Shown here piece by piece: positions 1 through 64,000 of a stretch of 64,000 nt of DNA. Each line of letters opens with the position of its first letter. The first letter of the stretch is position 1. Origin of the DNA: Rubripirellula reticaptiva (GTDB lineage: Bacteria; Planctomycetota; Planctomycetia; Pirellulales; Pirellulaceae); contig NZ_SJPX01000003.1 in NCBI RefSeq assembly GCF_007860175.1, positions 693,380-757,379 on the forward strand, written 5' to 3'. A model generated the notes under the pieces. It was not told the DNA's origin and made no database searches. It saw only the letters and a program-made list of their open reading frames with translations. Both the position numbers and the translations under genes were made by a program.

Positions 1-1824
1 TCTCGGTTTCGGCGGCACAACCGCGGGTTGCCAAGGGGCAATTCCATCGAGCTTGGTCTTTCGGGAAAACACCTTGCTGCCGCAAGTGACGTACAACGTC
101 GACATCTCTTCGCCGGCGAGCACACAGTTGGATAGCTTACCGGACAAGCTGGGCCGTGAAAGAATCAGGTGAACACGTCCGGGCGGGTCAATGATCTGAA
201 TGCCCAGTTTGGTTGCCACCAATAGCGAGCCGTCCTTCGTCATCGTGACTCCGTCGGCGCCGCCGATCATGTCGTCTTGTGGCGTGTGCACGTAACTGTA
301 GGGTTGGCCGTGCAACAGTTCGCCCGACTGCGAGTCGATCTTGTACGACCAAACGTATCGGCCTTCCGCATCCACGACCATCAGGAAACGCCGGTCGGGA
401 GTGACGATCAATCCGTTGGGTTTCTTGGGGCCCGCGCCGACATTGATCGGTTTGCCATCGCCGCGAGGATTACCGTTCGCGTCGATCGGCAAGTACCAAA
501 CCGCTTGCTCGGTCGGTCCCGTGAAATAGATGCCGTGATCGAGCACCACCAAGTCGTTGCAGGAAACGCCAGAACACAAGTCGGTGCGACCGCCATCGGG
601 GTCGATTCGTGTCACGGTCAGAGCTGTATTGCGAGCACAATAGAGACGACCTTCCGCATCGAACATCAACGCGCTGACTCCGGGCAAGTCGTCGACAAAC
701 TTGGTCGCGTGATCGGTGCCGGAAGCAATCTTCCAAATTTCGCCTCGTGGCCCATCAATAAAATACACGTCTCCGTTGGGTGCGACCGCGGGGCCTTCGG
801 TGTATTTGTGGCCGTCACTGATCAGCTTCCACGATTCACCTTCAATCAGCCGATCTTTGAGTTCAGGGTGGTTCGAAACGTCCGACTCGATCGGCTGGTC
901 AAAGTCTTGCCATAGCCAACGCATCGCATCGGGAAAGATCGCAGCGCCGTGTTTGCCGTTATGGCCGCCCTCGCCCCATACATTTTTGACTTGGTAACTG
1001 GCCCACTGCAGTGATGCGAGCATCGATTGATTCGCGTGCCACCAACTGCCGCCATAGATGTTCAAATCGTTGCTGCCGTCCTGCAAAAAGATCCTTAGCG
1101 GTTTGGGTTCGTACTTGCGAACCAGGGTCGCGTATTCGTTGCCGCCTCGCAGTCCTACGAATGTGCCGACCGTGCTGAACACGCGGCGGAATTGATCGCT
1201 GCGGTGCCAAGCAACGCCAAACGCCGCGATGGCGCCGCTACTGCTACCGCCGATGGCTCGCAGATTAGGATCATCGGTGATCGCGTAGGACTTGCGGACT
1301 TCGGGAATTAGTTCATCGATCAGGAACGACGCATACCGATCGCTGACCGTGTCGTATTCAAAGCTGCGATTGAATCGATCCTGAGCACCGTTGCCGCCGG
1401 GCACAACACCGGGGTTTACACAGATGGCAATCGTGACCGGCATTTCACCGCGATGGATCAGATTGTCAAAGACATGGTGGATTCGATATTCGCCTTTGTC
1501 TTGGACGTACTTTGCGCCGTCCTGGAAAACCATCAACGCGGCCGGCGACGACTTGTCGTACTGTGCAGGAACGTAAACAAAGTAGTCTCGCTCGGTGCCA
1601 GGATAAACCGTGCTGTCGGTGAATCGATGCGCTGTCACCACGCCCTGCGGAACTCCGTCTTTGGCCACCGTGTCGGGGTGAACGGGGTAGCTCTCCTGAG
1701 CAAACACCACAAGTGCTGGCAACAGGAACATGACAGCAAAAACGTGAACGCCGGTACGCGTTAGGCTTGCGGTCAAAGATCCAGCAAGCCGAAGTCTCGG
1801 GCACTGGTGAATCGCTGTGTTCAT
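1..1824 (-). CDS. Esterase (CE1/EstD-like) fused to SMP-30/gluconolactonase propeller, partial
   Basis: The frame is open from ATG at 1824 through the window start (608 codons visible, C-terminus missing). A signal peptide covers about residues 1-43 (hydrophobic stretch ending VVFAQE). Residues about 55-310 form an alpha/beta-hydrolase of the enterochelin-esterase/esterase D type: the nucleophile elbow is GSSSG with Ser195, and a late GEGGHNGKHG probably carries the catalytic His. From about residue 330 it becomes an SMP-30/gluconolactonase/LRE-like propeller (EGPAVAPNGDVYF, KKPNGLIVTPD, GGADGVTM). Such fusions are common in planctomycetes and are often called gluconolactonase. It lies 190 bp downstream of the CE15-GH10 gene on the same strand, so a role in removing acyl groups (feruloyl, acetyl) from wall polysaccharides is plausible but inferred. 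The substrate is unknown. Confidence 0.85.
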   Translation of the reverse strand, partial: MNTAIHQCPRLRLAGSLTASLTRTGVHVFAVMFLLPALVVFAQESYPVHPDTVAKDGVPQGVVTAHRFTDSTVYPGTERDYFVYVPAQYDKSSPAALMVFQDGAKYVQDKGEYRIHHVFDNLIHRGEMPVTIAICVNPGVVPGGNGAQDRFNRSFEYDTVSDRYASFLIDELIPEVRKSYAITDDPNLRAIGGSSSGAIAAFGVAWHRSDQFRRVFSTVGTFVGLRGGNEYATLVRKYEPKPLRIFLQDGSNDLNIYGGSWWHANQSMLASLQWASYQVKNVWGEGGHNGKHGAAIFPDAMRWLWQDFDQPIESDVSNHPELKDRLIEGESWKLISDGHKYTEGPAVAPNGDVYFIDGPRGEIWKIASGTDHATKFVDDLPGVSALMFDAEGRLYCARNTALTVTRIDPDGGRTDLCSGVSCNDLVVLDHGIYFTGPTEQAVWYLPIDANGNPRGDGKPINVGAGPKKPNGLIVTPDRRFLMVVDAEGRYVWSYKIDSQSGELLHGQPYSYVHTPQDDMIGGADGVTMTKDGSLLVATKLGIQIIDPPGRVHLILSRPSLSGKLSNCVLAGEEMSTLYVTCGSKVFSRKTKLDGIAPWQPAVVPPKPR

Positions 1825-2014
1825 ATCAAATCGCTTGGAGAGTGTGTGAATACTCGGAAGGCTTGGTGTGTGGGTCGGTCAACAAGATAGTCGAAAAGCA
1901 ACGCGTCCGAGTCGCAATTCATCGCCCTGGTTCTTCACCGACAACTCAATCGAAACCAACGGCCACTCACTCAACGCCGATAGTTGGGCGTTCACGGGCG
2001 TCGCCCTTGAATAA

Positions 2015-4762
2015 CTACTGCTTTTCGGTGGAAAGCAATTCGTAGACAGCGTCGAATGCTGGCTTCGGCTTGCGATCGCGGTTGAATAGCAGTGGATGAT
2101 TGACTCTTTGCCACGGAAAATAGTTTAGCCAGCTCTGGCCGTCATGCAGGTTCCAAAATGATACGCGAGCAATCGTGTCTTGGAACTCGTCGAACAGACG
2201 GAATAGATCCACGTACTGTTGGATCATCTGTGCTTCTATATCGGCTGGCATGCCATCCTTGTAAGGATCGAACGACTTGAGCTCGTCGCGGTGCTTGTTG
2301 CCGTCTGCCCACCAGCGGCCTCGTTTGACGACGTCGATGTCAAGTTCCGACACGACAACTTTCAAACCAAGCTTTTTGAGTTCGACAAAGGTCTTGCGTA
2401 GATCGTCAAGCGAATTGTCACCGAGTTCAAAGTGGCCCTGCATTCCGTAGGCGTCGATGGGAGCTCCCTTCGCCTTCAGTTCAGTAAGGAACTCGATCAA
2501 CTTCTCACGTTTGCCCGGCAAGTGGCCGTTATAGTCGTTGTAGATCAGCATCGCATCGGGATCTCCGGCTCTCGCAACCTTGAATGCGGTGACAATGAAA
2601 TCCATTCCGGTCGTCCGCGAATAAACCGAGTCTCGCAGCAGGCCATCACCGCTGTCGCCAATCGCTTCATTTACCACGTCCCAATGGGTGGCCACATCTG
2701 CGTAACGATCGACAACCGTCTTCACATGCGACTCGATGCGTTGCAAGAGTATCTCTCGCGAGACGGGAGCGTCACCTTCCTTCGTCATCCATTCATCGGT
2801 GCGGTCATCTTTCGCCCAGACAAGACAGTGACCAACCATCTCAAGATCATTCTTTCGAACGAACTCCGCAAAGCGATCGCTTGCCTCGAAATTCCATCGG
2901 TCTTCCTCGGGATGAATGCCTTGCGGCTTCATGCAGTTTTCCGGGGTCAGGATTTGAAAGTGCCGACGAATCAAAGCAACGTCTTCGACATCCTGCAGCA
3001 CTCGATGGCTGACTCCCACACCCATCTTGAAACGCTTTCCGACGGCATCTTTTAGGGAAGGAACAACGGCAATCGCGTCCAATCCTTCGGTGCCAAACGG
3101 ATAGGTCGTGACGCCAATCTTGTCGAGCAACGCTCCATCTTCGCGATACTTGATGGTTAAGGTGTGTTTGCCAGGACTTGGTTCTAACGCAGCGATTTTG
3201 ACCCATTGCCAGCCACTGGTTGTCAGTCCGTTGACCGACGCAAAGTTCTTGTCATCGAACTTCACCCAAAACGAATCGTCGTCCGCGGAAGGACAGTTCA
3301 CTCTGGCGTAGACGTAGTACTTCGCGTTCTTGCTCGTCACAAATGGAATCGTCAATGCGGCGCGATCGCTATTCGGAACAGCTTGTGGACTGTTGAGACC
3401 AGTTTTGACCGCAAGGTATTGTCCGCCGGAAGCCACCGGATCGCTGCCGGTCACCCAGTCGGATCCGTAAGACGTCGCCTCTGCCTCGAACGTGAAGGTT
3501 TCGATGTCCTGGTCATCGAGAGTTGGGAAGGTTGAGTTTCCTGTTGTCCAAGCGTCGTACCAGAGTTCATGGTCAACGGTCTCAAACGGGTGTTTGGTAA
3601 CCGCGGTATTCGCATCCGTTTTGCCGAGCAAAAATTTGTCCACGAATGCTTCGACTTCGGGACGTTGACTCGCAGGGAGCTGGCAATGCTGGTGACCGCC
3701 GACGATTGAAAAACCAAATCGATCACCAATGCCAAACGTCTTCCAAACTTTGTGAGCAGCCCGACAAGACACATATCCGGACTCATCCGCTAGCCATTCG
3801 TAGTCGGGATTTCCGAGGACCAGCAACGCTCGCGGAGCAACCATTGCCATCAACTCATGGTGGTCGTACGGAAGTTTTTCGACGGCGTCCGAAAACTGAA
3901 ACATGTCTTCCAAGAACCATGCGCGACTTGTTTTGCCGAGCGTTTCCACGTTGCCGAGCGTCTCCGAAACTCGCCACGCCGCAGCACCTCCTCCGCCAGG
4001 TTCCTGAGTGATTGTCAGCGCAATTCGTTCGTCGAAGGCTCCGGCAAACAAAGCCATCTTTCCGGCAAACGAACAACCAGTCACCGCAAGGTGTTTGCGA
4101 TCAATCGGAAGGTCATTTTCGACAAGTTCAAGGCCATCAATGATTCGACTGACTCCCCAAGGCCATGCACTGTAGGCTCCGATGTGAATCTGGTCGGGGT
4201 AGAGTCGGTTGATGGGTTCGTCGCCACGAGTTTGTGTGTGCGACATCACCTGACCAAAGTCGAAGGCAATCGTAGCGATCTTTCGGCTTTGAAAAATGTC
4301 TGCGGGCAGGCTGCCCGTTCCTCGCCCCATTCCAATCACAGCCGGAAATGGTCCGTCGCCGTCCGGTAGCTCAACGCGCGCCGTCAACGTCAGCGTTTCA
4401 CCATTCTGCGTCACTTTCACGGTCAGCATGCCATCTTTGAAATCGGCAACGATGCCCTTTGGCTGAGGCGGCTTCGTGCCAATTCCGTAGTGCTCAATTT
4501 CCGTCTTGATTTCCGAACGACGACGAGCCCAGTCGTTGAATTCAGTTGAACGTCCGCTGCCGTCCGACCACGCAAATGGATCGGGAAGAGGCCGAACCGA
4601 GGGCAACTTTTCGAATTTGGGCAGCGCAGGTTTCGGGAACTCCGATCGGGCGTGCTCAACGTCATAGACAAGAGGAACGTTCTGCGCGGGACAGCTTCCG
4701 GCCGCGAAAATGAGTAGCGTGAATCGGACGATCATCGCTGAATATGTCATGTTTTCTAGCAT
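2015..4762 (-). CDS. Trimodular CE15 glucuronoyl esterase - CBM - GH10 xylanase
   Basis: This 915-residue secreted protein has a signal peptide at about residues 1-26. Residues about 40-395 are a CE15 glucuronoyl-esterase-like hydrolase: the nucleophile motif is GCSFAGK (Ser231), followed by a GGGG stretch and a late GGHQHC with the probable catalytic His. Residues about 410-560 look like a CBM35/CBM6-type beta-sandwich (starts FEAEA). Residues about 570-910 are a GH10 domain with acid/base Glu699 in WDVVNEAI and nucleophile Glu806 in SELDID. GH10 cleaves beta-1,4-xylan and CE15 cleaves the ester between 4-O-methylglucuronate and lignin or another partner. CE15 usually has Arg after the nucleophile Ser (GCSRxGK); here it is Phe. 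The ATG at 4762 is followed by in-frame ATGs at codons 5 and 10, so the exact start is uncertain. Confidence 0.9.
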   Translation of the reverse strand: MLENMTYSAMIVRFTLLIFAAGSCPAQNVPLVYDVEHARSEFPKPALPKFEKLPSVRPLPDPFAWSDGSGRSTEFNDWARRRSEIKTEIEHYGIGTKPPQPKGIVADFKDGMLTVKVTQNGETLTLTARVELPDGDGPFPAVIGMGRGTGSLPADIFQSRKIATIAFDFGQVMSHTQTRGDEPINRLYPDQIHIGAYSAWPWGVSRIIDGLELVENDLPIDRKHLAVTGCSFAGKMALFAGAFDERIALTITQEPGGGGAAAWRVSETLGNVETLGKTSRAWFLEDMFQFSDAVEKLPYDHHELMAMVAPRALLVLGNPDYEWLADESGYVSCRAAHKVWKTFGIGDRFGFSIVGGHQHCQLPASQRPEVEAFVDKFLLGKTDANTAVTKHPFETVDHELWYDAWTTGNSTFPTLDDQDIETFTFEAEATSYGSDWVTGSDPVASGGQYLAVKTGLNSPQAVPNSDRAALTIPFVTSKNAKYYVYARVNCPSADDDSFWVKFDDKNFASVNGLTTSGWQWVKIAALEPSPGKHTLTIKYREDGALLDKIGVTTYPFGTEGLDAIAVVPSLKDAVGKRFKMGVGVSHRVLQDVEDVALIRRHFQILTPENCMKPQGIHPEEDRWNFEASDRFAEFVRKNDLEMVGHCLVWAKDDRTDEWMTKEGDAPVSREILLQRIESHVKTVVDRYADVATHWDVVNEAIGDSGDGLLRDSVYSRTTGMDFIVTAFKVARAGDPDAMLIYNDYNGHLPGKREKLIEFLTELKAKGAPIDAYGMQGHFELGDNSLDDLRKTFVELKKLGLKVVVSELDIDVVKRGRWWADGNKHRDELKSFDPYKDGMPADIEAQMIQQYVDLFRLFDEFQDTIARVSFWNLHDGQSWLNYFPWQRVNHPLLFNRDRKPKPAFDAVYELLSTEKQ

Positions 4763-4978
4763 GTACGGTGACTTTCAAAAAGATGATGGCTCGGCAGCGT
4801 TCGCAGTAACACCAATTCAGCAGTGAGAAATGCTTCGCACTAGGATGTAGGCTTACTCGTCGTGAACATGCATCATTTTCGCAAAGCAGAAGCCATGCGA
4901 CTGCAACAATGCAGGCAATCTCGACAATAATGATCGAGTCATTCTATCCATTTGAAATCGCGAGATGCGAGTTTATCA

Positions 4979-7900
4979 ATGAAGCATATTCTAGAAGCGT
5001 TTTTGCTCAGAGCTTTTTTGGTGCTGCTGACCGGTTGCTCGATAGCAGTGGCAGGCGACCCACCCCGCGAATGGATCGACGCGAAGACGGGGCATCGGGT
5101 GGTGCGACTTTCTGAGCAAGCCGGCAGCGTGAGTCTGTACTTTCATCAAAACACGTACTCTCCCGAGGGAGACAAGCTGCTGATTTCAACACCGCGCGGG
5201 CTGGAAACCGTTGACTTGCATTCGTACGAACTAAAAGTTGTCGTGCCTCGCAGTGATTTTCGGATGGGTGGCAGCAGTGGTGTCGAGATGGGACGTAAGA
5301 CCCGCCACGTTTATTATGCAGCACGAACTCGCGAAGGTACGGTCGTTCGAGCGACTCACATCGACACGGGTGAAACTCGTGATCTCGTCACTCTACCGCG
5401 GGGGGCCGGTTTTAACGGTGTTAACGCTGATGAAACGTTGTTATTCGGATCGATCAGAGATTTCGAGACGGCGGACCGTTCGGGAGATCGTGATCGTTCT
5501 CGCAGCGGCCAGCGTGATTCAGAGCGGTCGATGAAGCTGTTCACTGCGGACATTGCCACTGGCGAGATTAATACCTTTCATCCATCAAAGGCGTGGCTGA
5601 ATCATTTGCAGTGTTCGCCGACCGACCCAAAGTTTGGACTGTTTTGTCACGAAGGCATTTGGCAGGACGTCGATCGCGTTTGGACGATTACATTGGGAAG
5701 TGAAGACGCGAAGTTGATGCACCGTCGACAACAGCAATACGAGATCGCTGGACATGAATTTTTCAGCGCCGATGGTCAGTGGGTCTGGTACGACCTGCAA
5801 ACACCGCGGGCTGATCAGTTCTGGCTCGCAGGCGTGGATGTGAAGACCGGCGAAAGAATTCGATACTCATTGAAGCGACAAGAGTGGTCCGTTCACTACA
5901 ACCAATCTCAAGACGGGAAACTGTTTGCGGGTGACGGCGGTGGACCGGAAAGTGTTGCAAACCAAACACCGCTGCCAGAAAAACGACGGTTGAATCCTGC
6001 CGGCAACGGCCAATGGATTTACTTGTTTCGACCAAGCGATGAATTCACTGAAGCAACGGTCGGTGGCGAACCAGCAAAGTCGGGTACGTTGACCGCCGAG
6101 CGTCTAGTCGATCTTTCGACTCATGACTACGACCTTGAACCCAACGTCAACTTCACACCGGACGGCAAGTGGATTGTGTTTCGGTCCAACATGCACGGCG
6201 AACGGCATGTCTACATGGTGAGTGTCGAACGGGACAAGGGTGCTGGTGACACACCGGCCTTGGAATCTGCATCGCTCTCAGCCGACACCACACTCGTTCA
6301 ACGCCGATTGGTGCTGATTGGCGACTCCACCGTGAAGAACGGAACTGGTCGGGGCGACGACGAACTTTTCGGCTGGGGCCAGTTCATCGACAATCACTTC
6401 GACACCAATCGCATCGAAGTCGAGAACAGGGCGCTGGGCGGTCGCAGCAGTCGGACGTATCTCACCGAAGGTTTGTGGAAGAAGTCGCTGGATCGTCTGC
6501 GCAAAGGTGACTATGTGATGATGCAATTCGGCCACAACGACGGCGGCAAGATGTTTGACGGTGATCGGCCACGAGCGTCCATCAAAGGCAACGGCGACGA
6601 ATCAATCGACGGAGTGGTTGCTGAGACAGGCAAGGCGGAAACCGTTCACAGTTTCGGCTGGTATCTGCGGAAGTATATTGCGGATGCGAAAGCGAAAGGA
6701 GCCATTCCTATCGTTCTGTCGCAGGTTCCTCGCGATCGCTGGCAGGAAAGCCGCGTGATTCGTTCTGATCGTGACTACGGTTTATGGGCTAAGCAAGCTG
6801 CTGAGCAAACGGGAGCATTGTTCATCGATTTGAACGAGATTGTTTGTCGCCGGTATGAAGAGTTGGGCGAAGAGAAAGTTGGCCGTGAACTGTTCACTCC
6901 TGACGACTGGACCCATACACGCCGAGAAGGCGCCGAGATCAATGCGGCTTGCGTCGCTGAAGGAGTCGAGACGCTAAGAGATTGTTCGCTTAAAACGTTC
7001 CTGCGCGAGGACGAGGGCAAGTCTGCAGAGACTCAAAGTTCTTGGCAGTTTCATTTTGGTGACGGCCCGGCCGAATCAAGGCACTCGCACGTTCGTCCCA
7101 ATGACGAATACTCCAGTCAACGTGGTTATGGATTCCTGAAAACCGACTCAGACAAGGCTGCCGTTTTTGCAATCGACATTGAAGAAGGCAATTACGCGGT
7201 GACCATGCGTTTCGGGCATGCCGATCGTTCCACGTCAACCACGATCAAAGCAGAAGCTCGTCGATTGATGTTGGAAAACGTCGAGACAGCACCAGGCGAG
7301 TTCGTGACGCGAACTTTTAGTGTTAACGTGCGGGGCCCAATGATTTCGTCTGGCAATAAAGTTGCATTAAATAGCCGCGAATTGGAAAATAACGGGCACC
7401 CCAACTGGGACGGTCGACTGACGCTTGAGTTCAATGGCAAACAGCCGCGTGTTGACGCAGTGACCATCGAGCCGGCGACTGACACGACAACGATCTTCAT
7501 CGCTGGCGATTCCACCGTCACTGATCAACGCAACGAACCATACGCCGGCTGGGGGCAGATGCTAACGCGGTTCTTTAAACCAAGCGTCACGGTATCGAAT
7601 TACGCTGAATCTGGATTGGCACTTCGTTCCTTCGAGTATCAACGACGACTCGAAAAGGTTCTCAGTACGATGAAGGCGGGTGATTATCTGCTGATACAGT
7701 TTGGGCACAACGACCAGAAGGATAGGCGAAAAGACGCAGGCGCTTTCACGACTTACAAGAGGAAGTTGGCGGAGTTTGTCGAAGCGGTTCGTTCGAAGCA
7801 GGGAATTCCCGTGTTAATCACATCCATGGAAAGACTACGAATGGACGAGCGAGGTAATCAAACACCAACGCTTTTCGAGTTCGCTGAGGCCGTCCGTCAA

Positions 7901-8248
7901 GTCGGAATGGAAAAGGATGTGCCCGTCATCGATCTCAACGCGATGAGTCTAGAATTCTACGCTGCCCTTGGGCCGAAACGAGCCACCGAAGCGTTCGTGT
8001 TTTATCCCGCGAGAACCTTTCCGGGGCAAGTCGAGGCACTGGAAGATCGCACGCATCACAATTCGTATGGAGCGTATGAATTGGCCCGTTGTGTGGTCGA
8101 AGGAATCCGCGCACAGGTCCCTGAACTGGCGGGGCATTTGGCCAACGATGTCGGAAGCTTTGATTTATCCCACCCCGATGATCCTAAGTCCTTCCATCTT
8201 TCACCAAGTCCGATGGTTCAGGTATCTAAGAAGCCGGTTGGAAACTGA
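4979..8248 (+). CDS. Trimodular oligogalacturonate lyase-like (PL22) - CE12 - CE12 protein
   Basis: This 1089-residue exported protein starts best at ATG 4979; an upstream in-frame TTG at 4952 would only add charged residues before the signal peptide. The signal ends in LLTGC, a possible lipobox. Residues about 25-425 resemble the seven-bladed propeller of oligogalacturonate lyases (WIDAKTGHRVVRLS, then SLYFHQNTY). Two SGNH-hydrolase modules of the rhamnogalacturonan acetylesterase family (CE12) follow: the first has GDST with Ser450, FGHND and DDWTH; the second has GDST with Ser845, FGHNDQ and a late RTHHN. They are separated by a beta-rich linker domain (about 690-835) that also resembles the extra domain of some CE12 enzymes. 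The expected roles are cleavage of unsaturated oligogalacturonides and deacetylation of pectin. It is divergent from the CE15-GH10 gene across a 216-bp intergenic region. Confidence 0.85.
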   Translation: MKHILEAFLLRAFLVLLTGCSIAVAGDPPREWIDAKTGHRVVRLSEQAGSVSLYFHQNTYSPEGDKLLISTPRGLETVDLHSYELKVVVPRSDFRMGGSSGVEMGRKTRHVYYAARTREGTVVRATHIDTGETRDLVTLPRGAGFNGVNADETLLFGSIRDFETADRSGDRDRSRSGQRDSERSMKLFTADIATGEINTFHPSKAWLNHLQCSPTDPKFGLFCHEGIWQDVDRVWTITLGSEDAKLMHRRQQQYEIAGHEFFSADGQWVWYDLQTPRADQFWLAGVDVKTGERIRYSLKRQEWSVHYNQSQDGKLFAGDGGGPESVANQTPLPEKRRLNPAGNGQWIYLFRPSDEFTEATVGGEPAKSGTLTAERLVDLSTHDYDLEPNVNFTPDGKWIVFRSNMHGERHVYMVSVERDKGAGDTPALESASLSADTTLVQRRLVLIGDSTVKNGTGRGDDELFGWGQFIDNHFDTNRIEVENRALGGRSSRTYLTEGLWKKSLDRLRKGDYVMMQFGHNDGGKMFDGDRPRASIKGNGDESIDGVVAETGKAETVHSFGWYLRKYIADAKAKGAIPIVLSQVPRDRWQESRVIRSDRDYGLWAKQAAEQTGALFIDLNEIVCRRYEELGEEKVGRELFTPDDWTHTRREGAEINAACVAEGVETLRDCSLKTFLREDEGKSAETQSSWQFHFGDGPAESRHSHVRPNDEYSSQRGYGFLKTDSDKAAVFAIDIEEGNYAVTMRFGHADRSTSTTIKAEARRLMLENVETAPGEFVTRTFSVNVRGPMISSGNKVALNSRELENNGHPNWDGRLTLEFNGKQPRVDAVTIEPATDTTTIFIAGDSTVTDQRNEPYAGWGQMLTRFFKPSVTVSNYAESGLALRSFEYQRRLEKVLSTMKAGDYLLIQFGHNDQKDRRKDAGAFTTYKRKLAEFVEAVRSKQGIPVLITSMERLRMDERGNQTPTLFEFAEAVRQVGMEKDVPVIDLNAMSLEFYAALGPKRATEAFVFYPARTFPGQVEALEDRTHHNSYGAYELARCVVEGIRAQVPELAGHLANDVGSFDLSHPDDPKSFHLSPSPMVQVSKKPVGN

Positions 8249-8379
8249 ACTAGCGTGATCATTGTGTCTTTATTTCTCACCCGACCAAAATGCCGTCGGT
8301 CAGCGTCAAAGCTTTCAAAGTGGGCGCGATTCGACCTAGTATCCGGTTCGTAAGGACAGAGGCGAGTTTGTTGAGACTG

Positions 8380-9186
8380 CTATCTTACGAAACATCTTAA
8401 CCCTTCGAGGACACCGCTCGTTGCATGGGCTTTTGCGATGATCAATCGGTTTGTCCACCCTGCGGAATCGTGGACGCGGCGAACTTCGGCTGCAACGGAC
8501 TCGTCGGCGTTTCCGACGACGATGCTGCAGTACCCTGCGGTTAAGGCGGCGAGGTCGTTTCCTGAATCGCCCGCAAACGTGATGGAGGCTTGGTCAGTAC
8601 CGGTATGACTGGCCCACCACTGCAACGCGTACGCCTTTGAGACTCCCGTCGGCAACAAGTCGATTAGGCCGCGGCCAGTGAACGGGTCAATGCTGTCGAT
8701 GACACGGTAGGGAGCCTGGTCGTGGCTGAGTTGATCTTTGATCGCAGTGACCAACTTGTTCAAGGTCGCGGCGTCACAGTAGTAGCTGATCTTGTATCGT
8801 GACTGCTTTTCGTCTTCTTGCAGTTCTAGGTTGCCAAACTGATCAAGCGATTGCACGATTCGGTTTCGGTCATGATTGCCTACCAATTGTCCCAAGTGAT
8901 CGGTGTACCCCTGGACCAAAACGTACTTGCCAGCATCCCCCGATTGATAGATTGATGCACCGACATCGCAGATCATCCAAGGCGGCGACGGAAGGCCATG
9001 GGAACGGACCGCGTCGAGTACAAGTTCGAGGTGTCGGCCGGTCACGTACATTAATGCAATGTGGTTGCGATCAAGTTCCAATTGAAGTTCGTGCAAATCC
9101 AAGCGGTTCTGTTCGTTTCCATCGAGTGGAATGAACGTTCCGTCCATGTCGGTTGCGAGTACGACGATGGGGTGCGATTTAGACAC
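8380..9186 (-). CDS. Sucrose-phosphate phosphatase (HAD-IIB)
   Basis: This 268-residue HAD phosphatase of the sucrose-phosphatase family starts at GTG 9186 and overlaps the end of the amylosucrase gene by 8 nt, which suggests translational coupling. All HAD motifs are present: the nucleophile DMDGT near the N-terminus (Asp13), YVTGR (motif II), a lysine in TGVSKAYAL (motif III) and GDSGND (motif IV). It should hydrolyse sucrose 6-phosphate to sucrose in the cytoplasm. It is the last gene of the synthase-amylosucrase-phosphatase run. The motif III lysine seen here is absent from the HAD domain fused to the synthase upstream, so this may be the working phosphatase of the operon. A mannosyl-3-phosphoglycerate or trehalose phosphatase is possible, but the context favours sucrose. 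Confidence 0.88.
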
Positions 9187-11185
9187 GACTTAGCCAGAGG
9201 TATTGGTACGGTTGGAGGTGTAAGTCTTCGCTGGTTCGAAAGGTTTCGCCGGTGATGGCGTCCTGGAAGAACCGTCCGAGTCCGGCCGTGCGTAGGACGT
9301 TACCGGTGAGGGTTTGCGGGAACTCAGAGAAGTTTGCGGCGACGATCAAGCGGTGCCCGTCGTGGTATCTCAAGAAGCACAGAACATGCGGATTGCCGGT
9401 CGACACTAGCTCCATGGCTTGTCCGGATAACGCGGGCAGCGACTTGCGGACGCTGATCATTCGCTGCAACGAACGAAAGATTGACTTGCGTATCGAACCG
9501 TCGCGAGACCCTACGTCGTCGCCAAGGTCCTTGAGAAATTCCCACTGCATTTTTGGACGATGAACCCAGCGAGTGTCGCCAGCCTTGGCCGGATCCATCA
9601 CAAAGTCGTAGTCGTTGAGCATTCCCCATTCTTCGCCCAAATAGATCAACGGGATGCCGCCGATGCTTAGCGTGATGTTCTGCAGCAACAGCATTCGGCG
9701 CAAGGCCAAATCACGCTGCTCGGGCGAATCCTGTTCAATCGCCAGTTCGAGTCCCGCCAGCGAGGCGAGCGTACCGGCGATGCGCATGTCGCCGGTTTCA
9801 ATGTTCTCTTGAAACGGGACGCCACGGGCAAACGAATTTGGAAACTGACCCGTATAAAACCGATTCAAAAACTGACGATGATCGTAAGCATTGATGCCCA
9901 GCGCCGCCGCGTCCGCGTCGTCGAACGTCCAACCGATATCATCATGGCATCGAAGGTAGTTGACCCAAGCGGTTTGTTTTGGCAGCTCGTGCCGATGGCT
10001 AAGCGAGCGGACTAGCAAGTCGACTTTTCGAGTCGCCAGGGATTCCCACAACAGTGCCATCAAGGTTGGGTTGTACGAAATCTGGCATTCTTCATCACTG
10101 ATGTATTTTACAACATCGTCCGGGTGCACGATCGCCTCGGACTTGAACAACAGACTTGGCGTTGCGATCCGCGCTAGTTTGTTAAACGCTCGAATCAACA
10201 GGTGAGCTTTCGGCAAATTCTCGCAGCTCGTCCCCATCTCTTTCCAGATAAAGGCGACTGCGTCGAGCCGTAGCGCATCGACGCCCGTGTCGGCGATGAA
10301 GAACATTTCTTCCAGCATGGCACGAAAGACCGACGGATTGCTGTAGTTCAAATCCCACTGGAAACTGTTGAACGTCGTCCAAACCCACTGCTCCATTCCA
10401 TCGTGCCACGTGAAGTTGCCACGTCGCACGGTCGGGAAGATTTCTCGCAGCGTTTTCTCGTACTGGTCTGGAATTCGTCGATCGGGAAAAATGTAATAGA
10501 AGTCCTGGTACTCTTGGATTCCCGCTTGCGCCGATTGAGCCCATAGGTGATCATCCGACGTATGATTGAATACAAAGTCGAGGACCAGCGTGATGCCGGC
10601 GGCTCGCAGTTCATCGGCCAACAGTCGCAAGTCGTCGATTGTTCCTAATCGTGGATCAACACTTCGGTAGTTGCTGATCGCGTAGCCGCCGTCGTTGTCG
10701 CCCGGGCGAACCGCGAACAGTGGCATCAGGTGCAAATACGTCAGTCCGAGCTCTTTGAAATAGCCAATGGACTCTCGCAACTGACCAAGATTGTCACTGA
10801 ACAAATCCACGTACAACGCGCCGCCGACAACCTTCTCGGACGAAAACCAATCAGGTTCATTAATGCGTTGCCGGTCGAGATTCCGAAGCGACTCGGGACG
10901 ATGCAGCCACGCCGTCGCTGCGGTCAGCAGGATTTGTTCGAGATGGTAGAAAAAGTCGTAGCGATTGCCGTACAGGTCGAACAACAACTCGAAAAGCTCG
11001 GGCCAATGCTCAGCAAGACGCACGTCGAATTCGTGCGTCAACTTTTCATCCGCCTGCTCGGCGGCCCAAAGCGTTTCTAGGCGAGGCTGCAAACGCTTGA
11101 GTGACAGTTCGGCTTTTAATTGAATTGGATTCGGCGCACCGACAGCCCCATTACTCGGCGTTCGTCGGTGGTTCGATTCGATCAT
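9179..11185 (-). CDS. Amylosucrase-like GH13 (subfamily 4)
   Basis: This 668-residue protein has the layout of amylosucrase: an N-terminal helical domain (to about residue 95), a (beta/alpha)8 barrel, and a C-terminal beta domain. Catalytic residues are visible: nucleophile Asp308 in LRLDAVAF, acid/base Glu350 in FKSEAIV, and the transition-state Asp in RCHDDIG; the first conserved region is DFVFNHTS. There is no signal peptide, so it acts in the cytoplasm. Amylosucrases transfer glucose from sucrose to alpha-glucans and release fructose; some family members instead hydrolyse or phosphorolyse sucrose. The start at ATG 11185 overlaps the end of the sucrose-phosphate synthase gene by 35 nt. Synthase and amylosucrase together suggest sucrose made as osmolyte or reserve and recycled into glycogen, as proposed for methanotroph sps-ams clusters. 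Confidence 0.9.
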
Positions 11186-13391
11186 TAGGAATCACGATGT
11201 TTTCTAAGAAGTTGTAGTACTGGATGCCTTCGATGACACCGCGTGCATGGTGTCCGTTGGCAAAATAGATTCGAGGTTTGCTCCGCAGACGTTCCAATTC
11301 GGGGCTGTAATTGCCAACCACCACGCCCAGCGTTCGTCCGAGCAACATCCCAGCATCGTTACCCGAATCGCCAGCGACTAGCACATTGTCAGGCGAAAAT
11401 CCCCATTTCCACAGCAGATGTCGCATGGAAAGATCACTGCCGCCGCGGACCGGGATAACATCAAGATACATTCCCAACGATAAGACAACTTTAGCACGCA
11501 ATCCGGCTTCGCGAAGCAGCTTTTTGATGTCCGCAAGGCTCGGTGATTTCTCAAAATCAATTTCATAGCTGATCTTAAACTCCGACTGGTTGTCATCTGT
11601 TTGTCGGAACAGTCCCGGTAATTTCACCAACAGGGAATCAACATCGTTCGGTCGCCACGCAAAACCAATTTGTTTTCGCCAACTTCCGTCCGCTGTCAGT
11701 GATGCACCATAGTGCAACTGAGTTCCAGCATCAGTGTCTATCACGTCGGGTTTTGGAAGTCCAAGTTCGTCGATCAATGCCATCGCGCTATCAAGGCGAC
11801 GACCGGTCGCGATTCCGAATCCGATGTGGTCGTTTTCACGAATCAGTTCGTTGAACTCGGCCAGCGCTTCTGGATCTCCCGTCAGAGTATTGTCCAAGTC
11901 CGTAATGACTAGCCGATCAAACTCTGGCAACCGACGTTCGCGAGATCGGTCGGCCAGGGCAGGCTTTGTCGAGTGTTCGAGAATGTCGTCAAGGTCACGC
12001 AGATAACGCTCGGCATGCTTGCTCCACGAATAATGTTTTCGCGTTCCCTTGATGCCATTGTCGGACCATTTCTGCCACTGCTCGGCATCATCCAACGTGC
12101 GCAACAGCGCATGTTCGATTTCTTCGCTGCTCATCGGATCAACCAGTAATCCGTTATCGCAGTTGCCAATGATGTCACGCGGCCCGCCATCATTGGTGGC
12201 AACAATCGGCAAACCTGTCGCACCGGCTTCTAGCAGTGTTAGGCCGAACGGTTCAGTGAGCGCTGGGTTGATAAAGACACCTTTGCCCGTCACGGCGAGG
12301 CGATAAAGGTCAGGGATGTCGGTTGGCGTATGAGTTTTCGGATACGCAACTTTGCCGTACAGGTCGTACTTATCGATCAAGTACAACACGTTGTTGACGA
12401 CCTGTTGCTGCGATTTGGGAAGTTCGCGAAGGTCGTCGCGCATACCCATGATCATCACCAAGTTGGCGGCCTCGCGCAACTGCTCACTTTCGCCGTAAAC
12501 CTGAACAAGTTTCTCCAAATTCTTGCGTTCGTCTGGACGAGCCAGTGTCAGGATCATCGGCTTGTTCGGCTCCCGCAGAAACCGATTCACTTCTCTTGCA
12601 ATTGGCGGTTCAACGAAGTCGTCAGCCGGTGGCGAAAAATTTGTCAGATCGACGCCCGGTGGAATCACCTCCATCCGTGATGGTTGGTAATGATCGTAGT
12701 GTTCGTATTGATCGGTGACTTCTTGGCTGGTGCTAGTGACAACCATCGACGCGGTTTCTAACGCGATCTCTTCGGCTTCGTTGCGAAGGGAGAACTTGTA
12801 TTTTCTTTCGAGGGCGTCCGGGTTCGCTTTGCCCAACAACAGTCGTTCACGTTTGACTCGCCCTAACGAGTGGCCGGTGAAGATGTAGGGGACATGCAAC
12901 AAACGAGCCAATTGAGCGCCCGCCAATCCGGCGTCCGCGTAATGGCCATGAATGATGTCGGGCAACCCGTTGCGGCGAAAATGAGCAAGAGTTTGGTCGA
13001 CGAACATCTCCATGTATGGCCACAGAGCTTCCTTTTTTAGGTAGCGTTTGGGGCCAAAAGGAATGCGTACGATCTTTGCGTTCTCGGAGATCTGCTCGTC
13101 GAGCTTGGCGTAGTCCGACGAAACTTTGGGATCAATGATTTGGCGGGTCAGCAGTTCGACTTCACGCACGTGCGGATGTTTGGCAAGTTCACGTGCCAGT
13201 TCGAGTACGTATTTGACTTGACCGCCGGTGTCTGCGTCACAACCGAGCTCAGCGTCTTCGCCTCGAATCAGACCATGCAAACTAATTAGACAAATTTTAA
13301 GTGGTTCTTCGCGATTCAGGAGGCCCATGTTTGATTCGGTATCCGTTGATTCGTTTGAAATGGTTTCGGTGCTAGTGGACGCAATCGTCAT
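11151..13391 (-). CDS. Sucrose-phosphate synthase with C-terminal HAD (SPP-like) domain
   Basis: This 746-residue cytoplasmic protein has a GT4 sucrose-phosphate synthase domain at about residues 25-485 ([41 protein letters not shown]). It transfers glucose from a nucleotide sugar to fructose 6-phosphate. From about residue 495 comes a sucrose-phosphatase-like HAD domain with DLDNT (motif I), GIATGR (motif II) and GDSGND (motif IV). The lysine normally found in motif III (usually in an SKG-like context) is not obvious: the stretch reads [11 protein letters not shown]. The fused domain could therefore be weak or regulatory, which would explain the separate phosphatase gene downstream. It starts at ATG 13391 and heads the overlapping sucrose operon; an 18-bp tandem repeat lies 24-59 bp upstream of the start codon. 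Confidence 0.92.
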
Positions 13392-13414
13392 GGTCTATTG
13401 ATCCCATTATCGAG

Positions 13415-13450
13415 TGATCACGCTTGCACGTCTGATCACGCTCGCACGTA
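13415..13450. repeat. Tandem 18-bp repeat, candidate operator
   Basis: Two abutting copies, TGATCACGCTTGCACGTC (13415-13432) and TGATCACGCTCGCACGTA (13433-13450), match at 16 of 18 positions. Each contains the palindrome TGATCA. They sit 24-59 bp upstream of the sucrose-phosphate synthase start codon on the minus strand, where an operator or activator site would be expected. The binding factor is unknown. Confidence 0.55.
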
Positions 13451-13454
13451 CCGA

Positions 13455-13501
13455 CTCGAGCGCCGCACGACGGCAAAGGCGGTTTGCCGTGGTCGCTCGA
13501 G
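13455..13501. other. 47-bp imperfect inverted repeat (hairpin)
   Basis: CTCGAGCG at 13455 is mirrored by CGCTCGAG ending at 13501, and inside it CGGCAAA pairs with TTTGCCG around a short GC-rich loop. In RNA this would form a two-tier stem. It lies just upstream of the 18-bp tandem repeat and may be a 5' leader structure of the sucrose operon or a terminator for the propeller gene, though no T-run follows. Confidence 0.45.
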
Positions 13502-13761
13502 AGTGAAAAATCGTTGCCCGCACTAATCGCTAGCAATTGATGCGCCAAAAAAACGAGAAAGTGAATTCGCTGACAATTCACATTGGCCAAACACCAAAAA
13601 ACCGGGGCCAGTCGCACGATTGCATTGGATTCTGCCGGACTGATCGTAATTCTAGCATCTTTCGCGAGAAAATTCTTCCGCACCGATGCGAGGTGTTTTA
13701 CGAGCAGCGTTTCTGTTGCATTGGTAGCAGTCTCAGCGAACTTTGCTAAGAAGACTGGCAA

Positions 13762-15057
13762 CTACTCCGACGCAACGATTTCGCTGATGTCGATCAGATG
13801 CAGTTGGCGACCTTCGCCTGAGTGGGGCGAGTCGATCGCGACGAGCTTGCCATCGTTGCTGCTGCGCGGGTGCGTGTCGCACCGCCACTCACCGGTGTAT
13901 TGCGGCGGCGAATGAAAGCCACCCAGTTCAACTCGGCGGCCCGTCGGCACGTGAAAAAGATAAGGGTGTTGGTTGCGTGTCCTGTTGTCGGGATAGGTGT
14001 CGTTGAGGATCCATTCGTTGTCGGTGTTGGGAACGTAAGTGTTGTGGCCGTTGAGAGTCATCACGCCCTCGCCAACAATCTCGACCTCGTCGGTTTGATC
14101 CTTAAAGACGTAGAACGCATCCTTCTTTCCGGCCGGACGTGTCCATGCACAGACATGATCGGAGTCTCGCCAAATGAAGTGAGAGGTGTAGCCAGATGGA
14201 TCGAGGATGAAACGCTGTGATCCGTCCATGTTGACCGTGAACATCCTGGTCGTGAAGCGTCCTGTTGGTTCGGCATCCGGTCCGTCCCCGGTGCTGTCAC
14301 GCCAACGATGCAGCACGATGAAGCGATTGCTGTCGGGGCTGATCAGCAAGTGATTGAAGTAGTTCCATTTGTCAGCGAGCGGTTGGCCGAGATGATCGAT
14401 CCGTGCTGCATCGGCGAGCGAGAAGATCAGCTCCGATTCACCTGTCTCGAGGTTCATCTTCCAGACACCCGAGTCCTCCGGTGCGCGCTGTTGGGGATAC
14501 GCTCCGCTGAGCCCAACGTATCCGTATCCGGGACGCATGCGCTGAATCCGTGCAAAGTCGGCCGTGATCGCCCACTTGCCGTCTGGGCTTAATGCATAGA
14601 CGGGGCGCGGCAGCGTACGCATCTTGCGAGTTTTTACGTTCATCACTCGGCAGACGTACTTGTCACCGTCGCGATCGTTCCAAACCACTTCCGAATCGGA
14701 CATCGGACGCCACTGCAACATGCATCCTTGTTGCCAACCCCAAGCAGTCGTGTTGCCCAATTCAATCCATTTGTCGTGATCGCCCGTATCGATCATGCCA
14801 ACGCGAATTTCGTCATCAGCGCGGGGCGTTCGGCCTTCGAAGTCAACTTCGTTTGACAACACGAACCGGTTGGTCGGGTCAAATTCGAGTTTGTCGTAGT
14901 ACCCGAACCAGTGATGCTTTGGGCCGCCGGTGATCGTACGAACTGGCGGTAGTGTTTGTTGGCTATCTCGACCGCGAGCAAGGGAATTCCACAACGGAAA
15001 CGTTGACGCCGCAGCAAGAGACTTCAAAGCGGATCGTCGTGATGAGTGATGCGTCAT
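13762..15057 (-). CDS. Tat-exported beta-propeller protein of unknown function
   Basis: This 431-residue protein begins with a twin-arginine-like signal (SRRSALKSLAAAS). The rest is built of WD40/TolB-like propeller repeats, with segments such as ALSPDGKWAITAD, ISPDSNRFIVLH and SSNDGKLVAIDSP. The clustered HHWFGYYDK, LNGHNTY, EWRCDTHP and DSPHSGEG stretches put several His, Tyr and Asp residues on one face, as in propeller-type polysaccharide lyases (oligogalacturonate or ulvan lyases). That is a fold-level resemblance, not an assignment. It sits between the GH32 gene and the sucrose operon, all on the minus strand, so a periplasmic sugar-related role is plausible. ATG at 15057. Confidence 0.75.
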   Translation of the reverse strand: MTHHSSRRSALKSLAAASTFPLWNSLARGRDSQQTLPPVRTITGGPKHHWFGYYDKLEFDPTNRFVLSNEVDFEGRTPRADDEIRVGMIDTGDHDKWIELGNTTAWGWQQGCMLQWRPMSDSEVVWNDRDGDKYVCRVMNVKTRKMRTLPRPVYALSPDGKWAITADFARIQRMRPGYGYVGLSGAYPQQRAPEDSGVWKMNLETGESELIFSLADAARIDHLGQPLADKWNYFNHLLISPDSNRFIVLHRWRDSTGDGPDAEPTGRFTTRMFTVNMDGSQRFILDPSGYTSHFIWRDSDHVCAWTRPAGKKDAFYVFKDQTDEVEIVGEGVMTLNGHNTYVPNTDNEWILNDTYPDNRTRNQHPYLFHVPTGRRVELGGFHSPPQYTGEWRCDTHPRSSNDGKLVAIDSPHSGEGRQLHLIDISEIVASE

Positions 15058-15244
15058 GGATTGTTTTGTGATCGGGAGGCGGTGTTTCGCGTGCTGCCAG
15101 CGGCGATATGAATCGATCTCGTAGTATATCGTTTCGCGGTTTGAACGTTTGAACTGACGGGGCAGTCCCCCAACAGGATTCGTTCGTTCTCGCTATCCGG
15201 ACTCTTGCTGGATCCGGCAACTACCAATGAAACTGGAATGTTTC

Positions 15245-17248
15245 TTAGTTTTTCCATGTCGATTTGAGTTCACGAATCTTTAGGTCGTGAATCAGCGCGT
15301 CACCGCCAACCGAATGGATCGACATCGTTTTCGGTCCGTGGTTTGGGTGAATGTAGTGCGCGCCAAAGTTCTGGCCGTCAAACGCGAAGGCTTCGACGGT
15401 TAGCCGATCCACTAGCAGTCTTAACGAGACCTTGCCTTGTTTGGAACTCAGTTTATCAATGCATATTTGCAACTCTGATTCGCCCTTGTCGTTGACTCCC
15501 GTGTGATTCAGGACCTGTTTCTTGACGTCGTAGCGTACAGATACACGCGGCAGGTCGAACACAACTTCCGACGCATTGCCCGGGCTGAATGTGACTTCCA
15601 AATCAACGAGATCCAGATTTTGGATGCCACTGAGCGCGTTGATTCCGTCGGAGAGTTTTACCTGACCCAAGTCGTGCGTCTTGCTGACGAGCGAATCGAT
15701 TTCGGAAATCGGCGACACAAACAATCGCACTCCATCGTCTGTCGTTTTCAGACTCAGATCACAAGGGAACGCCATCTGTTGGTTATGCGGAACGTCGAAC
15801 GTTTCCGCCGCGTTAGGGCCTCCTCGCATCCAACCGATTTGAACAACTCGGCCGTTGGGGGCTTGGTTGAAAGTCTGGGCCGCGTAGAAGTTACCGCGAC
15901 CGATCTGCAACGCTTCGGTTTCCGTTTTAAATTCTTTGCCATCAAACGTGCCAATTTCGTAGTCGAAACTTGCATCATAAATCAGGCACTTCATGTTGTT
16001 TTCGTCACCATCGACTGGCAAGAAAACAACATCCATGCATTCAAACGCCCAATCTCGCATCAAGTCTGAAGCAAATTCCCAGTCGACCAAGTTCTTTGAC
16101 GTGAACCAACGAACTCGGCCAGGTTTTTCACCGACCCAGAGCGCCATCACCCAATGCTGCGACGGTTCGTGCCAGAAGACTTTGGGGTCGCGTTCACCGT
16201 TGTCAAAGCCTTGGTTTTCGACCACTGCGCGACCTTCGTTCCAATAGGTCCACGATGCACCGCTGTCGGTGCTGTAGGCCATGGCTTGATAGAACGCGGG
16301 CTTGCCGGCAAAGGTATAGAAGGCACACATGGTCTTGGTGTCGCCGACTTGTTTGCCCAGACTGTTGTTGTGGTCGATCACCGCCGTCCCTGAGAATACA
16401 GTGCCTGCCTGGCGATCGACTCTGTATGGCAAAAGTGCGTGGTCAAGTTGAGTCCAATGGACCATGTCTGGGCTGGTGGCGTGGCCCCATGTCATGTTGC
16501 CCCAATCGGTTCCTTTGGGATTGTGTTGGAAGAACAAGTGATAGTTCTTGCCGTCATAGACCATTCCGTTGGGATCGTTTAGCCAGTTCTTTTTCGACAT
16601 GAAATGAAACTGCGGCCGATTGGGTTGGTCGTATCCAACATCGGGATAAGCCGTAGCTGAGATGTCGCCGGTAAACGCAAATTCTTTTGTGGTATCGGGC
16701 GAAGGTTTTTCGGTGCCACGAAAATCGTCGGCATTGATGTGGCCCCAGCCGCCGGTTGCGTTGTCAAAGATTTGCAACTGAGCCGACTTGCCAACGTAGG
16801 CCTTCACATCGCTGCTGTGCATGACCATCGATTCGTCGTCAACGCCAGTCGCCAACTCGATTACCTTGCCGTCGACCAACAGGTTCACACCGACTTTACC
16901 GGGCAGGTGTCCCGCGCCAACGCGAAAGGTGATGTAGGGTCGTTCGATGGTGAACTCTCGCGAGGTCAACGTGCCGGTAAGGCTGTCGCCAGCGGTCTCG
17001 CCAGGCTTGCCTTCTTTGCCGTTGTACTTCTCGTATCCGCCAATCCACCATGTTCCTTGCATGTTGGCTGGTTCACGATTGCGAGCTGCTGTGTTGTCGC
17101 CTTTGGTCGGCTGGACTCTAAATGCGTCGCCTTCGACCGTCCAACCTTCGAGTGTACCGGATTCGAAGTCGGCGTTCGGAAATAGCAGTTCGTCGGCGTG
17201 CACGGTCGAGGCGGCGAGCAGGATCGCGAGAGAGATGAAGTGCTTCAT
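15245..17248 (-). CDS. GH32 fructosidase (levanase/inulinase-like) with N-terminal beta-sandwich
   Basis: This 667-residue secreted enzyme starts at ATG 17248 (an in-frame TTG at 17263 is less likely), giving the signal MKHFISLAILLAASTVHA. Residues about 20-180 form a beta-rich module (FPNADFESGTLEGWTVEG, ending GHINADDF) seen before the catalytic domain in some bacterial levanases. The GH32 domain follows: WLNDPNG carries the nucleophile Asp, GERDPKVFW is the RDP transition-state motif, and FECMDVVF holds the acid/base Glu (usual form FECPD). A C-terminal beta-sandwich ends with sugar-contact residues. It would release fructose from fructans or sucrose outside the cytoplasm. An AraC-type regulator gene lies directly upstream on the same strand. 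Confidence 0.92.
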   Translation of the reverse strand: MKHFISLAILLAASTVHADELLFPNADFESGTLEGWTVEGDAFRVQPTKGDNTAARNREPANMQGTWWIGGYEKYNGKEGKPGETAGDSLTGTLTSREFTIERPYITFRVGAGHLPGKVGVNLLVDGKVIELATGVDDESMVMHSSDVKAYVGKSAQLQIFDNATGGWGHINADDFRGTEKPSPDTTKEFAFTGDISATAYPDVGYDQPNRPQFHFMSKKNWLNDPNGMVYDGKNYHLFFQHNPKGTDWGNMTWGHATSPDMVHWTQLDHALLPYRVDRQAGTVFSGTAVIDHNNSLGKQVGDTKTMCAFYTFAGKPAFYQAMAYSTDSGASWTYWNEGRAVVENQGFDNGERDPKVFWHEPSQHWVMALWVGEKPGRVRWFTSKNLVDWEFASDLMRDWAFECMDVVFLPVDGDENNMKCLIYDASFDYEIGTFDGKEFKTETEALQIGRGNFYAAQTFNQAPNGRVVQIGWMRGGPNAAETFDVPHNQQMAFPCDLSLKTTDDGVRLFVSPISEIDSLVSKTHDLGQVKLSDGINALSGIQNLDLVDLEVTFSPGNASEVVFDLPRVSVRYDVKKQVLNHTGVNDKGESELQICIDKLSSKQGKVSLRLLVDRLTVEAFAFDGQNFGAHYIHPNHGPKTMSIHSVGGDALIHDLKIRELKSTWKN

Positions 17249-17564
17249 AGGATCGATCTGCAAAAGTTAGGCGGGTTATGGAGGCATTTTTCTTGGTCGA
17301 GTACGCAAGACGGACTCAAGCGAATCCCAGCAATATAGACGGTTCGCGGTCCGCCAGCGAGGATTCTCGAGCGAGGGGGATGGCGAAGGACTCGGAAGCA
17401 TCCATTGCATCGCGGCATGCATTTTGAACGCAAACCATGAATCCGTCGGTGCGTCTGCTAACGCCGCACTCGTTGCCGCCGCTATCCGAGCGTGCGCGTA
17501 ACGCTTCGATGTTGGTAACACGAATCAACGTTCGGTCGCGTGGACTCAAGCGAATCCGCGACCG
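17249..17564. promoter_or_regulatory. Region upstream of GH32 with two 16-bp direct repeats
   Basis: These 316 bases between the AraC-type regulator and the GH32 start contain GGACTCAAGCGAATCC twice, at 17312-17327 and 17542-17557. Both copies are exact and in the same orientation, 230 bp apart (about 22 helical turns). One is about 64 bp upstream of the GH32 start and the other ends 7 bp from the regulator's stop codon. No gene is visible. Confidence 0.5.
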
Positions 17565-18455
17565 TCAGTCGTTGATGCTGCCGTGGGCAGAGGAGTTGAG
17601 GTTGTGTTTGCGATAGTCGCGTGGTGACGATCCGATCAGGATTTTGAATTGTCGACTAAAATAGTTGCTGTCTGCGAATCCGACGGACATCGCGATATCA
17701 GTGATGCTCTTGTCGGTTTGGGCAAGCAGTTTGCAGGCTTGTCGAAGTCTCAGTCGAATCAGGTAGGCGATTGGTGGGCAGCCCATCGTCGCCTCGAACG
17801 TCCGCAGAAAATTTCGGCGCGACATGCCTGACATTTCAACCAGCTCGTCGAGCGTGATCGGATCCGAGTAGTGACGTTCAATCTGGGCAATCGTCTCGGC
17901 AATTCGAAGCAACGATTTGCTTTGCGGACTGCGTGATTGGCTGTAGCACCGCGACAGAAAGGTTGCTAACTGCAAGAACGCCGTCGTAGCCATCACTCCA
18001 AATCCCGCGTCCCGCTCGGCCAGTTCTTGTTCCAGTTGATCGGCAAGCCGAATTGCCTGGACAAGTTCCGGGGGCGAGAGTTGCAAGCGACTGTTAAAAC
18101 CGTGGCGTTTGCGCCAAGCAGGTTCCAGCGTGAACAGTGCGTGATACCCAGGCAGCGATGGCAAATCGCTTAGCGTCATCGGCAACTCGTTTCCGTCGAA
18201 CAAGACGTTGATCAGACGCAACTGGTCCATGTTCAAATAGTCATGGGGACGCGAAGGCCCGATGACAAAGGTGTCGCCGGCGACAAGTTCGTAAGAATCC
18301 TCGCCGGTGATGTGTTCCCCCTTGCCGCCGGTAATGATGACGATTTCCGAGAACTCGTGGGAGTGAAGCCCGAACGGTTCCTGCGGATCACGCCGTTCCA
18401 CGACGATCGGAAACCCGTCCGCGTGGAACCAGTCCTGCTTCTTTAGCACCTGCAT
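17565..18455 (-). CDS. AraC/XylS-family transcriptional regulator with cupin sensor domain
   Basis: With ATG 18455 this is a 296-residue regulator; a longer frame to 18575 exists, but its first 40 residues (rich in His and Arg) do not look like part of the fold. The N-terminal cupin (about residues 1-150; [19 protein letters not shown], then [14 protein letters not shown]) resembles the sugar-binding domain of RhaR/RhaS and AraC. The C-terminal double helix-turn-helix is clear ([21 protein letters not shown], then [22 protein letters not shown]). It is transcribed in the same direction as the GH32 gene 316 bp downstream and probably controls it; the inducer would be a fructan-derived sugar or rhamnose. 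The target is inferred from position. Confidence 0.9.
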
Positions 18456-18662
18456 AAAAAGTTGTGGGGCTTGACGAGGGTGGGAACGCAATGAAGTATC
18501 GCGAGCGCTCGGGTGGGAACACTGGACAACATCGGTTTGGCGATGCCGTCGAAGCCCGCCATTGTGTTGATGCACATCACGCGCGTCAAGGATTTTACGC
18601 CACGCTAATCACTCAATGCTGATCGCCTGTTGCTGATCACTTGACCAACTAATCATCCGTCG

Positions 18663-20417
18663 CTACTTCGATGTCGTTTCTGAATCGCCAACATCGACTA
18701 GTCGCCCGGCGGCTTTGATGTGGCTTCGAAGTTCTTTGGGCGAAAGGCTTCGGTCATAGATCGCGACCTCGTCGATCTGGCCAACGAATCGCCGTTCGGC
18801 TCGCGATAGATAGAGCTGGCCGATCACAATCTGCATATTGTTGTTGAGCACACTGACATCAGAATGCTCCGCAGTTAAACGCCCATCGAGCCACACCGAA
18901 ATACGTTCGCCTTTTTTGACTGCGGCGATGTGTTGCCAAACTCGAACTTTATACGGTCTGCTTGCGACGACGTTGCTGCCTTCCAAAACGACGCCTGATG
19001 CGGGTGTCCGATGGACAAATCGCAACGTGTTGGGGCGAAGCCCTTCGAGGTCGTTCTTCCAGTGTTGAGCGAGCGTCTCTAGGATGACGGTGTGTGGATA
19101 CCGTCCGTCTTCTTCCTGAACTCTTTCGTGCATGCAGAGCAATTCGCCGTGATGGTACAGTTCCGGCTTTACCCACATTTCGATCGTGTACTGGTCAAGT
19201 GGTTTAGCTGGCCATAGGCCGGAGCTGTGAAAACCGGAAGAGCTTCCGAGTCGCCCCAGTTCGCAGACTTGGTTTTCGCCGTACTGTCGCCAGCCGGGCT
19301 CGCCAATCAAGACAGCGTCCATGTTGTCCGCGCTGCCTTCGTTTGCGACGTGGTAGGGCGGTTCGCCGCTGATTTCTTCAAACCGCCAGTAGACGCTCGG
19401 CTTGGACTCTAGCACTGTTTCAGCGTATTTTTTATCCAAATTAAGCGGGTCGAACGCGGAAGAACGAGCCGACACAAAACTAGACAGCGACGCTTCGAAC
19501 ATGATCGCTAAGTGATCGCCGTTGGGTTGCGGAGAAAACCGAACGGCCTCGCCATCAACCAAGCAGAGTTCATGAGAAGTCGACACCGCCAGAGGCTTCA
19601 CCAAGGCACGACCCGTGAAGACGTGCAGTTCGCTTTGCATGCCGTTGGACACCAAACCGATTGAACTTTGACCATCGATTGAAACTTCACCAATGGGGCC
19701 ATCGACCATCATGTTCCCGCTGCCGGTACCGAGCGATTTTGCCGTCAAGATCCCGTGACGCAGTTCAAGTTGGCCGTCACCTCGAATGAAAATCCCAGCC
19801 GGACCCTCAAGTCGTACCAGTGCTTCGCCAGGCGTTCCTTCACCGATTCGGATCTCGGCAATGCCCTCCATCAGTTCCAGGTTCTCGCCGTGCTTAATGG
19901 AGGAACCTACGGTTGGATCCGACTCACTCGAAGAGCTCCAAATGCATGCGGTCATCGAAACCAATTGTGGTGATATCGCCGGCACACCGATTTCAGCTGG
20001 CGGTCTTTGTGCAAGCCACTGCTTTGCGCTGGACCACACCAACGAAGCGATCAGCAAGTTGCTAGCCACAAGTGCCAATAGCCATGGGCTTTTCATCCAT
20101 CCGACGGACGGGCGATCGAGTGGGTCGTCAAGGTCACAGGATAGCGTTTCGTTTCGTGCAGAGCTTCGGGACAGGGTTCCGGTCGGGGATTCGTAGGCCA
20201 TGGCCTCCGATAGAACCTCGGCCATCGCCATTGAGTCTAGGTTCCCAGAATCGGTAAAGGCGCATAACTGATCAATCAAAGCCGCAGCTTCGTTCGCGCC
20301 GCCGTCCGATTGGATCAAAGCATTGAGTTTTTCGATCTCGGCATCGCTGAGTGGTTCGGAAAGTAACTTCAGGATCAGGAAGCGCAGATCTTGAAGATTG
20401 TTTGCTTCAGGGCTCAT
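18663..20417 (-). CDS. FecR/LamG membrane protein paired with ECF sigma factor
   Basis: This 584-residue protein has an N-terminal cytoplasmic part (about 1-107), one transmembrane helix at about 109-131 (SPWLLALVASNLLIASLVW), a FecR-like beta region (about 165-290, including IAEIRIGEGTPGEALVRLEGP), and a LamG/concanavalin-like jellyroll (about 340-570, GQIDEVAIYDRSLSPKEL near the end). Its ATG overlaps the sigma factor's stop as ATGA, so the two are translationally coupled. FecR proteins commonly act as sigma regulators; a LamG domain facing the periplasm could bind a glycan. I infer a carbohydrate-responsive sigma/anti-sigma pair. Similar proteins are abundant in planctomycetes, usually unstudied. 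Confidence 0.82.
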   Translation of the reverse strand: MSPEANNLQDLRFLILKLLSEPLSDAEIEKLNALIQSDGGANEAAALIDQLCAFTDSGNLDSMAMAEVLSEAMAYESPTGTLSRSSARNETLSCDLDDPLDRPSVGWMKSPWLLALVASNLLIASLVWSSAKQWLAQRPPAEIGVPAISPQLVSMTACIWSSSSESDPTVGSSIKHGENLELMEGIAEIRIGEGTPGEALVRLEGPAGIFIRGDGQLELRHGILTAKSLGTGSGNMMVDGPIGEVSIDGQSSIGLVSNGMQSELHVFTGRALVKPLAVSTSHELCLVDGEAVRFSPQPNGDHLAIMFEASLSSFVSARSSAFDPLNLDKKYAETVLESKPSVYWRFEEISGEPPYHVANEGSADNMDAVLIGEPGWRQYGENQVCELGRLGSSSGFHSSGLWPAKPLDQYTIEMWVKPELYHHGELLCMHERVQEEDGRYPHTVILETLAQHWKNDLEGLRPNTLRFVHRTPASGVVLEGSNVVASRPYKVRVWQHIAAVKKGERISVWLDGRLTAEHSDVSVLNNNMQIVIGQLYLSRAERRFVGQIDEVAIYDRSLSPKELRSHIKAAGRLVDVGDSETTSK

Positions 20418-20971
20418 TGGGTTCCCTCGCTCACAGAGCGGTCAACACATCTGGACAGTAGGCCGTGGACACGGCTTAGTTCTCGGTAAATTGCATGAGT
20501 CGAACGGTCAACGCGACGGGCAATCTCACTGACACTCAACGACTCAAAATATCTCTGGTGAATCAGATCGTGATCCGCAGCCGGAAGTTTTTTCATACAA
20601 TTTGCAAGCGCTGTTCGTCGCTCATTGACCTCGGCCGATATCGGCACAGCAGCCACCGCCAACTGCTCGATGGTCTCGTCGCTAAGTATTCGAATTTTGT
20701 TCTTGGATTCTCGATATTTCAAGAGTTCGAAGTGCGCGATTCGGCAAGCCCAGGCCGCGAAGTTCCCACCTCTGTCGAACTGATTGAACTTTTGCCACAG
20801 CACCATGCACGTTCGCTGAAAAACCTCGTCGGCGTCATCCACTTGATTCATCGAAATGACTCGCGCAAATGACATGATCTGACTCGAATGCGCAGCCAGC
20901 AGCCGAACGAATTCGTCTTGAGAAATCTTGTTTTCGATGATTCGGTCCGCCGCCAATGTGAACGCGTTCAA
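20414..20971 (-). CDS. ECF-type RNA polymerase sigma factor
   Basis: This 185-residue sigma-70 family protein of the extracytoplasmic-function class shows region 2 (about 20-90: DADEVFQRTCMVLWQKFNQFD, then FAAWACRIAHFELLKYRES) and region 4 (about 120-175: LPAADHDLIHQRYFESLSVSEIARRV, a helix-turn-helix). It is followed by the overlapping FecR/LamG gene. The start is uncertain: the frame begins with TTG at 20971, directly against the first unit of the 21-bp-spaced array, and a second TTG at 20956 is possible. It is divergent from the DUF1559 gene at 21233. It belongs to the planctomycete ECF group found with FecR/LamG partners; autoregulation through the shared intergenic region is inferred. 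Confidence 0.88.
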   Translation of the reverse strand: MNAFTLAADRIIENKISQDEFVRLLAAHSSQIMSFARVISMNQVDDADEVFQRTCMVLWQKFNQFDRGGNFAAWACRIAHFELLKYRESKNKIRILSDETIEQLAVAAVPISAEVNERRTALANCMKKLPAADHDLIHQRYFESLSVSEIARRVDRSTHAIYRELSRVHGLLSRCVDRSVSEGTQ

Positions 20972-21031
20972 TTAGCACGAAAGTGCCATAGCTTAGCACG
21001 ATCGTGACACATCCGTGCAAGTAGTTACCCG
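20972..21031. promoter_or_regulatory. Three-unit array with 21-bp period between sigma factor and DUF1559 genes
   Basis: Unit 1 TTAGCACGAAAGTGCCAT (20972-20989), unit 2 TTAGCACGATCGTGACAC (20993-21010) and a degenerate unit 3 CGTGCAAGTAGTTACCCG (21014-21031) start exactly 21 bp apart, so they lie on one face of the helix. Units 1 and 2 carry the inverted element GCAC-N4-GTG. The same array is found at 35402-35461 in front of the second DUF1559 gene, at nearly the same distance (about 200 bp) from the start codon. Probably a cooperative protein-binding site. Confidence 0.6.
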
Positions 21032-21232
21032 GCGATCGCCAATTGTTTCGCGTTCTTTCTGCTCGGTTTTTCGAAATAGTTCTGGTCTTTAAGAAAAAAT
21101 TCCGTGTTTTTTCAAAAATCGAGCGCGAAGAAATTAGGAGATGCCGGGTAATACCCCGTAAGAGAGTCGCTGTGTTAGATCAGCGGCCCGAGTCACGGTT
21201 TCTTTTCTTGTGTTCTATTTCGGAGTTTTCAG

Positions 21233-22465
21233 ATGAAACGCAAACAAGCCGCGTTCACTTTGGTCGAACTGCTGGTGGTGATTGCCATCATCGGTGTATT
21301 GGTGGGGCTGTTGTTGCCTGCCGTTCAGGCCGCTCGAGAGGCAGCTCGCCGTATGAGCTGTAGCAACAATTTTAAGCAAATTGGCTTGGGGATCCACAAT
21401 TACCACTCGGCGTACAAGCAGCTTCCAACATCTGGTACGGGCACCGATGATATTGCTGGTCGCGACATGTGGGATAAACAAAACGACCTTGTCACGGTCA
21501 ACCGCCGGCTGTCATTTTTGGTCAGCGTGCTTCCCTTCATTGAACAACAGGCGATTTGGGAGCAGATCAGCAACCCGCTTGGCGTGAACGCCAACGGAAC
21601 GACTCGGACGCCACCGTGGCAAGCAATGGGACCGGGCGTTAGCCGGATTGAATACGGTCCCTACGTGACCGAGATCCAGACATTTCGTTGCCCCAGCGAT
21701 CCTGGCCGAGGTCTGCCTGCACTCGGGCGTACGAATTACGCATCGTGTCATGGTGACTCGTCGGTGTTTACGCGGGACCCGTTCTTGGACGTTGACGAAG
21801 TCTCCGCCGGTGCAACGATTCCTTACAGTCAAGAAAACACGCAGTCGATTCGGTCAAGAATCTGTCACCGCGGCATGTTCGTGTTGGCACGAGACATGAA
21901 GTTCCGCGATTGTTTGGACGGACTTTCCAACACCATCATGTGTGGCGAGATCGCTTCGGACTTGGGTGATGGCGATGCCCGTACCAACCTGCCACGCTCT
22001 GGTGCTTATTCGGACCTGGCCGGCAGCGGGCGTAACGAGTGTCGCAAAAATCCATCTTGGGGCGAGCAGTTCTTGGATCCCTTGCGTCCTCGTTTCTGGA
22101 TCCAGGCTGCTTCGTCGTCGGCAAACGCCACCGAAGCACGCGGGTACCGTTGGCACGATTGCTATACCGTGTTCAGTCAGGTTCACACTGTTTTGCCACC
22201 AAATTCGGCGATGTGTTCCGGTGGACGAGCTCACAACGACAACGTGCTTCCCCCATCGAGTCGTCACCAAGGTGGTGCTCACGTGTTGATGGGCGACGGG
22301 GCGGTCAAGTTCATCACCGATTCGATTGAAGCTGGAAACAAAACAGCGACACAAATCGGATACCACGGTAGCCCTCCTACCGTTCCAGGTTCCCAAAGCC
22401 CGTTCGGACTTTGGGGAGCTCTCGGTACTCGGGCAAATTCCGAAGTGATCGATGAGGACATCTAG
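21233..22465 (+). CDS. DUF1559 protein with type IV prepilin-like N-terminus (copy 1)
   Basis: This 410-residue member of the DUF1559 family is expanded in planctomycetes. The N-terminus is a class III signal: a short basic leader MKRKQAA, then [18 protein letters not shown], the cleavage and methylation context of pseudopilins. The family-typical [17 protein letters not shown] follows, and near the C-terminus GDGAVKF and [10 protein letters not shown]. The body is a beta-rich domain with several Cys. Role unknown; probably a surface or periplasmic pseudopilin-type structure. The leader before ATG is TTTCGGAGTTTTCAG, with a CGGAG ribosome-binding site that is also conserved in front of copy 2 (35680). 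The N-terminal 60 residues are nearly identical between the copies, while the middles differ. Confidence 0.92.
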   Translation: MKRKQAAFTLVELLVVIAIIGVLVGLLLPAVQAAREAARRMSCSNNFKQIGLGIHNYHSAYKQLPTSGTGTDDIAGRDMWDKQNDLVTVNRRLSFLVSVLPFIEQQAIWEQISNPLGVNANGTTRTPPWQAMGPGVSRIEYGPYVTEIQTFRCPSDPGRGLPALGRTNYASCHGDSSVFTRDPFLDVDEVSAGATIPYSQENTQSIRSRICHRGMFVLARDMKFRDCLDGLSNTIMCGEIASDLGDGDARTNLPRSGAYSDLAGSGRNECRKNPSWGEQFLDPLRPRFWIQAASSSANATEARGYRWHDCYTVFSQVHTVLPPNSAMCSGGRAHNDNVLPPSSRHQGGAHVLMGDGAVKFITDSIEAGNKTATQIGYHGSPPTVPGSQSPFGLWGALGTRANSEVIDEDI

Positions 22466-22545
22466 ATCCTAGCCGGTTGTTCGAGTGAACGGCCATCGAT
22501 CACCGCTGCTATTCCGACATTCACAATTTTTCCCGAGGTCACATT

Positions 22546-22728
22546 ATGACACGATTTGTTTTTGCTCTGCTTGTCTGTGTTCCGCTGTTTGCGATTGGTT
22601 GTTCGTCCGAGAACTCAACCATGATCGAAAACGCTACTGACGAAGATGTTGCGAATTACGAAAGGCTGATCGCCGAAGCGAACGGTGAGGTGGAAGCTCA
22701 GGACGAAGACGGTTCCTTTGACGAATAG
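22546..22728 (+). CDS. Small lipoprotein downstream of DUF1559
   Basis: This 60-residue lipoprotein starts at ATG 22546 with a GAGG ribosome-binding site. The signal ends at the lipobox FAIGC (Cys19), followed by SSENSTMIENATDEDVANYE and an acidic tail. It lies 81 bp after the DUF1559 stop. The second DUF1559 copy also has a small lipoprotein beside it (37055-37228, opposite strand) with a similar GCSSE...ENA segment, so this is a recurring pair. The function is unknown; it may anchor or chaperone the DUF1559 protein. Confidence 0.8.
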   Translation: MTRFVFALLVCVPLFAIGCSSENSTMIENATDEDVANYERLIAEANGEVEAQDEDGSFDE

Positions 22729-22745
22729 TCGTTAGGATTCGAACA

Positions 22746-22782
22746 ACCTCGCCCCCGTCGCCGATGGCAACGGAGGCGAGGT
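22746..22782 (+). other. Stable hairpin after DUF1559-lipoprotein genes
   Basis: ACCTCGCC at 22746-22753 pairs with GGCGAGGT at 22775-22782, and the stem continues inward with CCGT/ACGG and GCC/GGC, each after one mismatch, to a GAT loop. No T-run follows, so it may protect the mRNA 3' end ahead of the terminator at 22826. Confidence 0.5.
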
Positions 22783-22825
22783 CACTGCTGCCCCATTTGG
22801 ACAGCGGTAGCTAAAATAGAAACGG

Positions 22826-22860
22826 AAAGGCTGACGTGACCTACGCGTTGGCCTTTTTTT
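22826..22860 (+). terminator. Rho-independent terminator
   Basis: AAAGGCTGACG (22826-22836) pairs with CGTTGGCCTTT (22846-22856), an 11-bp stem with two G-T wobbles and a 9-nt loop, running directly into seven T residues (22854-22860). It ends the DUF1559-lipoprotein transcript before the GH78 gene at 22934. Confidence 0.75.
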
Positions 22861-22933
22861 CGTCCTGTGATCTCACCAGCGCCCCGCCCTTTGGCCCCCG
22901 TCGCATTCGCAATTAACAATTAAAGCTTGCAAC

Positions 22934-25405
22934 ATGACCTACCGAAGTTTTTCGTTCTTATTTTCTTTACTGATGCTGGTTGGAACCAGCTTAGGACAGG
23001 ATTCCCAGACTGCTTCAATTCTGAAGCCTGTTCTAGGTGGCGACGGCGAATCGGGTTACCACGCGATGCTTAGCCGTGGGTACAAGCCGCTGTTCAACGG
23101 CAAGGATTTGTCAGGGTGGCGGAATCCGTATCCGCATGGCGAAGCCAAGGTGGTTGACGGCGAAATTCATCTGCTTGCGGATCAAAAGTTTTTTCTGGTC
23201 ACCGAACAGAAGTACTCGGACTTTCGCGTCAGCGTCGAGATCCATCTGCCCGAAGGCGATGCCAACTCGGGTGTCATGTTTCGGTGTCACGTCGACGACG
23301 ACGCCGTGAAGAAAGTGTTCGGCTATCAAGCCGAGTGCGATGGTTCGGACCGCCGATGGTCGGGCGGCTTTTACGACGAGTCGCGACGAGGTTGGATTTG
23401 GCCGAGCACCAAGGGACGCTCGGAAGATCAATTCCTACGACACGAAGAGGAATCAAAAGCCGCGTTTGCAGATTCAACCATCGCCAATGCGTTAAATCGA
23501 AATGGCTGGAATCGTTACGTCGTCACTTGTGTGAAGGATGTGATCACGATCGAACTCAATGGCGTGCAAACGGTACGATTTCGCGACGCGACGGACATCA
23601 GCGGATTCATTGGAATTCAGCATCACGGCGAAAAAGGCCAGACCTATCGTTTCCGCAATTTGTTCATCAAAGAACTGCCCGAGATTCCCGCGGAAGAACA
23701 CGTTGCACTCGTGCAACAAGAGCCGGTGTCGATCAAACGCATCAGCGACAAAGTCACTCAGATTGATTTTGGTAAAGTCGCGTTTGGCAACCTTGTTATG
23801 CCGATCGCCGCCGGTGGCGGATCAGCCAGCGTGCATTTCGGCGAGAAGCTAAAAGCGGGTCGCATCGACCAGAATCCGCCGGGCACCGTCCGCTATGGAA
23901 TGACTCCGATTCGCAATGGCCAGCAACTTGGAAACTGGGTCGTGCCGGCTCCCGTTGACACACGCAACGTTGAACAAGCCGGGCTGATGAACGCGAATCC
24001 GCCGGCGGTTCTGACGCCTGCCAATTGGGGATCCGTCATGCCGTTTCGATGGATCGAGATTGAAGGGCTTGCGGACGACTATCCGTTTGAACTGATCCGC
24101 CGGCGAACAGCGTTTTCGGCAACATGGAATGATGACGCGAGTTCGTTCGAGTGCTCGGACGAGATGCTGAACAAGATCTGGGATCTGTGCAAATACAGCA
24201 TCAAGGCAACAACGTTTGCCGGCGTCTACGTCGACGGCGACCGTGAACGTATTCCTTACGAAGCCGATGCATACCTAAACCAATTGAGCCACTACACCAC
24301 CGACGACAACGTCAAGATGGCGGCCCGGTCCTTTGATTGGCTGATGGAAAATGGCACTTGGCCGACCGAGTGGGCGCCGCACATGGTTTTCATGGCGCAC
24401 GCTGAATGGATGTACTCGGGTGACAACGAATGGCTGAAGCATCGCTATGAATCGTTGAAGGCCAAAACACTGATGCACCGTAGTGGTGACGACGGGTTGG
24501 TCCGCAGTTCCGAAATTGATCAGAAGCGAACGGACATCGTTGATTGGCCGCAGAAGGAACGTGACAAGTTCGTGTTCACTGAGATCAATACGGTGGTCAA
24601 CGCATTTCACATCGAGGCGCTCAAGCGTATGGCGGTAATGGCCAGCGCGATTGGTAAAAACGACGACGCGAAAGCGTTTGGCGATCGAGTCGAACTAGCG
24701 AAAGCAGCGTTCCAAAAAGCGTTGTTCGACGACGCGGCCGGGATCTATCGCGATGGTGTTGGGACCGAACATAGCAGTATCCATGCTAACTTTTTTCCGT
24801 TGGCATTCGGAATCGTGCCTCAGGAAAAAATCAGCGGCGTGCTCGCGTGGCTTCGTGAAAAAGACATGGCCTGCAGCCCCTACGCGGCTCAGTACTTTAT
24901 GGAAGCGTTGTTTCGCGGTGGCCTCGACGACAAAGCTTTGGACTTGATGACGGCCGATGGTAATCGTAGCTGGAAACACATGGTCAACAGCGGAACGACG
25001 ATCAGTTGGGAAGCCTGGGATTTGAAGTACAAACCGAATCAAGACTGGAACCATGCTTGGGGCGCCGCACCGGCCAACCTGTTACCGCGATACGTGCTAG
25101 GTGCCGAGGCCGGTTCACCTGGTTGGACGAGCGTAGCGATCCGCCCAAATCCTGGAAAGCTTAACTACGCTCGTGGTCGGATTCCAACACCACGGGGGCC
25201 CGTTGAAATCGATTGGAAAAATGAATCGACGTTTACGATTTCGCTCGCGCTCCCAGACGGCGTCTCGGCCAAGGTGGATTTGCCCGCAGCGGATGCATCG
25301 AAAGATGTTTCCGTCGACGGGAAGAATGTCGACGCGACGAAGGCTGATGGGCGTTGGATTTTGAACGACGAGATCAGCGGCAACGTCATAATTGAAGTCA
25401 AGTAA
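22934..25405 (+). CDS. DUF1080 (3-keto-disaccharide hydrolase-like) - GH78 alpha-L-rhamnosidase fusion
   Basis: This 823-residue secreted protein has a signal peptide (about 1-21, ending SLGQD). Residues about 50-250 are a DUF1080 domain (FNGKDLSGWRNP, NSGVMFRCH, GFIGIQHHGEKG), a jellyroll family now annotated as 3-keto-disaccharide hydrolase. From about residue 280 it is a GH78-like alpha-L-rhamnosidase: a beta-sandwich, then an (alpha/alpha)6 barrel beginning FECSDEMLNKIWDLCKYS, with the catalytic-region motif DGDRERIPYEAD (Glu438 candidate general acid; the classical GH78 motif is CPQRDERxxWxGD). The C-terminal beta domain ends at an ordinary rhamnosidase boundary. The next gene is an exported Gfo/Idh/MocA oxidoreductase, which suggests the two act on the same glycoside. 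Confidence 0.85.
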   Translation: MTYRSFSFLFSLLMLVGTSLGQDSQTASILKPVLGGDGESGYHAMLSRGYKPLFNGKDLSGWRNPYPHGEAKVVDGEIHLLADQKFFLVTEQKYSDFRVSVEIHLPEGDANSGVMFRCHVDDDAVKKVFGYQAECDGSDRRWSGGFYDESRRGWIWPSTKGRSEDQFLRHEEESKAAFADSTIANALNRNGWNRYVVTCVKDVITIELNGVQTVRFRDATDISGFIGIQHHGEKGQTYRFRNLFIKELPEIPAEEHVALVQQEPVSIKRISDKVTQIDFGKVAFGNLVMPIAAGGGSASVHFGEKLKAGRIDQNPPGTVRYGMTPIRNGQQLGNWVVPAPVDTRNVEQAGLMNANPPAVLTPANWGSVMPFRWIEIEGLADDYPFELIRRRTAFSATWNDDASSFECSDEMLNKIWDLCKYSIKATTFAGVYVDGDRERIPYEADAYLNQLSHYTTDDNVKMAARSFDWLMENGTWPTEWAPHMVFMAHAEWMYSGDNEWLKHRYESLKAKTLMHRSGDDGLVRSSEIDQKRTDIVDWPQKERDKFVFTEINTVVNAFHIEALKRMAVMASAIGKNDDAKAFGDRVELAKAAFQKALFDDAAGIYRDGVGTEHSSIHANFFPLAFGIVPQEKISGVLAWLREKDMACSPYAAQYFMEALFRGGLDDKALDLMTADGNRSWKHMVNSGTTISWEAWDLKYKPNQDWNHAWGAAPANLLPRYVLGAEAGSPGWTSVAIRPNPGKLNYARGRIPTPRGPVEIDWKNESTFTISLALPDGVSAKVDLPAADASKDVSVDGKNVDATKADGRWILNDEISGNVIIEVK

Positions 25406-25506
25406 GACAGACGCTTCCAACTTTGTTGAAACAATCGCAGCGCAGGCTGGCTGCTCTTGATATCCAATCGACAATATTTCCAATTCTCCCTTCAGCAAGC
25501 ATCGCA

Positions 25507-26949
25507 ATGAAGACAACGAATCGACGACAGTTTCTGTCCACCGCTGTGGCCGTCGGTGTGACCAGTTCGCTAGCGTCACGCTCTCTAACCGCCGAGAGTG
25601 CCAACGAAGAAATTCGCCTCGGGTTCATCGGCTGCGGAGGTCGTGCAGGAAAACTGCTCAGCCAATTTGAGGGCCTTCCAGGTGTCGCGATCGCTGCACT
25701 TTGCGACGTCGATGCTGATCGTTTGTCGTCGGCGAAGGAACGTTTTCCGGCGGCAAAAAGTTGTCAGGACATGCGAGAGCTGATTGAGGACTACGACGTC
25801 GATGCGGTTGTGATTGCAACATGCAACCACTGGCATTGTTTGGCCGCGATTTGGGCGATGGAGGCTGGCAAGCATGTCTATGTCGAGAAACCACTTTCCC
25901 ATACCCAGTGGGAAGGGAGGCAGGTCGTCGCGGCGGTACGAAAGTACGACCGCATCTGCCAAGTCGGAACGCAGCAACGTTCCGACCCAATGCAAGCCGA
26001 GATCAAAAAGTTCTTGCACGAAGAGAAGGCTCTGGGCGAAATCCAGTCCGCTCGCGTGAATCACTACTTCATTCGGAAGCCAATCGGTAAACGCGACACG
26101 CCGCTGCCAGTCGCCAAGAACGTTGCCTATGACTTGTGGTGCGGCCCGGCTCAAAAGTCGCAGCTGTTTCGTGACAGCTTGCACTACGATTGGCATTGGG
26201 ATTGGAATACCGGTTCCGGCGACATGGGCAACTGGGGTGTGCACGTGTTGGACGACGTTCGCAACAATGTCTTTCAGGATTCCGTCGCGTTGCCGAAACG
26301 AATTTTGGCAGGCGGTGGTCGGGTAGTTTTCAACGATGCGGGCCAGACCCCGAATGTGCATTTCGCCTACTTCGACACCGGCTCGATCCCGGTTGTGATC
26401 GGGCTGACCAATCTTCCCGGCCGGCCCGGTTCGAAAAAAAGCCCGGACCATTTGGGTCCTGGCAGTGGTTACATTGCCTACTGTGAAGGCGGAAGCCTCG
26501 AAGGCCAACGAAGTCGTGCGGTCGCCAAAGATACCGATGGCAAAGTTATCAAAGAGTTCAAAGGCAACAGCGGCGACGTTCTGCATCAACAGAATTTCAT
26601 CGATGCCGTGCGAAGTCACGACCGATCGATCCTGAACGCAGAAGCTTCGGTTGGCAACGACAGCACCGGTTGGTGCAATCTGGCGAACGTTGCCTTCCGA
26701 GCCGGCGGATCGTTCAACAATGACACAGCCGAAAGTGTCTCGTTGGACGATTGGAAAAATGTGCTTTCAGCGATGGGCGAACACTTGAAGACCTACGATC
26801 AAGGTCTGGCCACTGACAGCATTCGATTAAGCCCGATGTTGGAACTTGATCCAAAGACCGAGCGTTTCGTCGGTAGCCATGCCGATGCAGGTAATCCGTT
26901 TTTGAAACGAGAGTACCGCCAAGGATTTGAAGTTCCCGAATTGGCGTGA
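25507..26949 (+). CDS. Tat-exported Gfo/Idh/MocA-family oxidoreductase
   Basis: This 480-residue protein starts at ATG 25507 (a TTG at 25423 in the same frame is less likely). The Tat signal NRRQFLSTAVAVGVTSSLA is followed by a Rossmann domain with GFIGCGGRAG and the family's EKP motif (GKHVYVEKPLSH, catalytic Lys). The C-terminal domain has DWHWDWNTGSGDMGNWGVHVLDD, typical of exported planctomycete members. Such enzymes oxidise or reduce sugar hydroxyls with NAD(P) carried through the Tat pathway; several make 3-keto-sugars. It follows the DUF1080-GH78 gene by 101 bp and probably forms an operon with it and the sulfatase at 27039. Confidence 0.9.
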   Translation: MKTTNRRQFLSTAVAVGVTSSLASRSLTAESANEEIRLGFIGCGGRAGKLLSQFEGLPGVAIAALCDVDADRLSSAKERFPAAKSCQDMRELIEDYDVDAVVIATCNHWHCLAAIWAMEAGKHVYVEKPLSHTQWEGRQVVAAVRKYDRICQVGTQQRSDPMQAEIKKFLHEEKALGEIQSARVNHYFIRKPIGKRDTPLPVAKNVAYDLWCGPAQKSQLFRDSLHYDWHWDWNTGSGDMGNWGVHVLDDVRNNVFQDSVALPKRILAGGGRVVFNDAGQTPNVHFAYFDTGSIPVVIGLTNLPGRPGSKKSPDHLGPGSGYIAYCEGGSLEGQRSRAVAKDTDGKVIKEFKGNSGDVLHQQNFIDAVRSHDRSILNAEASVGNDSTGWCNLANVAFRAGGSFNNDTAESVSLDDWKNVLSAMGEHLKTYDQGLATDSIRLSPMLELDPKTERFVGSHADAGNPFLKREYRQGFEVPELA

Positions 26950-27038
26950 CGCGTAAAAGAACGGTGGATACAGAAGCATTTTTGAACACCTAGCCCGATG
27001 GCGACATCTCATTTCTATCCTGCAGTTTCGAGTTATCA

Positions 27039-28439
27039 ATGAAGTGCTTTGGTATCCAACTGATACTTTGGTCATGGGGATTCGTCTTCGCCGTTTCGGT
27101 CTTTGCTGCTGAATCACAGCGACAGCCTGACATCGTTGTTTATCTCGCTGACGATCTGTCGGCGGCGGATGTTTCGTCGTATGGCGGAACGAGCATCAAG
27201 ACTCCGGCGATCGACCAGTTGGCCGCGGAGGGGATGTCGTTTGACTGTGCCTTCGTTGCCAGCCCATCCTGTGCGGTCAGTCGTGCGGCACTGTTGACCG
27301 GGCTGATGCCAGCTCGCAACGGCGCCGAAGAGAACCACAGTTATCCTCGCGAAGACGTTCTTCGTTTACCGAAGCTGCTTGGTGAACTTGGTTATGAAAC
27401 GGCGGCGTTTGGCAAAGTCGCTCACTTGCGAAGCGCACCGGACTATCACTTCGACACATTCGATCTGAAGCAAGACATTTCCGATCTGCGAGGAACCGTA
27501 AAAGAGTTTCTCGAAAACCGTACCGACAAACGGCCACTGGCGTTATTCGTCGGTGTTTCGGATCCACACGTGCCTTGGCCGAGCGAATCAACGATCGACC
27601 CGCAGTCGACGGTGATGCCGCCCCAATTGCTCGATACGCCACGCACGCGAGTACAGCGATCGCGGTACTTGCAAGAAGTGAAGAATCTGGATGCTTACTT
27701 GGCAGAGCTCCGCGAGCTGACGAACAAGCACCTGTCGGAGGACAAGCAGTTTGTGTTTTCCAGCGACCACGGAGCTCAATTCCCTTTCGGCAAATGGACT
27801 CTCTATGACGAAGGCATACGCGTACCGCTGATCGTTTCTCGACCAGGCAAGATCAAAGCGGGATCACGGTCAGATGCGATGGTTAGTTGGATCGACATTC
27901 TTCCGACGATGATTGACATTGGTGGCGGCAACGTGCCCGAGAATCTGGATGGTCGTTCGTTCGCTGCGGTACTTCGTGGCGAGACAGAAACGCATCGCGA
28001 TCGCATCTTCACGACGCATAGCGGTGATCTGTTGATGAATGTGTATCTGAGTCGCAGCGTCAGGACGGATCGATACAAACTGATTTGGAATCCGCACCCC
28101 GAGTTTGCGTTCACCTCGTACATCGATCTGCTGTTGCGTGAAACGTCGGGGGACTACTTCAAAGAGTGGATGACAGCAGCGAAGACGGACCCACACGCTG
28201 CCGATGTGCTAGCACGTTACTACGGCCGACCGCAGTACGAGCTATTCGATCTAGAATTAGACCCGCACGAACTGAACAATCTTGCCGGACGTCCAGAACT
28301 TGCTTCGGTTCAACAGGAATTGTCGTCTGAGTTGAAACAGTGGATTGCCGACCAGGGTGACGAGCTGACGGTTTTCCATGAACCGTTGATGCTGGATGCA
28401 CCGGAGACTTGGTTGCCACGAAAGAAATCTCGAAACTGA
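27039..28439 (+). CDS. Sulfatase (iduronate-2-sulfatase-like), motif CAVSR
   Basis: This 466-residue secreted S1-family sulfatase has a signal peptide to about residue 24. Metal ligands YLADDLS, the modified-residue site PSCAVSR (Cys78), the lysine in AFGKVAH, and SDHGAQF are all in place. The formylglycine motif is normally C-x-P-x-R; here the third position is Val, so maturation may need a permissive converting enzyme. It is the first of ten sulfatases in the window and lies 89 bp after the oxidoreductase gene. The fold resembles iduronate sulfatases (FVGVSDPHVPW), but the substrate cannot be read from sequence. Confidence 0.9.
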   Translation: MKCFGIQLILWSWGFVFAVSVFAAESQRQPDIVVYLADDLSAADVSSYGGTSIKTPAIDQLAAEGMSFDCAFVASPSCAVSRAALLTGLMPARNGAEENHSYPREDVLRLPKLLGELGYETAAFGKVAHLRSAPDYHFDTFDLKQDISDLRGTVKEFLENRTDKRPLALFVGVSDPHVPWPSESTIDPQSTVMPPQLLDTPRTRVQRSRYLQEVKNLDAYLAELRELTNKHLSEDKQFVFSSDHGAQFPFGKWTLYDEGIRVPLIVSRPGKIKAGSRSDAMVSWIDILPTMIDIGGGNVPENLDGRSFAAVLRGETETHRDRIFTTHSGDLLMNVYLSRSVRTDRYKLIWNPHPEFAFTSYIDLLLRETSGDYFKEWMTAAKTDPHAADVLARYYGRPQYELFDLELDPHELNNLAGRPELASVQQELSSELKQWIADQGDELTVFHEPLMLDAPETWLPRKKSRN

Positions 28440-28481
28440 ATTGCTGCCGCCGGCAAGTTACCCATTGATCCGAAGCCCGTC

Positions 28482-29795
28482 ATGAATCGCTTACCTAAGA
28501 TCCAATTTCTGTCGTTCGTAGTTGTTTTATTCACATCCAGTTGGGTTCACGCAGATCGTCCGAATGTCGTTTTTCTTCTCAGCGACGACCAAGGTTGGGA
28601 CGACTACGGATTCATGGGACATCCGCACCTACAGACTCCCAATTTGGATCAATTGGCAAACGCTGGGCTGTCGTATGAACGCGGCTATGTCACGGCACCG
28701 CTTTGTCGACCGTCTCTGGCCAGTTTGGTGACGGGTTTGTATCCGCATCAGTCAGGAATTCGTGGCAACGACCCATTGTTGCCCGAAGGCGTCAGCCGAT
28801 CAGTGGCGAAAGACAAACCGGTCTCGATCGCAATGCGAAACCGAATGACCGCGCCGATGTTAGAATTGCCGTCATTCGTAAAATTGCTAAAGCAAAACGG
28901 GTACGCGACTCTGCAGACCGGAAAGTGGTGGGAAGGCAATCCGCTGGACCATGGTTTCACAGACGCGATGACGCATGGCGACCATGCACGTGGTGGACGG
29001 CATGGCGACGTGGGATTGAAGGTCGGGCGCAGCACAATGCAGCCAATCTACGACTTCGTCGACAAGGCCGACGCGAACGATCAGCCGTTTTTTATTTGGT
29101 ACGGCGTCTTCTTGCCACACTCGCCTCATGACGCTCCGGATCGGCTGTTCAATAAGTACAAAGACATTGCGCCCGACGAGCCGACGGCACGTTACTGGGC
29201 CAATATCGATTGGCTCGACGAAGGTTGCGGCCAGATCGTGGACTACCTGAAACAGAAGAACCAGTACAAAAATACGATCTTTGTTTTCACATGCGACAAT
29301 GGCTGGGTCCAAGATCCGAGCCGCAAGAACGCCAGCATTCGATCGAAACGCGAACCAGTCGAAGCTGGCATCCGCACGCCGATGTTCATCACGCAAGAAG
29401 GGAAAGTTGCTCCGCTGCGAGATCAGGAAACGTTGGCCAGCAATATCGACATTGCCACAACGATCTTGCGAGCCTGCGATATCGAACCACCTTCGGTGAT
29501 GGAAGGCCTCGATCTTTGTCAGCCGCAACAGTTGCGTGATCGGAATCGTGTGTTTGTGGATGTTTACGATCACGACAGCGACCTCGATCAGCTCGCAGAT
29601 CTGGATCATGGACTGATGGCGCGAGTCGTCATTGACGGCTGGGACAAACTGATTTCTCGTCCCAATGGAAACGAGCTCTATGACTTGAAGTCTGATCCGG
29701 ACGACCGGATGGATTTGTCGTCAAAGGACCCGGCGAAGGTTCGAGAACTCGTCGGCCTGATCGATGCGTGGCTCGGCAAGACGGCCGCCAATTGA
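28482..29795 (+). CDS. Sulfatase with CRPSL in place of CxPxR
   Basis: This 437-residue secreted sulfatase starts at ATG 28482, 42 bp after the previous stop; its signal peptide ends near residue 24 (VHADRPN). It has FLLSDDQGWDD (metal ligands), APLCRPSLASLVTG (Cys75), LQTGKWWEG and FTCDNGW. The Arg that ends the formylglycine motif is replaced by Leu, while the rest of the signature (S-L-x-T-G) is intact. This variant is worth testing, because Arg is both part of the FGE signal and an active-site residue. The C-terminal LYDLKSDPDDRMDL is usual for the family. The next gene begins 26 bp downstream. Confidence 0.88.
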   Translation: MNRLPKIQFLSFVVVLFTSSWVHADRPNVVFLLSDDQGWDDYGFMGHPHLQTPNLDQLANAGLSYERGYVTAPLCRPSLASLVTGLYPHQSGIRGNDPLLPEGVSRSVAKDKPVSIAMRNRMTAPMLELPSFVKLLKQNGYATLQTGKWWEGNPLDHGFTDAMTHGDHARGGRHGDVGLKVGRSTMQPIYDFVDKADANDQPFFIWYGVFLPHSPHDAPDRLFNKYKDIAPDEPTARYWANIDWLDEGCGQIVDYLKQKNQYKNTIFVFTCDNGWVQDPSRKNASIRSKREPVEAGIRTPMFITQEGKVAPLRDQETLASNIDIATTILRACDIEPPSVMEGLDLCQPQQLRDRNRVFVDVYDHDSDLDQLADLDHGLMARVVIDGWDKLISRPNGNELYDLKSDPDDRMDLSSKDPAKVRELVGLIDAWLGKTAAN

Positions 29796-29821
29796 AAATC
29801 CCTCACCGAAAGCAAGACACC

Positions 29822-31786
29822 ATGGACCGACGGAAATTTATTGGCTCGCTAACTGCTGGTTGTGCGGGCGCGTCGTTGATTGCGGATGGGATGTGGTTTC
29901 CCGTCGCTACGGGTGCAGAAGATGCTTTCCCAGTAGCCGACCGGCGAAATGAGAATCGTGAATTTGACGCGCTGACCAAGAGTTTGTTGGTGGATTGGTG
30001 CGATGGCATGATTCGTCACCAGATCGACGCTCCGGATGATCCGACTCGTCATGGCGCGCTCGCCTGTCCCGCTTGCACGCACATTCACGGTCGATGCAGC
30101 GACGCGCTTTATCCGTTTTTACACTTGGCGCACGTGACTGACGACAAGAAGTATTTGGATGCGGCGATCAATGTCTATGGCTGGGCCGAAAACAACGTCA
30201 GCCAACCAGACGGTAGCTGGGCAAACGACATCAATCCGAAAGCCTGGCGAGGAACGTCGATCTTTGGCGCGATCGCGCTGGCCGAAGCGTTGCACTATCA
30301 CGGCGAAGCGTTGGACGAGCGGCGCCGTGCGTCGTGGATGAAGCGTCTAGACGATGCGGCAGGCGGCTACCTGTACCGTGACTTCAAGACAGTTGACTTT
30401 ACCAATTTAAACTACGGTATGACTGGTGTGTATGGTTTCCACCTTTTTGGACGGATCCTCGACAATCAGAAGTACACCGATCGTAGTGAACAGTTTTCAG
30501 AACGACTGAAGGAGTTTTTTACCGAGCCGAACAAACTGCTGTGGGGCGAAGGAAAACCGAACAACGGTCGCAGTGGCCGTGGACTGCTGCCGGTAGATCT
30601 GGGTTACAACGTCGAAGAATCGCTCAACGGAGTCGTGCTGTATGCCTTGGAAGTCAACGATACCGAGCTGCTTGAACTGTTGACCGAATCGCTCGACGGG
30701 CATCTGCAGTTCATGCTGCCCGATGGTGCATGGGACAACAGTTGGGGAACGCGGTCGTCGAAATGGAGCTACTGGGGCAGCCGCACGTCCGACGGATGCC
30801 AGCCCGCATTCAGTTTGATGGCCGGTTATAATTCTGCGTTCGGAACCGCAGCCATCAAGAACGCCGAGTTACTGAAGCGATGCACCGAGGACGGCTTGAT
30901 CCACGGCGGCCCGCACTTCGTTTCGCATGGCGTCAAACCGTGCATCCATCATACGTTCGCCCACGCCAAAGTGATGGCACTTGTGCAAGACAAGATGCAT
31001 GCGATGCCGAAGGTCGACGTCAACACGCCGCTGCCTCGTTCGATCGCTCAAGGCGTCAAGCATTTTCCGGAACTGGATGTATGGTTGGCGGCCAAAGGGC
31101 CATGGCGAGCGACGGTATCCGCATATGATTCAATCTACAGCACCAAGGGTTCGGGGCCGGTCCAACAACCGACCGGTGGGGCACTTTCCGTGCTGTATCA
31201 CGGGCAGGTCGGCACTCTGTTGGCGTCCAGCATGGCTCGCTACGTCTTAGTGGAGCCGCTAAATCAACAGCCACAGCCTGGCGACGACTTCCCGTTGACT
31301 ACGCGAATCGAAACGCGAAAAGACAAAGCTTGGTACTCGAATGTTTTTGATCTCAAAGCTGAAGTGGAGACTCGTAAGACTGATTCGCAAGTCACCGTTG
31401 ACGTCAAAACGACGCTGCAAGACGAAGACCGCAATGTGGTTCCCAGTGGTTTGTCCGATTGCAAGTTGCGGTATGTATTCGAAAATGAAAAAGTGACCAT
31501 CGCCGCCGCGTTGTTGGGGCCCAAAAATGCCAATTCCGGCACTGAGTTAGTGGTTCCAATCGTTTCTCCATCGGGCGAAGTGGTCCGGCAGGTTTCGGAT
31601 CATCGGATCGAGATCGACAAGCCCGAAGGCACCGTCGTCGTGCAGGCGAACGTTCTGCTGAAGATCAAGGAAAGTGCGAGTGGCCGAATCTTCAACATGG
31701 TTCCAGGGATGGAAGTCGTGCCAATCTTCGCCGAGTTTCCAGCCGCGCAATCCACCGAAGTTCGCTGCGAGATCTTCGTTGTCTAA
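29822..31786 (+). CDS. Tat-exported alpha/alpha-toroid protein, candidate polysaccharide lyase
   Basis: This 654-residue protein starts at ATG 29822 (a longer frame from 29768 overlaps the sulfatase) with a Tat signal MDRRKFIGSLTAGCAGASL. Residues about 40-420 contain helical-hairpin repeats typical of an (alpha/alpha)n toroid (YPFLHLAHVTDDKKYLDAAINVYGWAE, TNLNYGMTGVYGFHLFGRI, DGAWDNSWGTRSSKWSYWGSRTSDG). Residues about 430-650 are beta-sandwich. This two-domain plan is shared by several polysaccharide lyases and some glycosidases (heparinase II/III-like, PL8, GH105-related). I cannot assign a family. Position between sulfatases and a GH106 gene supports a lyase acting on the sulfated polysaccharide; Tyr, His and Asn residues in NLNYGMTG and HHTFAHAK are candidates for the active site. 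Confidence 0.75.
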   Translation: MDRRKFIGSLTAGCAGASLIADGMWFPVATGAEDAFPVADRRNENREFDALTKSLLVDWCDGMIRHQIDAPDDPTRHGALACPACTHIHGRCSDALYPFLHLAHVTDDKKYLDAAINVYGWAENNVSQPDGSWANDINPKAWRGTSIFGAIALAEALHYHGEALDERRRASWMKRLDDAAGGYLYRDFKTVDFTNLNYGMTGVYGFHLFGRILDNQKYTDRSEQFSERLKEFFTEPNKLLWGEGKPNNGRSGRGLLPVDLGYNVEESLNGVVLYALEVNDTELLELLTESLDGHLQFMLPDGAWDNSWGTRSSKWSYWGSRTSDGCQPAFSLMAGYNSAFGTAAIKNAELLKRCTEDGLIHGGPHFVSHGVKPCIHHTFAHAKVMALVQDKMHAMPKVDVNTPLPRSIAQGVKHFPELDVWLAAKGPWRATVSAYDSIYSTKGSGPVQQPTGGALSVLYHGQVGTLLASSMARYVLVEPLNQQPQPGDDFPLTTRIETRKDKAWYSNVFDLKAEVETRKTDSQVTVDVKTTLQDEDRNVVPSGLSDCKLRYVFENEKVTIAAALLGPKNANSGTELVVPIVSPSGEVVRQVSDHRIEIDKPEGTVVVQANVLLKIKESASGRIFNMVPGMEVVPIFAEFPAAQSTEVRCEIFVV

Positions 31787-31820
31787 AAATCAAACTCCCA
31801 TTCATCGAAGTCGTGTGCCC

Positions 31821-34800
31821 GTGAGATTTCAGCGTTTATTCGTGTCGTTGTTTCTTCCAATGCTGGTTTGGGCTTTGGTTCCAAGTCTTGCCTTTGCCCA
31901 GACGACTTCGACCGACAATTTGGCGAAGGAGTTTCTGGCACCGCCCAAGCAAGCGTACCCCGAAACTTGGTTCCATTTGATTGGTGGCAACGTCAATCGT
32001 GAAGCGCTGAGCACTGATCTGGAAGCGGTTGCCGGTGCGGGAATCAGCGGGATTCAATTGTTCCACGGCAAAGGCCAGGCATGGCCCGACGTCGAGCCTC
32101 AGATTCAAACGCTCAGTCCGACTTGGGATTCGTTGATCAGCCATGTGGCGGATGAAACCGATCGTCTTGGATTGAAGTTCACCATGCAGAACTGTCCCGG
32201 TTGGGCGATGTCAGGCGGGCCGTGGATCACACCCGACAAAGCGATGCGGCACTTGGTCACCAGTCGCCAAAACATCACTGGTGGCGACACGGTATCGATC
32301 GACTTGGACATCCCGCAGCCAAGCGGCGAAGATTGGCGTGATTACCAAGACATCGCCGTACTAGCGTTTCCGACTCCTGCGGGCGACTCCGGACATTGGA
32401 TCCGACCCGATGCGATTCAAAGCAACTTGAAGGATGCATCCTGGCGAGAATTGCTGGCCGGAAAGAAGGTTGCCGTGCAAATTCCGGTTTCGCGCAACCA
32501 GCCGAGTTGGGTGGAATTTGCGTTCGCAAATTCGATCACGCTGCGATCCATCGAATTGCCGCCGATCGAATCTCTGATGAAACGATTTAACTTTGATCCA
32601 GATTCATCCATCTCCATTTTTGCTGCCAACGATGGAGGTTGGAAAGAACTGATCAGGCACGACGTTCCACGCGGCAACTGGCAAGATCGTCAGGACGAAG
32701 TTCCTTATGTGCTAGCCGTCCCCGATGCAAAGTCAGATCGATACAGAATCGAATTTCACAACAACCGAGCAATGGAGCTTTCGCAATTTCGCCTGTCCAC
32801 TGGCGCATGTCTGCAAGATTGGCGCGGCCAAGCCGGTTACGCGCTGCGTAGTCTCGAGCGCCGTACCCCCCCCGAGCAATCTGCGGATGCCTGGATTCAA
32901 CGTGACGCAGTCGTTGACCTCACCGAGCGTGTTGATTTGTCCGGACGTCTCGACTGGGACGCCCCCGAAGGGAACTGGACAGTGGTTCGTTTTGGGCACG
33001 TCAACACGGGCGTCAAAAATAAGCCAGCGCCTCCGGAGGCCACTGGATTTGAATGCGACAAGCTTTCACCCGCCGGAGCAGAACAGCATTTCGCTGGCTA
33101 TATCGGTCGCCTTTCCAATTCTGGCGGAGCCGCCGATGGTGGGCGTTTGAAGGGGATGTTGATCGATAGTTGGGAGTGCTACACGCAGACTTGGACTGCC
33201 GAGATGGAACGCGAGTTCGAAAAGCGTCGTGGCTATTCGCTCCGTTCTTGGATGCCTGCATTGGCAGGCTGGGTAGTGAACGATCATCGATCCAGCGAAC
33301 GTTTTTTGCGTGATTGGCGGGCGACGATCAGCGATTTGATCGTTGAAAACTACTATGGGCGGTTGGCCGAATTGGGACGCCAGCGGGGAATGCAGCTTTC
33401 GTTTGAAACGTCGGTCGGCGATGTTTCACCAGGGGACATTCTGCAGTACTTCAAGTCGGCCGATATCCCAATGTGTGAAGTCTGGCAGCCAAACGACCCG
33501 CACGACGGAGGATTGGAAGCCAAGCCGATCGCGCCGACGGCATCGGCGGCACACATTTATGGCAAACCACGGGTTGCTGCGGAAGCATTCACGTCCGCGC
33601 CGATGAATTGGAAAGAACATCCGTTTGCGTTGAAAAACGTGGCCGATCGTAGCTTTGCTCTCGGAGTAACGCATATGGTGTTTCATACCTATACCCACAA
33701 CCCGCGGGATGAAGTTCCCGGCACGTCTTTCGGCAGTGTCATCGGCACGCCGTTCCTGCGAGGCCAGACGTGGTGGAAACACATGCCAGCGTTCACTGAT
33801 TATCTGGCCCGATGTGGCTTTCTGCTCGAACAAGGACAACCGGTTGCTGACGTGCTTTGGTACCTCGGTGACGACGTGGATCACAAGCCAAGACAAGACT
33901 CGCCATTTCCCACCGGCTACCATTTCGACTACGTCAATGCGGATGCCTTGGTGACGCGACTGAGCGTCAAGGACGGTGACATCGTGAACCCCGAAGGCAA
34001 CCGCTGGCGAGTCCTTTGGTTGCCGCGCGATCATTGCCGACGAATGACACCTGCAACCCTGCGAAAGATCAAGGAACTGTTGTTGGCGGGTGGCACCGTC
34101 ATTGGTGAAGCCCCCGACATCAATCCGTCGCTTAGCGGCGGCGATGAAGCGGATGTGGCGTTTGAGAGGCTGGTCAATGAACTTTGGGGCGATGCGGCCA
34201 GCGGTGATCGCGGCATCGGCAGCGGACGGTTGCTTTGGGGCGGCAGCTTGGAAGAATTACTTACCAAGCGCGGTATCGCGCCCGACGTTACCGGAACGCT
34301 GCCCGAGCGATGGTTTCACCGGCGCGTTGGCGACACCGAAATCTATTTTGTGATCGGCGATCGGCATCAATCGCTAAACGCCAATCTGCACTTTCGCTCG
34401 CGTGGAACGCCCGAGTTTTGGAATCCGGTCGACGGTAGCGTCACGCCGATTGCCGCGTTCAAAACCACGGGCGAAGGTACAACGGTATCAGTTCAGTTGC
34501 CGGTCGCAGGTTCGGTCTTTGTCGTTTTTCGCCCCGAACCCACAGAGCCTCGTGTCGAGCGAGTCATACTTAACGGAGACGTCTTGTTAGACGTGAACGA
34601 CGCTACGCGACTTGACACCGCAGTAAGCTACCCGGCTTATGGGGTGTCTCGAAAAACAACGATCCAACCTTGGGTGGACCCTGACCCCCTGACCATCGGA
34701 TTGGCCGATCGTGGAGAGCAAATGGTTGCTTGGGTGGATGGCGAGTACAAAATTCAAAACGCGAACGGGCAGACGTCTTCGATCCATGTTTCCGGTACAG

Positions 34801-35315
34801 AAGAAATAACCCTTCGATCGAATTGGAAGATTTCATTTCCTGTGGGTTGGGGGGCCCCCCAATCGATTGCGATCGATCGTGTCGGACCGTGGTCCGAGAT
34901 GCCACATACGGCCATGCGTCATTTTTCAGGCACGGCGACTTACCGGACAACTTTGACGGTCGCTGACGTTGGGAAAGACGACAGATTCTTGCTGGACCTC
35001 GGGCAAGTTGGCAACATCGCGAAAGTCACCGTCAATGGGAACACTTCGGCTTCACTTTGGACGTCGCCTTTCCGCGCAGACATCACCGACTTCGTGAAGC
35101 GAGGCGAGAATCACGTTTCGGTTGAAGTAACCAACACGTGGCATAACCGACTTGTTTATGAAGCCGGTCTGCCGCCCGAGCAACGAAAGACATGGACCAT
35201 CGCCGGTCCACCCAAAGATTCGCCCTTGGATTTCTCTGGGCTTGGACCCGACGTCCAGTTGCGACGTGGGAAAGTCGTAACGCTACCAACCACTGCGGGT
35301 GCGACAGTGAACTAA
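31821..35315 (+). CDS. GH106-like alpha-L-rhamnosidase
   Basis: With GTG 31821 the product is 1164 residues with a good signal peptide (RFQRLFVSLFLPMLVWALVPSLAFAQ); the frame opens upstream at 31674 inside the previous gene, but that start is improbable. The start of the mature protein matches GH106 (PETWFHLIGGNVNREALSTDLEAV, then QNCPGWAMSGGPW). A central (beta/alpha)8 barrel follows (WECYTQTWTAEMEREFEKRRGY, LSFETSVGD). The C-terminus carries a GH2-type sugar-binding jellyroll (SGTATYRTTLTV, LDLGQVGNIAKVTVNG). GH106 enzymes cleave alpha-L-rhamnose, including from rhamnogalacturonan and ulvan. Two sequence oddities, an eight-C run (32866-32873) and a 16-bp palindrome (34847-34862), lie within it without breaking the frame. 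Confidence 0.87.
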   Translation: MRFQRLFVSLFLPMLVWALVPSLAFAQTTSTDNLAKEFLAPPKQAYPETWFHLIGGNVNREALSTDLEAVAGAGISGIQLFHGKGQAWPDVEPQIQTLSPTWDSLISHVADETDRLGLKFTMQNCPGWAMSGGPWITPDKAMRHLVTSRQNITGGDTVSIDLDIPQPSGEDWRDYQDIAVLAFPTPAGDSGHWIRPDAIQSNLKDASWRELLAGKKVAVQIPVSRNQPSWVEFAFANSITLRSIELPPIESLMKRFNFDPDSSISIFAANDGGWKELIRHDVPRGNWQDRQDEVPYVLAVPDAKSDRYRIEFHNNRAMELSQFRLSTGACLQDWRGQAGYALRSLERRTPPEQSADAWIQRDAVVDLTERVDLSGRLDWDAPEGNWTVVRFGHVNTGVKNKPAPPEATGFECDKLSPAGAEQHFAGYIGRLSNSGGAADGGRLKGMLIDSWECYTQTWTAEMEREFEKRRGYSLRSWMPALAGWVVNDHRSSERFLRDWRATISDLIVENYYGRLAELGRQRGMQLSFETSVGDVSPGDILQYFKSADIPMCEVWQPNDPHDGGLEAKPIAPTASAAHIYGKPRVAAEAFTSAPMNWKEHPFALKNVADRSFALGVTHMVFHTYTHNPRDEVPGTSFGSVIGTPFLRGQTWWKHMPAFTDYLARCGFLLEQGQPVADVLWYLGDDVDHKPRQDSPFPTGYHFDYVNADALVTRLSVKDGDIVNPEGNRWRVLWLPRDHCRRMTPATLRKIKELLLAGGTVIGEAPDINPSLSGGDEADVAFERLVNELWGDAASGDRGIGSGRLLWGGSLEELLTKRGIAPDVTGTLPERWFHRRVGDTEIYFVIGDRHQSLNANLHFRSRGTPEFWNPVDGSVTPIAAFKTTGEGTTVSVQLPVAGSVFVVFRPEPTEPRVERVILNGDVLLDVNDATRLDTAVSYPAYGVSRKTTIQPWVDPDPLTIGLADRGEQMVAWVDGEYKIQNANGQTSSIHVSGTEEITLRSNWKISFPVGWGAPQSIAIDRVGPWSEMPHTAMRHFSGTATYRTTLTVADVGKDDRFLLDLGQVGNIAKVTVNGNTSASLWTSPFRADITDFVKRGENHVSVEVTNTWHNRLVYEAGLPPEQRKTWTIAGPPKDSPLDFSGLGPDVQLRRGKVVTLPTTAGATVN

Positions 35316-35679
35316 AAGTATGAAACCGATGAACTTCCGAACATGAATCTAGTTCTTTGACGTTTATCAATCGATTATCGGTTGACGTCAGGATCGAAGA
35401 ACTAGCACAAACATGCCGTTGATTAGCACAAACGTGCCGTGGTCTAGCAAGGTTGTTACTCCCCGAGTATTTAGTTACCGAGTCGCCACAAACAACTTCG
35501 ACAATTTCGACAAATTTGTAGGAATGAACCGGAACTACGGTGTAGTCTCCGGCGTTCAAATGCCTTGGTGGCATTATAGCTGGCATCGCCAGAATTAATC
35601 GAAGCTAAACAGATCGTTGCACCAGTTCAACGATTCCAACAACTGATTTTCTTATTTTGTTCCCTTTCGGAGTTTTCAA
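35316..35679. other. Intergenic region ahead of second DUF1559 gene
   Basis: These 364 bases hold the three-unit 21-bp-period array (35402-35461) and, further down, two small inverted repeats (ATGCC-N5-GGCAT near 35560 and CTGGC-N3-GCCAG near 35580). A possible minus-strand frame runs through the region into the GH106 gene, but it shows no protein features. The 3' end contains the conserved leader TTTCGGAGTTTTCAA before ATG 35680. Confidence 0.5.
35402..35461. promoter_or_regulatory. Three-unit array with 21-bp period upstream of DUF1559 copy 2
   Basis: CTAGCACAAACATGCCGT (35402-35419), TTAGCACAAACGTGCCGT (35423-35440) and the degenerate CTAGCAAGGTTGTTACTC (35444-35461) begin every 21 bp. 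The first two contain GCAC-N4-(G/A)TGC. Order, spacing and degenerate third unit match the array at 20972-21031. The distance to the DUF1559 start is 218 bp here and 201 bp there. Confidence 0.6.
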
Positions 35680-36930
35680 ATGAAGCGTACCCAATCCGCG
35701 TTCACGTTGGTCGAACTGCTGGTGGTCATTGCGATCATCGGTGTGCTCGTCGGCCTATTGCTGCCTGCGGTGCAGGCTGCCCGCGAGGCAGCTCGGCGAA
35801 TGAGTTGCAGTAACAATTTCAAGCAAATTGGCTTGGGAATTCACAACTACCATTCTGCTTTCAAGCAACTGCCCATACACGGCTCGGGAACCTATGTTCC
35901 GAGCGGGCGAGACTTGTGGGATCAGCCGAGTCCGGTCAACGGTTACACGGGGACATCCAATCATCGCTTGTCGATGCTCGTAGGCCTGACCCCATTCATC
36001 GAGCAACAAGCTTTGTGGGAACAGATCAGCAACCCACTCTCGTTCAATACCAACGGAAGCACACGAACGCCTCCTTGGCAGGCGATGGGGCCTCGACCCG
36101 ACGAAATCAACTATCCGCCGTACGCGACGGACATCCCTACTTTTCGCTGCCCCAGCGACCCAGGTATCGGGCTTCCCGCCTTGGGCCGAACCAACTACGC
36201 CGCCTGTACCGGCGACTCCTCCTATCGCTCGCGCGACCCGTACTTGAATGTAAATGAAGTTGGCGAGGACGGCAGCGTAACCAACCCTTACACGGCCTCG
36301 GCCGGAACGGCAGGACATTCGAATGCCGCGCATCGCGGGATGTTCGTGCTAACTCGGGGAATGAAGTTTAGGGATACGATCGACGGCCTTTCGAACACCG
36401 TCATGTGTGGTGAAATCACGACGGACCTAGGCAACAACGACGCTCGGACTTCGCTTCCTCGGGGCGACGGGGTCGGAGTCACCGGCGAACGTCAAAACTG
36501 TCACTTGAATCCGTCGTTTTTGGAAGCAACGTTGGACCCTTTGCGTCCACGGTTCTGGATCGCCGGGCGTAACATCAACGCCAACTGGGGCCGCGGCTTC
36601 CACTGGCATGACTGCATGCCTGTTTACACTCAGATGCACACCATTCTGCCACCAAACAAGCAAATTTGCACTGATGCCAACGGAGCTGGCCACGGTGACT
36701 TGGTTGCTACTGCTTCGAGCCAACACCAAGGTGGGGCTCACGTGCTGATGGGCGATGGTGCAGTCAAGTACATCACCGATTCAATTGAAGCGGGCAATTC
36801 TAGAAACCCAGTTGTTTTCCTCAATGGAACAGCAGCGAACAACAATTACCCCGGTGCGAAAAGCCCGTTTGGTTTGTGGGGTGCTCTGGGATCTCGCGGT
36901 GCTTCAGAAATCATCGATAGTGAATTCTAG
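35680..36930 (+). CDS. DUF1559 protein with type IV prepilin-like N-terminus (copy 2)
   Basis: This 416-residue paralogue of the product of 21233-22465 has the same prepilin leader and helix ([20 protein letters not shown]), the [10 protein letters not shown] block and the C-terminal GDGAVKY and [10 protein letters not shown] motifs. Protein identity is very high over the first 60 residues and the C-terminus, with divergent middle segments around residues 65-95 and 180-260, so these probably arose by duplication. It is monocistronic: a strong bidirectional terminator follows at 36977, and a small lipoprotein gene faces it. It is preceded by the 21-bp-period array. Function unknown beyond family knowledge. 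Confidence 0.92.
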
Positions 36931-36976
36931 AACGGACAAGGCAATTCCGAGCACGTAATTGCGTCAGGTTAAATTA

Positions 36977-37015
36977 AAAACAGCGTCGTTCCGATCATCG
37001 GAACGACGCTGTTTT
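36977..37015. terminator. Bidirectional rho-independent terminator
   Basis: AAAACAGCGTCGTTCCGAT (36977-36995) is followed after one base by its exact reverse complement ending at 37015, giving a near-perfect stem with A-run and T-run on opposite sides. It serves both the DUF1559 gene (plus strand) and the convergent small lipoprotein gene ending at 37055 (minus strand). Confidence 0.9.
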
Positions 37016-37054
37016 CGTTGAGTCAATTCAAGTCGCCAAAGTTGGCTCAGGATT

Positions 37055-37228
37055 CTACTTAGGGCCGTCGTAACCGCCCAAAGCTTTGGCATCTTCTTCG
37101 GCCTGCTTATTGTAGGCGTCAATCTTTGCTTGGTCAGCATTCTCTAGAACATTCGTGTTGCTCTCTGAAGAGCATCCCGAAATCGCGAGAATAAGAATAA
37201 GCGACATCCCAGACAACAATCGAGTCAT
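37055..37228 (-). CDS. Small lipoprotein beside DUF1559 copy 2
   Basis: This 57-residue product starts at ATG 37228 on the minus strand, with GAGG just upstream. It has a hydrophobic signal with lipobox AISGC (Cys19), then SSESNTNVLENADQAKIDAY and an acidic, Lys-containing tail. The GCSSE...(I/V)(L)ENA segment resembles the lipoprotein after DUF1559 copy 1 (22546-22728). Here the gene is on the opposite strand and convergent, so the pairing survived a rearrangement or arose independently. Function unknown. Confidence 0.75.
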   Translation of the reverse strand: MTRLLSGMSLILILAISGCSSESNTNVLENADQAKIDAYNKQAEEDAKALGGYDGPK

Positions 37229-37923
37229 AGTTTACCTCGTACGAAGAATCACAATCATTCAGCCAATCCAAATTGGCAATCGACGAATTGTAAGGTAATC
37301 CCAAAGCGGCGACCATCTACGAATAACTTCAGATGTCAAGAAATCTGCGATTGCCACCGACCGATCATCAAGACGCCGGTGGCGAGAGTTGAATTGGGAA
37401 CAACCGCAGCCTATGACCGCTCCGGCGTTACAGCGGTTTCTCGATCTGGCAATTTAGAGGATGACATCATCTAGGCGTTGGATTTTCTTGGCGAAGTTGT
37501 GTTTTGAAAAATCCAAATGAATCGCCATGGAAAAATTCTGTGATTCTTTGGTTTTGTCTCGCAAGGAAATGTCATAGCGCCGGGTGTTATATTAGCAAGC
37601 GGGCGCGCTAGATTCCTTCTACAGTCCACATCACTTCTTTCATGCAATCAATGGACCATGCAAAGACGGATCCGGCCAATTGGGCGCGTGCTAGACTTTC
37701 GACTCACGCAAACCGCGTAGGGGAAAGCCGAGCCTAGTCGAGGTTTCGGTGATCATCACGATCTTCGACATGCTTGGACGCGAAGGTCCTTTCAATCCGT
37801 TTCCAATCCGCTCTATAAAGAACATTCAAACGTCCGAGTCCCACGCAGTCGATGTTGGCCCCTCATCTCTGATGGTCATCGACTATCGCGCGATATGACG
37901 CAAACACCATTCGAGAAGATCCT
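37229..37923. other. 695-bp intergenic region before a sulfatase gene
   Basis: No gene is supported here. The region separates the divergent lipoprotein (starts 37228, minus) from the sulfatase at 37924 (plus). Near its 3' end is CAATCCGCTCTATAAAG (37805-37821), which recurs almost exactly ahead of the next sulfatase (39395-39411). A TATAAA-like core inside it could be a promoter element. Confidence 0.4.
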
Positions 37924-39378
37924 TTGACACAACTGCCCTACGACAAGACCCAAGCGATGCTCGCTTTGTGCCGTGCTCTTTTTGCCGTTGTCTTGGGACT
38001 GATCATTGTCGATTCATCCAAAGCAGTCGAACCAGCATCTCCCGAACGACCGAACATCGTCTTCATCCTGGCAGATGACCTGGGTTTCAATCAGATCGGT
38101 GCGTACGGTGACACGCCGATCAAAACGCCGCACTTGGATCGTTTGGCGAATCGTGGGATTCGTTTCACCGATGCATATTCCGGCAACACCGTTTGTTCGC
38201 CTTCCCGTGTTTCGCTGTTTACCGGACGCGATGGTCGATTGATGCAGAACAACTCGAACAAGGTTCAGTTGGCCGATATCGACGTCACGATTGCTCATGT
38301 GCTTAAACATGCCGGCTATGACACTGCGTTGTTCGGCAAGTATTCGATTGGATCACAAATGGGCGTGACGGACCCGTTGGCGATGGGGTTCGATACTTGG
38401 TACGGGATGTATTCGATTCTGGAAGGTCACCGCCAGTACCCGTCGATTCTGTGGCGTGACGGACGGAAGTTGCGGATCGCCGAGAACGAAGGCGGACACA
38501 AAGGAGCATACGCGCAGGAATTGTTCGCGAAAGAAGCGATCAGCTATATCGCTAAAGATCACGACAATCCGTTCTTTGTCCTGCTGGCGTTTTCATCGCC
38601 ACACGCCGAATTGGCCGCGCCAGAGGAATTCGTCAAACCGTACGAGCAAGTGTTCGACGAGACGCCCTACCTTGGCATGTCTACTGGCGAACCTTCAGAT
38701 CAATACGCCTGGTACTATCCCGAACCGGTTGCCCGTCCGCGTGCGACGATGGCCGGGATGGTCACCGCGTTGGACGCGTATGTTGGCAAGATCGTTGACA
38801 CGCTCGATCAACGTGGCATCGCCGATAACACACTGATCGTTTTCACGTCCGACAACGGACCGCACGACGAGGGTGGTGGTGATCCGACTTTCTTCAAAGC
38901 GGCGGCGCCCTACAAGGGAATGAAGCGGGACTTGTTTGACGGTGGCATTCACGTACCGATGATCGTTCATTGGCCAGCGAAAATCAAAACCGGCCGAGTC
39001 GATAACACGCCGTGGGCTTTTGCGGACGTGCTGCCAACATTCGCCGATTTGGCTGGCGTTTCGTTGACGTCGGTACCGCGAGTCAAAACGAATGGAACTT
39101 CGATCTACTCACTTTTAAATGATTCGCCGCAGCCAATTCCCGAGCGAACGCTTTACTGGGAATTCGGTAAGCAAGTCGGCGACCCCAACTCGGGTATCGT
39201 TGGCGAAGTTTTTCAAGCGGCACGGCGGGGTAAATGGAAAGCCGTTCGCTACGGATTGGATCAAGCGATCGAAGTCTTCGATCTCGAAAGCGATCCCGGC
39301 GAATCACGCGAACTCTCAAAACAACACGCTGACATCCATCACGAATTCGAAACCTTGTTCGAGAGTTTTGAGAGCTAA
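37924..39378 (+). CDS. Sulfatase (arylsulfatase-like), canonical CSPSR
   Basis: This secreted S1-family sulfatase is 484 residues from TTG 37924, which has GAGAAG at ribosome-binding distance; an ATG at 37957 (12th codon) is the alternative and also leaves a good signal peptide. Motifs: ILADDLG (metal ligands), NTVCSPSRVSLFTG (Cys91 with a canonical CxPxR site), LFGKYS and TSDNGPHDEGGGDPTFF. The C-terminus has LYWEFG and EVFDLESDPGE as in arylsulfatases. It begins the second sulfatase group and lies 60 bp before the next sulfatase start (39439). Confidence 0.9.
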   Translation: MTQLPYDKTQAMLALCRALFAVVLGLIIVDSSKAVEPASPERPNIVFILADDLGFNQIGAYGDTPIKTPHLDRLANRGIRFTDAYSGNTVCSPSRVSLFTGRDGRLMQNNSNKVQLADIDVTIAHVLKHAGYDTALFGKYSIGSQMGVTDPLAMGFDTWYGMYSILEGHRQYPSILWRDGRKLRIAENEGGHKGAYAQELFAKEAISYIAKDHDNPFFVLLAFSSPHAELAAPEEFVKPYEQVFDETPYLGMSTGEPSDQYAWYYPEPVARPRATMAGMVTALDAYVGKIVDTLDQRGIADNTLIVFTSDNGPHDEGGGDPTFFKAAAPYKGMKRDLFDGGIHVPMIVHWPAKIKTGRVDNTPWAFADVLPTFADLAGVSLTSVPRVKTNGTSIYSLLNDSPQPIPERTLYWEFGKQVGDPNSGIVGEVFQAARRGKWKAVRYGLDQAIEVFDLESDPGESRELSKQHADIHHEFETLFESFES

Positions 39379-39438
39379 ACACGTTTGCGTGTGGCAATCC
39401 GCTTTATAAAGCCTCGGCAAAACAAACACAAAGCAGAC

Positions 39439-40947
39439 ATGAGCATCGTTTCAAGCGTTTCGCTTCGCGTCATGACGTTGGCGGCGATCGCCCTGATCGT
39501 GGTTTCGCGTGGCCTGGCTCAGTCAGATAATCGCAGCCAGCCGGCGCAGACGAAGAACGTGTTGATTTTCTACATCGATGACCTGCGTCCGGAACTGGGT
39601 TGCTATGGCGTGGACTCGATCCGAAGTCCGTCGATCGACACATTGGCGGCCCAGGGACTCCTTTTCAATCGAGCGTATTGTCAGCAGGCGCTGTGTGCTC
39701 CGTCGCGGATCAGCATGATGACGGGGCTGTATCCCGACCACACCGGCATTTGTGATTTATTTACGCCGCTTCGCAAAGTGAACGAAACAGCGATGACGTT
39801 GCCGAGGTACTTCAAGCAGCATGGGTACATAACGGCGTCATTTGGAAAGGTTTATCACCATCGTCGAGATGACGCGACATCGTGGTCGGAATTTGCCGAC
39901 TATCCGACCGACAAATACGCCAATCCCCAAGCGCTTCATGCGATCGCAAAGCGAGTCGAAGATGCAAAGCAACGAAATCTAAGTGTTGATGAAGTGCGCA
40001 ACGCGGCGAAAGGTCCGGCCACTGAAATTGCGGAAGTGGACGACGAAGCGTACATCGAGGGCAAAGTTGCAGCACAAGCGATTGCATCGCTTCGCAAGAA
40101 CAGAGACAACCCGTTCTGCATGTGCATCGGTTTTGCGAAACCGCATCTGCCATTTGCGGCTCCCAAACGATTCTGGGAACTTTACAAGCGAGAACAGTTT
40201 ACGGTTCCAAAACGCGAGCTACCCGACGGAACATCCAGCTTGGCAATCACTTCGTGGGGTGAGCTGCGTGCTTATCATGGGATTCCAATGGAGGGACCGC
40301 TTTCAGACGAGGTGACCCAGGAATTGATGCATGGATACGCCGCGGCGGTGAGTTTTTCAGACGCTCAAGTAGGTAAAGTCCTAGCCGAACTCGATCGCCT
40401 CGGATTGCGAGAAAATACCATCGTCGTCCTGTGGGGTGATCACGGATACAAATTGGGCGAGTACGGTTTGTGGTGCAAGCACACCAACTTGGAACTTGAC
40501 ACTCGGGTGCCGCTGATCATTTCCGCGCCCGGATACGCTCACGGGCAACGCACAGAATCGCTCGTGGAGATCGTTGATGTTTTTCCAACCGTCGCTTCGT
40601 TGGCTACCGGCGACGTGCCCGATTCGATCGACGGCAAGAGCTTGGAGCCTTTGTTGCAAGATTCCAAACTCAATTTTCGGCCCTTCGCAATTAGTCAATA
40701 TCAACGTGGATCCAACATGGGATATAGCCTTCGAAACGATCGGTACCGTTACACAGAATGGATTCAGGCTGGCTCCCAACGCATCGTTGCGACAGAACTG
40801 TATGACCACCAGGACACTGACACGCCGAGCGAGAATCTTGCCGACAAGCTCGAGTATGCTGATTTGGCTTCGCGTCTTTCCGAACAACTCGGATCGGCTC
40901 AGCGAATTCAAACGACCAACGTCAAATTGAAAACGACAGGTAAATAG
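39439..40947 (+). CDS. Iduronate-2-sulfatase-like sulfatase, canonical CAPSR
   Basis: With ATG 39439 the protein is 502 residues with signal peptide MSIVSSVSLRVMTLAAIALI; a GTG at 39385 in frame is less likely. Motifs: IFYIDDLRPELG (the iduronate-sulfatase variant of the DD ligands), QALCAPSRISMMTG (Cys86, canonical), ASFGKVYHH, GFAKPHLPF and LWGDHGYKLGEYGLWCKHTN, all close to the iduronate-2-sulfatase group. Iduronate or glucuronate sulfate esters, or sulfated rhamnose in ulvan-type polymers, are plausible substrates. A 17-bp motif shared with the previous sulfatase's upstream region lies 28 bp before the ATG. Confidence 0.92.
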   Translation: MSIVSSVSLRVMTLAAIALIVVSRGLAQSDNRSQPAQTKNVLIFYIDDLRPELGCYGVDSIRSPSIDTLAAQGLLFNRAYCQQALCAPSRISMMTGLYPDHTGICDLFTPLRKVNETAMTLPRYFKQHGYITASFGKVYHHRRDDATSWSEFADYPTDKYANPQALHAIAKRVEDAKQRNLSVDEVRNAAKGPATEIAEVDDEAYIEGKVAAQAIASLRKNRDNPFCMCIGFAKPHLPFAAPKRFWELYKREQFTVPKRELPDGTSSLAITSWGELRAYHGIPMEGPLSDEVTQELMHGYAAAVSFSDAQVGKVLAELDRLGLRENTIVVLWGDHGYKLGEYGLWCKHTNLELDTRVPLIISAPGYAHGQRTESLVEIVDVFPTVASLATGDVPDSIDGKSLEPLLQDSKLNFRPFAISQYQRGSNMGYSLRNDRYRYTEWIQAGSQRIVATELYDHQDTDTPSENLADKLEYADLASRLSEQLGSAQRIQTTNVKLKTTGK

Positions 40948-41206
40948 AATGCGACTTCGTTTGATAACCCTGATGTTTCCCTTTTCGATGCCTTAGCATT
41001 CTTGATTATCGGCATCAGTGATTCCGCAGTCAGCGGATTGCACTGAGCGCGGGCGAATGCTTCGTCGATCCTGTCGAGTTTTGAACAATCTCGATCAGAG
41101 GAATTTGAACGAACCGCTTGCTGAAGATTTTGCAGTTGACGGGTCGTTAGCTAGGTTCACTTCCAGCGATTTTTTAATCATTTTCTGCCGCGTTCAGAGA
41201 CTTGCG

Positions 41207-43117
41207 ATGCTTACCAATGCTGCGAAACCGGTCCACCATGCTCGTTTCATGGGGCAGGTTACACTCGCTGTATTTCTGCTGACGGCTAGCGTTGCCAATT
41301 GCTTTGCGGAGGACAAGCTTGCCCAAGCCACTGTGATCACGCCGCCTGACGGAGGACGCGATGTCTTGTCGTTCGGACCGAGTCAAACGGTTGAGTTCGA
41401 ATCACAGAATGTCGTTGCCGCGGCGAAGTGGATTGACACAAAAGGTCTGCCATTTGCCAAAGCGTACGGCATTGATTCGGACACTCGCTTTACCGATCCT
41501 GACAACATGCGATTGCACATTCCAATCAACGGTTCGGTCCGCAAGGGTGATGTCGTCCTGATTTCGTTCTGGATTCGACGCCCTGGAGCCGGTGGGCAAC
41601 CGAACAACGCTTACTTGTTCGTCGATGCAAAGCCGGGGGTAACGTCTTACCAATACAGCTTGTCGGCTTACCGAGAGTGGACGCAGCACGTGCGCTCGTT
41701 TGTAGCGACAGACGATTTCGATTCATCTGATAGTTGCCTGCGAATTCAGTTGGGCGAAGCCGGCGAGGTGGTGCAAATTGCTGATTTGCGTTTGGTAAAC
41801 TATGGGGCTGGTTACGATATTGCGACGCTTCCCAGATCGACGATCATGTACGAGGGCCGCAACAAGGATGCGGCGTGGCGGAAGAAAGCACTCGTTCGCA
41901 TCGAGGAAATTCGTAAGGGGGATATTGCGATCACCGTTGTTGATGCAGGCGGTAGGCCCGTTCCGAATGCCACGGTTCATGTCGCGATGCAGCAACATGC
42001 GTTTGGCTTTGGCAACGCGGTTAATTCCGAAGTGTTGGGAGCGGTCGAGAGTGATTTTCCGATCAACCCCAAGAAGAAGATTTCGGTGTCGTGGGTAGAG
42101 GCCCAAAAGTATCGCCAGATCGTAAAAAAGTATTTTGACCGAGTCACGTTCGAATCCGAGTTTCGGCCACACAACTGGAAAATGCTGCAAAGCAATACAG
42201 AATCCTGGCGTCGCAAGAATCGCATCTTTGTCGAAAACACAATCCCTTGGTTGCTCGACAACAACATCGCGGTGCGGGGCCACTACATCGGATGGGCACC
42301 GATGGACTTTAACTCCGTTGAAAAGGAATTCGTCGGAAATCCCGACGGGCACCGAGCATGGTTGTGGGAACACATGGCCGATGTGTTGCCAGCAACGGCT
42401 GACTATGTGACCGAGTGGGACACGATCAATCACATCATCGGTTGGGGGAGTCATACGTACGAAAAAGAATATGGCGGTCCACAGATCTACGCCGAAATCA
42501 TGGCCGAAGCGAGACGTCTAGCGCCGCAAGCCTCGCACGCGATCAACGAAGGCAAAGTGTTGCCGGACGGTTACAAGCGCGAACCGTATAAAGAAATCAT
42601 TCGTTTCTTGAACGACAACGGGCAAGCGCCCGACATCGTTGGCTTCATGGGGCACTTTGGGCTGACGTCGTTGACTCCGCCCGAGGAGTTGTTAAAGGTC
42701 TATGACGAGTTCGCCGAGATCGCTCCGCGTCTACAGCTTAGTGAATTCGACGTCGAGGCAGGCGACGATGAAGAGTTGCAAGCCGACTATTATCGCGACG
42801 TAATGATTGCTTCATTCAGTCACCCCAACTTCGTTGCAATTATCCAATGGGGCTTTTGGGAAAAAATGCACTGGAAGCCTGCCGCCGCATTATGGCGTGA
42901 AGACTGGACGCTCAAACCATCCGGCCAGGCGTTTGTCGATCTGGTTGCCAGTCAATGGTGGACCGATGAGACTTCCGAAACTGATATCGCCGGCAAGTGT
43001 CGGGTTCGTGGCTTTTTTGGCGAGTATGAGATCACAGCCGAGAAAGACGGCGCATCGAAGATGGTCCATGTCACGGCGACATCGGACGGTACCGTCGTGC
43101 AAATTCAGATCCCGTGA
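41207..43117 (+). CDS. GH10-like protein lacking the acid/base Glu, with N-terminal beta-sandwich
   Basis: This 636-residue secreted protein starts at ATG 41207; the frame extends upstream to 41018 but without a signal peptide. Residues about 30-215 form a beta-sandwich ([12 protein letters not shown], then [13 protein letters not shown] strands), perhaps a carbohydrate-binding module. About residues 230-320 form a linker domain ([20 protein letters not shown]). The GH10-like barrel (about 325-590) has [21 protein letters not shown] and [13 protein letters not shown], where GH10 has WDVVNE: the acid/base Glu is His409 here. The nucleophile is kept as Glu513 in [12 protein letters not shown]-terminal Ig-like strand set ends the protein. 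It lies among sulfatases; whether it is an active glycosidase, a lyase-like enzyme or a binding protein is open. Confidence 0.82.
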
Positions 43118-43179
43118 AGTCCATCGCGACCGAGTGTCGTCACGTTCAAACGCTTCAACCTCCTTCAACTGAAATTGAA

Positions 43180-44574
43180 ATGTCAAAATCTTCGTCTTAT
43201 TTGATCCTCTTTGTCTTCGGTATCGTGACTTTTTCGACGAGTCGTACCCAGGCGGTCGAGGTTGGCGAGATTCAATCCGAAGTGGCGCCGATGAATGTCT
43301 TGGTGTTGTATGCGGATGACTGGCGGCATGACACGCTAGGAGTCGCCGGCAATCCGGTCGTGAAAACGCCGAATCTTGATCAGCTTGCTTCCGAGAGCGT
43401 TCGGTTTACGCAAAACTGCGTGACGACATCCATTTGTGGCATCAGCCGCGCGTCGCTGTTTACGGGTCAGTGGATGTCCAGGCACGGCAACCGTTCGTTC
43501 AAGCCTTGGGAGACCGCTTGGGATGAAACTTACCCGGGACTGCTTCGCAATCATGGGTATCACCTTGGTCATGTCGGTAAGTGGCACAACGGAACGATTC
43601 CCGCTGATAAGTTCGACTTCAGCCGTTCGTACTATGGAACTCACTGGATCAAGCAACCGGATGGGTCAAAGATCCATGTCACGAAAAAGAACGAAAAGGA
43701 TGCGTTAGACTTTTTGAAATCTCGGCCAACGGACAAGCCCTTTTGTTTGACGGTTGCGTTTTTTGCAACTCACGCCGAAGACTCCAGCCCGCTACAGTTC
43801 TTGCCACAACCCGAGAGCATGACTCTGTATCAAGACGTCACCATTCCGGTTGCCGTCAACGCGACACAGGAATCGTTTGATCGGTTGCCGGACTTTGTGG
43901 GTAATGAAAAGAACGAAGGACGCAATCGTTGGCACTGGCGATTTGACACACCGGAAAAACACCAAACGATGATGAAGAACTACTATCGCTTGGCCACCGA
44001 AGTCGATTCGACCTGTGGGCGGATTCTGGCCGAACTGAAAAAACAAGGCGTGGATGATAACACCTTGGTCATCTTCACCACCGACAACGGCTACTACCAC
44101 GCCGAGCACGGATTGGCGGATAAGTGGTATCCGCATCAGGAAAGTATCCGCGTTCCGTTGATGGTCCGTGATCCGCGAATGCCAGTTGATCGCAAGGGCA
44201 AAACGAACGATGAATTCACGCTGAACGTCGACTTGGCACCAACGATTTTGGCGGCGGTCGGGATTGATGCCCCGGAAACGATGCAGGGATCAGACATCTC
44301 GCCGCTGTATCTGTCGGACGAGAATCCAAAGTGGCGGGACGAGTTCTTTTACGAGCACCCGATGTTGAAGAGCACAGACTTCATTCCCGCGTCCGAAGCG
44401 CTCGTTCGTAAAGACTGGAAGTATTTCTATTGGCCCGAGTTTGATCGCGAGCAGTTGTTTGATTTGAAAAACGATCCGATCGAAGAAAACGATCTCGCTG
44501 CGGACCCGTCCTACGCGGCTCAGCTTCGCGACATGCGAACGCGTTTCGCACAGCTTAAAGCGGAAGCGAAGTAG
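43180..44574 (+). CDS. Sulfatase with CGISR motif
   Basis: With ATG 43180 this is a 464-residue secreted sulfatase (the frame also starts at GTG 43114, overlapping the GH10-like gene's stop codon). The signal peptide ends near residue 26. [12 protein letters not shown] provides metal ligands, [14 protein letters not shown] carries the modified residue (Cys86) with Ile in place of Pro, and GHVGKWHNG and [17 protein letters not shown] are intact. The last stretch is typical of N-sulfoglucosamine or iduronate sulfatase-like planctomycete enzymes. It is the last gene before a 739-bp non-coding region. Confidence 0.88.
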
Positions 44575-45313
44575 CAAGCGGGCAATCGAGGTTTTCTTAT
44601 TGTCATCTGCGGCAAAACTTCGCTGACGTTGCAATAGCGTTTTTCGCCAAGACCAGATCGGACGTTGCTTTCGGAGACAATTTTTGAGTGCTTCCGAGAG
44701 CACCGCGGTCTTCGGTGGCCGGGTTAGCGGTCAGTTTGAGTGGCGTACAACTTAATCAATCTTCGAAAGGTTGATTAAAACGAAGTTGTTTGCGATAGAT
44801 GCACGGCGACGCCGCTTGCGTTAGCTTTTTGGAGTTTCCGGTCGGCAAAGAAATGGTCGAACTTGATTGGCGGACCTTGACTATCTGTGGCTGCGTGAGA
44901 ATGGCATCGTTCTGCTGTCGGGAGATCAAGGTTCATCATTCCGGAGCCTGCTTTCGCCGAATTTCAAGCGAACCTGCTTGATTCGATCAAGTGACTGGCG
45001 ATCCGCTGGTACCGCTCGGAACTGATCGACGTGTTCGCTGGGGCAATGAGTCGGACAACGTTAGGGGTTACGCAGTTTCGGGGATTCCCGGAGGACTCTT
45101 TGGTGGCACTATAGTCCTGTTTCTTGTCGCGATCGTCATGGTTTCTGAAACATTGGTGATCTAAATTATTTCCTTGTTGGCACTTTTGTTGACGGAAACA
45201 GGATCGTGATCGTGGGATCGTTGGCAACCTAATCCAGTCGCTGATTCACTCGGCTACCACACTCTTCTGTAGACTTCTCTGTCATTCACTCACTTTGCAT
45301 AGGACACCGCGGC
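44575..45313. other. 739-bp region without a convincing gene
   Basis: No frame longer than 87 codons is convincing. It contains a hairpin at 44752-44778. Around 44830-45010 there are short runs of codons with coding-like composition in different frames (for example RENGIVLLSGDQG and AFAEFQANLLDSIK), which could be the decayed remains of a gene. It forms the boundary between the second sulfatase group and the rhamnose genes. Confidence 0.4.
44752..44778. other. Near-perfect 27-bp palindromic hairpin
   Basis: TTAATCAATCTT pairs with AAGGTTGATTAA around a CGA loop (12 bp including one T-G wobble). It lies 178 bp after the sulfatase stop. No T-run follows, so it is a weak terminator candidate or an operator-like palindrome. 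Confidence 0.4.
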
Positions 45314-46603
45314 ATGTCGAACTCAGCAAACCTTCAAAAAACTTTCGAGCTTGCCGTCGAGCGATATGAATCGCTTGGCGTGAACGTTCAACACGCTTTA
45401 GATCGACTGCGCGACGTTGCGATTTCGGTCCACTGCTGGCAAGGCGACGACGTTGTCGGATTCGAAGGTAGCGATGGTGCACTTGGCAACGGGCTTGCCG
45501 TTACCGGCAATTATCCCGGACGCGCTCGGACACCTTGTGAACTTCGCAGTGATTTGGAACTTGCCTATTCGCTGATTCCCGGCAAGCACCGGTTGAACTT
45601 GCACGCGTTGTACGGCGAATTTGATGGGCCGGTTGATCGCGACGCGATTGGCGTCGAACACTTTCAAGGTTGGATCGACTGGGGACGCAGCCAAGGTGTC
45701 AATCTAGACTTTAACCCGAGTTATTTTTCGCACGAAAAAGCAAGCGACGGATTCACCCTGGCTCATTCGGATTCTGGCATTCGCCAGTTCTGGATCGATC
45801 ACGGCATTGCCTGTCGCAAGATCGCAGCGGCAATGGGTGCGGCGCAAGGCAACGCATGTGTCAACAATTTCTGGGTACCGGACGGTTGGAAAGACTCACC
45901 TGCCAGCCGCAAGGATCCGCGAGAACGGCTCGCTGCATCGCTTGACGAGATCTTTGCCGAGAAGCTTGACGCCGCTCACACATTGGACGCCGTCGAGTGC
46001 AAGTTGTTTGGGATTGGCAGTGAAAGTTATGTCGTAGGGTCGCATGAGTTCTACATGGGCTATGCGATCTCGCGAAACAAAGTGCTTTGTCTCGACGCGG
46101 GGCACTTTCATCCGACCGAAGTGATCTCGGACAAAATTTCATCGGTGATGATGTACGTTCCCGAGTTACTTTTGCACGTTAGTCGCGGCGTTCGCTGGGA
46201 TAGTGACCACGTAGTGACTTATACGGACGAATTGCAATCGATCATGCAAGAGATCGTTCGCGGCGACTATTTGGATCGCGTCCACATCGGACTCGACTTC
46301 TTTGACGCCAGTATCAATCGAGTGGCAGCGTGGGCAATTGGAACTCGTAACGCGTTGAAGGCTGTCTTGGCTGCACTTCTAGAGCCGACCGAAACCTTGC
46401 AACAACTTGAACGTGATGGTGACTACACCGGACGCTTAGCGCTGCTTGAAGAGCAAAAGATGATGCCGCTAGGCGCAGTCTGGGATTACTACTGTCAATC
46501 GGCTGGTGTGCCGGTCGGTGCCGAGTGGCTGGACAAAGTGCGTGCCTATGAAGCGGCCGTGCAGTCGCAGCGTTCATGCGAGGTCGGTGCGGTGGTTGGA
46601 TAG
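45314..46603 (+). CDS. rhaA: L-rhamnose isomerase
   Basis: This 429-residue cytoplasmic protein matches L-rhamnose isomerase across its length: [13 protein letters not shown] near the N-terminus, [36 protein letters not shown] with metal-binding residues, and DSDHVV. It converts L-rhamnose to L-rhamnulose using a divalent metal. There is no signal peptide. It begins a plus-strand run with a permease, a small membrane protein and a secreted GH78 rhamnosidase, which makes rhamnose the likely product of extracellular degradation here. Rhamnulokinase and aldolase genes are not in the window. Confidence 0.95.
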
Positions 46604-46690
46604 ATCGGCGTCGTTGACTATGCGGAAGTCGTGCTGGCAAGTGAATCACTTGCGTCAAAACAAAACTCTTAGGTACCGGAACGAACATTC

Positions 46691-48121
46691 ATGAGTGAAG
46701 ACAATTCAAATTCAGGCGGAGAGTTTGAACGCGAGCCAGTTCCCGATTCTGCGTTGCTTGGATCGGGGAAGTTCTGGGGCATGTACGCGGGAGAACACGC
46801 CGCAGGCACCGAGTTCATGATTGGGCCGTTGTTTTTAGCGGCTGGCGCTAGTTTACAGGACCTGATCCTGGGCTTGTTGCTTGGCAACTTCCTAGCGGTT
46901 TTGACATGGCGATTCTTGGTCACTCCGATCGCGATGGCGAAACGGATGACACTGTATTACCAACTCGAACGGATTGCCGGTGGATCACTGGTCAAGTTCT
47001 ATAACTTAGTCAACGGTTTGCTGTTCTGTTTTCTTGCCGGTGCGATGGTCACCGTTTCTGCATCAGCAGTGGGCGTTCCGTTCGGCATTACGTTCGACGT
47101 GCCCGACGCAATGTTTGGTCTAAGCAATCTTTCGTTCACGGCTTTGGTTGCCATCGTCGGCGTGGTGATTGCGTTGGTCGCTGCAGGTGGCTATGAACGG
47201 GTTGCCCGATTCGCCAATATCGCTGCCCCGTGGATGATCGCGGTGTTTGCCGCTTGTGGAATCGTGTCGCTTGCTCAAATGGACGCGACTAACATGGCGG
47301 TTCTTTCGGAAGGCAAGTTTTGGACCGACGCGATCGCATTTGTGCAAGAAAAGAACGGGCCACAGACCTTTGGTTTTTGGCAGATTGTGGTGTTTGCTTG
47401 GTTATGTAACGGAGCGATGCACTTTGGGATGGCCGACCTTTCGATCTTTCGATTCGCGCGCAGCAAAGCGTCCGGATGGGCGCCGTCAATTGGAATGTTT
47501 CTAGGACACTACATGGCCTGGATCGCAGCCGCATTGTTGCTTGCCGCACTGATCAAGATTCAGCCGTCGCTTGCACTTGGTGCCGACGGGAAAGTAGTCG
47601 CTAACCCAGGACTACTTGCGTTCGAGTCGCTCGGTTGGGCGGGAATCATCTGCGTTGTGATCGCCGGTTGGACGACTGCCAACCCAACGATCTATCGCGC
47701 GGGTCTTGCCTTCCAAGGTGTGATCCCCAACAGTTCGCGAACGGCGATGACACTTGTAGCCGGCGCGGTCGCGACGATCGCAGGCGCTTTTCCGAATCTA
47801 TCGGCCCAGTTACTTGGATTCGTTGGGCTGTACGGAACTGTGCTCGGGCCAATGGGCGCAGTGATTTTTGTTGACTTCTATCTGATGAAGAAGTTTGGCT
47901 TGAAAGATGAGTACGCGATGCACAGTGGAGTGACGGCTAACGTCGCTGTGCTGGTGGCTTGGTTGCTGCCGGTCGCAGTGGGGCTCTATTTGATCTTTGC
48001 ACAAGGATTGTTTGCCGCTTACGCGGTGATCCCATGCTGGATTACCTGTGGCGTGATTTACCTTGTGCTTAGCAAGGTCACGCAAAATTCTATCGCAACC
48101 AACGAAGGACTTACCCAATGA
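46691..48121 (+). CDS. NCS1-type permease, probable rhamnose or sugar transporter
   Basis: This 476-residue integral membrane protein has about 12 hydrophobic helices, starting at MIGPLFLAAGASLQDLILGLL. The sequence resembles the nucleobase:cation symporter-1 family (cytosine/hydroxymethylpyrimidine permeases): GTEFMIGPLF, AMAKRMTLYY, and late helices with IVFVDFYLMKKFGL-like spacing. Position between rhaA and a rhamnosidase gene suggests L-rhamnose uptake rather than a nucleobase. Its stop overlaps the next gene as ATGA, so the small membrane protein is translationally coupled and may be a subunit. Transport of rhamnose is inferred from context only. Confidence 0.8.
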   Translation: MSEDNSNSGGEFEREPVPDSALLGSGKFWGMYAGEHAAGTEFMIGPLFLAAGASLQDLILGLLLGNFLAVLTWRFLVTPIAMAKRMTLYYQLERIAGGSLVKFYNLVNGLLFCFLAGAMVTVSASAVGVPFGITFDVPDAMFGLSNLSFTALVAIVGVVIALVAAGGYERVARFANIAAPWMIAVFAACGIVSLAQMDATNMAVLSEGKFWTDAIAFVQEKNGPQTFGFWQIVVFAWLCNGAMHFGMADLSIFRFARSKASGWAPSIGMFLGHYMAWIAAALLLAALIKIQPSLALGADGKVVANPGLLAFESLGWAGIICVVIAGWTTANPTIYRAGLAFQGVIPNSSRTAMTLVAGAVATIAGAFPNLSAQLLGFVGLYGTVLGPMGAVIFVDFYLMKKFGLKDEYAMHSGVTANVAVLVAWLLPVAVGLYLIFAQGLFAAYAVIPCWITCGVIYLVLSKVTQNSIATNEGLTQ

Positions 48122-48315
48122 ACATGCCTGCAAAACTAGTTTCGCTTGTTTCGCTTGGTGCGGTGATGATTCCGTGTGTCCTCTACTTTGCTGACGCGAT
48201 CAGTTTGGACACGGTGAAGTGGACAGCGCTCGCTGGAACGATCGGTTGGTTCTTGGCAACACCGTTGTGGATGAGCCGTGAATTGCCAATTGATTCAAAA
48301 GAAGTCGAAATTTGA
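48118..48315 (+). CDS. Small two-helix membrane protein coupled to the permease
   Basis: This 65-residue protein overlaps the permease stop as ATGA (48118-48121). It has two hydrophobic segments (AKLVSLVSLGAVMIPCVLYFAD and KWTALAGTIGWFLATPLWMS) and an acidic tail. It is not a remnant of a longer gene. Small accessory membrane proteins of this kind accompany some symporters; stabilising or regulating the permease is inferred. Confidence 0.75.
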   Translation: MNMPAKLVSLVSLGAVMIPCVLYFADAISLDTVKWTALAGTIGWFLATPLWMSRELPIDSKEVEI

Positions 48316-48377
48316 CGACTCGTTTTCTGACTCAGCACGATCCCCCGCCTGCGAAAAACCACCCTCAACTTCTCACC

Positions 48378-51300
48378 ATGACAAAACTGAATTTCTTCGC
48401 CACTTTGTTCCTCGGCATTTTCGTAGCCTGCACAACGACTGCGGTCATTGCACTTGAACCAGTGCATTTGCGATGTGAATACATTGACAACCCACATGGG
48501 ATCGATACAGTCCATCCGCGCCTAAGTTGGAAGGTGTCGTCGGACGAGCGGGGCGACTCACAGGTTGCGTACCAGATATTGGTTGCGTCATCGGCGGCAA
48601 GTCTGGCAAACGGTGAAGGAGATCTTTGGGATTCTGGAAAAGTTAATTCCGATCAGACTCTGTTCGTTCAGTACCAAGGAAAGCCGCTGAGGAGCGGCCA
48701 GCAGTGCTTTTGGCAAGTGAAGGTTTGGAACACGGAATCCGATGATCCAGTCGCCAGCGAAGCTGCATCTTGGTCGATGGGATTGTTGAACGAGACCGAC
48801 TGGACAGCGAGGTACATCAGTTACCACGACGAAACGCCGGTCTATCGCGATACCACAACGCTGCAACTGCCGGCGGCGCGTCAGTACCGCAAAGAGTTTC
48901 GCGTGGAAAAGGAAATCAAGCGGGCGACTGTCTACGCCACAGCGCTGGGGATCTACGAATTGCACATCAACGGTAGCACCGTCGGTGACGCCTACTTTGC
49001 ACCGGGTTGGACGGACTATCGCCAACGCGCGTACTACAACACTTACGACGTGACCGAGATGATGCGGTCAGGTGAGAACGCAATCGGGGCGTGGGTTGCC
49101 GATGGTTGGTACAGCGGCTATGTCGGGTTCGGTTTGCTGACCGGAATGAGCACCGAAAAAACTGGCCGGGCGGCTTACGGAAAAACGCCGGCGCTGATGG
49201 CGCAGTTGGAAGTCGAATACTCCGACGGTTCCAAACAAATCGTCGGCACCGACAAGAGCTGGAAAGTAACGGGCAACGGGCCGATCCAAGAAGCCGATTT
49301 GTTGATGGGTGAAGCTTACGATGCCCGCAACGAGATGCCGGGTTGGTCGCAGCATGGTTTCGATGACGCGGCTTGGGACAGTGCGGTCTTTGCCGAAGAC
49401 AATGGCAACCCGGTCGCCGATTTTTATCAGTTTCGCAACCCCGACGGTGAGCGAAAGAATGTCGCGATTGTCGGTGAAGAATACGAACTCGGTTTCAAGC
49501 GTCCGAAACTGGAAGCCTTTCCGGGACTGCCCGTTCGAATCACTCAGGAGATGCCGGCTAAGTCCGTTACCGAGCGAGAACCTGGCACGTACATCTTCAA
49601 CCTCGGACAAAACTTTGCCGGGAACATTCGTTTGAAAGTCACGGGACCGGCCGGGCAGCAAATCAGAATCCGTTATGCAGAAATGCTGCATCCCGACGGG
49701 CGAATGATGACCGAGAATCTCCGTAAAGCACGCGCTACCGATTTCTATACTTGTAAAGGTGATCCGGCCGGCGAGGTCTACCAGCCTCGATTTACTTTCC
49801 ACGGTTTCCAGTTCGTCGAGCTGTCGAACTTTCCGGGAACACCGACGCTCGACACGGTGACCGGTTTGGTCATGCATAGTGACACGCCGATGACTAGCAC
49901 GTTCCAGTGCAGCGACCCGATGGTCAACCAACTTTTTAAGAATGTCGTCTGGACCCAGCGGGCCAACTTCCTGGACTTGCCGACCGATTGTCCACAGCGT
50001 GATGAACGTATGGGATGGACTGGCGATGCGCAGGCTTACGTGGCAACGGCTGCCTACAACGCGGACATCGGTGCGTTCTACACAAAGTGGTTGCGCGAAT
50101 TGATGGAGTCACAGCGACCAAGCGGCGCGTTCCCAGGCTACGCGCCGTACCCGTTTCAGCACGGTTGGGATTTTGGCACCGCCTGGGCCGATGCGGGCGT
50201 GATTTGTCCTTGGACGATCTGGCAGTTCTACGGTGACACTCAAGTCATCGACGACTGCTGGGAACCGATGACTCGATTCATGGGCTGGCGAAAACGAACC
50301 AGCGTGGATGACCTTGGCGTTACTCACGGCAACGCTTGGGGCGATTGGTTAGCACAAGGAGCCGAGACGCCGCTCGACTATATCGACAGCGTTTACTTTG
50401 CGATCTCGGCCAAGATGATGGCTGAAATGGCGGAGGCGACTGGCCGAGTCGCGGAAGCCGATCAGTATCGGAAGCAGTTCGAAGCGACTCGCGCTGCGTT
50501 TCAAATGAAGTACGTTAGCGTCGATGGTAGTGTGAACATCAAAACGCAAACCGCGCAAGCCTTGGCGTTATTCGCTGACCTGGTTCCGGCGGACCAGCGC
50601 GAAAACACGGGACGTCACCTGGCATCGATGCTGGCCGACAATGGCAATCATATGGCGACGGGGTTCTTAGGAACACGGCCTCTGTTGCCTGTGCTGTCGG
50701 CATCCGGGCAACACGACTTAGCGGTCTTCTTGATCCAGTCTCGCGAGTTTCCGTCGTGGGGATACGAGATCGCGAACGGCGCGACCACGATTTGGGAACG
50801 CTGGGACAGCTATACCAAAGAAGACGCCTTCGGACGGCACAATGCGGCAATGAACTCATTCTCGCACTACGCTTTCGGTGCCGTTTGCGAATGGATGTTC
50901 GCGACGCTTGCGGGGATCCAGTCCGACGGCCCAGGCTTTAAGAAGATCATCATTCGCCCAAGTCCGCCGTCGCCCGAAAGCAACGCGATGCACGACTCCA
51001 TCGACTGGGTGAAAGCATCTTATGACTCGATTCGCGGAACGATCCGCAGCGACTGGAAAATCGAACAAGGCAAGTTTTACCTGCGAGTTTCGATTCCGGC
51101 AAACTCGACGGCGACGGTCTACTTGCCGACCAGTAAAGCTTCGAGCATTACCGAAAACGGAAAGGCGTTGGCCGGACATGCCAATGTCAAGTTGGTAAGT
51201 CAGCAGTTGGATGTGGCGGTATTGTCCGTCGAATCCGGCGACTATCAGTTCGCAGCCGACAGTGGAGTCATGCCTGCGGATGTGCCGTTGAAGACTTCGA

Positions 51301-51776
51301 AGCCAATGGACATGTCGATCAATCCTGATCAGATCGACCTAGCCGGGGCCACCAAGCTTGCGACCTGGGACTTCTCGAATGCGACCGACGTTGCGAAGTG
51401 GAAGGACCAGAAGAGTGTGGAAATCCGCAGTCGCGGCGGCAAGGTGTTCGTGGCTGCAACGGGCGATGACTCGCAGATGTCAGTGCGTTTGGATCGTCCC
51501 GCGGCTGGCAAACTTGCGATCGTGTTGCGGGCGATGCCGGCTAGCGGCGCGACAAGTCAATTCTTTTGGTCGTCACCCGGTCGAGGATTCAATGGACAGC
51601 AGCAATCGAAACGGCGGCTCGCGAAATCCGATCAAATCAACGAGTACGTATTCAAGATCCAAGGCAACGATCCAATTCAAGGCATTCGATTTGATCCGTT
51701 TGCAACTTACGATCAACATGCCGACGCTGGTGAAATGGAGATCGAGTCGATTTCCGTCTATCAATTAGCGGATTGA
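48378..51776 (+). CDS. GH78 alpha-L-rhamnosidase with extra C-terminal module
   Basis: This 1132-residue secreted enzyme starts at ATG 48378 (a TTG at 48312 overlaps the previous stop). The signal is MTKLNFFATLFLGIFVACTT, followed by the N-terminal rhamnosidase domain (LRCEYIDNPHGIDTVHPRLSW) and other beta domains (YELHINGSTVGDAYFAPGWTDY). The catalytic (alpha/alpha)6 barrel has DCPQRDERMGWTGD with candidate general acid Glu543. The usual C-terminal beta domain ends near residue 980. A further module of about 140 residues follows (988-1132) and resembles the C-terminus of the neighbouring sulfatase. It should release terminal alpha-L-rhamnose from the polysaccharide, feeding the permease and isomerase just upstream. 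Confidence 0.92.
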   Translation: MTKLNFFATLFLGIFVACTTTAVIALEPVHLRCEYIDNPHGIDTVHPRLSWKVSSDERGDSQVAYQILVASSAASLANGEGDLWDSGKVNSDQTLFVQYQGKPLRSGQQCFWQVKVWNTESDDPVASEAASWSMGLLNETDWTARYISYHDETPVYRDTTTLQLPAARQYRKEFRVEKEIKRATVYATALGIYELHINGSTVGDAYFAPGWTDYRQRAYYNTYDVTEMMRSGENAIGAWVADGWYSGYVGFGLLTGMSTEKTGRAAYGKTPALMAQLEVEYSDGSKQIVGTDKSWKVTGNGPIQEADLLMGEAYDARNEMPGWSQHGFDDAAWDSAVFAEDNGNPVADFYQFRNPDGERKNVAIVGEEYELGFKRPKLEAFPGLPVRITQEMPAKSVTEREPGTYIFNLGQNFAGNIRLKVTGPAGQQIRIRYAEMLHPDGRMMTENLRKARATDFYTCKGDPAGEVYQPRFTFHGFQFVELSNFPGTPTLDTVTGLVMHSDTPMTSTFQCSDPMVNQLFKNVVWTQRANFLDLPTDCPQRDERMGWTGDAQAYVATAAYNADIGAFYTKWLRELMESQRPSGAFPGYAPYPFQHGWDFGTAWADAGVICPWTIWQFYGDTQVIDDCWEPMTRFMGWRKRTSVDDLGVTHGNAWGDWLAQGAETPLDYIDSVYFAISAKMMAEMAEATGRVAEADQYRKQFEATRAAFQMKYVSVDGSVNIKTQTAQALALFADLVPADQRENTGRHLASMLADNGNHMATGFLGTRPLLPVLSASGQHDLAVFLIQSREFPSWGYEIANGATTIWERWDSYTKEDAFGRHNAAMNSFSHYAFGAVCEWMFATLAGIQSDGPGFKKIIIRPSPPSPESNAMHDSIDWVKASYDSIRGTIRSDWKIEQGKFYLRVSIPANSTATVYLPTSKASSITENGKALAGHANVKLVSQQLDVAVLSVESGDYQFAADSGVMPADVPLKTSKPMDMSINPDQIDLAGATKLATWDFSNATDVAKWKDQKSVEIRSRGGKVFVAATGDDSQMSVRLDRPAAGKLAIVLRAMPASGATSQFFWSSPGRGFNGQQQSKRRLAKSDQINEYVFKIQGNDPIQGIRFDPFATYDQHADAGEMEIESISVYQLAD

Positions 51777-51848
51777 TCTGAGAACGGCAGACGGCAGTCT
51801 CATTGACTCGCGGTCCAACTGCCTCGCCCCACCTACCGAGTGAATTTC

Positions 51849-53810
51849 ATGCGATTGAACCAAACGTTTCTGTATTTGTTGATGGGTGGTTTGTTTGTGA
51901 GCGGTTTGCTCGGGCAAGGGCTCGCGGCGGCCGAGGAGAACCTGCGACAACCTAATGTTGTGTTCATCCTGGCGGATGATCTTGGTTGGTCTGACACGAC
52001 ACTGTTTGGCACGACGAAGTTCTACAAGACGCCGAATGTCGAGCGTCTGGCAAAGCGAGGCATGACGTTCACGCGTGCGTATTCGTCCAGCCCACTTTGT
52101 TCTCCGACACGTGCAAGTGTGCTAACGGGACTGAGTCCGGCGCGGCATGGAATCACGTCGCCAACATGTCACTTGCCCAAGGTGGTGCTGGAGCCGGTTG
52201 TCAGTCGCTCGGCGGCCCCGAATCAGAAGGCAACCATTCCGGAATCGGTAACGCGATTGGACACCGACTACTACACGTTGGCCGAAATGTTCAAGGACAA
52301 CGGATACGCAACCGGTCACTTTGGGAAATGGCACCTGGGGCCCGAACCTTACTCGCCGCTGCAGCATGGCTTCGATGTGGACGTGCCACACTTTGCAGGT
52401 CCGGGACCTGCCGGAAGCTACGTCGCGCCTTGGAAGTTCAAAGACTTTGACCATGATCCAAACATTCCCGATGAACACATCGAGGATCGGATGGCGAAGG
52501 AAGCGACGCGGTTCATGGAGCAACGCGCCGACGCGCCGTTCTTTCTGAATTACTGGATGTTCAGCGTTCATGCACCGTTTGATGCCAAACAGAATTTGAT
52601 CGACCAGTATCGCAAAGTCGTCGATCCAAGTGATCCACAGCGCAGCCCGACGTACGCAGCGATGATCGAAAGCATGGACGATGCGATTGGAACGTTGTTG
52701 GACACAATCGATCGGCTAGGCATCGCGGACAACACGATCATTGTGTTTGCGTCGGACAATGGCGGCAACATGTACAACGAAGTCGACGGGACCACCGCAA
52801 CCAGTAACGCACCGCTGAAGGGCGGCAAGGCGACGATGTATGAAGGCGGCGTGCGTGGTCCGGCGATCGTGATTCAGCCAGGTGTCGTGAAGCCTGAGAC
52901 GCATAGCGACGCGATCATCCAGAGCATCGACTTTTATCCGACTCTGCTCGAGATGCTCGCGATCGCTCCGCAGCCAGAACAATCATTCGACGGCATCAGC
53001 CTCGTTCCAGCACTGCAGGGCGGCAAGCTATCACGCGAAGCGATCTTCACGTTCTTTCCTCACTCCCCTGGCATTCCAGACTGGCTACCGCCCGCGGTCA
53101 GTGCTCATCAAGGCGATTGGAAATTGATTCGGATCTTTCACGGTGGTCAGGACGGCGCTCATCGTCACAAGCTCTTCAATCTTCACGACGATATTGGTGA
53201 ACGCAATGATCTTGCTGAAAAGTACCCTGATCGAGTTCAGCAAATGGACGCTTTGATCCAGCAACACTTGGAAGACGCAAACGCTGTCTGTCCGCTGGCG
53301 AACCCCAATTTTGATCCTGCAAAGTACGACATCACCCAAGAAGGTAAAGCGTCGCTGAAGGGTGGCGCCAAAGAAGCAAAGACGCCGCATGCGCGACCGG
53401 CCGGAAAACCAGTTGCGGGTTGGCAACCGAGCGGTACTTGTAAGCTTTCGCTCGTTGCAGGCGGTCTGCAAGTTCAAAGCGATGGTAACGATCCCCACTT
53501 CAGCTATCAGCTTTCGGAACCAGTCGTGGGTGCGAAATTGTGGTTGAAGATTCGGATGAAGTCCGACTCGGCTGGACAAGGTCAGGTGTTTTGGAAAAGT
53601 AATGACGCTCCCTATGCCGCCGAGCGTAGCACGTTCTTTGATGTCTACCATGATGGCAAATTACACGACTATGAAGTTCAAATCTCGCCCACTGGATCGA
53701 CTCAGGGAATCCGTTTGGATCCGTCGCGAAGTCGTGGCACGATCGAGATTTTGCAAATGCAGCTGACCACCGAGAACGACGAACTCGTCAAGCAGTGGAG
53801 CTTCAATTGA
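51849..53810 (+). CDS. Sulfatase (canonical CSPTR) with extra C-terminal module
   Basis: With ATG 51849 the protein is 653 residues (an in-frame GTG lies at 51840). The signal peptide ends near residue 28. [26 protein letters not shown] (Cys84, canonical), GHFGKWHLG and [10 protein letters not shown] mark an arylsulfatase. A normal sulfatase would end near residue 500; here a basic, Gly/Ala-rich linker is followed by a beta-rich module (about 521-653) that resembles the last 140 residues of the GH78 protein encoded just upstream. The shared module may target both enzymes to the same surface or polysaccharide. The downstream sulfatase overlaps the end of this gene. Confidence 0.9.
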
Positions 53811-55231
53811 TTCGGTTGCTTTGGCAGATGTCGACGTTGTTGTTGATTGCCGCACCGGTGTTTGGTGGCGATCGCAGGCCGAATGTGATCGTGATTTTCA
53901 CGGACGATCACGGCTATGCGGACTTGGGATGTCAAGAAGTCTTTGAAGACGTCAAGACGCCGCACTTGGATGCGTTGGCCAGCGGCGGCGCAAGGATGAC
54001 GGATGGTTATTGCACCGCGCCTCAGTGCGTGCCTTCGCGCGGCGGTTTAATCAGCGGCCAGTATCAAACCAAGTGGGGTTTGGAATCGAACCCGCAATTT
54101 CAAGACCGCAGCGTCATGGAACGGTTTGCCGAATTGAAGACCATTCCCGAGCGTCTTCAGGGTGCGGGTTACAAAACCGGGATGGCCGGCAAATGGCATT
54201 TGGGGCCAAACACGGCTGGCGCGATCGCCAAGCACGGCTTTGACAAAGTGTTTTTTAAACACAGCAATGCTGATGGGCACTGGAACATGAATCTGCGCGG
54301 TGAAGATGTTCCGCCCCAAGTTCAAAAGGGGGGTGGATATCATCTTGATCTTGTTTCCTCGTTTGCGTGCTCGTTCATTGAGCGATTCCAAGACGAGCCG
54401 TTCTTTTTATTTCTCGCCTATCGAGCACCGCATGTTCCGCTGGATGCTCCGCAGCGTTACTTGAACCGGTTTCCTGGTGAAATGCCACAGCGGCGACGGC
54501 AAGCGCTTGCGATGTTATCGGCAGTTGACGACGGAGTTGGCAGCATCGTGGCAAAACTTGCCGAGCATGATTTGGATCAGGACACGTTGATCTTTGTGAT
54601 CGGTGACAATGGTGCGCCGCTGAAAATGCACAAGCTCGACGCGCCCGGTGGTGGGCCGGGCTGGGATGGATCACTTAACGATCCCATGAACGGCGAAAAA
54701 GGATTGCTTACCGAGGGCGGGATTCGCGTGCCCTTTGTCGTTCATTGGAACGGAACGATTCCGGCTGGACAAGTTTACTCGCATCCTGTTACGTCGCTGG
54801 ACGTCGGCGCAACGGCGTGTGCATTGGCCGGTTTGCCGGACGATCCGGAGCTCGACGGTGTTAGTTTATTGCCTTATCTGTCGGGGCAAACCGACGGCAT
54901 TCCACACGGCACTCTTTATTGGCGCTGGCTAGGCCAGTCAGCGATTCGCAAAGGGAAGTGGAAGTACCTGCGAAGCGACCAACGCGAGTTCCTGTTCGAT
55001 TTGGAAAATGATGTCGAGGAAACCAACAATCTGATCGAGGACCGTCCTGACGTTGCTCGGTCGTTGGTGAAGGAGCTGACAACGTGGGCTGCGACCCAAT
55101 CACCACCGGGAATCGGGGCGATGAAGTCTGAGGCGATGAGTCGTCAGGCGAGTACGTTTCTGGACTGGTACATGGAAGACAAACAGACGATCACAGACGT
55201 CGAAGTTCATACAAAGGTCGAAGTAGAGTGA
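53795..55231 (+). CDS. Sulfatase, canonical CVPSR
   Basis: This 478-residue sulfatase is best read from GTG 53795 (16-nt overlap with the previous gene); TTG 53807 and ATG 53828 are alternatives, but the GTG start gives the strongest signal peptide. Motifs: [27 protein letters not shown] (Cys78), GMAGKWHLG and [10 protein letters not shown]. The overlap implies translational coupling. The middle segment [14 protein letters not shown] is typical of arylsulfatases. It is the second of four genes in a run with overlaps of 16, 1 and about 0 nt (53810/53795, 55231/55231, 56670/56672). Confidence 0.9.
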
Positions 55232-56670
55232 TGCAGAGATTTTGTAACTGGGGAATTTGTCAACTGAGCCTTTTGTGCGTGATGATGTCTGCTGCGACAG
55301 GATTTGCTGCCGATCGTCCCAACGTTCTATTCGTACTGACGGAAGACCAGGGCGCTCACTTGAGTCTGCTGGACACGCCAGGCTTGAAGACGCCCAACAT
55401 CGATTCGCTGGCCAAATCCGGCGTCTACTTTTCCAATGCGTTTGTCGTCTACCCGGTATGTTCGGCGTCAAAGTCCGCGATCTATACCGGACTGCACAAC
55501 CACACCAACGGTATCCTGAACAACACTCACAATTTTCATGTGCCGGCTAACAAAGTGACTGCGGCTCAACGTGGGCTGAAGCTTGCCCAGATCAATCGTG
55601 TTCGCGATCAGTATCAAACGTTGACCGAGATTCTCAATCAGGCCGGGTACTATCAGGGCGTGACACACAAGCTGCATGTGCTGCCAAACGAGAAGTTCCC
55701 GTATGACGAATTCCTTCACGGCAGTCGCAAGGAAATCCAAGACTTCATTAGCCATGCCGCTGAGCAACAGCAACCTTGGTTCTTGATGGTCAACATTCCG
55801 AATTCGCATCGTCCGTACCCGAACAGTGACAAGAACCCAATCCGAGTCGATCCGGCGATGGTAAAGCTGCCGGCCTATTTGCCGGATTCACCGGAAGTAC
55901 GAAAGGATTGGGCCGAATACCTGGCAGGCGTCGAACAGGCTGACGCGTTGACGGGACAAGCGATCGAAGTGCTCGAACAATCGGGGCAGCGTGACAACAC
56001 CATTGTGATTTTCATGAGCGACCATGGGCCGACGTTCCAGCACGGCAAGATGACGCTTTATGACCTCGGTTTGCGAGTCCCTTTGATCATCAGCGGTCAT
56101 GGCGTATCACAAACCGGAACGAGTGAAGAACTCGTTAGCGAACTCGATCTGCTGCCAACTCTTTTGCAGTTGTGCGACGTTGATCACGAGTTCGATTACG
56201 CGTTGCACGGTAAATCGGTAGCCCCGCTGCTGACCGGCGAATCGAAACTGCCGAATTCCGAACATGTGTTTGCTGAGATTTCAAATCGCGGGCCGCTACC
56301 GAATGACGGAATGCAGGAACGCAGCGTCTTTGACGGACGTTGGAAGCTGATTTATCGCGAGAAGGTTGATACGGCATGGCGACAGGTCAATGCTGACTCA
56401 CGTGAGTTCAAGATTTGGGGCAACCGAACTTACGCCGAAACAATTCGCTTAAAGGATGAGTTCCCGAGGCAATATCAGATCTTGGCTGAAATGGATCCTC
56501 AGAATCTCGGCGCCGTCGTGCCAAAGCTTGAATTGTACGACTTGCAGTCCGATCCTGACGAAATGACGAACTTGGCGAATGACGCTGAACACCAGGACCA
56601 GCAGGGTCGTCTGATGACAGTGCTGCGGGATTGGGTACAACGAACCAACGATCCTGCGGTGAGTCCTTAA
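55231..56670 (+). CDS. Sulfatase with CSASK motif (heparan-sulfatase-like)
   Basis: This 479-residue secreted sulfatase starts at ATG 55231, overlapping the previous stop as TGATG (a GTG at 55228 is in frame too). The modified-residue motif is PVCSASKSAIYTG (Cys77): both Pro and Arg of CxPxR are changed. The metal-ligand pair is also unusual, LTEDQG, with Glu for the first Asp. Lys in THKLHVL and SDHGPTFQHGK are kept. The layout resembles the heparan N-sulfatase-like branch. Family relatives with CSASK occur in planctomycete genomes in my recollection, so this may be a true subfamily rather than decay. Confidence 0.85.
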   Translation: MQRFCNWGICQLSLLCVMMSAATGFAADRPNVLFVLTEDQGAHLSLLDTPGLKTPNIDSLAKSGVYFSNAFVVYPVCSASKSAIYTGLHNHTNGILNNTHNFHVPANKVTAAQRGLKLAQINRVRDQYQTLTEILNQAGYYQGVTHKLHVLPNEKFPYDEFLHGSRKEIQDFISHAAEQQQPWFLMVNIPNSHRPYPNSDKNPIRVDPAMVKLPAYLPDSPEVRKDWAEYLAGVEQADALTGQAIEVLEQSGQRDNTIVIFMSDHGPTFQHGKMTLYDLGLRVPLIISGHGVSQTGTSEELVSELDLLPTLLQLCDVDHEFDYALHGKSVAPLLTGESKLPNSEHVFAEISNRGPLPNDGMQERSVFDGRWKLIYREKVDTAWRQVNADSREFKIWGNRTYAETIRLKDEFPRQYQILAEMDPQNLGAVVPKLELYDLQSDPDEMTNLANDAEHQDQQGRLMTVLRDWVQRTNDPAVSP

Positions 56671-56671
56671 C

Positions 56672-58621
56672 TTGAAAATCAACCTGTTTTGTTTCAGCAT
56701 CGTATTATCGCTCTTGGTCTGTTTGGGGGCGTTGCAGTCGGTTGCAGCGGAGCGGCCGAATATCGTTTTGATTGTCGCTGACGACGTCGGGTATTCGGAT
56801 ATCGGCTGCTATGGCGGCGAGATCGAGACGCCGAACTTAGATCGTCTGGCTGCCGAAGGCATTCGATTCAGTGAGTTCCACGTCAATCCGATGTGCGTTG
56901 TCACTCGGACTAGTCTGCTGAGCGGCCACACCCACTCGCAATCCGACAACTATCGTCGATCGCTCCCGTTTCCTCGATTGATTCGCGAAGCAGGTTACGC
57001 CACCTCGATCTCGGGCAAGTGGCATCAGCCGGGCAATCCGCTCGATTCGGGATTTGATTCGTTTTATGGTTTTCTCAATGGAGCGATCGACAGCTGGACT
57101 GGTTTTGAGGGTCGCAAACCGGCCATCCAAACGGGCCGTCAACCACCGCAGCCTGTTCCGCCGGGCTGGTACAGTTCGGATGCGTTCACTGATGACGCGA
57201 TCGAGCAAATCGCTGCTGCGAAAAACGAAGGAAAACCGTTTTTTACCTACCTAGCTTTCAACGCGCCGCACAGTCCGCTGCATGCGCCGCGCGAAAACGT
57301 TGAAAAGTACTACGGACGCTATATGGCCGGCTGGGAATCTTTGCGGAACGAGCGTTTCAAACGTATGAAAGCGATGGGCTTGATCGATGATCGATACGTC
57401 ATGTCGCAGCCGGATGCCGAAGTGCGTCGCTGGGACGAACTGCCAGCTTCGATCCAGCAGCAAGAGAGCCGTCGTATGGCAGCGTACGCGGGAATGCTTG
57501 ATCGCCTCGACTGGAACGTGGGGCGATTGCTGACGTACCTGGATGAACAGCATCTTGCCGAAAATACCATCGTGATTTTCATGGCGGACAACGGCGGAGC
57601 GTACAGCAACGGTGATATCCGCACGTACGATCAACAGGTTCCTTGGCAAGCTGGTTCTAATCCGTTCGTTTCCAACGGTTGGGGATATCTGAAGAACACG
57701 CCGTTCCGATGGTACAAATCGTGTGCGCAAGAGGGCGGCGTTTCGGTGCCAATGATTGTGCGCTGGCCCAGCAAGTTGGCCGATCAAGCGGGCAGCCTTC
57801 GTGGTCAGCGTCTGCACGTCACGGATTTGTATCCAACGTTTCTTGAACTCGCAAACTCATCGTACCCGAACGGTGACGACGGTCGCTCGATTGAACCGCT
57901 CTATGGAAATTCGTTTTTGCCGTTGCTGAGTGATCCGTCGCTCGATCACTTGGCAATCCACGACGAGATTTTTTGGTGCTTCAATCAAACGGGCAAGGGA
58001 CTAGTCAAGGGAGACTGGAAGATTTCAAGCATCAGCGACGGTCCTTGGCGTTTGTACAACGTCAAGGACGATCCGGCCGAATCAAATGACTTAGCGAGTG
58101 CGCAACCGGACGTCGTCACCCGAATGAGTAGCCATTGGTACAAATTTGCTGTGGATCGGACCGCGATGGACCAGTCGTGGCGTGCGCCGTTGAAACCGTA
58201 TCAAGAAGGCTGGGGCTTCCATCGTATCCGTATGGTGATGCCAGGGTTCGTGCGTGCCGTGCCGGCGTCGTCGGCAATGAGTGTGGATGTGGACACTGAC
58301 TTGACTTTCTATTTTTCGAAGCCTATTGGTTTTGCCAACTCGACCGGCAAAAGTATTCGGCTCTACGAAGCGAGTGACGTCGCCACTGTCGTCTGGCAGG
58401 CTGATCCAGAATCTGGACATCCAGCCGAAGGAACGATGCAGATCACGTTCAACGATCTGCCCAAACTGAAACCGGATACGACCTACTTTGCACTTGCCGA
58501 CGCAGGATGGATTAAGATCGGTGGAAAACCTGTAGGCCCGCTGAACGACGGTGCTTATTGGTATCGATTCCGAACCGGATCGGACGAGCATGTACGCCGA
58601 GCTGACGACTCAAATCGTTGA
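56672..58621 (+). CDS. Sulfatase with CVVTR motif and C-terminal Ig-like domain
   Basis: This 649-residue secreted sulfatase starts at TTG 56672, 2 nt after the previous stop; no in-frame ATG gives a signal peptide. The signal runs to about residue 26 (MKINLFCFSIVLSLLVCLGA, ending VAAERPN). IVADDVGYSDIG, NPMCVVTRTSLLSG (Cys75, Val in place of Pro), SISGKWHQPG and MADNGGAYS follow. From about residue 540 there is an Ig-like beta domain (SVDVDTDLTFYFSKPI, ending WYRFRTG), similar to Big_5-type modules, that might help in carbohydrate or surface contact. It ends 82 bp before the next sulfatase. Confidence 0.87.
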   Translation: MKINLFCFSIVLSLLVCLGALQSVAAERPNIVLIVADDVGYSDIGCYGGEIETPNLDRLAAEGIRFSEFHVNPMCVVTRTSLLSGHTHSQSDNYRRSLPFPRLIREAGYATSISGKWHQPGNPLDSGFDSFYGFLNGAIDSWTGFEGRKPAIQTGRQPPQPVPPGWYSSDAFTDDAIEQIAAAKNEGKPFFTYLAFNAPHSPLHAPRENVEKYYGRYMAGWESLRNERFKRMKAMGLIDDRYVMSQPDAEVRRWDELPASIQQQESRRMAAYAGMLDRLDWNVGRLLTYLDEQHLAENTIVIFMADNGGAYSNGDIRTYDQQVPWQAGSNPFVSNGWGYLKNTPFRWYKSCAQEGGVSVPMIVRWPSKLADQAGSLRGQRLHVTDLYPTFLELANSSYPNGDDGRSIEPLYGNSFLPLLSDPSLDHLAIHDEIFWCFNQTGKGLVKGDWKISSISDGPWRLYNVKDDPAESNDLASAQPDVVTRMSSHWYKFAVDRTAMDQSWRAPLKPYQEGWGFHRIRMVMPGFVRAVPASSAMSVDVDTDLTFYFSKPIGFANSTGKSIRLYEASDVATVVWQADPESGHPAEGTMQITFNDLPKLKPDTTYFALADAGWIKIGGKPVGPLNDGAYWYRFRTGSDEHVRRADDSNR

Positions 58622-58703
58622 AGCGGATCGTTGATCGTGCTATTTCGACGAAGCCATCGGTTGGCTGCGTTTGCAAAAGATCACACACTGGACGCATGAG
58701 CAA

Positions 58704-60347
58704 ATGAGATCAAGCCACTCAAGAAATTCGATATCGATTTTGGTCCTGGCCGTTTCGATTGGCATGATGTTGGCCAGTCACGTGTCTGCTCAGCGGCCAA
58801 ATTTTCTTGTCATCATCGCCGACGATTTAGGCTACTCAGACGTTGGTTGCTATGGCAGCGAAATTGCGACTCCGAACTTGGATGGTTTGGCGGCGGGCGG
58901 TTTGAAGTTCACACAGTTCTACAACACCGCACGATGCTGGCCGACACGTTCGGCTCTTTTGACGGGGTATTACCCGCAACAAATTCGCAGGGATGGGATG
59001 CCCGGTGCGCCGAGTGGTTTTGGTGGATCTGGGAAACGTCCTGCTTGGGCACAAACGATTGCCGATTATTTACGACCAGCCGGCTACCGCAGTTATCACT
59101 CGGGCAAGTGGCATGTCGACGGCAAACCAACCGACAACGGATTTGACCTTTCGGATGAAGCGACACGTAGCCATGGTTTCTTTGATTCGATCAAGCGAGA
59201 GGACCGTGATCCAGATTTTTATCGCACAACGGCGACCGCGGATCACGCGATTGAGTGCTTACAGCAACACGCGGCGGAGTTCGCTGACCAACCGTTCTTT
59301 CAATACGTCGCCTTTCATGCTCCCCATTTTCCGTTGCACGCACTGCCCGAAGACATCGAACGCTATCGCGATCGTTACGTCGACGGATGGGATGCGCTAC
59401 GGGAAGAACGGCATAAGCGTCAGCAGGCTTTGGGGATTACCAGTGCCGAGCTTTCAAAGTTAGAAGAAGACGTCGGACCGCCATACGCGTTTCCTGACCA
59501 GATTGCGTTGCTTGGACCGGGCGAGATCAATCGGCCTTTGCCTTGGGGAAAACTGACTCAGCAGCAGCAGCGTTTTCAGGCGACGAAGATGGCGATCCAT
59601 GCGGCGATGATTGACCGAATGGATCAGGAGATTGGGCGCATTGTTGAACAGCTTCGCTCGATGAGTGCCTTCGAGGACACGTTGATCTTGTTTCTGTCGG
59701 ACAACGGCGCAAGTGCGGAGATGATGGTGCGTGGCGAGGGCCATGATCCATCGGCCGCGCCCGGATCGGCCGCGACGTACTTGTGTTTGGGACCAGGGTT
59801 TTCGAGCGCCGCGAACACACCGTTTCGCCGACACAAAACTTGGGTGCACGAAGGTGGGATCTCGACACCGCTGATCGCCCACTGGCCCAAGCGTATCAGT
59901 GCCCGAAACGAGCTGCGTTGGACGATCGGTCACGTGATCGACATCGCGCCAACGATCCTGGATTTTGCGGGTGTCGAGCCTGCCAGCAGCAGTGTGCCAG
60001 CGATGATCGGCAAGAGTTTGGCGCCAGTACTGTTGAAGGGCGATGTCGCGCTGAATGACGAAATCTGGTTCTACCACGAAGGCAATCGGGCTTTGCGGCA
60101 AGGCGATTGGAAGATCGTGCATGGCAATGTCGCACGCGATTTCCCGTGGGGGCGATCCAAGGCGGCGGCCAACGAAACGGACCAAGCGGAATGGTCACTC
60201 TATGATCTATCCACCGATCGCGCCGAACAGAACGATGTCGCCTCCGACCATCCCGAAATTGTCGCGGCGATGCAGTCGCGTTGGTTGGAACTGCGGGATC
60301 AGTTCCTGCGAGATTCGGCGAGTGCCCTCCTGCCGTCGACGGACTGA
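58704..60347 (+). CDS. Sulfatase, canonical CWPTR
   Basis: With ATG 58704 this is a 547-residue secreted sulfatase (TTG 58671 is in frame but lacks a better signal). Motifs: IIADDLGYSDVGCYG, NTARCWPTRSALLTG (Cys78, canonical), YHSGKWHVDG and LSDNGASAEMMVRGEGHDP. The C-terminal YDLSTDRAEQND is standard. Of the sulfatases here it is the closest to common arylsulfatases. It ends the third sulfatase run; the PQQ-type propeller gene starts 62 bp later. Confidence 0.92.
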   Translation: MRSSHSRNSISILVLAVSIGMMLASHVSAQRPNFLVIIADDLGYSDVGCYGSEIATPNLDGLAAGGLKFTQFYNTARCWPTRSALLTGYYPQQIRRDGMPGAPSGFGGSGKRPAWAQTIADYLRPAGYRSYHSGKWHVDGKPTDNGFDLSDEATRSHGFFDSIKREDRDPDFYRTTATADHAIECLQQHAAEFADQPFFQYVAFHAPHFPLHALPEDIERYRDRYVDGWDALREERHKRQQALGITSAELSKLEEDVGPPYAFPDQIALLGPGEINRPLPWGKLTQQQQRFQATKMAIHAAMIDRMDQEIGRIVEQLRSMSAFEDTLILFLSDNGASAEMMVRGEGHDPSAAPGSAATYLCLGPGFSSAANTPFRRHKTWVHEGGISTPLIAHWPKRISARNELRWTIGHVIDIAPTILDFAGVEPASSSVPAMIGKSLAPVLLKGDVALNDEIWFYHEGNRALRQGDWKIVHGNVARDFPWGRSKAAANETDQAEWSLYDLSTDRAEQNDVASDHPEIVAAMQSRWLELRDQFLRDSASALLPSTD

Positions 60348-60408
60348 AACTCTAAGGTAATGGCACCGAAGTTTGTCATTTAGCCATTTGAAAAGGATAA
60401 TTCAGCGA

Positions 60409-61782
60409 ATGATGTTTTCCGCTGTTGGACAATTGAACCAGACACTCCGCTTTTGCATTGCCGTTCTGTTGGCAAGCTTACTGGCGATCGCGATGTCGAT
60501 GCCGGGTTATGCCCAGCAACCTTGGACTCAGTTCCGCGGTCCAGACGGTTCTGGCATTAGCGAAAACTCGAACGTGGAATTGCAAATCGATCCGCTCAAC
60601 GGAGCGGCCTGGCGAACCGAGACACTCGGTCATGGCTGGTCGTCACCCGTCACCGATGGAAATATCGTGTGGATGACGGCGGCGAAAGTGACTCTGGCAA
60701 CCGCCGAACAAAAGAAGCAGGCGCTTGCCGATGTTCAGCTCGCTGACATGAAGGACGTTGCTGGTTCCGTTGAACTGTTGGCAATTGCGTTAGATGCTAA
60801 GACAGGAAAGACTTTGCACGTCATCGAGTTGGGCCAGGTCGCCGAACCAAAACCGATTCATCCGATGAACGGCTATGCTTCGCCCACACCGGCGATCGAT
60901 GGTGACCGGGTAGTCGTGCATTTCGGTCAGTACGGCACTTGGTGTTTGGATTTGCAAAGCGGCGATGTCCTTTGGCAACGGACTTTTGTCGTCGACGATA
61001 GTGTCGGGCCTGGCAGCAGCCCGGTGATTCACCAAGGCAACGTGATTTTGACGTGCGACGGAATGGATAAGCAATTCGTTGTCGCGGTTTCCTTGGCAAC
61101 CGGCGAAACCATTTGGAAAACCGACCGACCGACCATTGACGCGTCGAACGAAGAATATCGTAAATCTTACTCGACACCGTTGCTGATCCAGGTAGACGGA
61201 AAAACGCAGGCTGTGATTCCATGCGCCCAGTGGTGCGTCGCCTACGATCCACAAACTGGCCAAGAACTATGGCGGGTGGATCATGGCAACGGATTCAGCG
61301 TGACGCCGATGCCTTCGTTTGCGGGTGGGAAATTGATCTTCTCGACCGGATTCATGAAGGCAGAATTGATTGCCGTTGATCCGCACAGGCGCGGAGACGT
61401 GACCGGATCGCACGTGACTTGGCGAGCCAGCAAGGGTGGTTCGCGGATGTCGAGTATGGTGACCGACGAGTCGCGGATCTATTCGATTAGCGATGACGGA
61501 ATCTTGACCGCATTACGACTCTCGGATGGACAGACACTCTACCGTGAACGTTTGGGTGGCAAATACTCAGCGTCGCCATTCCGTGTCCAAAATCGCATCG
61601 TGTTGGCGAACCATGATGGTGAGTTTACCGTTTTCCGCACTGGTGACAAATTCGAAGAACTAGCAAAGTACGAATTCGACGAACAGGTCATGGCAAGTCC
61701 TTGTGTGATCGACAATGGCTTGCTGATCCGCACGGCGTCGGCCGTTTATCGGTTCGAACCACACGCGCGAATCAATAAATAG
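60409..61782 (+). CDS. Secreted PQQ-type beta-propeller protein
   Basis: With ATG 60409 (60412 is an equal alternative; the frame opens at TTG 60373) the product is 457 residues with a signal peptide ending near residue 36 (MPGYAQQPW). The rest is an eight-bladed PQQ-like propeller: WTQFRGPDGSGIS, ALDAKTGKTLHVIELG, LDLQSGDVLWQRTF, VSLATGETIWKTD and YDPQTGQELWRVD. No dehydrogenase-type catalytic domain or haem site is visible. Such proteins are common next to sulfatases in planctomycetes; the role is unknown, perhaps scaffolding or redox. Confidence 0.85.
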   Translation: MMFSAVGQLNQTLRFCIAVLLASLLAIAMSMPGYAQQPWTQFRGPDGSGISENSNVELQIDPLNGAAWRTETLGHGWSSPVTDGNIVWMTAAKVTLATAEQKKQALADVQLADMKDVAGSVELLAIALDAKTGKTLHVIELGQVAEPKPIHPMNGYASPTPAIDGDRVVVHFGQYGTWCLDLQSGDVLWQRTFVVDDSVGPGSSPVIHQGNVILTCDGMDKQFVVAVSLATGETIWKTDRPTIDASNEEYRKSYSTPLLIQVDGKTQAVIPCAQWCVAYDPQTGQELWRVDHGNGFSVTPMPSFAGGKLIFSTGFMKAELIAVDPHRRGDVTGSHVTWRASKGGSRMSSMVTDESRIYSISDDGILTALRLSDGQTLYRERLGGKYSASPFRVQNRIVLANHDGEFTVFRTGDKFEELAKYEFDEQVMASPCVIDNGLLIRTASAVYRFEPHARINK

Positions 61783-61841
61783 CGAGTGAGGGAAACTCTG
61801 TGATCGTTGTCGTGTCGCTCTTGAAGAACTACTTACACTGA

Positions 61842-63626
61842 ATGTTGAACCTCATTTCACCTATGAATTTACCGCAAGATCGATTTTGTTTTTTGCTCGG
61901 ACTTTTTGCGGCGGTCTCGCTTCACTTTGCGATCGAAGCACCCGCACAGAACCCGGGCACACCTTGGCCGGCTACCGATGCGCTATCGCGATCGATGCCA
62001 GCATCTTCGGACGTTTCGCGAACGCGACCGGACCGGTTTGTCGGCATCTTCTATTTCCTGTGGCACGACCGAAACAGTTCGGTGCTTCCCAACGATCTGT
62101 CCAAGATTCTGCCGCAGGATCCGGACTTGTTACAGAAACCTAAGTCGCCACTGTGGGGACGTCGAGGTCCATACTACTGGGGACAACCGTTGTATGGTTA
62201 CTACGACGCTCGGGATCCCTGGGTGTTGCGGCGGCATGCGAACCTGCTTGTCGACGCCGGTGTGGATACCGTGATTTTCGATGCGACGAATCGGCTGACC
62301 TACCCCGACGTTTACCTGAGTCTGTGTGAGGTGTGGTCGCGAATCCAACGGGAAGGCGGGCGGACACCGCGGATTTGCTTCATGGTGAACACAAAAGCGG
62401 GCGAGGCGGCGGATGAGATCTATCACGACTTGTACGAACCGGGCCGGTTCAGTGAGCTGTGGTTTCAGTGGCAAGGCAAACCGTTGTTGATTTGTGATCC
62501 GGCGAAAGCGAGCGAAGAAGTGAGCCAGTTCTTCACGCTCCGCAAAGCCCATTGGCCGTTCACGATGGAAGACACTCACAACGCGTGGCATTGGGAAGCG
62601 ACTTACCCGCAGCCAATCAGCTACGACGATGACCCTGCCACGCCAGAACAGGTCAACGTGTCGGTCGCGCAAAATTTGCACGAGACCACGGGCAAGGTCG
62701 TCAACATGAGCGAGGGGACGGCGCGAGGGCGCAGTTTTCACGAAGGAAAGCAGAACATTACCGCGGACTCCGTGAACCACGGGAACAATTTTAACGAGCA
62801 ATGGCAACGAGCTATCGAACTGGACCCGCCGTTTGTGATGATCACCGGTTGGAACGAATGGATCGCAGGCAAATTTAGTCGACCGGGCCTGCCGGTTGTC
62901 TTCGTCGATCAATTCGATCAGGAATTCAGCCGCGACATCGAACCCGTGCGCGGGTTGCACGGCGACAACTACTACTATCAGATGGTTTCCAACATTCGTC
63001 GGTACAAAGGCGCACCGCCCGTTCCCGCTGTGTCGGGCGTCAAGACAATCAAGCTTGATAGCGGGTATGACCAATGGAACCACGTCGAACCAGACTTCAC
63101 CGATCATGCCTTCGACAACGACCATCGTGATTTCGGTCGCGGTGAGTTGCACTACACAAATACCAGCGGACGCAACGACATCACATTATGCAAAGTCGCT
63201 CGTGATGCGTCGAACGTCTACTTCTATGCCAAGACTCGGAATCCGCTGACGCCCCGCACCGATCCAAACTGGATGTGGTTGCTGATCGACGCTGACCAGG
63301 ACGCAAAGACAGGTTGGGAAGGCTACGATTATGTCATCAACCGCAGCATCGATGGCAATCAAACGTGGCTTGAAAGGAACGTCGGCGGGTGGGCTTGGCA
63401 GCGAGTACAGCAAGTTGAGATCGCGGTCGCAGGCAACGAACTAATGTTGTCGGTTCCGCGTGACCTGTTGAGCTTGACGAACGCCGACTTCCCTCAGTTC
63501 GATTTCAAGTGGTGGGACAACTCGCGGAATCCGGGCGATATCATGGACGCCTATTTGCACGGCGACGTCGCACCAGACGCCCGCTTCAAATTTCGGTACT
63601 CGACTACAACAGGCGATTTGGAATAG
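61842..63626 (+). CDS. GH71/GH99-like TIM-barrel protein with C-terminal sugar-binding domain
   Basis: This 594-residue secreted protein has a hydrophobic signal at about residues 15-35 (FCFLLGLFAAVSLHFAIEAPAQ). FVGIFYFLWHDRN near the start and ITGWNEWIAG near residue 335 recall the GH71/GH99-like TIM barrels (WNEW with catalytic acid residues). The barrel also has DAGVDTVIFDATNRLTYPDVY. From about residue 410 there is a beta-rich C-terminal domain (YNHVEPDF-like, YVYFYAKTRNPLTP, MWLLIDADQDAKTGWEGYDY), of the CBM9/DOMON type. Substrate unknown; endo-acting alpha-glycosidases are known in both families, but I cannot place it in either. ATG 61842. Confidence 0.75.
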   Translation: MLNLISPMNLPQDRFCFLLGLFAAVSLHFAIEAPAQNPGTPWPATDALSRSMPASSDVSRTRPDRFVGIFYFLWHDRNSSVLPNDLSKILPQDPDLLQKPKSPLWGRRGPYYWGQPLYGYYDARDPWVLRRHANLLVDAGVDTVIFDATNRLTYPDVYLSLCEVWSRIQREGGRTPRICFMVNTKAGEAADEIYHDLYEPGRFSELWFQWQGKPLLICDPAKASEEVSQFFTLRKAHWPFTMEDTHNAWHWEATYPQPISYDDDPATPEQVNVSVAQNLHETTGKVVNMSEGTARGRSFHEGKQNITADSVNHGNNFNEQWQRAIELDPPFVMITGWNEWIAGKFSRPGLPVVFVDQFDQEFSRDIEPVRGLHGDNYYYQMVSNIRRYKGAPPVPAVSGVKTIKLDSGYDQWNHVEPDFTDHAFDNDHRDFGRGELHYTNTSGRNDITLCKVARDASNVYFYAKTRNPLTPRTDPNWMWLLIDADQDAKTGWEGYDYVINRSIDGNQTWLERNVGGWAWQRVQQVEIAVAGNELMLSVPRDLLSLTNADFPQFDFKWWDNSRNPGDIMDAYLHGDVAPDARFKFRYSTTTGDLE

Positions 63627-63853
63627 CTGTCACCGGCCAAGAAGTGGGTGAAGACCTCGCTGAAACTGAAGTGGTCCTACCGCATTAACGGCGGGAGGTG
63701 AGCAATCGATTCCACTTGCTCTGGCGAGAGGCGAGTATCACCGTGTCTCTGATTTTGTTGACGTTCCTGACCGCCACGAATCATTAACTAGACCCATTGG
63801 ATGAGACTCGCGTACGTCGTTCCGTTTAGCCTTTCCAATGTTGGAAAGGTGGA
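63627..63853. other. Convergent intergenic region
   Basis: These 227 bases lie between the GH71/GH99-like gene (plus) and a response regulator (minus). They hold the inverted repeat at 63830-63849 and no gene that I can support. Confidence 0.4.
63830..63849. terminator. Short inverted repeat, possible bidirectional terminator
   Basis: CCTTTCCAA (63830-63838) and TTGGAAAGG (63841-63849) are exact reverse complements with a 2-nt centre. The site lies 5 bp past the stop of the minus-strand response regulator gene. No long T-run follows, so termination strength is uncertain. Confidence 0.5.
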
Positions 63854-64000
63854 TCAGGCGTTGTTTAGGTAATGATCGACGGCATCGGCGAGTGCATCGA
63901 GTGGGACTGGCTTGCGGAACACTTGATGGGCACCAAGTGAGTGCATTCGCAATTCGAGTCCGTGCTCGTTTAGCCCGGTCATGATCACGACTGGGATTCG
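63854..64000 (-). CDS. Response regulator receiver domain, C-terminal fragment
   Basis: This minus-strand frame is open at the window edge; 48 residues are visible up to the TGA at 63854. IPVVIMTGLNE matches beta-4 with the conserved Thr of a CheY-like receiver, and VFRKPVPLDALADAV has the conserved Lys-Pro of beta-5. The N-terminal phospho-acceptor Asp is outside the window. It is either a stand-alone receiver or the C-terminal receiver of a larger protein, such as a hybrid histidine kinase. It is not obviously linked to the polysaccharide genes. Confidence 0.8.
   Translation of the reverse strand, partial: RIPVVIMTGLNEHGLELRMHSLGAHQVFRKPVPLDALADAVDHYLNNA

Follow-up and report, generated by a model that had tools for sequence, protein, structure and literature searches.

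For AraC of E. coli, araI1-araI2 consists of two half-sites placed 21 bp apart, the nearer of which lies at the -35 box. Rhamnose operators of the AraC type, built as direct repeats of 21-bp period, have been published for Bacillales, Bacteroides and Enterococcus, as set out in passages of PMC3870299, the main text of which has 0 occurrences of the term 'Planctomyc'. No planctomycete rhamnose regulon, promoter geometry for one, or DUF1559 operator was found in the open-licence literature searched. DUF1559 genes number 74 in R. baltica, according to a passage of PMC2754498. An initial sequence-only reading of the repeat arrays analysed here had known of no described system with their pattern, a claim contradicted by the published systems named above, in which an AraC-family regulator of rhamnose genes has an operator of 21-bp direct repeats.

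The stretch of DNA analysed (the window) comprises 64,000 nucleotides of Rubripirellula reticaptiva and looks like a sulfated-rhamnose degradation locus, with 10 sulfatases, two GH78-type rhamnosidases, a GH106 enzyme, rhaA, a GH10-like enzyme and a Gfo/Idh-type protein. Two DUF1559 pilin-like genes, each with PF07596 and N_methyl domains, lead gene runs on the plus strand: gene 1 (21233 to 22465) is first in a GH78/GFO/sulfatase/GH106 run and gene 2 (35680 to 36930) is followed by sulfatases and the GH10-like gene. Array 1 is located between gene 1 and a minus-strand ECF sigma factor gene of the Rhodopirellula/Verrucomicrobium family (20414 to 20971; TIGR02989 above cut-off, TTG start uncertain); array 2 is flanked by the end of GH106 on one side and by gene 2 on the other. 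Behind the sigma factor gene is a LamG-domain protein (18663 to 20417, minus strand; Laminin_G_3), a putative anti-sigma partner judging by its position, and adjoining this is the gene of an AraC-family regulator.

The intact units begin at 20973, 20994, 35403 and 35424, lying 21 bp apart within each pair, with TTAGCAC read at 20972, 20993 and 35423 and CTAGCAC at 35402. Direct reading of the sequence thus bore out the unit positions and exact 21-bp periods first proposed, and also the distances of 201 bp (21031 to 21233) and 218 bp (35461 to 35680) from array end to DUF1559 ATG. For scoring, a 16-column matrix was built from 33 distinct units of 43 sites, all in other genomes, and the four intact units took ranks 1 to 4 of the approximately 128,000 window positions. 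All are read on the minus strand: unit A of array 1 (20973 to 20988, TGGCACTTTCGTGCTA) scored 25.0 bits (rank 1) and its unit B (20994 to 21009, TGTCACGATCGTGCTA) 18.6 bits (rank 4), while units A (35403 to 35418, CGGCATGTTTGTGCTA) and B (35424 to 35439, CGGCACGTTTGTGCTA) of array 2 scored 19.5 bits (rank 3) and 22.5 bits (rank 2). Rank 5 (16.3 bits) falls within the coding region of DUF1559 gene 2 and is probably due to chance; rank 6 is the first unit upstream of rhaA (12.4 bits, a score with ~0.9 chance matches per 64 kb). The third, degenerate units that had been described at 21014 to 21031 and 35444 to 35461 were unsupported, reaching at best -19 bits (rank >2000) and, weakly, -7 bits (rank 598). 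Since these fail in the unit model, each array consists of two units rather than three.

The signal resides in the two-unit form. With up to 2 mismatches, TTAGCACN5TGCCN5TTAGCAC matched the whole 7.85 Mb genome solely at arrays 1 and 2 (three matches, two of them overlapping inside array 2), and the reversed control gave one match at the same stringency. In the window the single unit TAGCACN4GTGC, allowing 2 mismatches, occurs about as often as chance predicts (40 observed, 44.8 expected). Measured against chance, the proposed pattern therefore stood as a pair and not as a single unit. The two 60-bp arrays are identical at 35 of 60 positions; the best ungapped 60-mer match elsewhere in the two leaders reaches 29/60 when the last 25 bases are left out and 39/60 when they are included, the latter being the stretch immediately 5' of the ATG. 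A MAFFT alignment of the two leaders put the arrays out of register and its 75% identity was disregarded. The array is very probably a regulatory element, and the sequence-only reading was supported on these points: what looks like a regulatory site, units spaced 21 bp so as to lie on the same face, and a position at the head of two DUF1559-led gene runs. A sigma-54 (-24/-12) element was dropped as a candidate, its TGC lying one base out of register with the consensus.

The regulator gene (17565 to 18455, minus strand, with the Met of MQVLKK as presumed start) is located 2.5 kb from array 1. Its product has an AraC-type DNA-binding domain and a cupin sensor (Pfam HTH_18 1.8e-25, AraC_binding 1.8e-11, Cupin_2 1.6e-8). 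The top four of its 31 NCBIfam matches are RhaS/RhaR models, the best being RhaS at 152 bits, and the curated cut-offs are missed (152 vs 288 bits for RhaS, 128 vs 525 for the best RhaR); in the PDB the RhaR sensor domain 5u93 was the best match (1.6e-16). These similarities point to an AraC-family member nearer to RhaS/RhaR than to other members, which is predicted to bind L-rhamnose and the operator. Among 40 loci with AraC orthologues, several of which are one species seen twice, a rhaA match was found beside the orthologue in 36, the match being partial in three of these 36 (L044, L174, L179). In most loci examined the two genes are divergent neighbours; in the window rhaA stands 27 kb from the regulator.

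The array scorer found nothing alongside the AraC orthologues of L039-L047, and the rhaA/AraC intergenic regions of relatives were therefore examined. Read towards rhaA, these contain a unit TGGCACTATTGTGCTA with a second unit 21 bp on, ending GTCAAGG. From the 40 loci, 25 sites were taken, and removal of L164 and L180 (out of register) and one duplicate left 22, among which the short locus L155 shows no rhaA. The 15 loci left out were duplicates or near-duplicates (L154, L159, L169, L172, L173, L176, L177, L179) or had a weak best match (L046, L096, L152, L165, L166, L167, L170), L152 being this genome, in which the regulator is not beside rhaA. With a 38-column matrix of these 22 sites, all upstream of AraC orthologues in other genomes, the best window match was a canonical two-unit operator upstream of rhaA (45104 to 45141, plus strand; 33.8 bits), followed by array 2 (17.9 bits) and array 1, whose 9.3 bits taken alone are inside the simulated null of this matrix (maximum 10.2 in 4 Mb). 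A -10-like box, TAAATT (45162 to 45167), lies 20 nt 3' of the rhaA operator, and rhaA itself (L-rhamnose isomerase, 45314 to 46603, plus strand) matches PF06134 at 6e-200 and TIGR01748 above cut-off. A sequence-only covariance model of the 22 sites, run over all 7.85 Mb, ranked array 2 first (16.4 bits, E 0.08), rhaA second (15.5 bits) and array 1 third (13.4 bits, E 0.7), with 150 of 3213 first-look candidates scored; the matches at the arrays are modest and local. Fourth (E 1.46) came a match on contig C4, outside the window, lying 5' of a further DUF1559 gene. This site (G000:C4:124179-124216, minus strand; L236 4001-4038, L236 being this genome) is a canonical rhamnose-type operator with TACTAT at +20 before a third DUF1559 gene (408 aa), and counterparts of the gene in G143 and G145 (64-66% identical) are also preceded by sites.

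Relatives bearing the regulator had a covariance-model match at E<=1 in 35 of 35 genomes and at E<=0.01 in 31 of 35; many training sites lie in those 35 genomes, and the remaining sites are the fairer test. In a control set of 35 family genomes for which no orthologue was listed, a match at E<=1 was present in 25, as by chance, and one at E<=0.01 in a single genome. That one is a strong site before a sulf1 orthologue (G181:C153:6923-6959, L237), and a regulator orthologue was not found in G181 (94% complete, 470 contigs). In each genome 150 of thousands of first-look candidates were scored, so weaker sites may escape. A selection of 20 regions was chosen among the genome-search matches, L219 containing four sites, and 22 non-training sites were fetched from relatives, including pairs from near-identical genomes (e.g. 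G143/G145) and one that adjoins a second AraC copy (L219 site 11055). Nineteen of these precede rhamnose/sulfated-polysaccharide, aldehyde dehydrogenase, DUF1559 or AraC-type genes: rhaA in five cases, GH78/GH106 in four, sulfatases in four, aldehyde dehydrogenases (presumably lactaldehyde dehydrogenases) in three, DUF1559 in two, and an AraC-type gene followed by DUF1559 in one. Of the other three, one lies before malate:quinone oxidoreductase (Mqo), one before an unknown protein of 217 residues and one before no called gene. The Mqo site, in G145 (L221), is canonical-looking; in G172 (L251) a tandem match with canonical -10 spacing, seen by eye, stands before a trypsin-like gene. Sites are hence not confined to rhamnose genes, and the regulon may include these two as non-rhamnose members. 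G155 (L248) has a tandem match that falls within the beginning of a sulfatase-like frame and was set aside.

A TANNNT box, which had no part in the model or in site finding, occurs 19-21 nt 3' of 21 of the 22 training sites and of 23 of 23 other and own sites (L226 excluded, its site being identical to that of L222), against a chance of ~1% per site over the three positions. These boxes likely mark the sites as promoters of fixed geometry. In this genome the box follows the operators of rhaA and of the C4 DUF1559 gene, and none is present at the canonical spacing on either side of arrays 1 and 2. Both arrays are also reversed relative to their DUF1559 genes when compared with rhaA-type sites; a consensus scan gave no sigma-70 promoter near either array, and no promoter common to the two was found behind them.

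What is observed is that the unit sequences match the rhaA operator and that the gene context agrees. The arrays are most probably operator pairs bound by the 17565-18455 regulator, which would raise both DUF1559-led runs on L-rhamnose, a proposal drawn from sequence comparison. Each array would present two 16-bp half-sites as a direct repeat 21 bp, or two helical turns, apart, and the regulator would most likely bind both units on one face of the DNA. The same regulator most likely controls rhaA as well, through the canonical operator, here and in relatives. The inducer would be L-rhamnose, released from a sulfated rhamnan or ulvan-like polysaccharide, and the two DUF1559-led rhamnosidase/sulfatase runs would be upregulated, with activation favoured over repression and a DUF1559 promoter presumed at each. 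Activators of the MarA/SoxS type are known to use upstream sites in reverse orientation, and activation from the reversed position is therefore possible.

The ECF side of array 1 has features of its own. ECF orthologues with a LamG gene behind them are conserved, and a DUF1559 gene is directly beside the ECF orthologue in 10 of 16 loci, which were used for leader comparison. The ECF-linked DUF1559 leaders align on a CGGGWWA-like element, found 87-99 bases 5' of the start codon by a simple pattern in 6 of the 10 loci and as variants in the alignment in the remainder; at 7 of these 10 loci an element resembling it is directed towards the ECF gene, 85-110 bases 5' of a fixed position close to the ECF start. 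The window has a counterpart of the first in CGGGTAATAC (21145 to 21154, plus strand), a possible ECF promoter -35, and a possible ECF promoter element in CGGGTAAC (21024 to 21031, minus strand). The latter lies within the supposed third unit of array 1, and an ECF promoter there would account for the degenerate look of that unit. The CGGGTAA-type elements facing DUF1559 gene 1 and the ECF gene may plausibly form a divergent ECF promoter pair, and side effects of array 1 on the adjoining ECF gene are possible. The leader of DUF1559 gene 2 has no CGGGWWA-like element at the corresponding place.

These features bear on the alternatives. The main rival, to which we give a real but minor probability, has the same regulator on the arrays acting chiefly as a repressor or road-block, with array 1 overlapping the presumed ECF promoter and start so that regulator and ECF factor compete. 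The reversed orientation and missing canonical -10 would suit such repression of the ECF promoter, as would the placing of CGGGTAAC beside unit B on the minus strand and of the units immediately 5' of the ECF start codon; in relatives, moreover, the AraC gene has an operator that covers part of its own presumed promoter (TTGACG-N17-CACAAT, by eye), with the same orientation. Array 2, however, has no leftward gene to repress, and it is unlikely that catabolic genes would be repressed through a pathway operator with their own inducer. We regard it as highly improbable that the array instead serves the neighbouring ECF sigma factor system, as a binding site or promoter element common to the sigma factor and DUF1559 genes. 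The sequence-only reading was right that array 1 abuts the ECF gene, and in the congener G190 an array likewise sits between divergent ECF and DUF1559 genes; its suggestion of shared sigma-factor control did not hold, units being present in two of 16 orthologous ECF leaders and the other 14 lacking any unit >7.4 bits in the 530 bp at the ECF start. Array 2 also has no neighbouring ECF gene, a near-palindromic 21-bp repeat differs from the two-box form of ECF promoters, and many of the leaders share the CGGGWWA-like element instead.

Binding of the arrays by another AraC-family protein of similar specificity is improbable: paralogues of this family can have common recognition, but a genome search with the regulator at E<=1e-30 gave one location only, 9 of the 23 first-look candidates having been scored. 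One relative, G207, would fit such a protein, having a canonical site, a second AraC-family gene (4116-5078, by eye) and then a DUF1559_1 orthologue (74% identical) in sequence (L218 4001-5246), an arrangement that suggests a two-step cascade. It is scarcely credible that the arrays are functionless leftovers copied with a DUF1559 duplication. G190 lacks DUF1559 gene 2 between GH106 and sulf3, and the gene was hence inserted or lost, which leaves room for such an origin; against it, the two leaders resemble each other more in the arrays than elsewhere, apart from the bases just 5' of the ATG, and G190 has kept its units despite different spacer bases. Returning to operator pairs that activate the DUF1559-led runs, a bolder version, which we consider rather doubtful, has the AraC regulator and the ECF factor wired against each other on one 260-bp region: the reversed operators would activate the DUF1559-led polysaccharide genes while covering the ECF promoter, and DUF1559 would switch from envelope-signal to sugar-signal control. 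If true, the DUF1559 family includes parts of a sugar-induced polysaccharide-uptake machinery.

Across 241 family genomes, the two-unit pattern with 2 mismatches matched in 27, with no excess over the reversed control; the G190 match proved to be a genuine counterpart, and at the stringencies used no genome other than this one and G190 showed the array form. The two G190 units score 18.9 and 15.5 bits ahead of the same gene run, in which GH78, Gfo/Idh, sulf1, GH106 and sulf3 are 76-88% identical to those of the window and are preceded by one DUF1559 gene and one array. In G190 GH106 is directly followed by sulf3, and in the window DUF1559 gene 2 and its own array lie between them; this gene would have come, or stayed, with its operator, both halves remaining under one control. 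L039, which has the same leader as G145, has regulator, ECF, LamG, DUF1559, GH78, Gfo/Idh and sulfatase genes together, yet no array. Given that the array form is limited to this genome and G190 and is absent at L039 and most ECF loci, the arrays are a lineage-specific use of the operator. Recurrence upstream of DUF1559 orthologues in relatives was accordingly seen in part: the ECF-linked locus lacks the array except in one congener, and canonical sites precede other DUF1559 genes.

For Planctomycetes these sites offer a promoter definition of two 21-bp-spaced units, ~N20 and TANNNT, and a predicted rhamnose regulon that takes in sulfatases, rhamnosidases and several DUF1559 genes. The DUF1559 genes are abundant and unexplained, and their predicted co-regulation with sulfated-rhamnose degradation is a lead on the role of some members. 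In the window, two pilin-like genes, together with the genes for seaweed-sugar degradation that follow them, are probably tied to the presence of the sugar.

The CIRCE element begins TTAGCAC and is a single inverted repeat with N9 (TTAGCACTC-N9-GAGTGCTAA); the arrays share this start but are tandem units with N4, and CIRCE was dropped as a candidate on this difference in repeat geometry. The rhaA-type sites described here share the geometry of araI1-araI2, whereas arrays 1 and 2 do not. The window regulator resembles E. coli RhaS/RhaR in its best NCBIfam models and PDB sensor domain, though with scores below the curated cut-offs, and the E. coli RhaR site differs in being, in excerpts of its published description, an inverted repeat of 17-bp half-sites. 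With the RhaR regulons of Bacillales, Bacteroides and Enterococcus, to judge from passages of PMC3870299, the present system shares an AraC-family rhamnose regulator, a 21-bp direct-repeat operator and prediction by comparative genomics; it differs from them, on the same passages, in phylum and motif, in the sulfatases and DUF1559 genes of its predicted regulon and in the reversal of two of its operators. The arrays are thus a planctomycete case of an already described type of rhamnose operator.
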